Part shown: one piece after another, positions 1-45,266 of the stretch
How positions within the stretch are numbered: the stretch's first letter is position 1
Layout of the letters: every line of letters begins with the position of its first letter
Virus record (IMG/VR): IMGVR_UViG_3300027861_000050
Span: 1 to 45,266 of that record
Strand: one strand, 5' to 3'
Source of the DNA: a virus
Length of the DNA stretch: 45,266 nucleotides
Program-made: the position numbers and the translations under genes
Notes under the pieces: model-generated
Databases searched by the model: none
Seen by the model: the letters and a program-made list of their open reading frames with translations, nothing else
What the model was told of the DNA's origin: nothing

Positions 1-161
1 CTAGAGCCGTTTCTAGTAGATGCAGGCGAGCTAGTTAAAAGAGGCGAAGAGTATTGGACTAAAAAAGACCTAGCAGGCGAGCAGAGGCAAAAAGAGTACG
101 AGCAAAGAAAGGCCGACAGGCTAGAGACTAGAAAGGCGCAAAAGTATTACGGTCAGCCGTA
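1..161. repeat. Terminal direct repeat, left copy
   Basis: Positions 1-161 match 45106-45266 at 160 of 161 positions. The one difference is A at 127 against G at 45232. Both copies lie inside the same reading frame, where the change gives Thr or Ala. This is the usual mark of a circular or circularly permuted molecule that was assembled past its start. The mismatch suggests either population variation or a sequencing error. I cannot tell a true short terminal redundancy from an assembly overlap. Confidence 0.95.
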
Positions 162-414
162 CGACTTACTAGAGGCTACTGTAGTCTGCCAGAACGTTAC
201 TAGCTTTAAAGGCTATTACGGCGTATGCCACGTATACACGTTTACAGACGGCGCGCATACCTTCGTTTATATGGGCAGTTTTATAGAGTTTGAGCGAGGC
301 GACAGTTACGGCGTAGTTAAAGGCGAAGAGTATACTATAGCTACTAAAGTTAAAGAGCATAAAGAGTATAACGAGCTAAAGCAGACGTTAATATATAAAC
401 CGAAACTAAAGTAG
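1..414 (+). CDS. Unknown phage protein, C-terminal part (gene begins at 44743)
   Basis: Reading frame 1 is open from base 1 to the TAG at 412-414 and continues in frame from the ATG at 44743 across the contig junction, giving a protein of 258 residues. This piece holds a charged helical stretch (about residues 145-170, rich in E, K, R and Q) and a C-terminal half with alternating beta-like segments ending in KEHKEYNELKQTLI. Similar endings occur in unnamed phage proteins of replication and recombination regions, but I do not recognise a named family. A terminator hairpin follows at 438-470, so this gene ends a transcription unit. Confidence 0.8.
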   Translation, partial: LEPFLVDAGELVKRGEEYWTKKDLAGEQRQKEYEQRKADRLETRKAQKYYGQPYDLLEATVVCQNVTSFKGYYGVCHVYTFTDGAHTFVYMGSFIEFERGDSYGVVKGEEYTIATKVKEHKEYNELKQTLIYKPKLK

Positions 415-437
415 TCGGCTATATTACCGGACTAAAG

Positions 438-470
438 AGGCCTGCGGCGTAATGTCTGCAGGCCTTTTTA
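438..470 (+). terminator. Rho-independent terminator
   Basis: An 8-bp stem (AGGCCTGC at 438-445 with GCAGGCCT at 458-465) closes a 12-base loop and runs into a T-tract. It lies 24 bases after the stop codon at 412-414 and would end the operon that contains the junction-spanning gene. Confidence 0.85.
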
Positions 471-890
471 TATATCGAAAAACCTGTAGCAAAAAGTACC
501 CAGAGCGTACGCCTACCTGCAGTAGATTATATAGACCGAAGACAGTCCGAAGACGACCGTACTAAACCGACGAAGACAGGCTAGGCAGAAGACCGTTTAC
601 TAATCGGCTACAGGTCTGCTAGATATACGCCAGAACGAGCTACAGGACGCCACTAAAAAGAGTATAAAGCGATACTAGTATTAAAATAATTCTACAGACT
701 GCTTTAATTTAAAACAAAGCGTACGCGTATAGCTCCAGAGGCGGCAGTATAGCGTAGTATTCTGCAGGTACAGAGCGACCTACAGAGCCTTCTTTTATAT
801 AAAAACAAAAGGTACTCCGCCGACTTTTAGAGCGCTCCGCAAGGTATGCGAAGCCGCGAAAAAAAAGGTCTGTCAGCGGATTTAAACGCT

Positions 891-951
891 TGTAGCCGTT
901 TGGTAGCGCAGGCTTCGGCTACAGCCTTAAAAAATGCTATTTTTGTAGCCT
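891..951. promoter_or_regulatory. Three-arm inverted repeat overlapping a promoter-like box
   Basis: TGTAGCCG at 891-898 pairs with CGGCTACA at 916-923. The GGCTACA part of that second arm also pairs with TGTAGCC at 945-951, so two alternative hairpins are possible. The sequence TATTTTTG at 938-945 fits the Bacteroidota -7 consensus TAnnTTTG and lies 21 bases before the ATG at 967, but I see no good -33 TTG at the usual spacing. The site may be an operator or a terminase-binding site controlling the packaging operon. Confidence 0.45.
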
Positions 952-966
952 AACAGGTTTAAAAAA

Positions 967-1299
967 ATGAGGCTAACAGGCGAACAAAAACGAAAGCAGA
1001 AGAAACTACGGCGCGCTCTGCAGGAAAAGGAAAAAACATACGTAGCCGCTTTTAACTCGGCGCTCGAAATTCGTCTAAAACTTGACCGCGCAGGCCTCTA
1101 CAAAGAAAAGCTAGAAGGTGTACTAAATGAAGACGGCGCGACCGTCGGCGACTATACCGTAGGCTACCGATATTGGAACGAAGTAACCGTAGACGAAGAC
1201 GGTAACGAAACCGAAGAGCTAAAAAGCGAAAAATGCAGTATAGACGGACAGCCTTGTACTGCAGAAGGCGAGGTTATTAAAAAAATGCGGCTCGCGTAG
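967..1299 (+). CDS. Small charged protein upstream of terminase, unknown
   Basis: This protein of 110 residues begins with a very basic segment (residues 1-25, rich in K, R and Q), followed by a helical part and an acidic, beta-like C-terminal half with several Asp-Glu-Gly turns. It contains two cysteines (in KCSIDGQPC). I do not recognise a family. The ATG follows an A-rich leader without a Shine-Dalgarno sequence, as elsewhere in this genome. The next gene starts one base after its TAG stop, so the two are co-transcribed. The position before the terminase small subunit suggests a packaging-related or DNA-binding role, but this rests on context only. Confidence 0.75.
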   Translation: MRLTGEQKRKQKKLRRALQEKEKTYVAAFNSALEIRLKLDRAGLYKEKLEGVLNEDGATVGDYTVGYRYWNEVTVDEDGNETEELKSEKCSIDGQPCTAEGEVIKKMRLA

Positions 1300-1300
1300 T

Positions 1301-1972
1301 ATGGCATTTTTAACTAGGAAAGAGTTTTGCCATAAATGCGGCGTTAGTTCGTCCAATCTAACGAACTACATAAAGCGCGGCAAAGTCGCTAAATCTGGCG
1401 ACTACTTCGACGACAGTACAGAGCCAAACAAAAGTTTTATAGCGGCGCGGATAAAACTGCAGGCAGAAAAGCAGGCCGCCGAACCTGCGCCGAAAAGGTC
1501 GAAACCTGTACCGCCTACGCCGCCAGATTTAAACAAAGGCAACGCGCCAGAAAGTCCGCCGCCGAATATCGAAAGCGACGAAACTACGAGCAGTAAACCG
1601 TACGAGGATTTAGCTTCTTTAACCGAGGAAAAAATGCGCGTAGACATAGAGCGCATAAAGTCGGTAGAGCAGTTAAATCAACTAAAGATACAGAAACAGC
1701 TAGGCGATTTAATACCGACCGAGCTAGTAAAGCCGTTAATAGCGCAGTTATCTATGTCGTTATCTTCTGCATTTAAACAGGCAGGCGATAATTTAATAGT
1801 AGAGTTTACGCATAAAAAGAAACTCGGCAACGCAGAAACGGCAGAGCTACGCGAGCGTCTAACGTTTGTAATTAACAGCGCGATTAAAGAAGCCGTTACC
1901 GAAGCTAAACGAGGTACAAAACGAATAGCGTCCGACTTTTCGGCTACGCGCTCTGTAGGTGAACGCGAATGA
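1301..1972 (+). CDS. Putative terminase small subunit
   Basis: This 223-residue protein has an N-terminal helix-turn-helix-like segment (about residues 5-30, starting LTRKEFCHKCGVSSSNLTNY), a Pro/Ala/Lys-rich linker (about 57-95), and a helical, coiled-coil-like C-terminal half (about 105-215). This DNA-binding head, linker and oligomerisation layout is typical of small terminase subunits, which recognise the packaging site and hand DNA to the large subunit. Its TGA stop overlaps the ATG of the large subunit (ATGA at 1969-1972), which implies translational coupling. The function comes mainly from layout and position, because sequence similarity alone is weak to my eye. Confidence 0.7.
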   Translation: MAFLTRKEFCHKCGVSSSNLTNYIKRGKVAKSGDYFDDSTEPNKSFIAARIKLQAEKQAAEPAPKRSKPVPPTPPDLNKGNAPESPPPNIESDETTSSKPYEDLASLTEEKMRVDIERIKSVEQLNQLKIQKQLGDLIPTELVKPLIAQLSMSLSSAFKQAGDNLIVEFTHKKKLGNAETAELRERLTFVINSAIKEAVTEAKRGTKRIASDFSATRSVGERE

Positions 1973-4002
1973 ATTACGACATACAAATAGAAGAGCTAAT
2001 AGGCTCTGCAGAAGTTTTACTAAGCGACATACTGCCGAGCGATTGGAACGAAAAGCATAGAGTAATGACTAGCGACGTTTCGCCGCGTCCGGGTAGATTT
2101 ACGTACGAGTATACGCCGTACCTGCGCGAAGTAGTAAACTGTTTAGCTAATACTTCGCCTGTACGTATCTGCGCTATTATGAAAGGCGCGCAGGTAGGTT
2201 TTAGTACAGGCGTAATAGAAGGCGGTATAGGCTGGATTATAGCAGAAAATCCGGGTAATATTCTATTTTTAACAGGCCACGCAGACCTAAGCGAAGAGGC
2301 GGTTACAGGTAAAATAGATAACCTAATAGATAATACAGGTATTAGGCCGCTAATAAAGGCGAATACGCAACGCGCCAGAAATACGCGTAGCGGCGATACT
2401 AACAAGCAAAAAGAGTTTGCAGGCGGTAGCCTAGTAGCAGGCTCGGCAGGTAATCACAAACTACTGCGGCAACGTTCTGTCCGCTTCGGTTTTATAGACG
2501 ACTTCGACGCGGCTAAAAGCGCGAGCGCAGAAAGCGGTAGTACTAGAAAAATGATTGAGCAACGTTTCGCCGCGTATGCTACTACTAAAAAGATTTTCTA
2601 TATCAGTACGCCAGAGCTAAAAGAAACGTCTAATATAGAGCCTGTCTATATGCTAGGCGACCAAAGACGCTACCACGTAGCCTGTCCAAATTGCGAAGAG
2701 CTAATAGTTTTGGAATGGGAAATACCGAGCGAAATAAATCCCGAAACTATGGCCGGAATAACTTGGGAGCTAGACGAAAAAGGCAAACTAATACGCGACA
2801 GCGTAGGCTATACCTGCTACAAATGCGGCGGCTTTTTTGACGACAGCAACAAAACCGAACTACTAAAGGAACAAGGCTACGGCGGCAGAGCAAAGTGGAT
2901 AGCTACTGCAGAGCCGCAAAGCGAAGAGTACGCTAGCTTTCATTTGTCCTCGCTCTATGCGCCTGTCGGAATGGACGATTGGAAACACTACGTAGCTAAC
3001 TATTTAGACGCTAATCCGGTAAACGGCGAGGCAGACGACGACGCTAATAAAGCCTTTACTAACCTATGCCTCGGACATACCTATACGCCGACAGGCGAAG
3101 CGCCGAAGGCTAATTTACTGCAGGAAAATACTAGAAACTACGAGCCGAATACTGTTCCAGAAAAGCTAAGTATAGCAGACGGTAACGGTAAAATTATACT
3201 ACTAACTCTAGCTATAGATTTAAACGGCAAAATAGACGACGCCAGAATAGACTACGAGGTAGTCGGATGGTCAGAAAGCGGCAGTAGCTATAGCGTTACC
3301 CACGGAAGCATTGGAACGTTTATACCTAAAGAAAAAGAGTATAACGATAAGCGCCAGAAGTGGACGTACAATCACGGACGGCAGTATAGCGTCTGGAAAA
3401 AAGTAGACGAAATTTTTACTAAAGTCTTCGAAAAAGATACAGGTAAAAAGATGCGCGTTTTTATCGGCGGCATAGATGCTCCCGGACATTTTGCAGAGCA
3501 GGCGTACTACTATGTAGATAACTCTAACTATACCGTCTTCGCGTTAAAAGGTAAAGACACAGAAGACAGGCTAACGAGGCTAGGCGCAGACGTACCTATA
3601 TACAAGCACAGTAAAAGCAAACTCGGACTATATCTGCTAGAGGTTAACGTTATTAAAGACAGGCTAGCGGCATTTATGCGGCTAAAGCGTAGCCTAGACC
3701 CAGAAGAGCCGCAACCCGTCGGCTTTATGAATTTTCCACAGCCTACAGGCGGCCTGTATACGTACGGCGGTTTTTACTCGCAATTCGAATCCGAAAAGCG
3801 CGTAGTAGATAAAGACCGAAACGGCAACGCTCGCGGTATGAAGTGGATAAAACGTAACTCTGCAGTCCAAAACCATTTCTGGGATACGCGAGTATACGGC
3901 CTAGCTCTTCGCGAAATTCTAGTAGGCCTAATAGGTCGCGAGTTAAAAGAAAAAGACTTTACTTGGAAAGACTACGTAGACCTAAACGCTAGCAAAAGCT
4001 AG
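1969..4002 (+). CDS. Terminase large subunit, GpA (lambda A) type
   Basis: This 677-residue protein is the packaging ATPase and nuclease that cuts concatemers and drives DNA into proheads. The ATPase domain shows a Walker A-like loop KGAQVGFST (residues 72-80) and a Walker B-like FGFIDDFD (173-180), both in the form used by the GpA family. Two CxxC pairs (Cys239/242 and Cys283/286) form a probable zinc ribbon, also typical of GpA. The C-terminal nuclease part begins with a hydrophobic strand and acidic residues around LTLAIDLNGKIDDARID. The length is normal for the family. It ends at a TAG, and a promoter for the next gene follows within 50 bases. Confidence 0.93.
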   Translation: MNYDIQIEELIGSAEVLLSDILPSDWNEKHRVMTSDVSPRPGRFTYEYTPYLREVVNCLANTSPVRICAIMKGAQVGFSTGVIEGGIGWIIAENPGNILFLTGHADLSEEAVTGKIDNLIDNTGIRPLIKANTQRARNTRSGDTNKQKEFAGGSLVAGSAGNHKLLRQRSVRFGFIDDFDAAKSASAESGSTRKMIEQRFAAYATTKKIFYISTPELKETSNIEPVYMLGDQRRYHVACPNCEELIVLEWEIPSEINPETMAGITWELDEKGKLIRDSVGYTCYKCGGFFDDSNKTELLKEQGYGGRAKWIATAEPQSEEYASFHLSSLYAPVGMDDWKHYVANYLDANPVNGEADDDANKAFTNLCLGHTYTPTGEAPKANLLQENTRNYEPNTVPEKLSIADGNGKIILLTLAIDLNGKIDDARIDYEVVGWSESGSSYSVTHGSIGTFIPKEKEYNDKRQKWTYNHGRQYSVWKKVDEIFTKVFEKDTGKKMRVFIGGIDAPGHFAEQAYYYVDNSNYTVFALKGKDTEDRLTRLGADVPIYKHSKSKLGLYLLEVNVIKDRLAAFMRLKRSLDPEEPQPVGFMNFPQPTGGLYTYGGFYSQFESEKRVVDKDRNGNARGMKWIKRNSAVQNHFWDTRVYGLALREILVGLIGRELKEKDFTWKDYVDLNASKS

Positions 4003-4044
4003 CTAACGTACTAAAAAATATTTGTTCCACTTTTTTTTAAAATG

Positions 4045-4074
4045 TTGCGGTTATTAAAATGTTTTATATATTTG
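4045..4074 (+). promoter_or_regulatory. Phage promoter (Bacteroidota -33/-7 type), copy 1
   Basis: TTG at 4045-4047, 19 bases, then TATATTTG at 4067-4074. The conserved downstream block CTCAACGTTTAAC and an A-rich leader ending CAACGAAAA lead to the ATG at 4105. The same arrangement occurs at 4709, 34824, 35005, 42607 and 44450. Confidence 0.85.
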
Positions 4075-4104
4075 CTCAACGTTTAACGATAAAAGCAACG
4101 AAAA

Positions 4105-4659
4105 ATGGACAAATTAGTAAAGATTTTAAAGGCAGAAACAGCTACACTAAAAGAGCAATACCTAGACCTAAACGAAAAATGGGCGCTAGAGCAGGTAGTT
4201 AGAAACATTAACAGAAAAAGCGACTTCGCTAGGTGGATTGTACCTAACTGTAGATTTTACTCGTACGAGCGTAGAGGCGTAAAAAGAGGCGCTTTAGCTC
4301 GCGTTTACTGTTGGGATGCTAAAGACTACCTAGAAGTACCGTATAAAGAAGTAACAGAAAACGAGTTTTACAAAGAAGAGCGAGCTACCTATAAAATGGC
4401 TTCGTATATGACCGACGAAGTAGAGTTTCCAAAGCGAGCCAGAAAAGCCGCGCTAGCGCATTACGAAAACAGCATAAACAAGCTAGCCGCGCGTATCGAA
4501 AAGAAAGGCCTAAACATAAACAAGCTAACTACTGTAACGGCGCACGTAGAAGCTAATATAGAGACTACGCTAACCGACGGCGAGCAGACAGTCCGAGCCT
4601 TCACTATCTTAGCTTGGGGCGAAATTAACCGACCGCATTACAGGTATCTAGTAAAGTAA
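4105..4659 (+). CDS. Unknown phage protein under the conserved promoter
   Basis: This 184-residue, basic protein is mostly helical. It has a Trp/Tyr/Arg-rich central part (about residues 42-85, around FYSYERRGVKRGALARVYCW) and a beta-like C-terminus (TVRAFTILAWGEINRPHYRY). No family is recognised. It forms a single-gene transcription unit: its own promoter ends 30 bases upstream of the ATG and a strong hairpin terminator follows the stop at once. Being driven by the repeated promoter, it is likely co-regulated with the genes at 4769, 34886, 35063, 42666 and 44511. An early host-takeover role is possible but only guessed. Confidence 0.8.
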   Translation: MDKLVKILKAETATLKEQYLDLNEKWALEQVVRNINRKSDFARWIVPNCRFYSYERRGVKRGALARVYCWDAKDYLEVPYKEVTENEFYKEERATYKMASYMTDEVEFPKRARKAALAHYENSINKLAARIEKKGLNINKLTTVTAHVEANIETTLTDGEQTVRAFTILAWGEINRPHYRYLVK

Positions 4660-4665
4660 CTGCAG

Positions 4666-4699
4666 AAGCCTAGCTATTAAATTAGCTAGGCTTTTTTTT
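4666..4699 (+). terminator. Rho-independent terminator
   Basis: An 11-bp stem (4666-4676 with 4683-4693, core GCCTAGCTA/TAGCTAGGC), a 6-base loop and a run of eight T at 4692-4699. It separates the gene at 4105 from the next promoter copy, which starts ten bases later. Confidence 0.9.
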
Positions 4700-4708
4700 G
4701 CTAACCTG

Positions 4709-4738
4709 TTGCACGTATGCAAATGTTTTATATATTTG
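4709..4738 (+). promoter_or_regulatory. Phage promoter, copy 2
   Basis: TTG at 4709-4711, 19 bases, TATATTTG at 4731-4738, then CTCAACGTTTAAC and CAACGAAAA before the ATG at 4769. The -33 box overlaps a small inverted repeat TTGCA-CGTA-TGCAA (4709-4722), partly kept in the copies at 35005 and 44450. Confidence 0.87.
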
Positions 4739-4768
4739 CTCAACGTTTAACACTAAAAACAACGAAAA

Positions 4769-5158
4769 ATGTACACTCAAGACGAAATTAACGAGTTTAG
4801 AAAAGCAAGTTTAATAGCAGATATGCAGAAGTATAACGGCATAGCGCCGCAGTATACTACGGACAAAGCGTTAAAAGTATCGCTATTTAAAACGCATTTA
4901 GAACGGCTAGAGCAACTAGCTAGCGAAGAGCCAAAAGCAGGTTTTTTAAAGTCCTGCGATTTAGACGCAGAGCTAATAAAAGCTACTTTACTAGCTAGCT
5001 ACGAGGCCTTTGAGTCTTCTATGTCTTTAGAAGAGCTAGCAGAGTACGTAGAAGAGTACGTAGCAGAAGTAGCGCATAGCGGCGACCGCGAAGCGTACGA
5101 AAACATAACGCTAGCAGAGCTACTAGAGGATTTTAAAACTTTTGTTGAACTTTCGTAA
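4769..5158 (+). CDS. Unknown acidic helical protein
   Basis: This 129-residue protein is predicted to be almost wholly helical and is strongly acidic in its second half (MSLEELAEYVEEYVAEVA region, about residues 84-101). No family is recognised. It starts after promoter copy 2 in the standard CAACGAAAAATG context. Two further short genes (5169 and 5311) follow without a terminator until 5534, so the three form one operon. Small acidic phage proteins expressed from strong promoters are often inhibitors of host nucleic-acid enzymes. Nothing in the sequence proves that here. Confidence 0.78.
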   Translation: MYTQDEINEFRKASLIADMQKYNGIAPQYTTDKALKVSLFKTHLERLEQLASEEPKAGFLKSCDLDAELIKATLLASYEAFESSMSLEELAEYVEEYVAEVAHSGDREAYENITLAELLEDFKTFVELS

Positions 5159-5168
5159 TACTCAAAAA

Positions 5169-5333
5169 ATGAAAAAGACAGAAGCAGACCGCCTAGACAG
5201 CCTAATAGAAGCTAACCGACAGCTAGCAATAGAGGCGCTAGAGCTAGCGCTTTACAGCATAGCTAACGAGGCAATACAGCGAATTTTATTCCTAGAAAAT
5301 ATAAAAAATTATGCAACTAGACCGACTAATTAG
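5169..5333 (+). CDS. Small unknown helical protein
   Basis: This 54-residue protein starts at the ATG at 5169 in the A-rich context CAAAAAATGAAAAAG, which matches the other starts in this phage better than the in-frame ATG at 5142 inside the previous gene. The sequence is one long amphipathic helix rich in Leu, Ala and Glu (LIEANRQLAIEALELALYS). It sits between genes 4769 and 5311 in a short operon and overlaps the latter by 23 bases. No function can be assigned. Confidence 0.6.
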   Translation: MKKTEADRLDSLIEANRQLAIEALELALYSIANEAIQRILFLENIKNYATRPTN

Positions 5334-5514
5334 ACGAACGAACAGCAGGCGCGAGCTAACCGCGTTACTACAGCGACAGCCGAAAGCAAAGTCCGGCCTT
5401 TGGTCGCGTTTTGTTAGCGACGCAATGCTAGTCCTATCTATGCGCTCTGCAGGCCGCGAAACGTTTACGCAGAAGCGCGACTATATAGCTCGGCTAGCAG
5501 AGCTAAAAAGCTAA
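5311..5514 (+). CDS. Small basic unknown protein
   Basis: This 67-residue protein is rich in Arg (about 11 residues) and Leu, with a predicted amphipathic helix at each end. Its start overlaps the end of the preceding gene, which suggests translational coupling. A terminator follows 20 bases after its TAA. The high positive charge suggests nucleic-acid binding, but there is no recognisable domain. Confidence 0.6.
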   Translation: MQLDRLIRRTNSRRELTALLQRQPKAKSGLWSRFVSDAMLVLSMRSAGRETFTQKRDYIARLAELKS

Positions 5515-5533
5515 ACTCCAGAGCCTATAATCA

Positions 5534-5562
5534 GCCGCCTACATATAGGCGGCTTTTTTTTT
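5534..5562 (+). terminator. Rho-independent terminator
   Basis: Stem GCCGCCTA (5534-5541) with TAGGCGGC (5546-5553), a 4-base loop and a T-run from 5554 to 5562. It ends the operon 4769-5514. Confidence 0.92.
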
Positions 5563-5578
5563 GCATACATTCGTTAAA

Positions 5579-5839
5579 ATGAAACAGTTAATAAAACGAA
5601 TTTTAGCCGCTTTAAAAAGCGCGCTAAAGTCTTCGGCAGACAGAGCGCTAGAGCTCCACGTCCAGAATATAGAAGCGGCTAACAGTTTAGAAAATCTGCA
5701 GGTAGGCTATTTAGAAACTTTCGGCCTAAAGTACTACAGTACTACGCCGTACAGACGTAGAGCTAGACAGATAGCTACTTTTAAATTATACGCCGCGTAC
5801 AACGCTTGGAAGTCGTACGTTATAGGACGGCTTTTATAG
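5579..5839 (+). CDS. Small basic unknown protein, convergent with the minus-strand cassette
   Basis: This 86-residue protein starts at 5579 (context GTTAAAATGAAACAG); an upstream in-frame ATG at 5561 lies on the terminator edge and is less likely. It is basic and helical, with a Tyr/Arg-rich stretch (YYSTTPYRRRARQIATF). Its last 20 bases overlap the end of the minus-strand methyltransferase gene at 5820, so the two units converge with no terminator between them. I see no promoter of the repeated type before it. Readthrough of the terminator at 5534 may supply transcription. Confidence 0.6.
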   Translation: MKQLIKRILAALKSALKSSADRALELHVQNIEAANSLENLQVGYLETFGLKYYSTTPYRRRARQIATFKLYAAYNAWKSYVIGRLL

Positions 5840-6452
5840 CCTCTACTTCGTATACTATTAGCGCTTTATCTGGAAATATACCGTTAGCTTCTTCGCATTG
5901 CTCTAATAGTATAGCCTTCGGCGTCGGCAAATTAAAAGGCGCTTTCTGCAAATTTTGAGCGCGCCAGATTGGAGCTACTGTATTCGTATTAACCTGCAGG
6001 TTAATAAACGAGGTTATAGCTAGTAGTCTAATATCCGACCTGCAGACGTTTTTAAGCGCTTTTAAACCGTCTTCGTTAGATAAATGGACGAGACAGTCGC
6101 GAACTATTAAAAGGTCTGCAGAAGGCAGTTTAGAGCTAGTTAAATCGCCTGCGCTAAAAGATACGTTTTTCCGCTTCTTAGTTTTAGCTGTATTCTGCTT
6201 AACTATTTGCGGTACAATATCTAGGCCTTTATACTCTAGGCCGTCGTTTAAAAATAAGTACTGCCAATTAAAATCCCCACAGGGAAAATCCGCGACCGTT
6301 TTAACGCGTTCTATTTCTATTAGCGCGTCTATCCACGTAGCTACAGTAGAGGCGTTTCTAATTTCGCTACCGCTACCGCTAACGCTTCGGTCGCCGTCTG
6401 CAGTCCAAATTTTTTCGTTAAAGGCTGTTTTAAATGCTTCTTTTAGCTCCAT
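5820..6452 (-). CDS. Class I SAM-dependent methyltransferase
   Basis: This 210-residue protein shows the Rossmann methyltransferase signature: motif I VADFPCGDF (residues 53-61), an acidic residue after strand 2 in YKGLDIV (Asp78), and SADLLIVRDCLVHLS (about 111-125), resembling the motif IV region of small-molecule or glycan methyltransferases. The target cannot be read from sequence. It is the last gene of a three-gene minus-strand cassette with two glycosyltransferases and overlaps the start of the middle one by one base. Context favours methylation of a sugar or a surface component over DNA, because I see no DPPY or similar DNA-methyltransferase motif. Confidence 0.8.
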   Translation of the reverse strand: MELKEAFKTAFNEKIWTADGDRSVSGSGSEIRNASTVATWIDALIEIERVKTVADFPCGDFNWQYLFLNDGLEYKGLDIVPQIVKQNTAKTKKRKNVSFSAGDLTSSKLPSADLLIVRDCLVHLSNEDGLKALKNVCRSDIRLLAITSFINLQVNTNTVAPIWRAQNLQKAPFNLPTPKAILLEQCEEANGIFPDKALIVYEVEAIKAVL

Positions 6453-8074
6453 TATTTTACGCTTTTAGCTATTAGTTTTCCGTCTACGTTTGTAACGTGT
6501 TTTTCGTGTATTATCATTTTAAAAGCCGGATTATTTCTAACGCTCGGCGGCAGGTATTTAACTTTTAATTTAGGGAACTTCTGCAGTACGTAGTTAAATG
6601 CTAGTTGGTCGCGATGCGAGCCGCTAGCTATTTCTTTCCATAGCTCTGTAAAAAACCGCCGTACTAGTTTACTGTCGCGGCGTATTAGTACGCCTGTCTC
6701 GCCTAAACCGTTACGCTCTGGATAGCCTTCTTTTCTGTATCGCTCTGCTATCGGCTCTGCTATTTCTGGCAGGTCGAATTTTAGGCGGAGCGTTTCGTCT
6801 ATTTCTTTATAGATGCAGTCGCGCCACGGATGCCTAAATAGTACTATATCGTTATCGCCTAGCATATCTAAATAAACTTCTGGCGCTTCTGTCGGATATA
6901 TAGAGCCGTCTACCCACATATTAAAAGGCGTTTCTACGCCGTATTTCCAATACAAATGTTTTACTATACCTGCGTTTTTAGCGTCGTTTTTATAGCGGCC
7001 TACTTCTGCAGGTATAAATTTTACGTCGCTTCTAGGTCTGTCGTAGCCTTCGGTAAATGAAGTATAAATAGTTAGCCTGTCGTCTTCTATAGGCTTCGGC
7101 TCTTCTGGCTCTGGAAAAACTAGTTTTTTAAAGGCGGCGACTTTGCTACGCGGCTTTCTTTTTAGTAGCTCGCCTAACTTAGTAATTAGCTCTGCTTCGC
7201 CGTTAAATTCTGTTAGCAGGCCTTTGTAGTAGTTAATCGGACTAACTTCACTTAGTACCTGTACGCCGTTAGCTAGTAGCTCTGCTATTCTAACCTGCTC
7301 CTGTATTTCGTAGTAGTGTATATTTAAAACTACTTTCGAGCGTTTTATATAACCCCAGAGGTCAGCGTTATACTTCGGCGCTATTACGTCTAGGCCTTCG
7401 GTATCTACGTTACTTTCGCCGATAACGCATAAATTAAAACGCTTCGAAACCGCTAGTAAAAGTTTATACCTGCGCTCGTTAATATAGCCGTAAAATAGCG
7501 CGTCGTAGTCTTCTACTATAAATTTATCCGAATACGCTATAGGCCTGTACTTTATCTTTTCTGCAGGTATGCCGTTAGCTCGCAAAAAGTCTATATTTTC
7601 TATAGCGTAGTCTAGTACTTCGTCTGCGCCGTTCAACCATTCTAGAGTATTTGCGCCTCTATGATGCGCTCCCCAAAATAACGACGTCGGACTACATAGC
7701 TGTTCAAGTTGGTATACTATAATTTTCGAGTTTGGAAACTGTTTTTTTATGTCGCTAAAATTTAGTATAACGTAGCCTACTACATATACGAGGCCTCTGT
7801 ACTCTTCTTTATTTTCTACTTCGTCTTTTAACGAGGCGACTACCGAAGCGAAAACCTGCGGCGCGCTATCTAAAACTATAGCTAAATGCTCTGCAGGTGG
7901 ATTAAATTTAGAGGCGTCTAGGTCGCCGTAGCCTGTTTTTTTTATGTAGCCGCTAGCTTCTAGTTTTTTAGCCAGACCGTAACTAAAAGAAAGGTCTGTT
8001 ACTAGGTCGCCTGCCTTGTACATTTTGTTTCCTCTACCCGGAACAGTTAGCGCAGTTACTACGTATTTCTGCAT
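6452..8074 (-). CDS. Two-domain glycosyltransferase with a virion-protein-like N-terminal domain
   Basis: This 540-residue protein appears to have three parts. Residues 1-45 closely resemble the start of the protein encoded at 27029, next to the capsid gene (13 identical positions in the first 27, including GR.NK and G..VT). Residues about 60-330 look like a GT-B type glycosyltransferase, with Rossmann-like strands and a late segment on a sugar-transferase pattern (EQVRIAELLANGVQVLSE). Residues about 335-530 match the DUF616 glycosyltransferase-like family, with HPWRDCIYKEIDE, ETGVLIRR and a GSHRDQLAF motif. It is coupled to the genes on both sides by overlaps of one base and 16 bases. The substrate is unknown; a virion protein or host surface glycan is plausible. 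Confidence 0.8.
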   Translation of the reverse strand: MQKYVVTALTVPGRGNKMYKAGDLVTDLSFSYGLAKKLEASGYIKKTGYGDLDASKFNPPAEHLAIVLDSAPQVFASVVASLKDEVENKEEYRGLVYVVGYVILNFSDIKKQFPNSKIIVYQLEQLCSPTSLFWGAHHRGANTLEWLNGADEVLDYAIENIDFLRANGIPAEKIKYRPIAYSDKFIVEDYDALFYGYINERRYKLLLAVSKRFNLCVIGESNVDTEGLDVIAPKYNADLWGYIKRSKVVLNIHYYEIQEQVRIAELLANGVQVLSEVSPINYYKGLLTEFNGEAELITKLGELLKRKPRSKVAAFKKLVFPEPEEPKPIEDDRLTIYTSFTEGYDRPRSDVKFIPAEVGRYKNDAKNAGIVKHLYWKYGVETPFNMWVDGSIYPTEAPEVYLDMLGDNDIVLFRHPWRDCIYKEIDETLRLKFDLPEIAEPIAERYRKEGYPERNGLGETGVLIRRDSKLVRRFFTELWKEIASGSHRDQLAFNYVLQKFPKLKVKYLPPSVRNNPAFKMIIHEKHVTNVDGKLIAKSVK

Positions 8075-8709
8075 AGCGAGGTATAAAAAAGAAAACTATC
8101 TAAATCCATAACGCTAGCTAGAAAAGTACGGCCTTCGTCTTCGTGTTCGTACCTGTCTAACATATTAAAATGATTAGCGCCGCCGCATAGTCCAATATTA
8201 TGTTTTATGCCTAAACATATATGCGTTTTAGGCGTAAAGGTTACGGCGTCTTTAATGTAATGCCATAAATGCGCGTCAGTATACGGATCTTCGTCTACAG
8301 GCCACGTAATATCCAAGTCTGGCTTTATTAGCGTAGACATAGCAGAAGAGCGCGTTAAATGGTTAAACGTAAACCATTTTTTTAGTGTAATATGGTAGTA
8401 AATGGTATACGTAGTACCGAATAAATCCGGCCTGTTATGCTTTTTCCAGCCTTCTAGCATAGTCTCTAAATAAATTGGACTATAGTAGTCGTCGTTTTCT
8501 ATAAACGCTATTATGTCGTAGCCTTTGCCTCGTAGTTTTTCGTAGCCTATTCTGTAGCGTTTCGTTATGTCTTTTTTTTCGTCGGTCGGCTTAAAGTCTA
8601 CTAGTAGTATTTCTGCAGGCTGTACGGTCTGCTTTTCGAGCATACGTATACAGTTATGCAGTAGGCTAGGCCTGTCGCCTCTGTCTGGAATTATTACGGC
8701 TAAACGCAT
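8059..8709 (-). CDS. Family 2 glycosyltransferase
   Basis: With the start chosen at 8709 (MRLAVIIP), this 216-residue protein begins directly with the first strand of a GT-A fold. The nucleotide-sugar binding segment and acidic motif IAFIENDDYYSP stand where GT2 enzymes have their DXD motif. Upstream in-frame ATGs at 8736 and 8823 would add residues without family support. The 8736 start lies inside the AATGTATACATT palindrome. It is the promoter-proximal gene of the minus-strand cassette and overlaps the large glycosyltransferase gene by 16 bases. The likely role is sugar transfer to a phage or host surface component. Confidence 0.82.
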   Translation of the reverse strand: MRLAVIIPDRGDRPSLLHNCIRMLEKQTVQPAEILLVDFKPTDEKKDITKRYRIGYEKLRGKGYDIIAFIENDDYYSPIYLETMLEGWKKHNRPDLFGTTYTIYYHITLKKWFTFNHLTRSSAMSTLIKPDLDITWPVDEDPYTDAHLWHYIKDAVTFTPKTHICLGIKHNIGLCGGANHFNMLDRYEHEDEGRTFLASVMDLDSFLFYTSLCRNT

Positions 8710-8723
8710 ACGCGAAAGTACAT

Positions 8724-8743
8724 AAAATGTATACATTTTTTGC
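8724..8743. promoter_or_regulatory. Palindromic element in the divergent region, copy A
   Basis: AAAATGTATACATTTTTTGC, containing the perfect 12-base palindrome AATGTATACATT, lies between the minus-strand glycosyltransferase start (8709) and the tail sheath start (8787). The same 20 bases with one change occur at 24491-24510, the only other place where a minus-strand gene diverges from a plus-strand operon. This suggests a shared operator or promoter for the late genes. Confidence 0.6.
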
Positions 8744-8786
8744 CTGTTAAAATGCGCCTGCTTTGTTTTGTAACAAATATTTCGAA

Positions 8787-10301
8787 ATGATTTCAGACGC
8801 AGTAGGCCTAGAGCTACTTTCACGCATAGTAGGTTACAAACTTACTAAAGGCGACTTTTCAAACGTTACTCCAAATTTACCGATGCGCGTAGCTATTTTA
8901 GGCGAAGCGAACGCGGATAACCAATCGTTACTAGATACCGAAGGCCGCGCAATTACGACGGCTCAAGAGGCAGGTCAGCTATACGGCTACGGCTCGCCTA
9001 TCTACCATATAATGCGGATTTTACGACCGCAAAGCGGTAGCGGAATCGGCGGTATACCTACAGTAGTTTATCCGCAGGCTAGCGACGTAACAGCTACTAC
9101 AAAGAAGCTAACACTATCGCCGCTAGGCGTAGCAACGGCTAACGGTACGCATACGGTTAAAGTAAGCGGACGCGCAGGTATCGACGGCGAATTTTACGAC
9201 ATAAATATTAACGTCGGCGACACAGCTACAGAAATTAGCGCTAAAATCCAAAACGCTATAAATAACGTTTTAGGTACGCCTTTAATTGCAAAAGCTACAG
9301 GCTACGACGTACTTTTGGAAACAAAGTGGGCAGGTTTAACCGGACAGCAGACTAACGTAGAGGTACTAACTAATAACACAGATTTAGGCGTTACGTACGC
9401 GGTAGTACAAACGCAAGCGGCGGCAGGTACGCCGTCTGTACAAGGCGCGCTAGACCAATTTGGAAACGAATGGGTTACGGTAGTAGTAAACGGTTACGGC
9501 CTAGTCTCTAACGTGATGGATACGCTAGAAGCGTTTAACGGCATACCTAAACCTACAGCGCCTACAGGCAGATACGCAGGTATAGTATTTAAACCGTTTA
9601 TCGCTTTGTCTGGCTCTACAGTAGAAGACCCTAGCGCTATTACAGACGTACGACTAGACGACGTTACTATAGCTGTATGTCCTGCGCCTTTTTCTCTGGC
9701 GTACGACTTCGAAGCGGCGGCGAATATGGCTTTACTTTTCGCTAGAAAAGAACAGGATACGCCGCAGTTAGACGTAGGCGGCGACAGTTACCCAGATATG
9801 CCGACGCCAGACTATATTGGAGCTATGGCAGACTACTTTACGCGCGACGCTATTATGAAAAAAGGCTGTAGTACAGTAGACCTAGTTAGCGGCAAATATG
9901 TAGTTCAAGACTTTGTTACTACGTACCATAAATTAGGCGAGCTACCGCCGCAGTTTAGATACTGCAGAAATTTAGTATTGGATTTTAACGTACGCTTCGG
10001 CTACTTCTTACTAGAGCAGACTAACGTAGTAGACCACGTTATAGCTAACGATAACGACCTAGTTACGGCCTCTAAAGTAATTAAGCCGAAACGCTGGAAG
10101 TCTATTCTAAACAGCTATGCAGAAGGCCTAGCTACTCGCGCTTTAATCGCCGAGCCTGCTTTTATGCAGGAAAGTTTAACGGTAGGTATTTCTAGTACTA
10201 ATCCAGACCGCCTAGAAACGTTTTTTAGATATAAAAGGACAGGAGTTGTCCGCATTGCTTCTACGACAGCAGAAGCAGGTTTTAACTTTGGAAATTCATA
10301 A
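8787..10301 (+). CDS. Tail sheath protein (contractile tail)
   Basis: This protein has about 504 residues from the ATG at 8787; an earlier in-frame ATG at 8763 is less likely because the family starts near MISDAVGLELLSRIVGY. The layout is that of Mu-like sheath proteins: an early segment with NLPMRVAILGEAN, a central domain with Gly-rich strands, and a C-terminal assembly domain ending in FFRYKRTGVVRIASTTAEAGFNF. The sheath polymerises round the tail tube and contracts to drive it through the host envelope, so this phage is a myovirus. The tube gene follows five bases after the stop. Expression probably starts in the region of the palindrome at 8724. Confidence 0.9.
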   Translation: MISDAVGLELLSRIVGYKLTKGDFSNVTPNLPMRVAILGEANADNQSLLDTEGRAITTAQEAGQLYGYGSPIYHIMRILRPQSGSGIGGIPTVVYPQASDVTATTKKLTLSPLGVATANGTHTVKVSGRAGIDGEFYDININVGDTATEISAKIQNAINNVLGTPLIAKATGYDVLLETKWAGLTGQQTNVEVLTNNTDLGVTYAVVQTQAAAGTPSVQGALDQFGNEWVTVVVNGYGLVSNVMDTLEAFNGIPKPTAPTGRYAGIVFKPFIALSGSTVEDPSAITDVRLDDVTIAVCPAPFSLAYDFEAAANMALLFARKEQDTPQLDVGGDSYPDMPTPDYIGAMADYFTRDAIMKKGCSTVDLVSGKYVVQDFVTTYHKLGELPPQFRYCRNLVLDFNVRFGYFLLEQTNVVDHVIANDNDLVTASKVIKPKRWKSILNSYAEGLATRALIAEPAFMQESLTVGISSTNPDRLETFFRYKRTGVVRIASTTAEAGFNFGNS

Positions 10302-10306
10302 TAAAA

Positions 10307-10708
10307 ATGGGAGCAATAGGCGGCGATATTCAAGAAGTTAGCTACAGTAATAATACTGTAGGTAGCGGTACGCTATACGTTAAATCTGGCGAAAGTTCGA
10401 CATTCGACACAGGCGGATTTAGAAACGAAGTAACTACCGACGGCGCAGGTCAGCCGATAACAAAAAAGAACCGAGTACCTTGGAAAATGGAATGTACCGT
10501 AGCTTGGGATATGAATACTCGCGAAGACATAGAAGCACTAAGCGAGCTAGCAGAATCCCTAGACGATACTACTTGGGATATTACGCACTCTAACGGCGCT
10601 GTTTATAGCGGCGTAGGTACTATTACAGGCGACATAGCAGGCGACGGCAACGAAGCTACTATTCCGCTTTCGGTAATGGGAGGCGGCAGACTTTCGAAAC
10701 AAGGCTAA
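10307..10708 (+). CDS. Tail tube protein
   Basis: This 133-residue, all-beta protein has the pattern of the Mu gpM-like tail tube family: an early strand after GSGTLYVKSGESSTFDTGG, KMECTVAWD in the middle, and ITHSNGAVYSGVGTITGD near the end. Tube proteins stack as hexamer rings to form the inner tail channel. It lies directly between the sheath and tail chaperone genes, exactly as in Mu-like and P2-like tail modules, and its length fits the family. Confidence 0.88.
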   Translation: MGAIGGDIQEVSYSNNTVGSGTLYVKSGESSTFDTGGFRNEVTTDGAGQPITKKNRVPWKMECTVAWDMNTREDIEALSELAESLDDTTWDITHSNGAVYSGVGTITGDIAGDGNEATIPLSVMGGGRLSKQG

Positions 10709-10732
10709 AAACGAAGTAAAAAGGCTAACAAA

Positions 10733-11125
10733 ATGGTAGACAAAGAAACAGCTACGGCAGACGTCGAAAAATGGCTAGACGCAAAGCGCGTACGAGCCGG
10801 AAAACGCGAAAGCAATAAAGATACAATCGAAACGCTAATAGAGGCCGTACAGTACGGACAGCTAGTAGTTAACGAAGACTGTACGCTAACGCATTTACTA
10901 GACGCGCCAATAGCAGGCGATACGGCTCTAACAGAGCTAACCTATAAACTACGGCTAACAGTAAGCGAAACGCATTCCAAAATGAAAGGCGTTAAAGCAG
11001 GCGACGTAGACGGTAGAGTTATTGCTTTAGTTTCTGCGCTCTGCAGTAAGCCTGCCGCTATTATCGGCAAGCTAGATACGGCTGATTATAGTGTTTCGCA
11101 AAATGTCGCGCTTTTTTTTCTGTAA
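10733..11125 (+). CDS. Tail assembly chaperone, short (unshifted) product
   Basis: This 130-residue protein has the composition and position of the gpE/gp41-like chaperones: acidic, helical, with IETLIEAVQYGQLVVNED and LTELTYKLRLTVSETH. It lies between tube and tape measure. These proteins bind the tape measure during tail assembly and are made in two forms through ribosomal frameshifting. The frame ends CTT TTT TTT CTG TAA, so the stop comes six bases after the run of eight T that allows the shift to the extension at 11119-11283. Confidence 0.85.
   Translation: MVDKETATADVEKWLDAKRVRAGKRESNKDTIETLIEAVQYGQLVVNEDCTLTHLLDAPIAGDTALTELTYKLRLTVSETHSKMKGVKAGDVDGRVIALVSALCSKPAAIIGKLDTADYSVSQNVALFFL
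11111..11119 (+). promoter_or_regulatory. Probable -1 ribosomal frameshift site (T8 run)
   Basis: CTTTTTTTT at 11111-11119 lies in frame as CTT TTT TTT, just before the chaperone stop codon at 11123-11125. A -1 slip on the Phe codons re-enters an open frame that begins TCT GTA AGC at 11119 and stays open to the TAG at 11281-11283. I did not identify a clear downstream stimulatory structure. Confidence 0.75.
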
Positions 11126-11283
11126 GCCTCCAGAGCCTTACAAATCAAGTAGTTAGCGTAGTTAGGGAGCACCATTGGACGCCAGAGTATGTAAATAAAC
11201 TCTATGTCGATGATGCGGATATATACGGCTTAGAGTTTTGGTATAACGACGTAAAAGAGTCCGTAAAACCGAAAACGAAGTAG
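11119..11283 (+). CDS. Tail assembly chaperone, frameshifted extension
   Basis: These 54 codons have no start codon of their own and are reached only by a -1 shift. The product contains REHHWTPEYVNKLY and DDADIYGLEFWYNDVK, and this His-His-Trp-Thr-Pro and Gly-Leu-x-x-Trp-Tyr pattern is characteristic of the T-domain extensions of tail chaperones. The full shifted product would be about 183 residues. Its TAG directly abuts the tape measure ATG at 11284, as expected for this gene pair. The conserved motif makes it very unlikely that the open frame is chance. Confidence 0.85.
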   Translation, partial: SVSLQSLTNQVVSVVREHHWTPEYVNKLYVDDADIYGLEFWYNDVKESVKPKTK

Positions 11284-13305
11284 ATGTCCGCCGCCTTAAA
11301 AATAGCTACTAAATTTTCTGCAGTAGATAAATTTTCCTCTGTCGTCCAGAAGATGGGAAAAAGTACTGCAGGCTTCGCGTCGAAAGTAGAAGCTACTACC
11401 GCCAGAGCCGACCGCGCTTTTAGGCGAGTTACTAAACCTGTAACTAAATTAACTAACGCGCTAGGCGGACTAGGCTTATTTATAGGCGGCGCGGCGATAG
11501 TACAAGGCGTTAAAAATATGGTCGGCGTCTTTATGAAGTTCGAACAGGCTAACGCTAACCTAGCTAGCGTTATGTCTAGCGCTACAGCCGCAGGCCTCGC
11601 CGAGCTATCGGCAGACGCTAAACGGCTCGGCGCTACGACGGCCAAAACAGCCGCCGAAGTAGTAGGCCTGCAGGAATCATTTGCGCGGCTCGGCTTCAAA
11701 AAAGACGACATTCTGGAAATGACCGAAGCGACTATAAACGGCGCTGTAGGTATGAACGCAGAGCTAGCAGAAACGGCAGATTTAACCGGAGCTGTTATTA
11801 ACACTTTCGCGCAATTTAAGCCGGAGCATACTGCAGACGTTTTAGACAAAATGACGCTAGCGACGCAAACGAGCGCGCTAAACTTCGAAAAGCTAAATAC
11901 AGCGCTACCGATAGTAGGCGGCGCGGCAGAGGCGGCAGGTATCGGCTTCGACGAACTTCTAGCGCTAATGGGAAAACTATCGGACGCAGGTATCGACGCT
12001 AGTATGTCTGCAAACGCGCTAAAAAATATATTTATAGAAAGCGCAGGTCAAGGCCTTAACTACTCGCAGATTATAGAAAAAATCCAGAAAAGTAGCAATA
12101 AATTAACTACGTCGTTTGACGAACTTGGAAAAAGGCCTGCAGTAGCAGGTACAATACTAGCCGACAAACTCGGCGAAGTACGCGAGCAGACCGCGCTACT
12201 AGGTAAAGAGTTTAAAGGCAAATCAGCAGAGGCCGCAAATAAGCAACTAGCAACGCTAACAGGCGCGTTAACTATTCTAGATAGCGCATATCAAGGTTTT
12301 ATTTTGTCTTTAGAAGACGGCGAGGGCGCTTTCGGTCGCTTTCTAACTAATGTAGTACAGGTTATTACGGAAATGTTTGCTCTGGCTTCTAACCTGCAGA
12401 AAGCAACTAGCGAGCTAACCGAACACGAAGCAAAGGTTAGACTTTGGGCAGAGCGAGGACTAACCGCAGTTAAAGTTATCGGCGCGTTTGTTATCGGCCT
12501 AATAGCGCTAAAAGCTATAATAGTTTTAGCTACTGCGGCTACTACTGCCTACTATATCGCTATCGGCGTATATAACGCTTTATTTACTAAGTCGGTCGTA
12601 TTAACTAATGCGAATAATATAGCGCAAAAGGCGTATATGTTAACGACTAAAATAATGACTGCGGCGCTCTGGCTATACGATGCGGCTATGATAGCTTTTA
12701 ATATCGGCGTCGCTCTGGCTACCGGAAATATGGCCGCTTTAAACGCTATTATGCTAGCTAATCCAATCGGCCTAATAATAGCGGCAGTAGTTATACTAAT
12801 AGCTTTAATAGCTGTTATAGTAGCAAAATGGGACGAATGGGGCGCGGCTCTGGCTATTTTCTTGGGTCCTCTAGGCCTTGTTATATCTATGATACAGAGT
12901 TTCCGCCGTAATTGGGATATGATAACCGACGCGTTTAAAAACGGCGGTATAGTAGAAGGTATTAAAGCTATCGGCGTAACGCTTTTAGATGCTGTTTTAA
13001 TGCCTCTACAGCAACTTCTAGAAATAGCAGGCAATTTACCCGGAAAACTCGGCGCTTTGGCTATAGAAGGCGCGGCTAAAATTGAAAATTTCCGCGAAAG
13101 TCTAGGCGTTAACACAGGCGAAACAGGCGGCGACAGCGAAAAGGTTAATCCTGCGCAGGAGCGACAGGACAGCCTAACGAAGACGCTAGAAACTAAAGCT
13201 AGCCAAAACGTTACTATAGACGTTAACGACGCTACAGGCGCGGCGTCTGTTAGTACCGATAACGACATAGTTCCGATAAATGTAACTTCTACTGCAGGTA
13301 TATGA
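11284..13305 (+). CDS. Tail tape measure protein
   Basis: This 673-residue protein sets tail length and is ejected with the DNA. The N-terminal part is helical and coiled-coil-like, followed by a TP901-type core (about residues 80-330) with recurrent Ala-rich helices such as TAAEVVGLQESFARLG and GGAAEAAGIGFDELLALMGKL. Strongly hydrophobic segments at about 395-530 are typical membrane-active parts of tape measures. At roughly 0.15 nm per residue the length predicts a tail of about 100 nm. The start at 11284 directly follows the chaperone extension, and the end overlaps the next gene by four bases. Confidence 0.92.
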   Translation: MSAALKIATKFSAVDKFSSVVQKMGKSTAGFASKVEATTARADRAFRRVTKPVTKLTNALGGLGLFIGGAAIVQGVKNMVGVFMKFEQANANLASVMSSATAAGLAELSADAKRLGATTAKTAAEVVGLQESFARLGFKKDDILEMTEATINGAVGMNAELAETADLTGAVINTFAQFKPEHTADVLDKMTLATQTSALNFEKLNTALPIVGGAAEAAGIGFDELLALMGKLSDAGIDASMSANALKNIFIESAGQGLNYSQIIEKIQKSSNKLTTSFDELGKRPAVAGTILADKLGEVREQTALLGKEFKGKSAEAANKQLATLTGALTILDSAYQGFILSLEDGEGAFGRFLTNVVQVITEMFALASNLQKATSELTEHEAKVRLWAERGLTAVKVIGAFVIGLIALKAIIVLATAATTAYYIAIGVYNALFTKSVVLTNANNIAQKAYMLTTKIMTAALWLYDAAMIAFNIGVALATGNMAALNAIMLANPIGLIIAAVVILIALIAVIVAKWDEWGAALAIFLGPLGLVISMIQSFRRNWDMITDAFKNGGIVEGIKAIGVTLLDAVLMPLQQLLEIAGNLPGKLGALAIEGAAKIENFRESLGVNTGETGGDSEKVNPAQERQDSLTKTLETKASQNVTIDVNDATGAASVSTDNDIVPINVTSTAGI

Positions 13306-13826
13306 TTTTAGACGTAGAAATAGTAGAAACAGGTAACGGCGGCGACGCTCTACTAGTAGGCCGCGACCTTCGGACTGTTTCTGGCTGGAACAATATGGTA
13401 TATCTAGCTATGTTTGGCGGTAACTTAGCGCAGAGTACAGGCGTTAGAAATGCGGCAGAGCAGGATTTTAGTTATTGGGCTAACGCTTTGCTTTATGCAG
13501 ACGAACCTAATTTCCAATTTAATAGCCTTACAGAGAGGACTTTAAACGGTACTGCGCTAAACAGTAGCGGCAGGCTAATTATAGAGCAGGCAATAGCTAA
13601 AGACTTAGCTTTTATGCAGGCCTTCGCAGAAATAAATATAGAGACAGAAATAACAGCGCCAGACCGTCTGGAAATACGTATACGCGTAACAAAACCAGAA
13701 CAGTTAGAAGAGCAGGTTTTCATATTTTTATGGGATGGAATAAACGCTTCTTTAGTAGCAGGCGAAAACGCTCTACAGACTAGCGGCGGCGATTTTAATA
13801 ACGATTTTAATAACGATTTTAACTAA
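13302..13826 (+). CDS. Baseplate protein, Mu gp46-like
   Basis: This 174-residue protein begins with a short strand and the pattern NGGDALLVGRDLRTVSGWNNMVYLAMFGG, which resembles the start of Mu gp46 (GP46 family) baseplate wedge proteins. A helical middle part (RLIIEQAIAKDLAFMQAFA) and a beta-like end (RLEIRIRVTKPEQLEEQVFIFLWDG) also fit. The C-terminus is odd: it ends in a repeated Asp-Phe-Asn-Asn motif coded by a 12-base tandem repeat. It follows the tape measure with a four-base overlap, and the gp47-like and gp48-like genes follow further on. Confidence 0.65.
   Translation: MILDVEIVETGNGGDALLVGRDLRTVSGWNNMVYLAMFGGNLAQSTGVRNAAEQDFSYWANALLYADEPNFQFNSLTERTLNGTALNSSGRLIIEQAIAKDLAFMQAFAEINIETEITAPDRLEIRIRVTKPEQLEEQVFIFLWDGINASLVAGENALQTSGGDFNNDFNNDFN
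13791..13823 (+). repeat. 12-base tandem repeat at the end of a baseplate gene
   Basis: GATTTTAATAAC occurs twice in full (13791-13802, 13803-13814) and once in part (13815-13823), coding DFNN, DFNN, DFN directly before the stop. The unit is a multiple of three, so copy-number change would lengthen or shorten the tail end of the protein without a frameshift. Confidence 0.9.
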
Positions 13827-14195
13827 ATGGCAACGCGCGGACAACTTCTATTAGAAGTACAGACTCAAATAGACATAACAGGTCAGCAGTTAACTACAGG
13901 CGTACGAGTACGTACAATTTTAAACGAAATAGTTAACTCGCTTTTTGACGAATTTGGAACAATATTTTCGACTACTGTAACGGTAGCTAGTAATAAAGAC
14001 TACGTAGTTATAGTAGACGGTACTAACTTCGAAGGCACTATAAAAAGCTATGCTATTTTTGACAGTAGCGGCTACGACGTAGGCAGTAGATTTACAGTAA
14101 AAAAAGGCGTAGACCCAGCTACTTTAAACCAGACGCTAACACTAAACTCCGCAAAAGGCGGCGCTAACCTAGAAGTTAATATTACTCTAAAATGA
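13827..14195 (+). CDS. Unknown structural-region protein
   Basis: This 122-residue protein has a helical N-terminal third (about residues 1-45, LEVQTQIDITGQQLTTGVRVRTILNEIVNSLF) and a beta-rich remainder (TVTVASNKDYVVIVDGTNFEG, then LTLNSAKGGANLEVNITLK). It starts directly after the stop of the gp46-like gene and overlaps the fibre-like gene at 14192 by four bases. The helix followed by a beta sandwich suggests a trimeric fibre adaptor or fibre base protein, but I recognise no family. Confidence 0.65.
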   Translation: MATRGQLLLEVQTQIDITGQQLTTGVRVRTILNEIVNSLFDEFGTIFSTTVTVASNKDYVVIVDGTNFEGTIKSYAIFDSSGYDVGSRFTVKKGVDPATLNQTLTLNSAKGGANLEVNITLK

Positions 14196-15790
14196 AAAAA
14201 CTACTCTGCATATTTTCTATTTTTTTCGTATGCGCTTCTGCATTTTCGCAAACGCAAAACGGCTACGTTACGTACGAAGAGCTAGGCAATACTATTTCCA
14301 TAGGTCGGCAGGTTTTACAGCGTACCGACCACGCTAACCTAGATACTCTAACGTATGTATTTACAGGCTCGCTAGCATACGATACTATTAACGAAGTAGT
14401 CGTAGTATACAACGGCCTAGCTTGGGAAGATATAGGTAGCGGCGGCGGCGGCGGCGGTTATTGGAGCAAAACAGGCGGCAGAGTTTATCCGTCTAATTTA
14501 ACCGATACTGTAAACGTCGGTAGCTCTACAAAAAGCGACGCTAAATTTAACGTAGACGGTACGGCAGAAATGAAGTCCGGCGCAGACCGAGCGCTATTTG
14601 TCGGCGAGTATAATACAAAGCTAGACGCGGTAGACTTGCGAATTAACGGCGCAGGCTACGAGTATATAGTAGCGGATACGGTAATGCAATCTATAGCAGG
14701 CTCTTTAGAAATAAATCAAGGCGGCGGATATTTGCCTCTAGTTAATACTAGTACGCGGCAGATTTGGATAGACGGCGCAGACCTAATAAATAGAGTTTCT
14801 ATTTCGCCTACAGAAGTCGAAATGTATTCTGGCAGTTTGTTTAATGCTAGTCCTAAAGCAGAAGTAATGGTTAGTAGCTCAGAAGGCTATTTAGCGGCAG
14901 TAGAAATAGGTGGAAAAACTGCCTCTATGCAATGGTACGACGGTAGTAACGGTATCAATCCGCTATACTATAGTTTATTTAACTCTTCATTTAGAGCTAC
15001 TAGCGACGAGTTTTATATACATAACAAAACTACAGGCCTAGACGTTTTGGATTTGCAATACGACGGAACAGTAGGCGGCGTATTTTCTAAATTTATTAGC
15101 GAACAAATAGAAATAGATGCAACAGCTATGCACTTGGATTTGTCTGCCAAAAAAAACGGTAGTTTTAACGTCGGCGGCAAATTAGATTTTACTGCAGGCG
15201 ACAAAATAGAGCTAAACAGTAATACAGGAGTAAGGTTCGAAGGCGCATATATATTTCCGCAGGCAGACGGCGCAGTTAACGAAACTTTAACAACAGACGG
15301 CGCAGGACAAATTAAATGGGATAGAAGCGTAAAATCCAATACTATAGGCGCAGTAACCGTAGCAAATACAACCGTCGAAACAGAAATTTTAGCGCACAAT
15401 ATACCTGCAGACGGCGTTAGAAAAGGTAGCGTAATTACGATAGAGCTAGCAGGTCAATACAGTAACGCAAGTAGTAGCGACGACTTTGCTATTATATTTA
15501 AAATTAACGGCGTCGTAGCTTACGACGTACTGCGCGTAGGCGGTAACGCATCCGCTTCTGGATGGCGCTGTAAATATAAAGCTAGCGTTCAAAGCGTCGG
15601 TAGCTCTGGCTCTTTGTCTGACTATGCCGAGTTTGTAGAAAACGGCGAGCCTGTAGAAGCTATAGCAGATATTAGTCCGCGTACGTTAAATACTACTGCT
15701 AATATGGATTTCGAGGTATTTCTTAAATGGGATAACGCAGACGCAGGTAATACCTTTACGCGTACAATAGGTATTTTCAAAATAGAGTAA
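14192..15790 (+). CDS. Putative tail fibre or appendage protein with a signal peptide
   Basis: This 532-residue protein begins with a clear type I signal peptide: basic KK, hydrophobic LLCIFSIFFVCASAF, then SQ, a cleavage context common in Bacteroidota. The rest is beta-rich and repetitive, with many short GADR-, VNVGSS- and LDLQYDG-like strands and a Gly run (GSGGGGGG, about residues 82-89), as in trimeric fibres. The C-terminal part (about 385-532) looks like a compact beta-sandwich head. Position within the baseplate cluster supports a receptor-binding or surface role. Export of a tail fibre is unusual, so an envelope-located decoy or modifier is an alternative. Confidence 0.65.
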   Translation: MKKLLCIFSIFFVCASAFSQTQNGYVTYEELGNTISIGRQVLQRTDHANLDTLTYVFTGSLAYDTINEVVVVYNGLAWEDIGSGGGGGGYWSKTGGRVYPSNLTDTVNVGSSTKSDAKFNVDGTAEMKSGADRALFVGEYNTKLDAVDLRINGAGYEYIVADTVMQSIAGSLEINQGGGYLPLVNTSTRQIWIDGADLINRVSISPTEVEMYSGSLFNASPKAEVMVSSSEGYLAAVEIGGKTASMQWYDGSNGINPLYYSLFNSSFRATSDEFYIHNKTTGLDVLDLQYDGTVGGVFSKFISEQIEIDATAMHLDLSAKKNGSFNVGGKLDFTAGDKIELNSNTGVRFEGAYIFPQADGAVNETLTTDGAGQIKWDRSVKSNTIGAVTVANTTVETEILAHNIPADGVRKGSVITIELAGQYSNASSSDDFAIIFKINGVVAYDVLRVGGNASASGWRCKYKASVQSVGSSGSLSDYAEFVENGEPVEAIADISPRTLNTTANMDFEVFLKWDNADAGNTFTRTIGIFKIE

Positions 15791-16029
15791 TGCAGGCAGG
15801 AAAAACAGGTTTTTTACAGGATGCAGACGGTAAAAACAGCGTTATGCGTTTAGCGTTCGTTTGGTTAATTTTAAACGCTACTGCGCTTTCTTGGTATGTA
15901 CTACTAACCGACGCTACAAACGTCGGCGGCGCGGCGGCTATATTTGGAACGGTTACAGGCGTAGCTACAGGCTTAAAGATTATACAGAAACAGCAGGAAA
16001 ATAGCGGAGAAAATGATGCAAAAAATTGA
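15790..16029 (+). CDS. Putative holin
   Basis: This 79-residue protein has two hydrophobic segments (about residues 19-40, MRLAFVWLILNATALSWYVLL, and 46-64, GGAAAIFGTVTGVATGLK) and a short charged tail ending QKQQENSGENDAKN. Size, two membrane spans and a polar C-terminus fit a class II holin, which forms the membrane lesion that starts lysis. It overlaps both neighbours: its start overlaps the stop of the fibre gene by one base, and its end overlaps a second small membrane protein gene by 17 bases. The endolysin lies about 21 kb away at 37061. Confidence 0.6.
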   Translation: MQAGKTGFLQDADGKNSVMRLAFVWLILNATALSWYVLLTDATNVGGAAAIFGTVTGVATGLKIIQKQQENSGENDAKN

Positions 16030-16273
16030 GCATATAATGGAACAGCTACAGCTAGAGCATACGTATATAGGTAAAGTACTGCTAATATTAGATACGGTCG
16101 GCGTATCTTTTAGCGTAGGCTATTACGGTCTAAATCTAACCGACAAAATAAACGAACTAGCTCCGCCTATTATTTTAATGCTAACTATACTTTCTTTGCT
16201 TCTTTCAATTATCTATAAATCAGCCTTCGAGTACAGGCAGTACCGAAAGCGCAAAAAAGAAGCGAAAAAATGA
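16013..16273 (+). CDS. Small membrane protein, possible second holin or antiholin
   Basis: This 86-residue protein has two hydrophobic segments (about residues 20-40, GKVLLILDTVGVSFSVGYYGL, and 49-68, APPIILMLTILSLLLSIIY), followed by a very basic tail (RQYRKRKKEAKK). It overlaps the holin-like gene by 17 bases and the baseplate J gene by four. Paired small membrane genes like this are often a holin with its antiholin or partner, but this is inferred from layout only. Confidence 0.6.
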   Translation: MMQKIEHIMEQLQLEHTYIGKVLLILDTVGVSFSVGYYGLNLTDKINELAPPIILMLTILSLLLSIIYKSAFEYRQYRKRKKEAKK

Positions 16274-17445
16274 CGACTATCCCAACTACAGCCGAGTTAT
16301 ATACTTCTATTCTAACAGACTTAGAAGCAGAGCTAGGTATACAAATTAGTCCGATAGGCCGCGTATTTTTGCGCGCTCTGGCGGCAGTACAAGCGGCTAA
16401 ACTAAAGCTATTCTATTTAGCTATCGGTTTTTTGCAAAAAAACATTTTCGCCGATACTGCAGACCCAGAAGCGTTAGGCGGTACTTTAGAGCGCTTCGGT
16501 AGAGTAAAGCTAAACCGTAATCCGTTTGCGGCTACTGCAGGCGAGTACGCAGTAGATGTTACAGGTACAATAGGCGCGACCGTAGAAGCGCAGACTACTT
16601 TCAAGTCGGACGATACTAGTACAAGTCCGGGATTTTTGTATGTACTAGACGCCGCCGTTACTTTAACGAGTACTACGCAGAGTATAACGCTACGAGCGCT
16701 AACAGCCGGAAACGACAGCGAGCTAATAGTAGCCGATACTTTAACGGTAACTTCGCCTATAGCGCAGGTAGACGACCTAGCGACGGTAACAGCTATAACT
16801 ATAGACCCTATAGCGGCAGAAACTATAGACGAATACCGCGCGCGAGTATTAGAGGCGTACAGGCTAGAGCCGCAAGGCGGCGCGGCTTCGGATTATAGGC
16901 TCTGGAGTAGCGACGCGCAAGGCGTAAGGCAGTCGTATCCGTATAGCGCTAGCGGCGCAGTTAACGAGGTAGACGTATATATAGAAGCTACCGACGCGGA
17001 CAGCGTACCTGTAGGCTCTGGCGTACCTTCGGCGACTATTCTAACAGACGTAGAGGCGGTTATAGAGTTCGACCCAGATACTACGCGACCTTTAGACGAA
17101 CGAGGCCGCAGGCCTGTACAGGTTATAGTTAACGTTTTGCCTATTACGCCGATTCCAATAGATATAGATATAGTAGACTTTACAGGTACAGCGTTAGACG
17201 AAAATACCGTTACAGCCGCACTAACTGCATACGTAGATGGAATTAGGCCTTTTATAGCAGGCGCAGACGTACTAGCAGAGGTAAACGATACTATAAATAT
17301 TAACGGTATCATTTTTACGATACAGGACGCAGTACAAGGCGTTAACTTTACTAGTTTAACGCTACTAGTAAATAGTTCGCCTTCAAACTCTACGCAGTTT
17401 TTACTAGGCGACATACCAAAAGTTAACAGTATTACCTTTAGCTAA
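16270..17445 (+). CDS. Baseplate J-like protein (Mu gp47-like)
   Basis: This 391-residue protein follows the baseplate J pattern: a helical N-terminus (LYTSILTDLEAELGIQISP), a central beta region with GYxx-like acidic turns, and the hallmark ETIDEYRARVLEAYRLEPQGGAASDYRLWS segment (about residues 184-213), where the family has its conserved Arg-x-Arg and Gly-Gly stretch. These proteins form the wedge ring of simple contractile baseplates. The gp48-like gene follows after three bases, as in Mu. Confidence 0.88.
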   Translation: MTTIPTTAELYTSILTDLEAELGIQISPIGRVFLRALAAVQAAKLKLFYLAIGFLQKNIFADTADPEALGGTLERFGRVKLNRNPFAATAGEYAVDVTGTIGATVEAQTTFKSDDTSTSPGFLYVLDAAVTLTSTTQSITLRALTAGNDSELIVADTLTVTSPIAQVDDLATVTAITIDPIAAETIDEYRARVLEAYRLEPQGGAASDYRLWSSDAQGVRQSYPYSASGAVNEVDVYIEATDADSVPVGSGVPSATILTDVEAVIEFDPDTTRPLDERGRRPVQVIVNVLPITPIPIDIDIVDFTGTALDENTVTAALTAYVDGIRPFIAGADVLAEVNDTININGIIFTIQDAVQGVNFTSLTLLVNSSPSNSTQFLLGDIPKVNSITFS

Positions 17446-17448
17446 AAT

Positions 17449-18207
17449 ATGGCTACGCGCGAAGAAATAATTAGAAAGGTAACTAGACAGCTATATCCAA
17501 CAGGCAGAGCGTTTAAAATGCCTAGCGGCGGTACACTAGACCGCGTTAATAAAGCGCTAGCTGTTACAGAAGCGCAGGCCTTCGAAGACGCTAGAGCGAT
17601 ACTATACGCAGTACTGCCAGATAACGCAAATTTTACAGCAGAAGACGCCGCGCAATGGGAAACAAGGCTAGGCCTAATAACTAATCCTGCGACTTCGCTA
17701 GTAGACAGAAAAGCGGCGATAATTCGCAAAATGAACCATCCGGGTAATATACCTGCGCGACAGCATTACCTATACATACAGCGAAGCCTACAGCTAGCTA
17801 ACTTTAACGTCTACGTACAGGAAAATATTAGCGGCCTGCCGCCAGAAGATTACATTAACGCAGGTAGCTATAGCTCTGCAGAGTTTGGAGCGTTTGAGTA
17901 CGGCGAGTACGAGTATAACTATAGTACTATACCTGTAATTAACGTACCGTTTGAATACGGACAATTTGAGTACGGACAAATAGCGTACAACGGCGGCTAT
18001 AATAACCTAGTCGCTAACTATATCGACGCAAATTTGGACGCTAATTTCGACGTCGGCGGTAGTTTTCGCTCTTCTTTCTTTATAGGCGGCGCTACTTTTG
18101 GTAGCTTTGCAAATGTAGACGCTAACAGGGAGCAGGAATTTAGACAGTTAATTTTAAAACTAAAGCCTGTAAATACAGTAGCTTTTATCTTCGTAAATTA
18201 TATATAG
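17449..18207 (+). CDS. Baseplate/tail protein, Mu gp48-like (tail protein I region)
   Basis: This 252-residue protein starts with a helical part (LYPTGRAFKMPSGGTLDRVNKALA, then ARAILYAVLPDNANFTAEDAAQWETRLGL) that matches the gp48/YmfQ-like family placed directly after baseplate J. The middle is peculiar: about residues 144-185 are Tyr/Glu/Gly-rich repeats (FGAFEYGEYEY, FEYGQFEYGQIAY). The end is compact and beta-like (LKLKPVNTVAFIFVNY). Such proteins connect the wedge to the fibres, and the Tyr-Gly repeats may be the fibre-docking part. Confidence 0.75.
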   Translation: MATREEIIRKVTRQLYPTGRAFKMPSGGTLDRVNKALAVTEAQAFEDARAILYAVLPDNANFTAEDAAQWETRLGLITNPATSLVDRKAAIIRKMNHPGNIPARQHYLYIQRSLQLANFNVYVQENISGLPPEDYINAGSYSSAEFGAFEYGEYEYNYSTIPVINVPFEYGQFEYGQIAYNGGYNNLVANYIDANLDANFDVGGSFRSSFFIGGATFGSFANVDANREQEFRQLILKLKPVNTVAFIFVNYI

Positions 18208-18212
18208 AAAAA

Positions 18213-18791
18213 ATGGCAAAAGGAGTACAGAATTACCCAAATATTGACACATCAGACCCTACAGCATATCCAAACGGCATAATTAAAGATACGCCAAACG
18301 GTACGCCTGTTAACGTTTTAACTAACTCGGATATACATTCGACGCTAGATAAATTACTAAGGTATCAAGGCACGCCTGCAAACAATACGCCAGACAACGA
18401 AACGAACGGCTACCAATATTTAAAAGCGATTTTGCAGGTATTGCCTAACAAATATGTCTGGGAAACCATCACAAACGGCGACGGCGATATCCAAACGCTT
18501 TCACGCGCAGATATCAATGCGGCGGTAGCTATGGCAGGTACGCCGTCTGCAGTAGGCGCGGCAGACTTCGGTAGACCTATAGACGGCGCTACTCTAGACA
18601 AATTACTAGATTGGAATATATTTATTTGGGTTAAGTATTTTGGAACTAGTGAATGGTTAAGTTTTGGCATCGGAAATAACGTTACTAATTTAGTTCGTGT
18701 AACTATAAACAGTAGCGGCGATATGGAATTTTATTTTAATATCTCACCACTAGGCGACCCTGCAGACGTACGCGTAGTTTTAATAGGTTAA
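18213..18791 (+). CDS. Putative tail fibre or fibre-adaptor protein
   Basis: This 192-residue protein has an N-terminal segment rich in Asn, Pro and Thr (SDPTAYPNGIIKDTPNGTPVN) of the type that opens short tail-fibre and collar proteins in Bacteroidota phages, a helical stretch (SDIHSTLDKLLRYQG), and a C-terminal beta domain with IFIWVKYFGTSEWLSFGIG and VRVTINSSGDMEFYFN. It lies directly after the gp48-like gene, where Mu encodes its fibre. Function is inferred from place and composition. Confidence 0.6.
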   Translation: MAKGVQNYPNIDTSDPTAYPNGIIKDTPNGTPVNVLTNSDIHSTLDKLLRYQGTPANNTPDNETNGYQYLKAILQVLPNKYVWETITNGDGDIQTLSRADINAAVAMAGTPSAVGAADFGRPIDGATLDKLLDWNIFIWVKYFGTSEWLSFGIGNNVTNLVRVTINSSGDMEFYFNISPLGDPADVRVVLIG

Positions 18792-18792
18792 A

Positions 18793-19542
18793 ATGTCTAG
18801 CGCGTTAGAGCTAAATATTAACGCCGAGGACATAGTAAAGTTTACAAATAAACTAGAAAAACTAAGTACTACAGCGCTCCCTAATGTCGTTAGAAAAACG
18901 CTAAACGACGTAGCTATGGACGTTAAAAAGAAGACGCTACCGAAGACTGCAGGCCAAAACTTCGAAACTCGAAATAAAACATTTTTTAAAAGAGGCTCGC
19001 GCGTAAACTTCGCTAGCGGTAAACGTCTGCAGGACTTAGTAGCTACGGTAGGTATGTCGGACAACGGCATAAAAGGCCGCGACGCTGTTAGTAACCTAGA
19101 AGCGCAGGAACGAGGCGGCACAATTAGCCGAACGTACATTCCAACAGATAAAGCCAGAGTTAGCGGTAGTAGAGGCCGAGCAGTACAAGCTAAAAACAGG
19201 CTAAAGAAAGTTAAAGCAGGTAAAGTAATAAAGACCAAAGAAAGCAAAGGCAGTAATTGGAGTCAGCGCGCTATAAAAGCCTCTTTAGCGGCAGGCGTAG
19301 GCGGTTACGTAGAGGATTGGAATAGCGGCAGAAGCGGACTAATTTGGCGCGTTAATTCTATACGCCGTACAGGTCGCGGTATTAGATTTAAGAAAACTAA
19401 CATTTTCTATATAAACAAGTCTGGAAAAATTAACGTAAAAAATACGCAGGTAGCCAGAAAAGCGGCGACGGAATCGTATAAAAGGCTAGGTAATTTATTT
19501 GTCGCAGAGGCAGAAAAAAGATTTAAAAGAGCGCTAAAATGA
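18793..19542 (+). CDS. Putative tail completion or minor tail protein
   Basis: This 249-residue, strongly basic protein has an N-terminal helical segment (IVKFTNKLEKLSTTALPNVVRKTLNDVAMDVKKK) that resembles gp10-like and minor tail protein Z-like families acting at the tail end or head-tail joint. The later part is Lys/Arg-rich, with aromatic strands (RGIRFKKTNIFYINKSGKINV), and ends in a helix (ESYKRLGNLFVAEAEKRFKRALK). It starts one base after the previous stop and overlaps the next gene by four bases. The family assignment is tentative. Confidence 0.55.
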   Translation: MSSALELNINAEDIVKFTNKLEKLSTTALPNVVRKTLNDVAMDVKKKTLPKTAGQNFETRNKTFFKRGSRVNFASGKRLQDLVATVGMSDNGIKGRDAVSNLEAQERGGTISRTYIPTDKARVSGSRGRAVQAKNRLKKVKAGKVIKTKESKGSNWSQRAIKASLAAGVGGYVEDWNSGRSGLIWRVNSIRRTGRGIRFKKTNIFYINKSGKINVKNTQVARKAATESYKRLGNLFVAEAEKRFKRALK

Positions 19543-20828
19543 GTTGGTTAGAAAAGGTAAAAAACGGTTTAACGATAACCTGCGGCGACGGTAAAGAGTA
19601 TACGCCGAACTACCTAAACGCTACGAAGTCTGTAGCGTATAACGTAGCCGAGTTTAATTTTCCAAATATAGACGGTACGCTAGTAGAGCGAAAAGCGGCG
19701 CAAGGCAGAAAATTTCCAATAGAAATTTATTTTCAAGGCGAAGAAAATTTAGATACTGCGGCGGCGTTCGAACGGTCGGCAAACGACTCCAGAAGTTGGA
19801 CGCTTTCGCATCCGTACTACGGCGATATTATCGTTCAGCCTGTCTCTTTAGTCTTCGATAATTCAGAGCATAACGTTAGCAAAATTACAGGTACGGTATT
19901 AGAGACTATAGAGAAAATTAGGCCAGACGTTAGCGTAGCGCCTATAGAAGCTATAGTAGAGGCGAAAGCGGTAGCAGACGCGGCGCTAGGCGACGCATAC
20001 GTTAACGCAGAGCCGCCGACAGCTAGCGGCCTCGCAGACTTTCTAGGTAAAGTACAAGGCGCATACGAACAAGGCAAACAGTATGCAGGCGAAGCAGGTA
20101 GCTACTACGATAACGCAATGAGAACGGCGCAGTCCGCTATAACCGCTTCGCAGGCGGCTATAGGTAGCGGATTTACTGCAGTAGCTACGGCTCTACGAGC
20201 TACTAGCGACGCTATACAGTTTGTACAGAGTTTTCCGGCGGACTTTGTATCGAATATAGAAGGCAGATTTACAGCAATGCAGGCGCAATTTAGCCGCCTA
20301 ACCGAAGTACTAGTTCCTGCGTCTATGAATAACGAAGATAAAGAGCAGTACGCGCTACAGGCAGGTACGCTAATTAGTACTATGGCAGTATCTACAGTAC
20401 AGCAGGTAGAAGTAGACGCAGAAGGTAATTTTAATACTGTGGAACAGACCTACGCAAGCGCAGGCGTAGCGCTACAGGCTATAGATTTTTTACTAGAAAA
20501 CTATAACACTTTCGCCGCTACTATGGATTTACTGCAGACAGAAAACGGCGGCAGTCCAGAAAGCTACGTTCCAAGTTTTGCGACTATGCAGGCGCTCGAA
20601 AATGTAGTTAACTTAACAGCCGCTAACCTGTTTAATATCGCGCTAAATTCACAGCAGGAACGTACTGTTATTTTACGATACGACAGCAATCCGATAGAGC
20701 TAACGCATAGATTTTACGGCCTAGACAATGCAGACGAAAACCTAGCGCGCCTAATACGTACTAACAACTTCGGACTAAACGAGTACCTGCTAGTACGAGC
20801 TAATACGCCTATAGTTTTTTACGTATGA
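19539..20828 (+). CDS. Baseplate/tail protein, Mu gp43 (DNA circulation)-like
   Basis: This 429-residue protein shows the N-terminal DNA-circulation domain found in Mu gp43 and relatives: NVAEFNFPNIDGTLVERKAAQGRKFPIEIYF (about residues 36-66), then a segment on the pattern SWTLSHPYYGDIIVQPVSL. The middle is Ala-rich and helical (about 130-260), and the end has a LysM-like connecting part (NLARLIRTNNFGLNEYLLVRANTPIVFYV) that typically fits the hub. It connects tube to baseplate hub. It overlaps the hub gene at 20825 by four bases, as gp43-gp44 do in Mu. Confidence 0.8.
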   Translation: MSWLEKVKNGLTITCGDGKEYTPNYLNATKSVAYNVAEFNFPNIDGTLVERKAAQGRKFPIEIYFQGEENLDTAAAFERSANDSRSWTLSHPYYGDIIVQPVSLVFDNSEHNVSKITGTVLETIEKIRPDVSVAPIEAIVEAKAVADAALGDAYVNAEPPTASGLADFLGKVQGAYEQGKQYAGEAGSYYDNAMRTAQSAITASQAAIGSGFTAVATALRATSDAIQFVQSFPADFVSNIEGRFTAMQAQFSRLTEVLVPASMNNEDKEQYALQAGTLISTMAVSTVQQVEVDAEGNFNTVEQTYASAGVALQAIDFLLENYNTFAATMDLLQTENGGSPESYVPSFATMQALENVVNLTAANLFNIALNSQQERTVILRYDSNPIELTHRFYGLDNADENLARLIRTNNFGLNEYLLVRANTPIVFYV

Positions 20829-21841
20829 TTTTAAAAGTAAATAACAAAAAATTCGACTTTTTTAACGACGTAAACGTTACTATGCGCTACGATGCGGTAG
20901 CCTCTTCGTTTGGATTTTCTGCGCTTTTTGATGCAGAAAGCGACGCGCATAAAAGACTATTTAAACCGCTAACGTATAGCAAAGTAGAAATAGAGCATAA
21001 CGGCGAGCTAATAATAACAGGCCGAAAAATATCTAATAGCTACAGGTCAACGGCAAAGCCTACGCCTGCTACTATTAGCGGTTACTCGTTAACAGGCGTA
21101 TTAGAGGACTGTACTGTACCTGTATCGGCTTATCCTCTGCAGTTTGACGGTCTAACGTTAAAAGAAATAGCGGAGAAACTATTAGCGCCTTTCGATATAG
21201 CGCTAGTAGTGGATAGCGCTGTTACTGCCAGAGCTAACGAGGTACTAGATACTAGCGACGCTTCTACTACAGGTAGTATAAAAAACTACCTAGTTAGCCT
21301 AGCTAGCCAGAAAGCTATAATAGTAACGCATACAAAGTACGGCGCGTTATTTTTAACAGAAGCAAAAGCTAACCGCAAAGCTATAGCCGATTTATCCGAC
21401 GCGTACGAAAAGACTATAGCTATAGACGGACAAAAATTGCATAGCGTAGTAGCGGTAGTAAAAGACGCAGATATTAAAGGCGGCAACGCAGGCGAAGCCG
21501 AACTAGATAATCCGCTAGTTACTTCGTTTAGGCCGTCTGTAGGTACTCAAAAAAGCGGAGACGACAACGATACAGAGCTAGCGGCAAAAGCGAAACGAGG
21601 CGCAGAGCTAAAAGGTATAAAACTAACAGTAAAACTAAATAGTTGGACTGTAAACGACCGAATTATTAGACCTAATAACGTTATTAGTATTAAAGACCCC
21701 GAGCTATTTTTATACAGTCGCTCTAATTGGTTTATAGAGCAGGTCGTATTAAATGGTACAGAAAAGCTACAGACAGCTACGTTAACCTGCGTTTTACCAG
21801 AGGCCTATACATACGCGACGCCTAAAAATCCATTTAAGTAA
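20825..21841 (+). CDS. Baseplate hub protein, Mu gp44/gpP-like
   Basis: This 338-residue, beta-rich protein follows the gp44/gp27-like hub pattern: an N-terminal MILKVNNKKFDFFNDVNVTMRYDAVASSFGF, an early YSKVEIEHNGELIITGRKI strand pair, then TISGYSLTGVLEDCTVP, a family-typical segment before the helical insert. The C-terminal half carries KLTVKLNSWTVNDRIIRPNNVISIKD, as in other hub proteins. The hub is the central ring on which wedge and spike sit. It overlaps both neighbours. Confidence 0.82.
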   Translation: MILKVNNKKFDFFNDVNVTMRYDAVASSFGFSALFDAESDAHKRLFKPLTYSKVEIEHNGELIITGRKISNSYRSTAKPTPATISGYSLTGVLEDCTVPVSAYPLQFDGLTLKEIAEKLLAPFDIALVVDSAVTARANEVLDTSDASTTGSIKNYLVSLASQKAIIVTHTKYGALFLTEAKANRKAIADLSDAYEKTIAIDGQKLHSVVAVVKDADIKGGNAGEAELDNPLVTSFRPSVGTQKSGDDNDTELAAKAKRGAELKGIKLTVKLNSWTVNDRIIRPNNVISIKDPELFLYSRSNWFIEQVVLNGTEKLQTATLTCVLPEAYTYATPKNPFK

Positions 21842-22365
21842 TGTACATAGTAAAAGTTATTTCTACCAGAATTTCAGAAGCTAGGCGGCTAATTAAGTTT
21901 TTACGCAGAGGCCGTAGCGACGTTAAAGAAAACTTCGAGGCGTCGCCTTTCGGCCTAGACAGTAATCCTGTAGAAGATACCGTAGCGCTATACTCTAATA
22001 CTAGCGTTAACGGTCAGTCCGTAGTAGTAGGCTATGTAGGTACTAACAAAATAGCAGACGTAGGCGAGTTTAGAACGTTTGCAACAGACAGCAACGGTAA
22101 CGAAGTCTTCTATACATATCTAAAAAACGACGGCACTCTGGAGCTAGGCGGCGACGCAGATAACCTAGCGCGCTACGGACAAATAGAGGCGAGCGTTAAC
22201 GAGCTAAAAGACAGCGTAGCAGAGCTAAAAAATATTTTTTCTGCTTGGACGCCTGTACCGCAGGACGGCGGTACGGCTCTGCAGTTAGCGGCTTTATCTT
22301 GGGCTAGTACGCCTTTAGTAGAAGACATAACGCTAGCCAAAATAGACGAAATTAAAACTCTTTAA
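21841..22365 (+). CDS. Baseplate spike protein, Mu gp45-like
   Basis: This 174-residue protein has an N-terminal segment followed by strands with regular turns (ALYSNTSVNGQSVVVGYVGTNKIADVGEFRTFATDSNGNEV), and then DGTLELGGDADNLARYGQIEASVNELKDSVAELKNIF, a glycine-rich piece leading into a helix that is typical of membrane-piercing spikes of the Mu gp45/P2 gpV group. It directly follows the hub gene, its expected partner. The protein is short for the family, so part of the C-terminal needle may be reduced. Confidence 0.75.
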   Translation: MYIVKVISTRISEARRLIKFLRRGRSDVKENFEASPFGLDSNPVEDTVALYSNTSVNGQSVVVGYVGTNKIADVGEFRTFATDSNGNEVFYTYLKNDGTLELGGDADNLARYGQIEASVNELKDSVAELKNIFSAWTPVPQDGGTALQLAALSWASTPLVEDITLAKIDEIKTL

Positions 22366-22377
22366 TACCTTTACAAA

Positions 22378-22704
22378 ATGCTACCTAATTCTACAGGCGT
22401 TACGTATAATTCAGAATTTGACTATATAGACAGCGCTACTACTTTAATAGTCCGCCTAAATCGCATACGCGCAATAGCGGCAGAGCTAGAGCTAATACTA
22501 TTAAAGGCCGCGAGTACAGACAATATAGAGGAGTACAGTTTAGACGACGGCCAGACAAAAATTAAAACCATATACCGAAGCGTAGGTAGTATTACAGCAG
22601 GCCTAGTAGCTTTAGACGCTCTGGAACAGCGAATTATTAACAGACTGCAGGGCAGAGTAGTACGCCTAGTAGACGAAAAAAACTTTAGGATTGGGAATTG
22701 TTAA
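22378..22704 (+). CDS. Small head-tail joining protein candidate (gpW-like)
   Basis: This 108-residue helical protein has IVRLNRIRAIAAELELILLKAA and then DDGQTKIKTIYRSVGSITAGLVALDALEQRIINRLQGR, a pattern seen in small proteins encoded just before the portal in lambda-like heads of Bacteroidota phages. This fits a gpW-like head completion role, inferred from size and place. The last 14 bases overlap the portal start. It is the first gene of the head module, twelve bases after the spike gene. Confidence 0.6.
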   Translation: MLPNSTGVTYNSEFDYIDSATTLIVRLNRIRAIAAELELILLKAASTDNIEEYSLDDGQTKIKTIYRSVGSITAGLVALDALEQRIINRLQGRVVRLVDEKNFRIGNC

Positions 22705-24295
22705 AGACATACGCGAAGGCCTAGCAGGTATACTAAAACCTAGCGCCGAGCAGTCTACCGAAAAGGCGAAAGCATATAAAACTAGCTCTGCGTTACCTGC
22801 AGGCGCAGGATGGAGTTTGTCGTATAACGGCGAAAAAAATAGCGGCGAATTGGGTCCGCCTATTAACTACCTGCCAAACTACGCGGCGCTACGCGTTAGA
22901 AGTTGGCAGAGCTATACAGAAAGCGAGGTTACTAAAACAGTTATAGACCGCTACGTTACTTGGGCAGTAGGTACAGGATTAAAACTGCAGGCCTCGCCTA
23001 ACTTAAAAGTACTGCAGACCGAAAACATAGAAGACTTTACTAAAGAAGGCCGGAACAAATTTGCGGCGGCGGTAGAGGCTCGTTTTAAAATTTGGTCTGA
23101 AAATACATTTAGCACCTATAGCGGAAATAGCTCGTTTAGTTTAGACGAAGGCGAGGCTATGAAAAATACGCTAATAGGCGGCGACGTTTTAGTAGTTATG
23201 CGTTTAGTTAAAGGCGTAGTAAAAGTACAGCTAATAGACGGACAGCATATCCAAACGCCGCTAGGTCTAGGTGTTGCTAGAAATGGTAATAGAATAGTTA
23301 ACGGCGTAGAGCTAGACAGCAAAGGCGCGCATACTGCATACTATGTAAAGCGCGCGGCGTTAGACTACAAACGAATACAGTCGGTAGGTAGAAAGTCGAA
23401 GCAGAAATTAGCTTTTATGGTATACGGTAGCAGATACCGCATAGACAGCACTAGAGGTATGCCGCTAGTTTCTATAGTACTAGAAACACTAAAGAAGCTA
23501 GAGCGTTACAAAGAAGCTACGGTAGGCTCTGCAGAAGAGCGCGCTAAAATAGTCTACCAGATAGTACATAGCGAGTATAGCACAGGCGAAAGTCCGCTAC
23601 TAAAAAGACTAGCCACAGCTAACGACGTAGACGGCAGTAGTCCAGACGGTCTACCTGTAGACGTTAGCGGTAACGCAATGGCTAGAACGGTAGCAGTTTC
23701 TACCGATAAACAAACGTTTAATATGGCTCAAGGCTCGGAGCTAAAAGCGTTAGAAAGCAAAGTAGAAATCAACTTTAAAGACTTCTACGATACTAATTTC
23801 GACATTATTTGCGCCGCGCTAGGTATACCGCCTAACGTCGCGCGTATGCTGTACGACGACAATTTTAGCGCCTCGCGCGCCGCGTTAAAGGATTGGGAAA
23901 ACTCGCTTCGAGTAATTCGTAAAAAGTTTAGCGCGCAGTTAAACGAGCCTGTCTATAAATTCTGGCTCTGGAGCGAAATACTTAGTAAAAAAGTACAAGC
24001 TAAAGGCTATACTAATGCGCTCGCGGTAGGTAACGAAATGGCTGTAGCGGCCTACTCTTCTAGTAGGTGGATAGGCTCTAACGTACCGCATATAGACCCG
24101 CTAAAAGAAGCCAGAGCAGAGCGCGAAAAGTTGGGTCCTCTAGGCGTAAACGTACCTTTAACGACGCCAGAAAAAGCGACCGAAAATTTAGGCGAAGGCG
24201 AAAGTACAGAAAACTTTATCCGCTTTAGCGAAGAGCTAGCGGCTATGGATGCAGTAGGCCTAGAAACAGAAGATGAAAAGAGCGAAGGCGTTTAA
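22691..24295 (+). CDS. Portal protein, lambda type
   Basis: This 534-residue protein forms the dodecameric channel at the capsid vertex through which DNA enters and leaves. Family marks include NYLPNYAALRVRSWQSYTESEVTKTVIDRYVTWAVGTGLKL (about residues 59-99) and LGIPPNVARMLYDDNFSASRAALKDWENSLR (about 377-407), the characteristic lambda gpB-like segment. The best start is a TTG at 22691, because the frame is closed upstream by TAG at 22670-22672 and no ATG lies between. The start overlaps the stop of the previous gene, so it likely depends on translational coupling. Confidence 0.88.
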   Translation: MGIVKDIREGLAGILKPSAEQSTEKAKAYKTSSALPAGAGWSLSYNGEKNSGELGPPINYLPNYAALRVRSWQSYTESEVTKTVIDRYVTWAVGTGLKLQASPNLKVLQTENIEDFTKEGRNKFAAAVEARFKIWSENTFSTYSGNSSFSLDEGEAMKNTLIGGDVLVVMRLVKGVVKVQLIDGQHIQTPLGLGVARNGNRIVNGVELDSKGAHTAYYVKRAALDYKRIQSVGRKSKQKLAFMVYGSRYRIDSTRGMPLVSIVLETLKKLERYKEATVGSAEERAKIVYQIVHSEYSTGESPLLKRLATANDVDGSSPDGLPVDVSGNAMARTVAVSTDKQTFNMAQGSELKALESKVEINFKDFYDTNFDIICAALGIPPNVARMLYDDNFSASRAALKDWENSLRVIRKKFSAQLNEPVYKFWLWSEILSKKVQAKGYTNALAVGNEMAVAAYSSSRWIGSNVPHIDPLKEARAEREKLGPLGVNVPLTTPEKATENLGEGESTENFIRFSEELAAMDAVGLETEDEKSEGV

Positions 24296-24477
24296 TCCTT
24301 TAGAGGCGGCATTTTTTGCGCCTCTGTAGCCTCTTTTAGTATTTCGCGGATTTTTGGTCGTAGCAGAGCTACTACAGTAGTACCTTTATTTAGCGCTATA
24401 TTAGTTAGCGTCGCCTTTGTTTCTTTTAGGATATTCTGCAGTACAATCCTATCGAAGTCGGTAGAAGTATTAGACAT
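24292..24477 (-). CDS. Small unknown protein on the minus strand between portal and protease
   Basis: This 61-residue protein on the minus strand has a helical sequence (FDRIVLQNILKETKATLTNIALNKGTTVVALLRPKIREILKEA). It overlaps the portal stop by four bases. It diverges from the protease gene, and a 20-base palindromic element shared with 8724-8743 lies between them, which argues that this is a real gene. I recognise no family; a small regulatory protein is possible. Confidence 0.55.
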   Translation of the reverse strand: MSNTSTDFDRIVLQNILKETKATLTNIALNKGTTVVALLRPKIREILKEATEAQKMPPLKD

Positions 24478-24490
24478 ACTCCAAATTTAA

Positions 24491-24510
24491 AAAATGTATA
24501 CATTCTTTGC
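24491..24510. promoter_or_regulatory. Palindromic element in the divergent region, copy B
   Basis: AAAATGTATACATTCTTTGC differs by one base from 8724-8743. It lies 14 bases before the minus-strand gene start (24477) and 37 bases before the protease ATG at 24547. The perfect palindrome AATGTATACATT at 24493-24504 fits a dimeric regulator site. Confidence 0.6.
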
Positions 24511-24546
24511 GCGCCTTTTCTTTTTTATTTTGCTTTGCCTTTAACT

Positions 24547-25539
24547 ATGAAGGAAATTCTTTTATACGGCGCGCTTTTTAACGAGACAATCGTCCGAGCT
24601 ATTAGAGCTATGGACGACGTTAAAGAAGACGACGGCGGCATAGTTTTACGAATTAACAGCGAAGGCGGTAGCGTTGAAGATACTTGGGGCGCTATAGCTA
24701 AGTTTTCAGAGCTAAAGGTTAAAAAGACGGTTAAAGTAGACGGCGGCGCGCATAGTATGGGCGCTTTTTTCTTAGCGTATGCAGATAATGTAGAGGCGGC
24801 AGACTTTAGCAGATTTACGCTACATAGAGCCGCCTTTTCGCCTTGGATTGAGCAAAACGAAGAGTACTTTACCGAAGACCGAAAGGCCGCGCTAGTAGCT
24901 ATAAATAAAAGCCTACGCAAAGCGTTAGAAAGTCGCGTTAATTCGGAAAAATTTGAAGCGGTAACAGGCGTATCTTTTAAAGAGCTATTTAGTTTAGATA
25001 GCCGCATAGACGTACAGCTAACAGCCGCAGAAGCTAAAAAGGTCGGCCTAGTAGATAAGGTAGTTAAAATAACGCCTACAAAAAGAGCCGAGCTAAACGC
25101 TTTCGCGGACAGAATAGCCGCGCATTATGCACCAAAAGAAGACCAAATTAAAAATCCAAAAAGTCGAAAAATGACGGTTTCAGAGTTTAAAAATGAAAAT
25201 CCAGAAGCATACGAAGCGGTAGTAGCCGAAGGCGTAGCTAAAGAAAAAGCCAGAGCAGAGGCGTTTTTACAGTTTGTAGAAGTAGACGCTAAAGGTGTTA
25301 AAGCAGGCATAGAGGCCGGAGCTGAAATTAGCTCTAAAGAAATGGTAACTTTTGCCAGAGCAGAATTTGCCGCAGAGCAACTAGCTAGCGCAGAAGCAGA
25401 AGCACCTACAGCAGAGGCGACCGAAACGCCAGAAGTAGGCGAAAAGAAAACCGACGGTACAGAAGCAGAAGCAGTAGCGGCAGTAGCCGACTTTATGGCA
25501 GAAGCAAAGTCCGCACTAAATCTAAATTCTAAATCGTAA
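24547..25539 (+). CDS. Prohead protease (ClpP-like) with C-terminal scaffold
   Basis: This protein has 330 residues from the ATG at 24547. The N-terminal half is a ClpP/S49-like serine protease: LRINSEGGSVEDTWGAI (about 34-50), nucleophile Ser70 in GGAHSMGAFF, His93 in FTLHRAAF, and LTAAEAKKVGLVDKV near the end of the fold. The C-terminal half (about 205-330) is Ala/Glu-rich, helical and of low complexity, as in scaffolding parts that guide capsid assembly and are then cleaved. The layout matches lambda C/Nu3. Portal lies before it and decoration and capsid genes after it. Confidence 0.88.
   Translation: MKEILLYGALFNETIVRAIRAMDDVKEDDGGIVLRINSEGGSVEDTWGAIAKFSELKVKKTVKVDGGAHSMGAFFLAYADNVEAADFSRFTLHRAAFSPWIEQNEEYFTEDRKAALVAINKSLRKALESRVNSEKFEAVTGVSFKELFSLDSRIDVQLTAAEAKKVGLVDKVVKITPTKRAELNAFADRIAAHYAPKEDQIKNPKSRKMTVSEFKNENPEAYEAVVAEGVAKEKARAEAFLQFVEVDAKGVKAGIEAGAEISSKEMVTFARAEFAAEQLASAEAEAPTAEATETPEVGEKKTDGTEAEAVAAVADFMAEAKSALNLNSKS
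25171..25539 (+). CDS. Possible internal scaffold gene inside the protease gene
   Basis: An in-frame ATG at 25171 stands in the context AGTCGAAAAATGACGG, very like the A-rich starts of other genes in this phage, and exactly where the protease domain ends. Separate translation would give a scaffold of 122 residues, acidic and helical. Lambda makes Nu3 from inside C in the same manner. The sequence fits but does not prove independent initiation. Confidence 0.45.
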   Translation: MTVSEFKNENPEAYEAVVAEGVAKEKARAEAFLQFVEVDAKGVKAGIEAGAEISSKEMVTFARAEFAAEQLASAEAEAPTAEATETPEVGEKKTDGTEAEAVAAVADFMAEAKSALNLNSKS

Positions 25540-25546
25540 AAACGTA

Positions 25547-25975
25547 ATGATAATGGACACTTCCAATCAACTTTTTCAAAATTACGACACTTCTAAAATC
25601 TTTGTTTGGAACAACAGATACCAAGAAGAGTCTATTACTAACTCTAGCTACGACGTAGGTACACTAGAAGCAGGTACAGTTATGGCGCGCTATATAGGTA
25701 CGGATATGCTAATACCTTTCGACAGTACGGATATTAAGTCTATGCCTATCGGTATTTTAACGCAAAGCGTTACGATTCAGGGAGGCGAAACCGTTAACGT
25801 AAATATTTGCGTAGCAGGCGACGTAGTAGCGCCAAAACTTGTTTTTGTAAATGGTACAGATACGCTAAACACTTTAATGGTAAACGGCGAGCTAGTAAGA
25901 GACGCAATCCAAGGCGACGCCGTAGGTATTAAGCTAGTCGGCAGTACAGAGTTAACTAACTTCGATAATCAGTAA
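25547..25975 (+). CDS. Capsid decoration protein (lambda gpD-like)
   Basis: This 142-residue beta-rich protein has VGTLEAGTVMARYIGTDMLIPFDSTD (about residues 39-64) and PIGILTQSVTIQGGETVNVNICVAGDVVAPKLVF, the pattern of head decoration proteins, whose trimers stabilise the expanded capsid. It lies between protease/scaffold and major capsid, as in lambda (C-Nu3-D-E). Two ATGs (25547 and 25553) are possible starts; the first is used here. Confidence 0.82.
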   Translation: MIMDTSNQLFQNYDTSKIFVWNNRYQEESITNSSYDVGTLEAGTVMARYIGTDMLIPFDSTDIKSMPIGILTQSVTIQGGETVNVNICVAGDVVAPKLVFVNGTDTLNTLMVNGELVRDAIQGDAVGIKLVGSTELTNFDNQ

Positions 25976-25978
25976 AAA

Positions 25979-27028
25979 ATGAACATTCCAGCATCACAGG
26001 CCAGAGAAGTTTTTACGCAAACGCGTATAGACGAATACAGAGAACGTACTACTCCAATGTCGTTTCTGCGCTCTTTCTTTCCAACAGTAGAAAGCGGCAG
26101 TAAATACCTTTCTATAGAAGTACAGCGAGGTACAGAAAAAGTAGCTATCGACATAGAGCGAGGTACAGAAGGCAACAGAAACAGCGCTAGCAAGTCTACG
26201 CAAAAAGCGTTTTTACCGCCTTACTACCGCGAGTATATGGACGCTACCGACCTAGAAATTTACGACAGGCTTTTTACAGCTAGCGGCGTAATTAGCGGTA
26301 CAGACTTCGCCGGATTTGTTCGCGAGCTAAACGACGAGATGCAAATGCTACAGTCGAAAATTGAGCGAGCGTATGAATTACAATGCGCGCAGGTACTTAC
26401 TACAGGTATAGTACAGCTAAATCAAGGTACTAATATCGACTACAAGCGAAAAGCGGCCTCTTTAGTAGACTTAGGCGCTCCAAATTATTGGACGCAGGCT
26501 ACGGTAGACCCTGCAGTAGCTTTAGAGAACGGCGCAAACTTTTTGCGACAGGTAGGCAAAAGCAGAGGCTCTACTATTAACGCTATAGTAGGTTCTGACG
26601 TACTAAACGTACTGTTTAATAACCCAATTTTTGCGGCAAAAGCGGACATTCGTAGAATGGATTTAAACGAGGCTTTCGCACCACAGCGCGACAGCGTAGG
26701 CGGCGCATTGCACGGAAGAATTTCAGCAGGCGCGTATAACTTTAACATCTGGACATACCCAGAGTTTTACGACGACGCGGCAGGCGTTAGTACGCCTTAC
26801 CTAGACCCGAAAAAAGTTATTTTGTTGCCAGAACAGCCGCGTTTTAAATTAGGCTTTGCGGCAGTACCGCAACTAGTTAGCACAGGCGGAGCGGTTAATA
26901 CTCGCGGCGCATACGTTTTTAACGACTATATCGACGACAGAATGTCAGCGCATATCTTCGACATTAAAAGCGCAGGCGTAGCTATTCCGGTAGCAGTAGA
27001 CGAAATCTATACTTTTAAAGCTATCTAA
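25979..27028 (+). CDS. Major capsid protein (lambda gpE-like)
   Basis: This 349-residue protein starts four bases after the decoration gene, with an A-rich context. Family features include the N-terminal RTTPMSFLRSFFPTVESGSKYLSIEVQRG segment, the central E-loop-like basic part KAFLPPYYREYMDATDLEIYDRLF, and a C-terminal P-domain end with YLDPKKVILLPEQPRFKLGFAAVPQL followed by RGAYVFNDYIDD. These match the lambda E-type HK97-fold capsid proteins in order and length. It is the main shell component, and the neck genes follow. Confidence 0.93.
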   Translation: MNIPASQAREVFTQTRIDEYRERTTPMSFLRSFFPTVESGSKYLSIEVQRGTEKVAIDIERGTEGNRNSASKSTQKAFLPPYYREYMDATDLEIYDRLFTASGVISGTDFAGFVRELNDEMQMLQSKIERAYELQCAQVLTTGIVQLNQGTNIDYKRKAASLVDLGAPNYWTQATVDPAVALENGANFLRQVGKSRGSTINAIVGSDVLNVLFNNPIFAAKADIRRMDLNEAFAPQRDSVGGALHGRISAGAYNFNIWTYPEFYDDAAGVSTPYLDPKKVILLPEQPRFKLGFAAVPQLVSTGGAVNTRGAYVFNDYIDDRMSAHIFDIKSAGVAIPVAVDEIYTFKAI

Positions 27029-27403
27029 ATGCAGAGCTATAGAGTTATAGCTTTAAGTTTAGGCGGCAGAAGAAACAAGGTATTTTCCTTGGGCGAAGTC
27101 GTTACGCAGGCGCAGTTAGCCGCGCCTGTAAACGACCTAGTCAGCGGCGGCTACTTAGAGGCTGTAGCTTCTAGCAATGCAGAAGAGGTAGAAGTAGAGG
27201 TAGTAGAAACTGCAGAGGTAGAAGCGCCAGAAACTAAGCTAGTAGAAAAGGTAGAAGAGGCCGCAGAAGTTACAGGCGGCATACCTGCGTTTTCAGACCT
27301 AAGTAAAAAGCAGATTATAGCGAGGCTAAAAGAGGCAGACGCTAAGTTCAACAAAACTTGGACTAAAAAGTCGCTTTACAGTCTACTAGAAGAGGTTAGC
27401 TAA
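27029..27403 (+). CDS. Capsid-adjacent protein; N-terminal domain shared with the glycosyltransferase at 6452
   Basis: This 124-residue protein starts directly after the capsid stop. Residues 1-45 form a small beta-type domain (MQSYRVIALSLGGRRNKVFSLGEVVT, then a helix and GGYLE), a layout seen in short head-associated phage proteins. Residues 51-85 are an acidic Val/Glu linker. Residues 91-122 (SKKQIIARLKEADAKFNKTWTKKSLYSLLEE) look like a small SAP-like helical domain. The N-terminal domain is strikingly similar to that of the 540-residue glycosyltransferase. Place and layout suggest a head or neck component; the exact role is not known. Confidence 0.7.
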   Translation: MQSYRVIALSLGGRRNKVFSLGEVVTQAQLAAPVNDLVSGGYLEAVASSNAEEVEVEVVETAEVEAPETKLVEKVEEAAEVTGGIPAFSDLSKKQIIARLKEADAKFNKTWTKKSLYSLLEEVS

Positions 27404-27427
27404 AAACTAATACAATAGATTAAAAAA

Positions 27428-27459
27428 GCGCGGTAACTAAGTTACGGCGCTTTTTTTTT
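27428..27459 (+). terminator. Rho-independent terminator after the head genes
   Basis: Stem GCGC-G-GTAAC with GTTAC-G-GCGC (27428-27450, one G/G mismatch), a 3-base loop, and a run of nine T from 27451. It lies 12 bases before the next gene and probably attenuates rather than separates. Confidence 0.85.
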
Positions 27460-27471
27460 AACTTTACTCCG

Positions 27472-27879
27472 ATGGGTTTACTAAAGCAGGCGCAGAAAGA
27501 TATAGAGCAAATTACTACTAACGACGCTACAGGCTTCGCCGTAGTAGCTTATATGTATTTATCTAACGGTACTATAGCAAAGGTTAAAGGTACTACAGCT
27601 AGGCACTATTTAGGCTTCGATACAGACGGCGTTAAAATATCTTCGCTAAATGCTCACGTATCTTTTAGCGAAAAAACGCTAACAGACGCAGGCGTTACAG
27701 TTAGAAACTCTGCAGGCGAAGTTAATTTACTAGGCAAACGCGTCCAGATTAACGACAGCGCCGACGTATTACGCGACTACGTAGTAGTAGAGCAATACCC
27801 GGACGAAACTATAGGCCTAATAGTACTAATACTAGGCTCTGCAGAAGAGGCTAATGTAAACGGTAACGGCTCGCTCTAA
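27472..27879 (+). CDS. Putative head-tail connector or neck protein
   Basis: This 135-residue, beta-rich protein has GTIAKVKGTTARHYLGFDTDGVKISSLNAHVSFSEKTLTDAG, a pattern like small head-closure proteins that form a ring under the portal. It sits between the capsid-region terminator and the putative tail terminator at 27879, with which it overlaps by one base. This order (capsid, connector, terminator protein) is common in neck modules. I assign it by place and size rather than by a clear motif. Confidence 0.5.
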   Translation: MGLLKQAQKDIEQITTNDATGFAVVAYMYLSNGTIAKVKGTTARHYLGFDTDGVKISSLNAHVSFSEKTLTDAGVTVRNSAGEVNLLGKRVQINDSADVLRDYVVVEQYPDETIGLIVLILGSAEEANVNGNGSL

Positions 27880-28496
27880 TGGCTTTAATAACTACAGTTA
27901 TACCTACGCAGGCATACGAGGCAATACGCGACCGTATAGCCTCTATTTTAGCTGTAGAATTAGCAGAGCAGGTAGCGCTACGCGGCCTAACTATAGACAT
28001 ACCTGTTTTTACAGAGCGATACGCTAAAGTAGACGCTGTAGAAACGCCTTGTATAATAGTCTCTTTAGCTCGCGGCGACTACCAGAATCAAGACCCTACA
28101 GTAGCGCAAGGCGACTACGTATTTAATATAGACGCGTACGCCTCTGCTAAAAATACGCTAGATAGCTCTGGACAGTTAATAGCGCGCGGCGATACAGCTA
28201 GCGTTATATTTTTAGAAGGCCTTTTAGGTATATGCCGCGCGATTATACAGGACGCTAACTACTACAGGCTAGACTTTCCGCCGTCGTTTATAGCTAGGCG
28301 GCAAATCCAGAGTATAGAAACCGCTACGCCTGCTACAGCGCAGGACGTTAACGACGTCGTTATGGGTAGGCTACAGCTAGGCGTAACAGCCGCCGAGCAG
28401 AACGGTATGCAGTATGCAGATTTAATAGGCGACTGGCAGACGGTCGTAAATATCGACCAAACTAACGCAGGCTACGTATTTACGGCCTCTTCGTAA
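27879..28496 (+). CDS. Putative tail terminator / neck protein
   Basis: This 205-residue protein has YEAIRDRIASILAVELAEQVALRG at the start, ETPCIIVSLARGDYQNQDPTVAQGDYVFNIDAYA in the middle, and late beta strands (VMGRLQLGVTAAEQNG). The helix, strand and Asp-Tyr-x-Phe pattern resembles proteins of the gp37/gpU-like tail terminator group, which cap the finished tail and join it to the head. It is the last gene of the structural block; the next unit has its own promoter. Confidence 0.55.
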   Translation: MALITTVIPTQAYEAIRDRIASILAVELAEQVALRGLTIDIPVFTERYAKVDAVETPCIIVSLARGDYQNQDPTVAQGDYVFNIDAYASAKNTLDSSGQLIARGDTASVIFLEGLLGICRAIIQDANYYRLDFPPSFIARRQIQSIETATPATAQDVNDVVMGRLQLGVTAAEQNGMQYADLIGDWQTVVNIDQTNAGYVFTASS

Positions 28497-28521
28497 ATAG
28501 GCCTTTTTTTTCGTCTGTATA

Positions 28522-28551
28522 TTTGCGTATGCGTAATATTTAGTATATTCG
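28522..28551 (+). promoter_or_regulatory. Probable promoter of the recombination operon
   Basis: TTTG at 28522-28525, 18 bases, then TATATTCG at 28544-28551, one base off the -7 consensus. The ATG at 28575 follows an AT-rich leader. It lacks the CTCAACGTTTAAC block of the repeated promoters, so it likely belongs to another class. Confidence 0.55.
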
Positions 28552-28574
28552 CAAAACATTTAAAATATAACGAT

Positions 28575-29078
28575 ATGAATGAGAAAACGCATTGGAAAAC
28601 ATTGCGTAACCCTGATTTTTTCGGGGCGTACGTACCTATAGAAGCAGGCGGCGACGTAATAGTTAAAATACTAGCCGTAGCTAAAGAAACCGTTACAGTA
28701 GCCGACGGTAAAAAAGAAGAGCATACAATAGCACAGCTAGAAGGCTATCCGCCTTGGATACTAAACAGCATAAACCAGAAAACCATAACTAAAGCGCTAG
28801 GCTCGCCTTTCGTAGAGGATTGGGCAGGTAAACGCGTTACCTGTTACGCGGCAAAAGTTCGCGCCTTCGGCGAAAATGTAGAGGCTGTAAGAGTACGAGA
28901 CAAAGCGCCTGCAGAAGAGGTAGCCGAACAGGTAGACGAAAAGCCAGAGCTAGAACCAAATCACGAACAGTGGAACGGATGGCATAGCGCCGTAGTAGCA
29001 GGCGAAGTAGATATAGCAGAAGTTAAAAAGCACTACAAACTAACAGCTAAAAACGAAACACTAATCCAGAAAAAATGA
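28575..29078 (+). CDS. Conserved recombination-module protein
   Basis: This 167-residue protein has the pattern KTHWKTLRNPDFFGAYVPIEAGGDVIVKIL, ILNSINQKTITKALGSPFVEDWAGKRVTCYAAKVRAFGE and VEAVRVR, which recurs in small phage proteins encoded beside exonuclease and SSB genes. The last 50 residues are acidic and then basic helical. The family has no firm function; a role in DNA strand exchange or as an exonuclease partner is inferred from its neighbours (exonuclease at 29075, SSB-like at 29820). Its stop overlaps the exonuclease start by four bases. Confidence 0.7.
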   Translation: MNEKTHWKTLRNPDFFGAYVPIEAGGDVIVKILAVAKETVTVADGKKEEHTIAQLEGYPPWILNSINQKTITKALGSPFVEDWAGKRVTCYAAKVRAFGENVEAVRVRDKAPAEEVAEQVDEKPELEPNHEQWNGWHSAVVAGEVDIAEVKKHYKLTAKNETLIQKK

Positions 29079-29788
29079 AGCTACCAGAATTTAAAATAAG
29101 ATGCTCGGCTATAGGTCAAATTATGACTAACGCGCGAAGCAGTAGTAGCCTTTCTGCTACCTGTACTAATTACCTAGAGGATTGGGCAAAAGAGCAGGCC
29201 TACAGCCGACGAAAAGACTTTTATAGTAAGCAATGCGAAAAAGGTACGCTAAAAGAAGACGACAGTATAGCGGTAGCTAGAACGCTTAACAAATGGCCGG
29301 ACAGCGTACAGAAAAATACGCAGTACTACGAAGACAGTTTTTTTACAGGTACGCCAGACGTACTGCTAAAAGACAGCGTAGAAGATATAAAAAACGCTTG
29401 GGACGCGTTTACGTTTCCGCTATTCGCTAAAGAAATTAAAGGCCTGCCTAAAAAGTACCAAAACTACGAGTATCAACTTCGCGGTTATATGCAACTAACA
29501 GGCAGACGAAAAGCAGGCCTAATTTATACGCTAATGGATGCTCCAGAGCATTTAATAGACCGAGCCGCATATATGAAAGCAAAAGACCTACAGCTAGACG
29601 AAGTACCTGTAGAGCTATTTGAGGAAATGCGCTCTTTTATGAGTTACGAAAATCTGCCTACAGGTTTACGCTACAAACGTTTCGAAATAGAGGCAGACGC
29701 AGAAATTTTACAGAAAATGCAGGAACGAGTTATAGCCTGCAGGCAGTACATAGCGGACAATATACAGCCGCTTTTTAATCACATTTAA
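29075..29788 (+). CDS. Phage exonuclease, PD-(D/E)XK (YqaJ-like)
   Basis: This 237-residue protein carries the nuclease core: an acidic Glu/Asp segment in KGTLKEDDSIAVA, catalytic Asp in FTGTPDVLLKD, the DxK motif in VEDIKNAWDAFTF, and the following helix with the conserved Gln-x-Arg-x-Tyr (YEYQLRGYMQLTG). These motifs and their spacing match YqaJ-like recombination exonucleases, which resect DNA ends for single-strand annealing. It sits between a recombination-module protein and an SSB-like protein. No separate annealing protein of a clear RecT or Erf type is visible in this operon. Confidence 0.85.
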   Translation: MKLPEFKIRCSAIGQIMTNARSSSSLSATCTNYLEDWAKEQAYSRRKDFYSKQCEKGTLKEDDSIAVARTLNKWPDSVQKNTQYYEDSFFTGTPDVLLKDSVEDIKNAWDAFTFPLFAKEIKGLPKKYQNYEYQLRGYMQLTGRRKAGLIYTLMDAPEHLIDRAAYMKAKDLQLDEVPVELFEEMRSFMSYENLPTGLRYKRFEIEADAEILQKMQERVIACRQYIADNIQPLFNHI

Positions 29789-29819
29789 TGCAGTATTCAC
29801 TAATTCCAAAAAACTAAAA

Positions 29820-30236
29820 ATGGAAAAATTAGAGGCAACAGGTACAGTCCACCTAATCGGCGAAGTAGAAACTTTTGGCGACAACGGATTTAGAAAAAGG
29901 CTACTAGTATTACAGCGCGACGCTAATACGCAGTATCCGCAGTACGTACCTTTTGAGTTTACGCAGAGTAACTGCGAAAAGCTAGACGGTCTGCAGGTCG
30001 GTAGTATAGTTACGGTTAGCTATAACCTACGAGGCCGCGAGCATAACGGTAAATACTACAGCAGTCTACAAGGCTGGAAAATAGACGTCGCAGAAATGAC
30101 CGGAGCTCCTGCGCCTATCGCGCCTGCACCTGTAGCGCCGTCTGCACCTGCTCCACCTACGGCAAAGAAAGCGCCAAAAAAGAAAGCGCCAGAGCCGCAA
30201 ATATACGAAGACGAAGGCGAAGACTTGCCTTTTTAA
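29820..30236 (+). CDS. SSB-like single-stranded DNA-binding protein (DUF3127 type)
   Basis: This 138-residue protein has an OB-like N-terminal domain (residues 5-95), with ATGTVHLIGEVETFGDNGFRKRLLVLQ, YVPFEFTQSNCEKLDG, GSIVTVSYNLRGREHNGKYYSSLQGWKI, on the pattern of DUF3127. A Pro/Ala/Lys linker (about 97-125) leads to an acidic tail ending DEGEDLPF, the classic SSB tip that recruits other replication proteins. It would bind single-stranded phage DNA in replication and recombination. It follows the exonuclease and is ended by a strong terminator. Confidence 0.82.
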   Translation: MEKLEATGTVHLIGEVETFGDNGFRKRLLVLQRDANTQYPQYVPFEFTQSNCEKLDGLQVGSIVTVSYNLRGREHNGKYYSSLQGWKIDVAEMTGAPAPIAPAPVAPSAPAPPTAKKAPKKKAPEPQIYEDEGEDLPF

Positions 30237-30261
30237 AAATCTATTCGTATACTACGCGAGG

Positions 30262-30285
30262 AGGTCGGCTATATGCCGACCTTTT
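30262..30285 (+). terminator. Rho-independent terminator
   Basis: Stem AGGTCGGC (30262-30269) with GCCGACCT (30275-30282), a TATAT loop and a short T-run. It ends the recombination operon before the long non-coding gap. Confidence 0.88.
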
Positions 30286-30610
30286 GCGTTTTAGTGTAAC
30301 TTTTTGCAGGCCAATAGTTCCACAATCTTCCACCAAATTTTACGCCTGTTTGTAGTCGTAGCGCGGCATACAGGCCAATGGAAACCGCTTTTTAGTGTAA
30401 ACCTGTCTTTTAGCTCTTCGGTAATAGTATTACCTTCGTAGATGCGCTAAAAGCAAAAGTTACAGTTTAGTTTACACTTGCAAAGCATTAAAAGCCTGCA
30501 GTACAGCCGTTTAGCTCTGTTTTAGTGGAACTTTTGCTGTAACTTTTACCGCCTAAATTGGAAACTTTATGTAACTTTTCTAGAAACCTGTTATACTTAG
30601 TAAATATATT
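30286..30610. other. Non-coding repeat region, possible replication origin
   Basis: No gene is visible here. GTAACTTTT occurs at 30296-30304, 30539-30547 and 30571-30579, with the reverse form AAAAGTTAC at 30455-30463. AGTGTAA occurs at 30293 and 30393, and its reverse form TTTACACT at 30471-30478. CAGGCCAAT occurs at 30307-30315 and 30371-30379. Short repeats in both orientations just before a primase-helicase gene are typical of origins or initiator-binding sites. The region also stands out by its lower density of the CTA/GTA-rich sequence seen in genes. Confidence 0.55.
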
Positions 30611-30611
30611 A

Positions 30612-30619
30612 TACTTTTG
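30612..30619 (+). promoter_or_regulatory. Promoter-like -7 box before the structured RNA
   Basis: TACTTTTG at 30612-30619 fits TAnnTTTG. The -33 position (about 30590) reads GTTA and is weak. Transcription from here would give a leader of about 150 bases before the primase ATG, carrying the structure at 30677-30758. Confidence 0.5.
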
Positions 30620-30676
30620 CAATCGTTAAAGACTGTAAAAGTTTTTAATAGACAACGAAACCAGAAGTAAAGACCT

Positions 30677-30758
30677 TGTAGAGCAGTCGCCGAAAAATCG
30701 TTTATCGTTGGACATTTTCGGCTCGTACGTTTAAACGTCGTACGGCTCTACATTTTTT
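30677..30758 (+). ncRNA. Structured RNA, three-way junction with T-run
   Basis: Three stems fit together. The closing stem is TGTAGAGC (30677-30684) with GCTCTACA (30745-30752). Stem two is GCCGAAAA (30689-30696) with TTTTCGGC (30715-30722) and an 18-base loop. Stem three is CGTACG (30724-30729) with CGTACG (30739-30744) and a 9-base loop. The closing stem runs into six T at 30753-30758. All pairs are Watson-Crick. It may be a terminator or attenuator, a cis-regulatory element, or the 3' end of a small RNA of about 130 bases from the promoter at 30612. It matches no class I know, including preQ1. Confidence 0.7.
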
Positions 30759-30775
30759 AAAAAGCAACGAAGCGA

Positions 30776-33055
30776 ATGAGTAACAGCCTAAAATTTGACG
30801 ACGGCAAAAAACTACTAAAGGCAGGCTTTAGTATAATGGTAGTAGACGAAGACAAAAAGCCGCTACAAAGTTGGAAACGTCTGCAGTCCGAACCGTTAAC
30901 AGAAGTAGAGCTAGCTATTAACCTAAAAAAGCCGAACGTCTGGCGCTACGGCTTAATTACAGGATTTAACGGCCTCTTTTGTATAGACGTAGATTTAAAA
31001 GTATTTCCGAAGGTAGACGACCGCGAAACGTTTTTTAGCGAGTTTATTAGCTTCATTCGCGATAATATAGATAGCTTCGACAAAAAAGTAGCCGTATACA
31101 AAACGGCAAATTTCGGCTATCATTTAGTATACAGAACAGACAGCAAACTAGGTAACGTAAAACTAGCTAGGCGCAAAGAACATAAAGAAGCGGTTATAGA
31201 AACGCGAGGCGTAGGCGGCTATATAGTAGTCTACGACGACTGCGTTAATAAAATGGACTATTTGTCTGTAGAAAAGTTAACCGACGAAGAGCATAATATA
31301 CTAATAGAAATAGCTAAATTCTACGACGAACCTACAGAGCATATACCTGTAGACGAACCGAAAAAACAAACGCCTAAAATAGATACTGCAGGCGTACCGC
31401 CTTGGACAGACTTTAACGAGCGTAATACAGTACTAGACGTAGTAGGCGACGAATTCGAAGTAGTACGAACGTTACAAAGCAGGTACATAGTAAAGCGCTA
31501 CGGCTCTAACGCCGCGCATAGCGGCTATATATATCGGGATTCTGGCTGTTTATTTCTGTTTAGTACAGGTACGGCTTATCCAAACGAGAAACTACTAACG
31601 CCGTACGCTCTTTACACTTGGAAAAACCATAACGGCGACTACTCGGCGAGCGCTAAAGCATTATACGCAGAAGGCTACGGCGACAGGGTAGTAGTACCTA
31701 TAGAGCGCATAGAAGAAGAAATTAAAATAGACGTTTCTACGCTAACTTTTCCAATAGATATTTTTCCAAAAGGTATACAGCATTATTTAGTAGAATGTAA
31801 TAAAACGCTAGATAGCTCGCTAGACTATATGGGCGCTAGTATGGTATGGATGCTATCGGTAGTAATAGGTAACTCTATGAAGCTAAAAGTAAAAGCAGGC
31901 TGGAACGAAAGTACTACGGTCTGGATTAGTTGCGTCGGTAAAGCAGGCCTAGGAAAAACGCCTTCGGTAGATAATGTAGTCCGGCCTCTGCAGAAAATAA
32001 ACAGCCGCGAAATAAAAGACTACCAGAAGCGCTACAAAGCATTTAAAGAGTACGAGGCGTTAGAACCTAAAGAAAAGAAAAACGCTCAAGAGGTACGCGA
32101 GCCGACTAAAAAGCAATTTATAGTTAACGACGTTACTATAGAAGCGTTAGTAGAGCTACACGAAGAAAATCCAAACGCTGTAGGCGTCTTTAAAGACGAG
32201 CTAGCAGGATGGATTAAAGATATGAATAAGTACCGCGCAGGCTCGGATTTAGAGTTTTGGCTATCTAGTTGGAGTAATAAACCTGTAGCGCTAAATCGTA
32301 AAACCGTTAAAAATACCTACGTAGAAAGTCCTATTATACCTGTACTCGGCGGTATACAGCCTGCTATACTTAGCGGCCTGTTTACTGCAGAAAATAAAGA
32401 AAACGGCTTTGTAGACCGTATGCTAATATGCTATCCAGACCTAAAAGTAGAAGCGTATAACGAGGCAGAAATGGACGAGGAACTTTTACAATGGTACAGC
32501 GACTATATACTAGCTATGTATAGCGACGTAAAAAACAAGCTAATACAGCTAGACGAAGACGGTACAGTAGTAGAGCATATTATTAGCCTAGAGCCAGAAG
32601 CAAAAAAGCATTGGGCTAGAATTTTTAACGACATTACAGACAGCCAGAACAGCGACGCTGAAAATGAGTATATGAAGAGTATGTTACCGAAGCAAAAAAG
32701 CTATATACCGCGTTTCGCTCTTCTGTTAAATGCGCTAGATAATTACGACGCAGGCCGTCCAATTTTGTCGCCTGTTAGCGCGGACTCTATGCTAAAGGCG
32801 GAAAAACTTTCTAGGTACTTCGTTAGTATGGCAAAGAAGCTAAAAGTAGATATAGTCCACGTAGGCAAATTAAAGAGCATAGCGGTAGACGCAGGCTATA
32901 AAGCTACCGAGTTCGAAAAGTTCAAGGCTATGCTATTACTACAGCCAGAAACGAATTTAAGCGAGGCCGCAGAAATTCTAAACGTTAGCCGCCAGACTTT
33001 AACGAAGTGGAAAAAGAAAATAGCGCAGAATGGAGCTCCGACCGTATCAAAATAG
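30776..33055 (+). CDS. Primase-polymerase/helicase (PrimPol plus DUF3987-like)
   Basis: This 759-residue protein is the likely replication enzyme. The N-terminal PrimPol domain shows the catalytic acidic pair in LFCIDVDLK (Asp71, Asp73) and the TANFGYHLVYR segment with His116. A linker (about 185-320) leads to a helicase-like ATPase of the DUF3987 kind with Walker A GKAGLGKTPS (388-397) and an acidic Walker B-like GVFKDELAGW (about 465-475). The C-terminus holds a helix-turn-helix (NLSEAAEILNVSRQTLTKW, about 729-747), perhaps for origin recognition. The origin-like region and structured RNA lie immediately before it, and the helicase gene overlaps its end by 26 bases. Confidence 0.85.
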   Translation: MSNSLKFDDGKKLLKAGFSIMVVDEDKKPLQSWKRLQSEPLTEVELAINLKKPNVWRYGLITGFNGLFCIDVDLKVFPKVDDRETFFSEFISFIRDNIDSFDKKVAVYKTANFGYHLVYRTDSKLGNVKLARRKEHKEAVIETRGVGGYIVVYDDCVNKMDYLSVEKLTDEEHNILIEIAKFYDEPTEHIPVDEPKKQTPKIDTAGVPPWTDFNERNTVLDVVGDEFEVVRTLQSRYIVKRYGSNAAHSGYIYRDSGCLFLFSTGTAYPNEKLLTPYALYTWKNHNGDYSASAKALYAEGYGDRVVVPIERIEEEIKIDVSTLTFPIDIFPKGIQHYLVECNKTLDSSLDYMGASMVWMLSVVIGNSMKLKVKAGWNESTTVWISCVGKAGLGKTPSVDNVVRPLQKINSREIKDYQKRYKAFKEYEALEPKEKKNAQEVREPTKKQFIVNDVTIEALVELHEENPNAVGVFKDELAGWIKDMNKYRAGSDLEFWLSSWSNKPVALNRKTVKNTYVESPIIPVLGGIQPAILSGLFTAENKENGFVDRMLICYPDLKVEAYNEAEMDEELLQWYSDYILAMYSDVKNKLIQLDEDGTVVEHIISLEPEAKKHWARIFNDITDSQNSDAENEYMKSMLPKQKSYIPRFALLLNALDNYDAGRPILSPVSADSMLKAEKLSRYFVSMAKKLKVDIVHVGKLKSIAVDAGYKATEFEKFKAMLLLQPETNLSEAAEILNVSRQTLTKWKKKIAQNGAPTVSK

Positions 33056-34463
33056 GACTATAGCCGAGCTACGAAGCGGCTTTAAAAGAAACAGGCGGCA
33101 GGTACTCTGCCTGCCTACAGGCGCAGGTAAAACGGTTATTTTTTCCGAAATAGTCTATTTAGCGGCAGAGCGCGGTACTAAATGCCTAGTAGTTACAGAC
33201 CGCATAGAGCTATTTAAACAGACTTTTAGAGCGTTACGGCGTACAGGTATAGCGCCGCAAGAAATAACTGCTAAAAGACGCGCAGAAGTAGACGCGGACG
33301 CCGTTGTATCGGTCGCTATGGTCGAAACCGTAAAGCGTAGAATAGTTAGCGGCAAAATTAGACTAAATCCAGAGCTAATAATTATAGACGAAGCGCATAA
33401 AAGAAACTTCGACGCTATAATTAACCTGTTTCCAAATAGCCTAGTAATAGGCGCTACGGCTACGCCTATCGGCGCGCAGTTTCATAAATACTATAGCGGT
33501 ATAGTTTCTACTATAGATATACCAGAGCTAGTAGAAAAAGGCTATTTAGCTAAATGCAGAGCGTACGAAATGCAGGAAGATTTAAGCGACCTAAAAACGC
33601 GAGCAGGCGAGTATACAGCTAGTAGCCTAAACGAACACTACAACAAAAAAGACCTTTTCGACGGCGTAGTAGCCGAGTATATAAAAAAGGCCGCAGGTAA
33701 AAAGACGCTAGTATTTAACGTTAGCATAGAGCATACTTTAAATATGACCGAAGCGTTCCGCTCTGCAGGTATAGAAGCAGAGGCGCTAACTAGCAATACG
33801 CCGCCAGAAGAGCGCGAAGACATACTAAAACGGTTTAAAGAAGGTAGCGTTCCTGTACTAAATAACTGCGGCATACTTACTACAGGCTACGACGAACCTA
33901 GTATAGACTGCATTATAGTAAACAGAGCTACTAAAAGCCTCGCGCTCTGGCTACAAATGGTAGGTAGAGGCTCGCGAACGTTTGAAGGTAAAGAAGAGTT
34001 TTTAGTTTTAGACTTCGGCCTAAATCACAAAAGGCACGGACTCTGGCAACAGCCTAGAAATTGGAAAATAGAGCCGCCTAAAAAACGAAGCGACGTAAAA
34101 GACGTAGCGCCTGTTAAAAGTTGTCCAAACTGCGAGGCTATAATTTTCGCTACTGCGAAGGCCTGCGAGTTTTGCGACTACGTATTTCCGGTAGAAGCGG
34201 CAAAACTTCGCGAAGGCGTTTTAGTAGAAGTAACTAACGAGGCGGCGTATATCGGTAAAAAAGTTAGCGAAGTATCTTTAACCGACCTAGCCGACCTGCA
34301 GAAAGCTAAAAGGTTTTCGCATCACTATATTTGGAGGGTAGTAAGGTCTAAAGGCGTCGAAAGTTTGCGCGACTATGCGCGACTAATGAATTACAGCGGA
34401 GGCTGGATTATGCGTCAAAAAAAAGACCTGCATAACGCCGCCTTCGCAGATGTCCGAATATAG
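33030..34463 (+). CDS. SF2 DEAD/DEAH-box helicase
   Basis: This 477-residue protein has the superfamily 2 motif set: LPTGAGKT (residues 28-35), DEAH (119-122), GATATP (about 140-145), and motif VI QMVGRGSR in the second RecA domain. The end carries a CxxC...CxxC zinc ribbon (CPNC and CEFC) and a helical tail. This build resembles phage-encoded UvsW/SSL2-like helicases that act on branched DNA during replication and recombination. Its start lies inside the end of the primase-helicase gene and its end overlaps the VRR-NUC gene by 14 bases, so the three are coupled. Confidence 0.88.
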   Translation: MELRPYQNRTIAELRSGFKRNRRQVLCLPTGAGKTVIFSEIVYLAAERGTKCLVVTDRIELFKQTFRALRRTGIAPQEITAKRRAEVDADAVVSVAMVETVKRRIVSGKIRLNPELIIIDEAHKRNFDAIINLFPNSLVIGATATPIGAQFHKYYSGIVSTIDIPELVEKGYLAKCRAYEMQEDLSDLKTRAGEYTASSLNEHYNKKDLFDGVVAEYIKKAAGKKTLVFNVSIEHTLNMTEAFRSAGIEAEALTSNTPPEEREDILKRFKEGSVPVLNNCGILTTGYDEPSIDCIIVNRATKSLALWLQMVGRGSRTFEGKEEFLVLDFGLNHKRHGLWQQPRNWKIEPPKKRSDVKDVAPVKSCPNCEAIIFATAKACEFCDYVFPVEAAKLREGVLVEVTNEAAYIGKKVSEVSLTDLADLQKAKRFSHHYIWRVVRSKGVESLRDYARLMNYSGGWIMRQKKDLHNAAFADVRI

Positions 34464-34800
34464 AGTAACCGAGCTAAAACTACAGGCAGACTGCTTTCAA
34501 TGGCATTGGAATACATATACAGAAGAGCGCAGGCGGCTTTTTATGGTACATAATAATCCGCGCAACAAAATAGACGGCAACAGGCAAAAGGCCGCAGGTA
34601 TGGTTAGCGGCGTAGCGGATTTAGCCTACCTTCAAAACGACAGGCCGCCGATTTTTATAGAAATGAAACTACCAGAAGGTCAGCAAAGCGAAGTCCAAAT
34701 TAAATGGCAGAAGGTCGCCGAAAGTACAGGCGCTACCTACGTAGTCTGCAGGAGTTTAGAGCAGTTTAAACAGATAATAGAAGACGCTCGGAAAAAATAA
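34450..34800 (+). CDS. VRR-NUC family nuclease
   Basis: This 116-residue protein matches stand-alone VRR-NUC proteins: an N-terminal helix (ELKLQADCFQWHW), catalytic residues in GMVSGVADLAYL (Asp) and PIFIEMKLPEGQQSEVQIKW (Glu-x-Lys), and VAESTGATYVVCRSLEQF. These enzymes cut structured DNA such as junctions. It is the last gene of the replication operon, coupled to the SF2 helicase, which would supply branched substrates. Confidence 0.88.
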   Translation: MSEYRVTELKLQADCFQWHWNTYTEERRRLFMVHNNPRNKIDGNRQKAAGMVSGVADLAYLQNDRPPIFIEMKLPEGQQSEVQIKWQKVAESTGATYVVCRSLEQFKQIIEDARKK

Positions 34801-34823
34801 ATGCTTTTTTTTATGTAAACCTG

Positions 34824-34853
34824 TTGTATATCCGCAAAACGTTTATACATTTG
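34824..34853 (+). promoter_or_regulatory. Phage promoter, copy 3
   Basis: TTG at 34824-34826, 19 bases, TACATTTG at 34846-34853, then CTCAACGTTTAAC and the leader AGTAACAGCAACGAAAAAA before the ATG at 34886. Confidence 0.85.
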
Positions 34854-34885
34854 CTCAACGTTTAACAGTAACAGCAACGAAAAAA

Positions 34886-34987
34886 ATGCACAAAGCGCTC
34901 CAAATAACACAATTAGCCGACAGAGTTAACCTACTAGGCGGCCTGCATTTAGTAACTAAACTAGCCGAGCTAGTAATTAACTTCTAA
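34886..34987 (+). CDS. Very short gene (33 residues) under promoter copy 3
   Basis: The frame from ATG at 34886 to TAA at 34985-34987 codes MHKALQITQLADRVNLLGGL and 13 more residues, an amphipathic, mostly hydrophobic helix pair. It stands in exactly the position and context (CAACGAAAAAAATG) of the genes driven by the other promoter copies, and copy 4 follows directly, so the promoter would otherwise serve no gene. It may be a leader peptide, a small inhibitor or a membrane-active peptide. Confidence 0.5.
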   Translation: MHKALQITQLADRVNLLGGLHLVTKLAELVINF

Positions 34988-35004
34988 AATAATTTTCTAA
35001 AGTA

Positions 35005-35034
35005 TTGCATATATGCAAAACCTTTGTATATTTG
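35005..35034 (+). promoter_or_regulatory. Phage promoter, copy 4
   Basis: TTG at 35005-35007, 19 bases, TATATTTG at 35027-35034, followed by CTCAACGTTTAAC. The -33 region is the perfect palindrome TTGCATATATGCAA (35005-35018). The ATG used is at 35063. Confidence 0.87.
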
Positions 35035-35062
35035 CTCAACGTTTAACACTAACAGCAACGAA

Positions 35063-35407
35063 ATGAAAGCTACAGAATACAAAATTTACGCAGAGCTAAG
35101 AGCTAACAATAACAGAGCTATCAATAACGACCAACGCGACAGAGGCGTAGGTACAGACCTGCAGGACGCGTTAAAAGCAGAAAACGCGCAGATAGACGAA
35201 TTACTAAGCGCAGTACCTACTACAGCTATTAGCTGTATTTGCGGCGGTAGAATTTTCTACTTCGACGGTATCGTTAAAATAGGCGCTACTATGTACAGAG
35301 GCGCAGAAAAGGTTAACAAAAGCAACGGCTACAGAGCCGTAGAGGTTATAGACAGCATTACCGACAAAATGCGCTCAGATATGCTAGCAGACAGCTACTA
35401 CTACTAA
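35063..35407 (+). CDS. Unknown protein under promoter copy 4
   Basis: This 114-residue protein starts at the ATG at 35063, which follows the standard leader (AACAGCAACGAAATG). A longer frame reaching back over the promoter would be leaderless and is rejected. The N-terminal half is helical and polar (EYKIYAELRANNNRAINNDQRDRG). The centre has TTAISCICGGRIFYFDGIVKIG, a Cys-x-Cys beta hairpin. No family is recognised. A GC-rich hairpin at 35425-35448 follows. Confidence 0.72.
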   Translation: MKATEYKIYAELRANNNRAINNDQRDRGVGTDLQDALKAENAQIDELLSAVPTTAISCICGGRIFYFDGIVKIGATMYRGAEKVNKSNGYRAVEVIDSITDKMRSDMLADSYYY

Positions 35408-35424
35408 AAACTAAACTTTAACTA

Positions 35425-35448
35425 GCGGCAGGTCTAAAGGCCTGCCGC
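35425..35448 (+). other. Hairpin between genes, without T-run
   Basis: GCGGCAGG (35425-35432) pairs with CCTGCCGC (35441-35448) around an 8-base loop, followed by GCAAAACTTC, so it is not a classical terminator. It lies 15 bases before the ATG at 35464 and may stabilise the upstream mRNA end or tune translation of the next gene. Confidence 0.6.
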
Positions 35449-35463
35449 GCAAAACTTCAAAAA

Positions 35464-36267
35464 ATGTCCAACGATAAACTAATAGACAAAATCCAGAAAC
35501 TTCTAGCTATGGCTAACGGTACAGACGTACAGGCCGAAGCAGATACTTTTTTAGCAAAGGCAAACGAGCTACTGCTACTTCATAACCTAAGTTTAACAGA
35601 CGTAGAGCTAGGCGGTACAGAAAATGCCGTTACAGAGGCTAAAGAGGCCAGAACGTACGGCGACGTAGAGGCGGAAGGTAAATACGAAGGCGCGCTAATG
35701 CACCATATAGCAAAGCATAACTTTTGTAGTACGATAATAACGAGCTACTACAACGGCGGCAAATTAAGCGTTATAGGTCGTCCAGATAATGTAGAGGCTA
35801 CGCTTTATATGTTCGATACGGCGCGCGCAGGTCTGCGTAGAATTTCAAAAAAGGCGTACAGCGCGTACAGAAAAGAAGTCCTAGCGCAATTCGAGCCGCG
35901 CGAAGGCGAGACTATGGCAGAGCTAGAAAAATGTCTAAAAAGGTCGAAGCAGTTACGCTACCGAACTATATGGATACGCTCGTACCTAAAAGGCGCAGTA
36001 GTAGGCATAGCTAGAAAGCTAGAAGCAGAGCGCCAGAAGGCGACAGAAGGCAACGCGAGCCGCTACGCTATAGTACTGTCTAAAAATAACGAGGCTATCG
36101 AAAAGTACAAGGCCGACGAATACGGCGAGCTAGGACAGGCGCGAGCTACTAATACTAGTAACGTAGACCGTACAGCCTTCGCTAGAGGCGTACAAGGCGG
36201 ACAAAATATGAATATAGCCGCAGGCGTTAACGCCGCTAAAACCGCTAACGCTTTACGCCTTAACTAA
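35464..36267 (+). CDS. DUF2786-type protein
   Basis: This 267-residue protein begins with the DUF2786 signature LIDKIQKLLAMANGTDVQAEADTFLAKANELLLLHNLS (about residues 6-43). It continues with a beta-helical part (LSVIGRPDNVEATLYMFDTARAGLRRISKKAY) and a long basic helical stretch (about 150-210). The function of the family is not known, although such genes are common in phages near replication genes. The end overlaps the next gene by one base. Confidence 0.8.
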   Translation: MSNDKLIDKIQKLLAMANGTDVQAEADTFLAKANELLLLHNLSLTDVELGGTENAVTEAKEARTYGDVEAEGKYEGALMHHIAKHNFCSTIITSYYNGGKLSVIGRPDNVEATLYMFDTARAGLRRISKKAYSAYRKEVLAQFEPREGETMAELEKCLKRSKQLRYRTIWIRSYLKGAVVGIARKLEAERQKATEGNASRYAIVLSKNNEAIEKYKADEYGELGQARATNTSNVDRTAFARGVQGGQNMNIAAGVNAAKTANALRLN

Positions 36268-36539
36268 TGGCTAGAGCTAAGAAAAAAGCGCGGCAGGACT
36301 TCGTACAACCCGAAGACCTGCCGCGTATTTCTGTATACGAGCTACCGTATAAAAACGGCGGATTTAAAATAAATCCATTCGAGTACAGAGGTCAGACGTA
36401 TAGAATAGTAGGCACTACTTTAATCTACGTAGAAGACGTACAGCAGGCTACGTATAGTATTAAATGCGTAGAGACAGGCGAGTATAAAGAAAAGCCGGAG
36501 CAATGGCTAAAGGCGATAACGACGAAAAAAAAGAAGTAG
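36267..36539 (+). CDS. Small basic unknown protein
   Basis: This 90-residue protein has Lys/Arg-rich ends (MARAKKKARQ and ITTKKKK) around a beta-rich core (FKINPFEYRGQTYRIVGTTLIYVEDVQQATYSIKC), which looks like a small barrel. The start overlaps the stop of the DUF2786 gene by one base, so the pair is coupled. No family is recognised; the charge pattern allows nucleic-acid binding. Confidence 0.68.
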   Translation: MARAKKKARQDFVQPEDLPRISVYELPYKNGGFKINPFEYRGQTYRIVGTTLIYVEDVQQATYSIKCVETGEYKEKPEQWLKAITTKKKK

Positions 36540-36563
36540 CCGTTAAATGCGGTTAATATTTTG

Positions 36564-36571
36564 TACGTTTG
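36564..36571 (+). promoter_or_regulatory. Promoter-like -7 box before 36592
   Basis: TACGTTTG at 36564-36571 fits TAnnTTTG, with a leader of about 15 bases to the ATG at 36592. The -33 region is poor (GTT at 36542). It likely drives the lysis-side genes 36592-38308. Confidence 0.4.
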
Positions 36572-36591
36572 CAAAACCTAGATTTTAAAAA

Positions 36592-37068
36592 ATGACTATT
36601 CCAGACTTTAAAGACAGACTAAAAGCACAGCTAGAGCGTAAAGGCGTACAGCTAACCGAAGAGCAAATAGAGCAGGCCGTAAAAAAATACTACGGCGTAG
36701 AGCCGCCTAGCGTAGCGGCTGTTTTACTATTGCCTGCGGCTACCGACAGAGCAGACGCATACGCCAAAGCTATAGTCCATTTTAAGCCGATACTCGCGGC
36801 CTGTTGCGACGCTTTCGACCTGTCGCCTAGCAAAGCTAAAAAGGCGTACAGTTTTAACGATAATTGGAGGGATTTGCGCTCTATTGCTTCGTACATAGGC
36901 CTAAAGCGTTTAAATATTCGGCCTGCGTCTGCTATGGCAGAAGTACTAGGCCTACCGACGCCTGCGGCTGTTTATCACCAAAGCTACAGAGCCGAAAAGT
37001 TAATTAAAGAAAAGCGCGTAGTATTCTGCGAAAAATTAGATTTAATAACTGCTTCTTTAGATGTTTAG
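36592..37068 (+). CDS. Unknown protein with a DnaA-domain-IV-like C-terminus
   Basis: This 158-residue protein has an N-terminal helical part (FKDRLKAQLERKGVQLTEEQIEQAVKKYYG). Its C-terminal half contains DLRSIASYIGLKRLNIRPASAMAEVLGLPTPAAVYHQSYRAEKLI, which resembles the helix-turn-helix of the DnaA DNA-binding domain (an Arg-x-Ile-Ala-x-Tyr-like helix, a turn, then a Val-x-His helix). A DNA-binding role, in replication or regulation, is therefore possible. The end overlaps the endolysin gene by eight bases, although the functions seem unrelated. Confidence 0.6.
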   Translation: MTIPDFKDRLKAQLERKGVQLTEEQIEQAVKKYYGVEPPSVAAVLLLPAATDRADAYAKAIVHFKPILAACCDAFDLSPSKAKKAYSFNDNWRDLRSIASYIGLKRLNIRPASAMAEVLGLPTPAAVYHQSYRAEKLIKEKRVVFCEKLDLITASLDV

Positions 37069-37540
37069 TTTTGGAAAAAAAAGCCGCGAGCGTTTAGAAA
37101 CCTGCGCGCCAGAATTGCGTCTAATTATGCAGACAGCTATAACGCGCTCTTCGGTGGATTTTGGAATTTCGCAAGGCGCTAGAACCTTCGAAAAACAGCT
37201 AGACTACTTTACGCAAGGCAAAAGCAAACTAGACCCACGAAGACCAGAAAGCCTAGCGCGAGCTATGCACGTAATAACCGAAGACAGGCCGCTAGCTCTG
37301 GCTGTAGATATATACGCGTATCATCCTGTATATGAAGTACGCAAAAAAATAGCCTACGATATAGGTAGCCTCTGCTATATAGCAGGCGTTATACAGGCAG
37401 TAGCTAAAGAGCTATACGTAACAGGTACTACTACGCATTTAGTTAGATGGGGCGGAAATTGGGATAAAGACGCGGTTATTTTACACGATCAAAATTTTAA
37501 CGACCTGCCGCATTTTGAGCTATATAAACCAGAAGCCTAG
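37061..37540 (+). CDS. Endolysin, M15 peptidase (L-Ala-D-Glu peptidase type)
   Basis: This 159-residue protein has the zinc peptidase pattern of phage M15 endolysins: DFGISQGARTFEKQLDYFTQGKSKLD (about residues 33-58), a His in RAMHVITEDRPLALAVDIYAY with the metal Asp in AVDIY, and the terminal RWGGNWD...DLPHFEL, where the last His binds zinc. It would cleave the peptide stem of peptidoglycan at lysis. A spanin-like gene follows after three bases. The putative holins are far away at 15790-16273. Confidence 0.88.
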   Translation: MFSFGKKSRERLETCAPELRLIMQTAITRSSVDFGISQGARTFEKQLDYFTQGKSKLDPRRPESLARAMHVITEDRPLALAVDIYAYHPVYEVRKKIAYDIGSLCYIAGVIQAVAKELYVTGTTTHLVRWGGNWDKDAVILHDQNFNDLPHFELYKPEA

Positions 37541-37543
37541 ACA

Positions 37544-38308
37544 ATGCTAACGACTGCTTTTTTATTAAAATGCCTGCATTGGACTAAAGAAGTCGGCGCG
37601 CCTTTACTTTCTAAATATTGGCGGCAGTTACTAGTTTTAGGCCTCGTATTTTGGGTTATAGTTTGCTCGCTAACGCATTGCGGCAGTACTAGGCCGATAC
37701 CTACAGGCGGTACTACTGTCGTACAGGTGGATACTATGTACGTATACGACGAAACTTGGAAAACAGTACTCGGCGATACGGTCGCCTTTTACGAAGCAGA
37801 GCTAAAAAGTAAGGTATATACAGCGCCTACTATTAGCCTGCCAGACGCTACGACTGCAGACAGTCTAAAAGAGTATACAGAGGCGCTAAAGTGGACTGCC
37901 GCACAGTTAGAAGACTGCGACTATAGATTTAGAAGCGACTATAGATTTAGACTTTTTAAAGACAGCCTAGATACAGACAGTTTCCGGCTCGTTTACGAAA
38001 TACCGACGCTAGGCAGACTAAAGAGCGCGCCTAAATTTTCGGTAAATTGGAAAATACCTACGCAGTACATAGAAACGACTACGACCGAAACTATAGTAGT
38101 AGAGCCGCGCAGAAGTTTATACGCAGGCCTAGAAGCAGGCGTCCAAATGCAGGCGGTAGGTAACGAATTTAGCGCGGCTGTTATAGGCGCTGAACTCGGC
38201 TATATGAATAAAACAGGCCTGCAGTTAGGCGTAGGCTTTAACTACGATACTAGAAACAGGTACGCAGTACTAGTAAACGTTAGGCGGAACTTTTACTTCG
38301 GTAAATAA
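37544..38308 (+). CDS. Spanin-like envelope protein
   Basis: This 254-residue protein has one hydrophobic segment (about residues 29-46, LLVLGLVFWVIVCSLTHC) near the N-terminus and then a periplasmic-type helical stretch (about 65-145), containing a short repeat DYRFRSDYRFR. The C-terminal 60 residues alternate like outer-membrane beta strands (SLYAGLEAGVQMQAVG, GAELGYMNKTGLQLGVGFNYD) and end with NFYFGK. Inner-membrane anchor, rod and outer-membrane end in one chain fits a one-piece spanin, which fuses the membranes in the last lysis step. The place right after the endolysin supports this. A lipoprotein (Cys46) is an alternative. Confidence 0.6.
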   Translation: MLTTAFLLKCLHWTKEVGAPLLSKYWRQLLVLGLVFWVIVCSLTHCGSTRPIPTGGTTVVQVDTMYVYDETWKTVLGDTVAFYEAELKSKVYTAPTISLPDATTADSLKEYTEALKWTAAQLEDCDYRFRSDYRFRLFKDSLDTDSFRLVYEIPTLGRLKSAPKFSVNWKIPTQYIETTTTETIVVEPRRSLYAGLEAGVQMQAVGNEFSAAVIGAELGYMNKTGLQLGVGFNYDTRNRYAVLVNVRRNFYFGK

Positions 38309-38321
38309 CCGCCTTTTTTTT
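38282..38321 (+). terminator. Terminator with UUCG tetraloop overlapping the gene end
   Basis: Outer stem AGGCGG (38282-38287) with CCGCCT (38309-38314), inner stem TTTAC (38292-38296) with GTAAA (38301-38305) closed by TTCG, then T-run 38314-38321. The stop codon TAA (38306-38308) lies inside the hairpin. Confidence 0.88.
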
Positions 38322-38364
38322 GCCTGTACGTTTTGCGTATATGTAACATTTTTAACTTAGCAAA

Positions 38365-38613
38365 ATGAAAATAACAGAAGTACAAATAGAAAACGCTACG
38401 CTAGAGGTAGAGTATAAATTTCACGAAGGCGAGCCGCCTGTATATTACTACGCAGACGGTAGCGGCTATCCGGGTAGCGGCGACGAAGTAGAGGTAACGG
38501 CTATAACTTGGACTGCAGAAGACGGCGAAGGCGTAGACGTTACAGACCTAGTAGACGAATTAAATCTAATAGAAACGATAGCAGAAAAAATACTAACAGA
38601 TGAACACAGCTAA
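38365..38613 (+). CDS. Small acidic unknown protein before folE
   Basis: This 82-residue acidic protein has a beta-like N-terminal part (ITEVQIENATLEVEYKFH), a Tyr/Gly-rich turn region (VYYYADGSGYPGSG) and a helical end. It overlaps folE by 14 bases, so it opens the 7-deazaguanine operon. TTTGCG at 38332 and TAACTTAG at 38353 resemble a promoter but leave almost no leader. No family is recognised. Its fixed place before folE makes a part in the modification pathway possible. Confidence 0.65.
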   Translation: MKITEVQIENATLEVEYKFHEGEPPVYYYADGSGYPGSGDEVEVTAITWTAEDGEGVDVTDLVDELNLIETIAEKILTDEHS

Positions 38614-39163
38614 AGAAACAGTAACAGTAGAAGAGGCGCAGAAGGCTTTTTCCGATATTTTAACGCATTTAGGCGAAGACGTTAACCGCGAAGGCATAAA
38701 AGAAACGCCGCGCCGTTACGTTAAATTTATGCGCGAGTTTTTAAATGTACCGGACTTTGAGTTTACGACCTTCGACGCCGAAGGCTCGGACGAAATGATT
38801 ATAGAGGCTAATATACCTTTCTACTCGCTCTGCGAACATCATACAGCGCCGTTTTTTGGCGTCGCTTCTGTCGCCTACATACCTAGCGATAAAATAGCAG
38901 GCCTGTCCAAATTAGCGCGAGCAGTTAAATACTACGCAGGTCGTTTCCAGAATCAAGAGCGATTAACTAAACAAATAGCCGAGCGCGTAGAGTACGAGCT
39001 ACAGCCGATAGGCGTAGCTGTAACTATGAAAGCTCAACATTTATGTATGTCGATGCGAGGCGTAAAGGTTCACGACACTTGGACGACTACTAGTAAAATG
39101 CTAGGCGTATTTAAAACCGACCTAAACGCCAGACAGGAATTTTTAACTCTAAAAAATCAGTAA
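38600..39163 (+). CDS. folE: GTP cyclohydrolase I
   Basis: This 187-residue protein converts GTP to 7,8-dihydroneopterin triphosphate, the first step to preQ0. The zinc ligands are visible: Cys78 and His81 in SLCEHHTAPFFG and Cys149 in QHLCMSMRGV. The KLARAVKYYAGRFQNQERLTKQIAERV segment, with its Arg and Gln substrate residues, is fully conserved. Length is normal for the compact bacterial form. Together with the queD, queE and queC genes downstream, the role is 7-deazaguanine rather than folate synthesis. The dpdA-like gene follows after one base. Confidence 0.95.
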   Translation: MNTAKETVTVEEAQKAFSDILTHLGEDVNREGIKETPRRYVKFMREFLNVPDFEFTTFDAEGSDEMIIEANIPFYSLCEHHTAPFFGVASVAYIPSDKIAGLSKLARAVKYYAGRFQNQERLTKQIAERVEYELQPIGVAVTMKAQHLCMSMRGVKVHDTWTTTSKMLGVFKTDLNARQEFLTLKNQ

Positions 39164-39164
39164 A

Positions 39165-39974
39165 ATGATATACTACGCCGCAGTCGTTAATAAAGCCGAA
39201 ATAGCCGCCGTTACAGTTACGCCGCCTTTTAATATTCTGGCTAGCTTTCACTACTACAAAAAGAAGTCCGACGAAATAAAAGGCCTACTAACTAGAGGCG
39301 TTTCTATTTTCTTAGATAGCGGCGCGTTTAGCTCGGAGTCTTCTGGAAAACCTATAGACATAGACGACTATATAGCCTTTATTAAAGAGACAGGCGTAAA
39401 AGTCTACGCAGGTCTAGACGTTATAGGCGACGCCGCCGCGTCTATGCGAAACCAGAAGTATATGGAGCAGGCAGGCCTACAGCCTATACCTACGTTTCAT
39501 ATGGGTAGCGCGCTCGAAGACCTAAAGCCGCTATTAGAAGAGTATAGCTATATAGCTATCGGCGGCGTCGTTCACTCTGCAGGCGTCGAAGAGCATTGCG
39601 ACGCAGTTTGGAACTACATTCTAAATAATAAACCGAGCGTAAAAGTTCACGGATTCGGACTAACTAACTACGAATTTATGCAACGCTATCCGTGGTATAG
39701 TATCGACAGCAGTAGCTTTAAAAGGCTAAAGAGGTTCGGACATCAAAACATACTATACGGCGACTTTAAATTCCATATAGTACGCGAGCCAGAGTATAAA
39801 CGTTTTCTGCAGACTATCGGCTATAAAGTGGACGAAATGACTAATCAGGAGCTATGGTTCGCGTACGACTACCATAGCGTACAATGCTATAAACAGTATG
39901 CGGCCTACCTAACCGAGCGAAACAAAAGAAAAGACTTTAGCGAATTGTCCGCACAAAAAACGCTCTTCGACTAA
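39165..39974 (+). CDS. dpdA: DpdA-like 7-deazaguanine DNA transglycosylase (TGT homologue)
   Basis: This 269-residue protein shows the TGT-barrel landmarks in order: FLDSGAFS (Asp51, matching DSGGFQ of tRNA-guanine transglycosylases), YAGLDVIGD (Asp85, Asp89), the base-binding glycines in IAIGGVVHS (133-134), KVHGFGLTN (161-168), and SIDSSSF with Asp181 where TGTs have the nucleophile. The C-terminal zinc cluster of tRNA enzymes is absent, as in phage DpdA proteins that exchange guanine in DNA. Between folE and queC the natural role is to place preQ0 or a derivative into phage DNA. The symbol is assigned by family and context; the substrate motif is unknown. Confidence 0.78.
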   Translation: MIYYAAVVNKAEIAAVTVTPPFNILASFHYYKKKSDEIKGLLTRGVSIFLDSGAFSSESSGKPIDIDDYIAFIKETGVKVYAGLDVIGDAAASMRNQKYMEQAGLQPIPTFHMGSALEDLKPLLEEYSYIAIGGVVHSAGVEEHCDAVWNYILNNKPSVKVHGFGLTNYEFMQRYPWYSIDSSSFKRLKRFGHQNILYGDFKFHIVREPEYKRFLQTIGYKVDEMTNQELWFAYDYHSVQCYKQYAAYLTERNKRKDFSELSAQKTLFD

Positions 39975-40011
39975 CCTATTTTAAATAAACCTATTTTTTT
40001 TTCGCAAAATG

Positions 40012-40041
40012 TTGCACGTATTAAAATAAAGAGTAGTTTTA
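40012..40041 (+). promoter_or_regulatory. Variant of the phage promoter before the H1-like gene
   Basis: TTG at 40012-40014, 19 bases, TAGTTTTA at 40034-40041 (last base A instead of G). The first half TTGCACGTATTAAAAT closely follows copies 1 and 5. The CTCAACGTTTAAC block is missing; instead the leader holds AACAAAAACAAAAACAAA. It would restart transcription inside the modification cluster. Confidence 0.6.
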
Positions 40042-40082
40042 CCGCTGAACAATAACAAAAACAAAAACAAAAAACGTTCAAA

Positions 40083-40769
40083 ATGAAAGCAATACCTAAT
40101 TTTTCAAACTACAGAGTTAACGCCGAAGGCGCAGTAGAAACCGTTAATAACTCTAAAGTCTTAAAGGCTAGAAACGGCAAACTAAATATGCTAAACGATA
40201 GCGGAAACCGCGTCTTTGTAGAAGTATCTACTATAGAAGGCGTTAGTACAGCTAGCTACGGCGAAACAGCAAAGCCGAAAGCCGCGCCTAAAGCAAAGGC
40301 CGCGCCTAAAGCAGAGCCTACAGCGAAAGCAGAGCCTACAGCTAAACAAAAAGAGGCGGCGGCAAAGCAGAAGGCCAGAGCAGAAAAAGCTAACGCTCGC
40401 GACGAAGCTAGAGCTAAAAAAGAGGCCGACAAAGCGGCGGCTAAAGAAGCAAAGGCGAAGGCTAGCGAAGCGGCTAAAGAAGCAAAAGCAAAAGCAAAGG
40501 TAGAAGCAAAAGCGGCAAAGCCTGCAGGCGTTATCCAAAGCATTTGCAATATAGTATGCGCCTCTAAAAAAGGTATTACTGCAGAAGGCGTACTAGACGA
40601 ACTACAGAAGTTATTTCCGAGCAGAGAGCGCGCTTCTATGCAGAATACAGTACGCGCGCAGATAGGTAGCAAAAAAGGCGCTACTAGAATGGAGCGCGAG
40701 CGTAAAATTAGCTTCGCAGTTAGCCTAGAAACTAAAGACGGCGACAAACTTTTTAAACTGCTAAAATGA
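40083..40769 (+). CDS. Histone H1-like protein with NUMOD4-like start
   Basis: This 228-residue protein has three parts. Residues 1-50 (IPNFSNYRVNAEGAVETVNNSKVLKARNGKLNML) resemble the NUMOD4-type DNA-binding motif of homing endonucleases. Residues 60-148 are Lys/Ala-rich with Pro near the start (AKPKAAPKAKAAPKA), like the tails of histone H1. Residues 149-228 (VIQSICNIVCASKKGITAEGVLDELQKLF...) look like a small winged-helix domain. The whole is strongly basic and surely binds DNA or RNA. Its TGA overlaps the queC ATG (40766-40769), so the two are coupled. It may compact or mark modified DNA; this is inference. Confidence 0.7.
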   Translation: MKAIPNFSNYRVNAEGAVETVNNSKVLKARNGKLNMLNDSGNRVFVEVSTIEGVSTASYGETAKPKAAPKAKAAPKAEPTAKAEPTAKQKEAAAKQKARAEKANARDEARAKKEADKAAAKEAKAKASEAAKEAKAKAKVEAKAAKPAGVIQSICNIVCASKKGITAEGVLDELQKLFPSRERASMQNTVRAQIGSKKGATRMERERKISFAVSLETKDGDKLFKLLK

Positions 40770-41434
40770 AAAAGGCAGTAGTTATATTTTCTGGCGGGCA
40801 GGACTCTACGTCCTGCCTGTTTTTTGCGTTAAAGCGCTTCGAGTACGTAGAGGCTATTACATTCGACTACGGCCAAAAGCACGAAGTAGAGCTAAAACAG
40901 TCCGCTAAAATATGCCTAGACGCTCGCGTTAGGCAGACGGTAGTAGACCTGTCTTTTTTAGGCGACCTAGTAGACAGCGCGCTAACGAGTAAAGGCAATG
41001 TAAACGAGGTAAACGCTAAAGGCCTGCCTGCGAGTTTTGTACCTAACCGAAATCAGCTATTTATCACGTTAGCTCACGCATACGCGCAAAAGATAGGCGC
41101 GCGCTATTTAGTTACAGGCGTATGCCAAACAGACTATAGCGGCTACCCAGACTGCAGGCAGGAATTTATAGAAGCAGTAGAGCATACTAGTAATTTAGGT
41201 AGCAGTAGCGGCGTTAAAATTCTAACGCCTTTAATGTATCTAAACAAAGCCGAAATTTTCGACTTTGCCGACTTGTACGGCTGTTTAGACGTAGTACTAG
41301 AGGATTCGCATACCTGCTATAACGGCGACAGGTCTAAACGTAACGGCTTCGGCTTCGGCTGTAATAATTGTCCGGCCTGCGAGCTAAGAAGAGTAGGCTA
41401 TTTAGAGTACTTAATTAACAAAAGAAATAATTAA
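40766..41434 (+). CDS. queC: 7-cyano-7-deazaguanine (preQ0) synthase
   Basis: This 222-residue ATP-dependent enzyme turns 7-carboxy-7-deazaguanine into preQ0. The PP-loop SGGQDSTSCLF (residues 9-19), FVPNRNQLFITLAHAYA, and GVCQTDYSGYPDCRQEFIEA are family marks. The zinc site is seen at the end: CYNG and GFGCNNCPACELRR supply four Cys. Length is normal. No glutamine amidotransferase-like fusion partner is present, so the pathway as encoded stops at preQ0. QueD and queE follow directly. Confidence 0.95.
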   Translation: MKKAVVIFSGGQDSTSCLFFALKRFEYVEAITFDYGQKHEVELKQSAKICLDARVRQTVVDLSFLGDLVDSALTSKGNVNEVNAKGLPASFVPNRNQLFITLAHAYAQKIGARYLVTGVCQTDYSGYPDCRQEFIEAVEHTSNLGSSSGVKILTPLMYLNKAEIFDFADLYGCLDVVLEDSHTCYNGDRSKRNGFGFGCNNCPACELRRVGYLEYLINKRNN

Positions 41435-41436
41435 AA

Positions 41437-41868
41437 ATGCACAGGTTAACGAAAAAATTCCGCTTCGAGACAGCGCACAGGCTCGGCAAAGGCTATAGCG
41501 GTAAATGCGCGAATATTCACGGACACAGTTGGAACGGCGAAATAACGGTAGACTGCGAAAGTCTAGACGGCTACGGCTTCGGTATAGACTTCGGCGAGCT
41601 AAAGAAGTTCACGAAGGCCGTAGAAGACAAACTAGACCACGGACTAATATTACACGAAGGCGACAGCGAGCTAGCCGAGCTATGCGTTAACTCTGGCTGG
41701 AAAATAGTTACTCTGCCAGATAATCCGACCTGCGAAGTTTTAGCCGCTTGGATTTTCGATACAGCGCTAGAGTATTTTAGCCTGCTACCTGTAACCGTTT
41801 ACCGCGTAACAATCGAAGAGACTTGTACAAGTCGATGCGAGTACTACGGCAAAACCAAAGAGCGATGA
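41437..41868 (+). CDS. queD: 6-carboxy-5,6,7,8-tetrahydropterin synthase
   Basis: This 143-residue protein makes the second intermediate of the preQ0 route from dihydroneopterin triphosphate. Zinc ligands His14 (FETAHRL), His28 and His30 (NIHGHSW) and catalytic Cys24 (GKCANIHG) are in place, along with LDHGLIL and the NPTCEVLAAWIF segment. The start is two bases after queC. The stop overlaps the queE start (ATGA at 41865-41868). Confidence 0.95.
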   Translation: MHRLTKKFRFETAHRLGKGYSGKCANIHGHSWNGEITVDCESLDGYGFGIDFGELKKFTKAVEDKLDHGLILHEGDSELAELCVNSGWKIVTLPDNPTCEVLAAWIFDTALEYFSLLPVTVYRVTIEETCTSRCEYYGKTKER

Positions 41869-42581
41869 ACGACCTAACAGAAAACGACTTTTTAACCGTT
41901 AGCGAAAGTTTTATTAGCATACAAGGCGAAGGCGAAACGATGGGCGTACCTGCAGTATTTTTAAGACTAGCAGGCTGTAACCTACTCTGCGAAGGTAGCG
42001 GATGGATATGCGATACTATAGAAGTCTGGCGCAAAGGCATAAAAACGCCGTTTAACGAAGTACTAATAGGCGACGCCTTCGACAAACTACGCGGCGGATA
42101 TCATTTAGTAATAACAGGCGGCGAGCCGCTACTCTGGCAGAATAAACTAGAGCGCTTTCTAATATGGTTTAACGCGGCCTACGGATGGCTACCTATTATA
42201 GAGGTAGAAACTAACGGTACAATACAGCCGAGCGCCTACCTGTTAGCTACTGTAGACCATTGGAACTGTAGTCCGAAACTCGCTAATAGCGGCGAGACAG
42301 TTAGCCGCCGGATAAATGCTTTCGCAGTTAGCCGTATTAGTAACTACGGCAAAAGTCCTATTTTTAAATTCGTAGTAAACGACGAAGCAGACGTTAAAGA
42401 AGCTATCCGAGACTACGGTAGCCTAGTAGCTCTGGACTCTATTTACCTAATGCCTGCAGGTAGTACGCAGGCCGAGCTACATACTACGCGGCGAATAACC
42501 GCAGAAGCGGCTATTAAATACGGCCTGCATTATAGCGACCGTTTGCATATAGCTATATGGAACGAAAAGACAGGCGTATAG
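41865..42581 (+). CDS. queE: 7-carboxy-7-deazaguanine synthase (radical SAM)
   Basis: This protein has 238 residues from the ATG at 41865, chosen for its ATGA overlap with queD and because the family begins near FLTVSESFISIQGEGETMGVPAVFLRLAGCN. The radical SAM cysteines are Cys38, Cys42 and Cys49, spaced CX3CX6C, wider than the common CX3CX2C. VITGGEPLLW (GGE motif), EVETNGT and CSPKLANSGE are present. It converts carboxy-tetrahydropterin to carboxy-deazaguanine. A terminator overlaps its end, so it closes the modification operon. Confidence 0.92.
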   Translation: MNDLTENDFLTVSESFISIQGEGETMGVPAVFLRLAGCNLLCEGSGWICDTIEVWRKGIKTPFNEVLIGDAFDKLRGGYHLVITGGEPLLWQNKLERFLIWFNAAYGWLPIIEVETNGTIQPSAYLLATVDHWNCSPKLANSGETVSRRINAFAVSRISNYGKSPIFKFVVNDEADVKEAIRDYGSLVALDSIYLMPAGSTQAELHTTRRITAEAAIKYGLHYSDRLHIAIWNEKTGV

Positions 42582-42598
42582 ATGCGCCTGTTTTTTTT
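42570..42598 (+). terminator. Rho-independent terminator overlapping the queE stop
   Basis: Stem ACAGGCG (42570-42576) with CGCCTGT (42585-42591), an 8-base loop containing the TAG stop, and T-run 42591-42598. The next promoter copy follows directly. Confidence 0.9.
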
Positions 42599-42606
42599 CT
42601 AACCTG

Positions 42607-42636
42607 TTGCGTATTTAAAAAGGTTTAGTATATTTG
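42607..42636 (+). promoter_or_regulatory. Phage promoter, copy 5
   Basis: TTG at 42607-42609, 19 bases, TATATTTG at 42629-42636, then CTCAACGTTTAAC and GACAACGAAA before the ATG at 42666. Confidence 0.86.
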
Positions 42637-42665
42637 CTCAACGTTTAACAATAAAGACAACGAAA

Positions 42666-43025
42666 ATGGAAAGAGTAAAAGAGTTAGAAAAGCAAAACGA
42701 AGAGCTAAGAAACGCGCTACAAATGGCGTTTAACGCAATGCTAGAAAATTACGATAACGAGCAGGCGCTAAATTATACAGACCTGCGCGACGCAGAGCAG
42801 GTACTAGATAAGTACCAGACGCTAGACCAAAAAATAGACGACGCAGTTAACAAACTTTTAGCTACGGCGTCGCCTAGCGTAAAGGCTAAGTATACCGCAT
42901 ACGGTAGAAATAGCTGTCCGATTAAAATGGTAAAAGAGCAGATTAAAATAGAGCTAGAAGACGACGGCCAAAGCGCTAATCCAGAGCGTAACGTAGTACA
43001 GGCCTATGCTATAGCCTTGTTTTAA
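42666..43025 (+). CDS. Unknown helical protein under promoter copy 5
   Basis: This 119-residue protein has an N-terminal coiled-coil-like stretch (VKELEKQNEELRNALQMAFNAM, residues 3-24) and further acidic helices. The end is VVQAYAIALF. No family is recognised. It opens a gene run (42666-44431) that includes small membrane and sulfotransferase genes with no terminator between them. Confidence 0.72.
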   Translation: MERVKELEKQNEELRNALQMAFNAMLENYDNEQALNYTDLRDAEQVLDKYQTLDQKIDDAVNKLLATASPSVKAKYTAYGRNSCPIKMVKEQIKIELEDDGQSANPERNVVQAYAIALF

Positions 43026-43055
43026 ATTATACCTAACCTGTAAAAGAGCGACGAA

Positions 43056-43268
43056 ATGAGTCCAGACAGTATTTTTATATGCCGCGTTATTGCTAGCTGT
43101 AATACACTACTACAGCTAGCAGGCGCTGAACGCCTAATGATTAACGCAGGCAAAGACCTAACCGAAGTAGTAGAGGCAAAGCGCCTACAGCTACTAGCCA
43201 AATGCGAAAAGCGCGCGGCTGTAAATAAGGCGATTAACGACGCTTTTAACGCTTTAGCTAATGTATAG
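43056..43268 (+). CDS. Small unknown helical protein
   Basis: This 70-residue protein is rich in Ala, Leu and Lys with three Cys. It is helical throughout (FICRVIASCNTLLQLAGAERL, then VEAKRLQLLAKCEKRAAVNKA). The start follows GAGCGACGAA, a leader resembling those of the genes at 44063 and 41865. Its last eight bases overlap the next short gene. No function is assigned. Confidence 0.6.
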   Translation: MSPDSIFICRVIASCNTLLQLAGAERLMINAGKDLTEVVEAKRLQLLAKCEKRAAVNKAINDAFNALANV

Positions 43269-43431
43269 GCCAGACTACGACAAAGAGCCTATAGAGCTAA
43301 ACAGAGCGCTAAATATAGCCTCGCTAGTAATTTTTATAGCGTCGCTCGTTTTGCTCGCTTTAATCTGGCAGGCAAACGAGCAGGCAAATACTCCAGAAAC
43401 CGAAACCGAAATAGTAAAACCAAACAGCTAA
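43261..43431 (+). CDS. Small single-span membrane protein (56 residues)
   Basis: The frame from ATG at 43261 to TAA at 43429-43431 codes a polar start (MYRPDYDKEPIELN), one clear membrane segment (IASLVIFIASLVLLALIW, about residues 18-35) and an acidic, Thr/Glu-rich tail. It overlaps the previous gene by eight bases and ends three bases before the sulfotransferase ATG, filling the gap exactly, which supports its being real. It may anchor a partner at the membrane or act in superinfection exclusion; neither is shown. Confidence 0.6.
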   Translation: MYRPDYDKEPIELNRALNIASLVIFIASLVLLALIWQANEQANTPETETEIVKPNS

Positions 43432-43434
43432 AAA

Positions 43435-44049
43435 ATGGCATACCTAAACGAAACGCGAAAAGTAATTTTCGTACATATTTACAAAACAGGCGGTACGACC
43501 GTTAGGCAGGTACTAGCAGGCGTAAACCACGAAATTAGCGAGCTAGGCAAAGGCCACGAACCTGCTTGGCTCGTACAGCAGATACTAGACGAAGACGACA
43601 GGCTAGACCTATGGGACGACTGCTTTACCTTCGGCATAATTCGCAATCCGTACGAATGGCTAACGAGCCTGTACTATCACGAAGAGCGAAACGCAAAAAA
43701 CGGCATAACGCTAAACGCCTTTATTAAAGAGCTAAAGCGTAGCAAATTCCGTAAAGAAATACGCGCAGGCTTCGAGTATTACAATACCCAGAAAAGTTGG
43801 TTATATGAAGACGGCGAGCAACTAGTAGAGGCTGTTTTTAGTTTCGAAGAGCTAGAGCATTGTATAGATACGTTAGGCCTGCGACTAGGCGAAGACTTTA
43901 GCGAAGAGGTTAGAGCGCTGTACCTAAATAAAGCGCCTAACAGACCTGCAGGCAAAAGAGCGCTAGACCTGCTAAACGATACTAGCGTTAAAATAATAAA
44001 CGAGCTATACGCCGAAGACTTCGAAGAGTTCGGCTATACAATGCACTAG
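43435..44049 (+). CDS. Sulfotransferase family protein
   Basis: This 204-residue protein carries both PAPS-binding signatures: KVIFVHIYKTGGTTVRQVL at the start (5'-phosphosulfate loop, residues 14-23) and FGIIRNPYEWLTSLYY (3'-phosphate site, Arg70 and Ser78). The rest is helical, ending in the NELYAEDFEEFGY pattern common in sulfotransferase family 2. It would transfer sulfate from PAPS to a hydroxyl, most often on a carbohydrate. The target is unknown. Phage glycosyltransferases at 5820-8709 could make an acceptor, or a host polysaccharide may be the target. It follows the small membrane protein by three bases. Confidence 0.82.
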   Translation: MAYLNETRKVIFVHIYKTGGTTVRQVLAGVNHEISELGKGHEPAWLVQQILDEDDRLDLWDDCFTFGIIRNPYEWLTSLYYHEERNAKNGITLNAFIKELKRSKFRKEIRAGFEYYNTQKSWLYEDGEQLVEAVFSFEELEHCIDTLGLRLGEDFSEEVRALYLNKAPNRPAGKRALDLLNDTSVKIINELYAEDFEEFGYTMH

Positions 44050-44062
44050 AAATAAAAGAGCG

Positions 44063-44431
44063 ATGAACGAAAATTTAATTACCTACGAGCAGGCTGTACT
44101 AGCTAAAGAAATTGGATTTAAAACGCCAGACGGTACAGGCCTTTTTTATACTCGGACAGGCGAGCTAGCCGTTAATACTGCAGGCAGAAATAACTTTACT
44201 TTCGAAGGTTACGAAGCGCCTACGCAGTCGGTTTTATGCGCTTGGATTAGACAGCGCGACGGCCTGCATATAGGCGCTAACTGCGGCTACTCCGGTTACT
44301 TCTACTTCGTTAATACGACTAAAGGCGAGTACTTTTTTAACAGCCTAGAGCTAAATTTTAAGACCTACGAGCAGGCTATTAGCGGCGGCCTAGACTGCAT
44401 ACTAAACTATATCCGCAGAAAAAAAAGGTAA
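44063..44431 (+). CDS. Unknown phage protein
   Basis: This 122-residue protein starts with a helix (ITYEQAVLAKEIGF) and has FYTRTGELAVNTAG, then an aromatic-rich beta region (LHIGANCGYSGYFYFVNTTKGEYFF) and a second YEQAI helix near the end. The ITYEQAVLAKEIGF start is familiar from unnamed Bacteroidota phage proteins. It follows the sulfotransferase with the same AAAGAGCGATG leader seen before the gene at 41865. No function is assigned. Confidence 0.68.
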   Translation: MNENLITYEQAVLAKEIGFKTPDGTGLFYTRTGELAVNTAGRNNFTFEGYEAPTQSVLCAWIRQRDGLHIGANCGYSGYFYFVNTTKGEYFFNSLELNFKTYEQAISGGLDCILNYIRRKKR

Positions 44432-44449
44432 ATTATTTTTTTGAAAGTG

Positions 44450-44479
44450 TTGTAGGTATGCAAAAGGTTTATATATTTG
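44450..44479 (+). promoter_or_regulatory. Phage promoter, copy 6
   Basis: TTG at 44450-44452, 19 bases, TATATTTG at 44472-44479, then CTCAACGTTTAAC and GACAGCGAAAAA before the ATG at 44511. Confidence 0.86.
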
Positions 44480-44510
44480 CTCAACGTTTAACAGTAAAGA
44501 CAGCGAAAAA

Positions 44511-44717
44511 ATGCACCTATCCACAATTAAAGCGACAGTTAGAAAGGCCTTTCCAGAGGTTAAAATTAGCGAGGTAAAGCGTAACGGCTTCGGCGTTATT
44601 TCGGTTAAAGTAACCGAAGACCGTAAACGCTCTACGCGTCTAGGTATGCTGTTCGGCGTACTAGATAACGGCGAGCTAAATCTAGACGCTCGTATAGAAT
44701 GGCTAGGCTCTATTTAA
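44511..44717 (+). CDS. Small basic unknown protein under promoter copy 6
   Basis: This 68-residue basic protein has a helix (LSTIKATVRKAF) followed by strands (ISEVKRNGFGVISVKVTEDRKRSTRLGMLFGVLD), a small alpha-beta domain. No family is recognised. It is the first gene of the unit that ends with the junction-spanning gene; the next ATG lies 25 bases after its stop in the usual AATCAACGAAAAATG context. Confidence 0.68.
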   Translation: MHLSTIKATVRKAFPEVKISEVKRNGFGVISVKVTEDRKRSTRLGMLFGVLDNGELNLDARIEWLGSI

Positions 44718-44742
44718 AGAAAACTTCTAAAATCAACGAAAA

Positions 44743-45266
44743 ATGAAACAATCAGGCGACTATTTTATTAGCTCTGGCAGACTTGGAAAAATGTTCACTC
44801 TGCGACAGACGCAAACGGTATACGGCTTTAACGGCAGTATGTACCAAAAAGACGTATTTATCCAAACGCTATCTAACGACTACGAAAAGGCTTTAGAAAA
44901 GGCTACGGCTATCTGCGGTAAAAAAGGCTTCGGTATAGAGGTTAATACCGTAGAAGACATAGCAGAGCGAACAGCTAAAGACTACGGTACAATGCCTAAC
45001 GGTAAATACGTTAACCTACCTTTTGAAGAGGTAGACGTTAATTATTTAGCTTGGTATTATAGCAACTATGTAAACGTACGTAGCTATGCGAAGACTATAG
45101 AGCGCCTAGAGCCGTTTCTAGTAGATGCAGGCGAGCTAGTTAAAAGAGGCGAAGAGTATTGGACTAAAAAAGACCTAGCAGGCGAGCAGAGGCAAAAAGA
45201 GTACGAGCAAAGAAAGGCCGACAGGCTAGAGGCTAGAAAGGCGCAAAAGTATTACGGTCAGCCGTA
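44743..45266 (+). CDS. Unknown phage protein, N-terminal part (continues at 1-414)
   Basis: The ATG at 44743 has the standard A-rich leader. The frame is open to the window end and joins in frame with base 1 through the 161-base overlap (363 bases lie between 44743 and 45106). The N-terminal part (about residues 1-110) is polar, with GRLGKMFTLRQTQTVYGFNGSMYQKDVF, and has a helical middle. No family is recognised. The whole protein has 258 residues; see the C-terminal part for more. Confidence 0.8.
   Translation, partial: MKQSGDYFISSGRLGKMFTLRQTQTVYGFNGSMYQKDVFIQTLSNDYEKALEKATAICGKKGFGIEVNTVEDIAERTAKDYGTMPNGKYVNLPFEEVDVNYLAWYYSNYVNVRSYAKTIERLEPFLVDAGELVKRGEEYWTKKDLAGEQRQKEYEQRKADRLEARKAQKYYGQP
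45106..45266. repeat. Terminal direct repeat, right copy
   Basis: Same sequence as 1-161 except for G at 45232 (A at 127). Removing one copy leaves a closed molecule of 45105 bases. Confidence 0.95.

Follow-up and report, generated by a model that had tools for sequence, protein, structure and literature searches.

The window analyzed here, a stretch of 45,266 nucleotides that corresponds to the viral record IMGVR_UViG_3300027861_000050, harbors a head-to-tail run of genes at positions 38600-42581, in which folE, a dpdA-like gene, an H1-like gene, queC, queD and queE are all encoded on the plus strand, and in which neighboring genes either overlap or are separated by short gaps. The features of this cluster are as follows:

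38600..39163, plus strand: folE, GTP cyclohydrolase I (GTP to 7,8-dihydroneopterin triphosphate); PF01227, 206 bits; above the cut-off of the NCBIfam equivalog TIGR00063 (folE)
39165..39974, plus strand: dpdA-like DNA-guanine transglycosylase, 269 aa; phrog_887, E 8e-48; catalytic-type D51 and D181
40083..40769, plus strand: H1-like gene, 228 aa; N-terminal domain, K/A-rich linker, C-terminal winged helix
40521..40766, plus strand: C-terminal winged-helix domain of the H1-like protein; 8-sequence alignment, AF2 model and Foldseek
40766..41434, plus strand: queC, 7-cyano-7-deazaguanine synthase of canonical type (CDG to preQ0); PF06508, 238 bits; above the TIGR00364 cut-off
41437..41868, plus strand: queD, 6-carboxytetrahydropterin synthase; PF01242, 110 bits; phrog_2389
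41865..42581, plus strand: queE, radical SAM 7-carboxy-7-deazaguanine synthase; phrog_2076, E 5e-56; CX3CX6C motif

A preliminary description of this DNA had claimed that folE, a TGT-like gene, queC, queD and queE stand in one cluster, that the cluster encloses an extra H1-like gene, and that no queF or amidotransferase partner accompanies it. The family-profile matches bear out the first claim, and the second agrees with the position of the H1-like gene between the dpdA-like gene and queC. The third holds as well: the QueF model matches nothing in the record except FolE, whose T-fold is shared with QueF and which scores 16 bits where 27.3 is the cut-off; no amidotransferase (ArcS or Gat-QueC) was found among the scanned proteins of the record, which may be incomplete, and QueC itself is unfused and 222 aa long. 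Downstream of the cluster lie a sulfotransferase gene and genes without assignment.

Elsewhere in the record, a tail sheath (phrog_165) and baseplate genes were found, and the nearest terminases are those of Cellulophaga and Flavobacterium phages. Of the earlier proposal of a Bacteroidota contractile-tail phage, the contractile tail is therefore confirmed; a Bacteroidota host is likely, though not proven, because of those terminases, and the phage is probably of the Flavobacteria type.

The identities of the enzymes in the cluster are shown, at the level of their sequences, by these matches together with their conserved residues. The canonical (cluster 1) QueC signature comprises SGGxDS, YxQxHxxE, VPxRN, YPDC and CXnCxxCxxC, with a tyrosine after the first cysteine (PMC13329287), and every one of these residues is kept in the QueC of this cluster, in the form of SGGQDS, YGQKHEVE, VPNRN, YPDC, TCY and CX14CXXCXXC; the spacing after the first cysteine is 14 instead of 8, as it also is in the QueC of phage CAjan. 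The zinc and catalytic residues of QueD (its His/Cys set) are likewise kept. QueE, in contrast, displays CX3CX6C instead of the radical SAM motif CX3CX2C, a feature common to seven relatives that include Cellulophaga phi38:2, and its match to the phage QueE family phrog_2076 extends over the whole protein. The assertion that all catalytic residues are intact is thus to be qualified in one respect, the motif of QueE.

The DpdA-like protein displays 31-33% identity, over its length, to the DpdA proteins of phages CAjan and 9g, with 29 invariant columns that include D51 (within DSGAF), H112, H162 and D181 (within SIDSS). When a profile of the DpdA family was compared with the PDB, the only chain to pass an E cut-off of 0.01 was 7ui4_A, annotated as a 'DNA-guanine transglycosylase', and the protein falls, with full support, into a clade of five members from uncultivated phages. 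A structure model of DpdA, built from a two-sequence alignment (pLDDT 57), returned only generic TIM barrels in Foldseek, and was not used as proof of a TGT fold. The PHROGs family to which the protein belongs is named 'queuine tRNA-ribosyltransferase', which might suggest that the cluster serves queuosine formation in host tRNA and that the DpdA-like protein acts on that substrate. Such a role appears very improbable given the closeness of the protein to the laboratory-tested DNA enzymes of CAjan and 9g and the nature of its PDB match; in addition, almost no similarity to Escherichia coli TGT is found beyond the DSGxF motif, and no queA, queG or queH was seen.

The presence of dPreQ0 has been measured in the DNA of Escherichia phage CAjan and mycobacteriophage Rosebush, in which a minimal set of FolE, QueD, QueE, QueC and DpdA, without an amidotransferase or QueF, generates that base; in CAjan it amounts to 70,628 per million nucleotides, and none is detected after deletion of dpdA (PMC6884629). 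The enzyme set encoded here, consisting of the four biosynthetic proteins and a DpdA-family transglycosylase, is that of CAjan and Rosebush, and dPreQ0 is therefore a well supported prediction for the product of this cluster. By analogy with those phages, FolE, QueD, QueE and QueC would convert GTP to preQ0, the DpdA-type transglycosylase would exchange guanines in the phage DNA for preQ0 after replication, virion DNA would have dPreQ0 in place of part of its guanines, and DNA so modified would be expected to resist host nucleases that read the N7 position of guanine, a form of armour already familiar from phages. The earlier reading of the locus as a 7-deazaguanine DNA-modification system is supported by this correspondence of gene sets, and by the resemblance of its DpdA to those of CAjan and 9g. 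The non-canonical iron-sulphur motif of QueE is a caveat to the assignment of dPreQ0, and the balance could move in favor of dPreQ1 if the host supplies QueF.

It is also conceivable that the same enzymes lead to a base other than dPreQ0, should QueF from the host, or some phage enzyme that went unrecognised, convert preQ0 or dPreQ0 to preQ1, to an amide or to a hypermodified form. Mismatches between product and gene content have been documented for phages 7-11 and nt-1, which yielded dADG and mixtures (PMC6884629), the Cellulophaga phages with the closest QueC possess queF, and the sulfotransferase and unassigned genes that follow the cluster might contribute further chemistry. We regard this outcome as unlikely, since CAjan DNA contains dPreQ0 despite the presence of QueF in its E. 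coli host (PMC6884629; E. coli QueF served as the search control), and since neither queF nor an amidotransferase was detected in the record.

While the cluster type and its enzymatic core are already known, and are ordinary for such phages, the new part of the case is the H1-like gene. Its product consists of a weakly NUMOD4-like N-terminal domain, followed by a K/A-rich linker and a predicted C-terminal winged helix, and its stop codon overlaps the start codon of queC (ATGA). The AF2 model of this domain has a pLDDT of 77 and displays three helices and a beta wing, and Foldseek placed winged helices of Fur/PerR first among its PDB matches (prob 0.99, E 0.027). The protein thus displays the architecture of linker histone H1, in which a winged helix is joined to a K/A/P-rich basic tail; the likeness is one of architecture only, because a search for sequence homology to histone H1 found none. 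A candidate Bacteroidota -33/-7 promoter upstream of the gene was set aside, the frequency of that pattern within the window not exceeding chance.

Among 10 distinct viral contigs found to contain this winged-helix domain, eight (this phage and seven others) encode it directly upstream of queC; the linked genes span three DpdA lineages and differing gene orders, and in every linked contig the H1-like gene is connected to queC by translational overlap or tight spacing. This recurrence suggests an unstudied DNA-binding partner of the modification. The domain is also found away from que genes, in contig L114 and twice inside a head-morphogenesis-like protein in L115/L116. These observations weaken an exclusive link between queC and the winged helix, and mark the domain as a module of general use. 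Pattern-limited scans of bacterial genomes found none with the domain.

A second, unrelated family of K/A-rich DNA-binding-like proteins adjoins queE in 34 of 89 phage queC loci, including those of CAjan (where the counterpart is AJT60531.1) and 9g-type phages, and a que cluster was present in all of the annotated records sampled for that family (5/5). Homology between the winged helix of the window and the CAjan-type domain was rejected (hhalign probability 0.8%). Across 90 queC loci, K/A-rich ORFs numbered 32 within the cluster spans (523 kb) and 3 outside them (594 kb; binomial p 4e-8). The literature searched yielded no mention of such a cluster-linked DNA-binding gene.

Several interpretations of the H1-like gene were considered. 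It may be unrelated to the placement of the base, and instead encode a protein that controls transcription of the cluster, or a general nucleoid protein that is merely carried along with queC: Fur/PerR-shaped winged helices are common regulators, the domain occurs elsewhere in phages, and the enzymes of 9g are active without their K/A-rich protein (PMC6884629). This explanation has an appreciable chance of being correct, although it sits less easily with the overlap or narrow gap that joins the gene to queC in all of the linked contigs, and with the recurrence of a second family of such proteins at the same kind of cluster. The adjacency of queC and the H1-like gene, which resembles that of qatB and qatC and of Cap9 and its partners (PMC13329287), might alternatively reflect deazaguanylation of the H1-like protein by QueC, as with QatC/QatB or Cap9. 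That possibility was discarded as extremely improbable, in view of the canonical signature and length of QueC, its lack of QatC motifs, and the N-termini of the H1-like proteins, which are not conserved and contain no common glycine; it would moreover leave queD, queE, folE and dpdA unexplained.

We consider it quite probable, on the whole, that the cluster is a preQ0 DNA-modification system in which the H1-like protein acts as a DNA-binding accessory, this being the most likely role for that protein. It may hold DpdA on DNA, bias its site of action or coat the DNA. In E. coli, the DpdA of 9g was able to modify plasmid DNA, by itself as well as together with Gat-QueC, although the K/A-rich gene of that phage was absent (PMC6884629). 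Insertion can therefore proceed without a protein of this kind, and the H1-like protein appears to be a dedicated but non-essential component, probably helpful rather than essential. A broader and rather doubtful proposal is that 7-deazaguanine modification has a dedicated chromatin-like partner, in which que/dpdA-linked K/A-rich proteins with a DNA-binding domain set the site or density of guanine exchange, or package the modified DNA. The domain would be the winged helix in the present phage and the unrelated one in phages of the CAjan and 9g type, and in others ParB-like proteins would perhaps take this part. A recurring DNA-binding gene that is also present in the genetically tractable CAjan offers a handle on why DpdA exchanges only some guanines, in certain contexts.

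When compared with known systems, the cluster shares only the QueC-family fold with the Qat and type IV CBASS defence systems: the catalytic motifs and gene context differ, QueC here having neither the QatC motifs and extended length nor the short Cap9 form that adjoins a CD-NTase. Enterobacteria phage 9g possesses a homologous DpdA and, upstream in its cluster, a K/A-rich gene with the CAjan-type domain, but differs in its Gat-QueC and in producing dG+. The CAjan system has the same enzyme set without an amidotransferase, a homologous DpdA and a canonical QueC, and its cluster also contains a K/A-rich DNA-binding-like gene; its gene order differs, its DpdA is only about 31% identical to the one described here, the domain of its K/A-rich protein is unrelated to the winged helix, and the CX3CX6C motif of QueE distinguishes the present cluster from that dPreQ0 system. 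The que cluster of the flavobacterial phages Cellulophaga phi38:2/phiSM (L003) resembles this one in its QueC (66% identical), in the CX3CX6C motif of QueE and in having the nearest terminase, whereas it includes queF and a ParB-like gene, is without an H1-like gene, and encodes a DpdA from a different clade (30% identical); since a cluster of this kind, there including queF, is already known from the phi38:2 group, its occurrence in a Bacteroidota phage is by itself no novelty. Four IMG/VR contigs (L007, L002, L010 and L009) have a DpdA within the same fully supported clade as the one described here, and in them folE adjoins or lies near dpdA. Unlike the present QueC, those of L002, L007 and L009 are without the zinc cysteines; L010, despite having the same DpdA type, is without an H1-like gene, and L009 encodes a different K-rich protein, while in L007 and L002 an H1-like gene lies directly upstream of queC, as it does here.

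The cluster, on an IMG/VR virus record 45,266 bases long, encodes, as judged from sequence, a complete preQ0 pathway and a DpdA-family enzyme (DNA-guanine transglycosylase) with a single direction of transcription, and encloses an H1-like gene that translationally overlaps queC. The features concerned, and two groups of genes outside the cluster, are as follows.

38600-42581, + strand: six genes head to tail (folE, dpdA-like, H1-like, queC, queD, queE)
40083-40769, + strand: H1-like gene
40521-40766, + strand: predicted winged-helix domain of the H1-like protein
40766-40769, + strand: ATGA, shared by the stop codon of the H1-like gene and the start codon of queC
41865-42581, + strand: queE, whose start overlaps the queD stop
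43435-44049: gene resembling sulfotransferases (PF03567; phrog_3347), not far downstream of queE
5820-8823, minus strand: a methyltransferase gene and a pair of glycosyltransferase-like genes, oriented against the cluster and inserted among the structural genes

Family matches and layout bear out the preliminary description, which had placed folE, a TGT-like gene, queC, queD and queE in one cluster with an H1-like gene. FolE (PF01227, 206 bits) and QueC (PF06508, 238 bits) each also exceed the cut-off of an NCBIfam equivalog model, while QueD matches PF01242 (110 bits), the DpdA-like protein phrog_887 (E 8e-48) and QueE phrog_2076 (E 5e-56); these model-based enzyme assignments lie far beyond chance.

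The accompanying claim that all catalytic residues are intact held for QueC, DpdA and QueD, but not for QueE. The window QueC displays the canonical signature (SGGxDS, YxQxHxxE, VPxRN, YPDC, the zinc cysteines and the essential tyrosine), the motifs of which have been defined, some with the backing of mutation (PMC13329287), and its first cysteine is followed by a 14-residue spacing, as in the QueC of Escherichia phage CAjan. QueC relatives on three IMG/VR contigs (L002:10151-10966, L007:7666-8442 and L009:7978-8658) lack the zinc cysteines, keep all or nearly all of the pocket motifs, and may make another product, such as the amide. Alignment of the window DpdA with a set including the CAjan and 9g enzymes revealed 29 invariant columns, among them D51 in DSGAF, a motif that lines up with DSGGF in E. 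coli TGT, and D181 in SxDSS; the only PDB chain found under E 0.01 by a 14-sequence DpdA profile was 7ui4, a DNA-guanine transglycosylase (E 0.0057). In QueD the residues for metal binding and catalysis are conserved. The QueE cluster motif is CX3CX6C, and because X6 is also present in seven other loci (including Cellulophaga phage phi38:2), and X5, X7 or X18 at the same place in further phages, it reads as a lineage feature rather than decay. The resulting series between the second and third cysteines (X2, X5, X6, X7 and X18, in the window and L033-L036, L010, L030-L032, L098 and L102) is unusual among radical SAM enzymes.

In line with the reported absence of queF, none was found in the record, where the QueF model matched FolE alone, below cut-off. 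Phages with exactly this gene set have been measured to contain dPreQ0 (70,628 per million nucleotides in CAjan and 96,530 in Rosebush), and deletion of CAjan dpdA left none (PMC6884629); since both phages carry that base, dPreQ0 is, by analogy, the best prediction for the window phage. Gene content and product were mismatched in some cases in the same survey (PMC6884629), and a host QueF could interfere, so that some probability is retained for a different base, which we consider unlikely. By analogy to phages with the same gene set, preQ0 would be incorporated post-replicatively into the phage DNA, where it would hinder restriction.

DpdA scans yielded four further viral contigs, and in a tree of 84 DpdA proteins the window joined L007, L002, L010 and L009 in one clade (support 100/100), separate from both the large CAjan/9g clade and the Cellulophaga clade. 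Putative preQ0 transporter genes (Vut_1/YhhQ-like) are found in relatives' clusters (L002:11299-11826, L007:8811-9317, L009:9245-9769), and none is found in the window cluster. The preliminary description of a Bacteroidota contractile-tail phage stands for the tail; a Bacteroidota host is rated only as likely, given that the closest terminases, 38-39% identical, belong to Cellulophaga phages and to Flavobacterium phage FCL-2.

The H1-like protein (228 residues) comprises an N-terminal part with weak NUMOD4-type resemblance, a K/A-rich linker, and an 82-residue C-terminal domain with no above-threshold sequence match in Pfam or the PDB. AlphaFold2, using eight sequences, models that domain as a winged helix (pLDDT 77), for which the top Foldseek matches are PerR/Fur DNA-binding domains (E 0.027 at best), with forkhead lower. 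The protein probably binds DNA and either assists DpdA or coats the DNA, a suggestion more tentative than that of preQ0 insertion; in E. coli, 9g DpdA has been shown to modify plasmid DNA by itself or together with Gat-QueC, no other phage gene being present (PMC6884629), which counts against an essential role.

A search of 50,697 phage records returned no match to this protein or to the domains of two relatives. Two scans of IMG/VR identified the winged-helix domain in ten distinct contigs, a total that includes the window and treats the near-identical L115 and L116 as a single contig; in eight of the ten (window, L002, L007, L021, L022, L023, L024 and L113) the gene lies immediately upstream of queC inside a que/dpdA cluster. 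These eight represent three DpdA lineages (L113 being outside the tree) and several gene orders; L007 carries three copies of the domain. The exceptions are L114, with no que gene in the available stretch, and L115/L116, with two copies inside a head-morphogenesis-like protein, and because of them the domain is regarded as a general module. The large L115/L116 protein (L115:3-2396, L116:4588-7305) contains KP-rich linkers; in it a head-morphogenesis protein of SPP1 gp7/Mu F type seems to be joined to an extended C-terminal region.

For wider comparison 80 queC loci were taken from viral contigs, and window-type domains proved rare among them. A different K/A-rich family, with a conserved domain ending TQYxRWRKFNG, immediately precedes queE in 34 of 89 queC loci (L004:4978-5781, which is CAjan AJT60531.1, annotated 'FtrA domain'; L005:356-1213; and another 32), frequently duplicated or triplicated in tandem. 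Matches by tblastn occur in 149 phage records, 9g among them, and all five records inspected contain a que cluster. Comparison detected no relatedness between the two domain families, which never share a locus among the queC loci compared. Over all loci, which are not fully independent, K/A-rich ORFs number 32 in 523 kb of clusters versus 3 in 594 kb outside. ParB-like genes mark ten queC loci, one of which also has a window-type gene; they adjoin dpdA in roughly ten que clusters of phages (L022:5071-5535, L003:5512-5976 of Cellulophaga phi38:2/phiSM, L012:1-792 and others), and in Rosebush-type mycobacteriophages as well. From gene position, our reading is that que/dpdA clusters have recruited basic DNA-binding proteins more than once; the CAjan-type domain is itself predicted to bind DNA from its composition and helix pattern.

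The enzyme cluster is of a known kind, set apart by its distinct DpdA clade and unusual QueE motif; with its H1-like gene it counts as a variant deserving follow-up, to which the CAjan counterpart offers an easy route.
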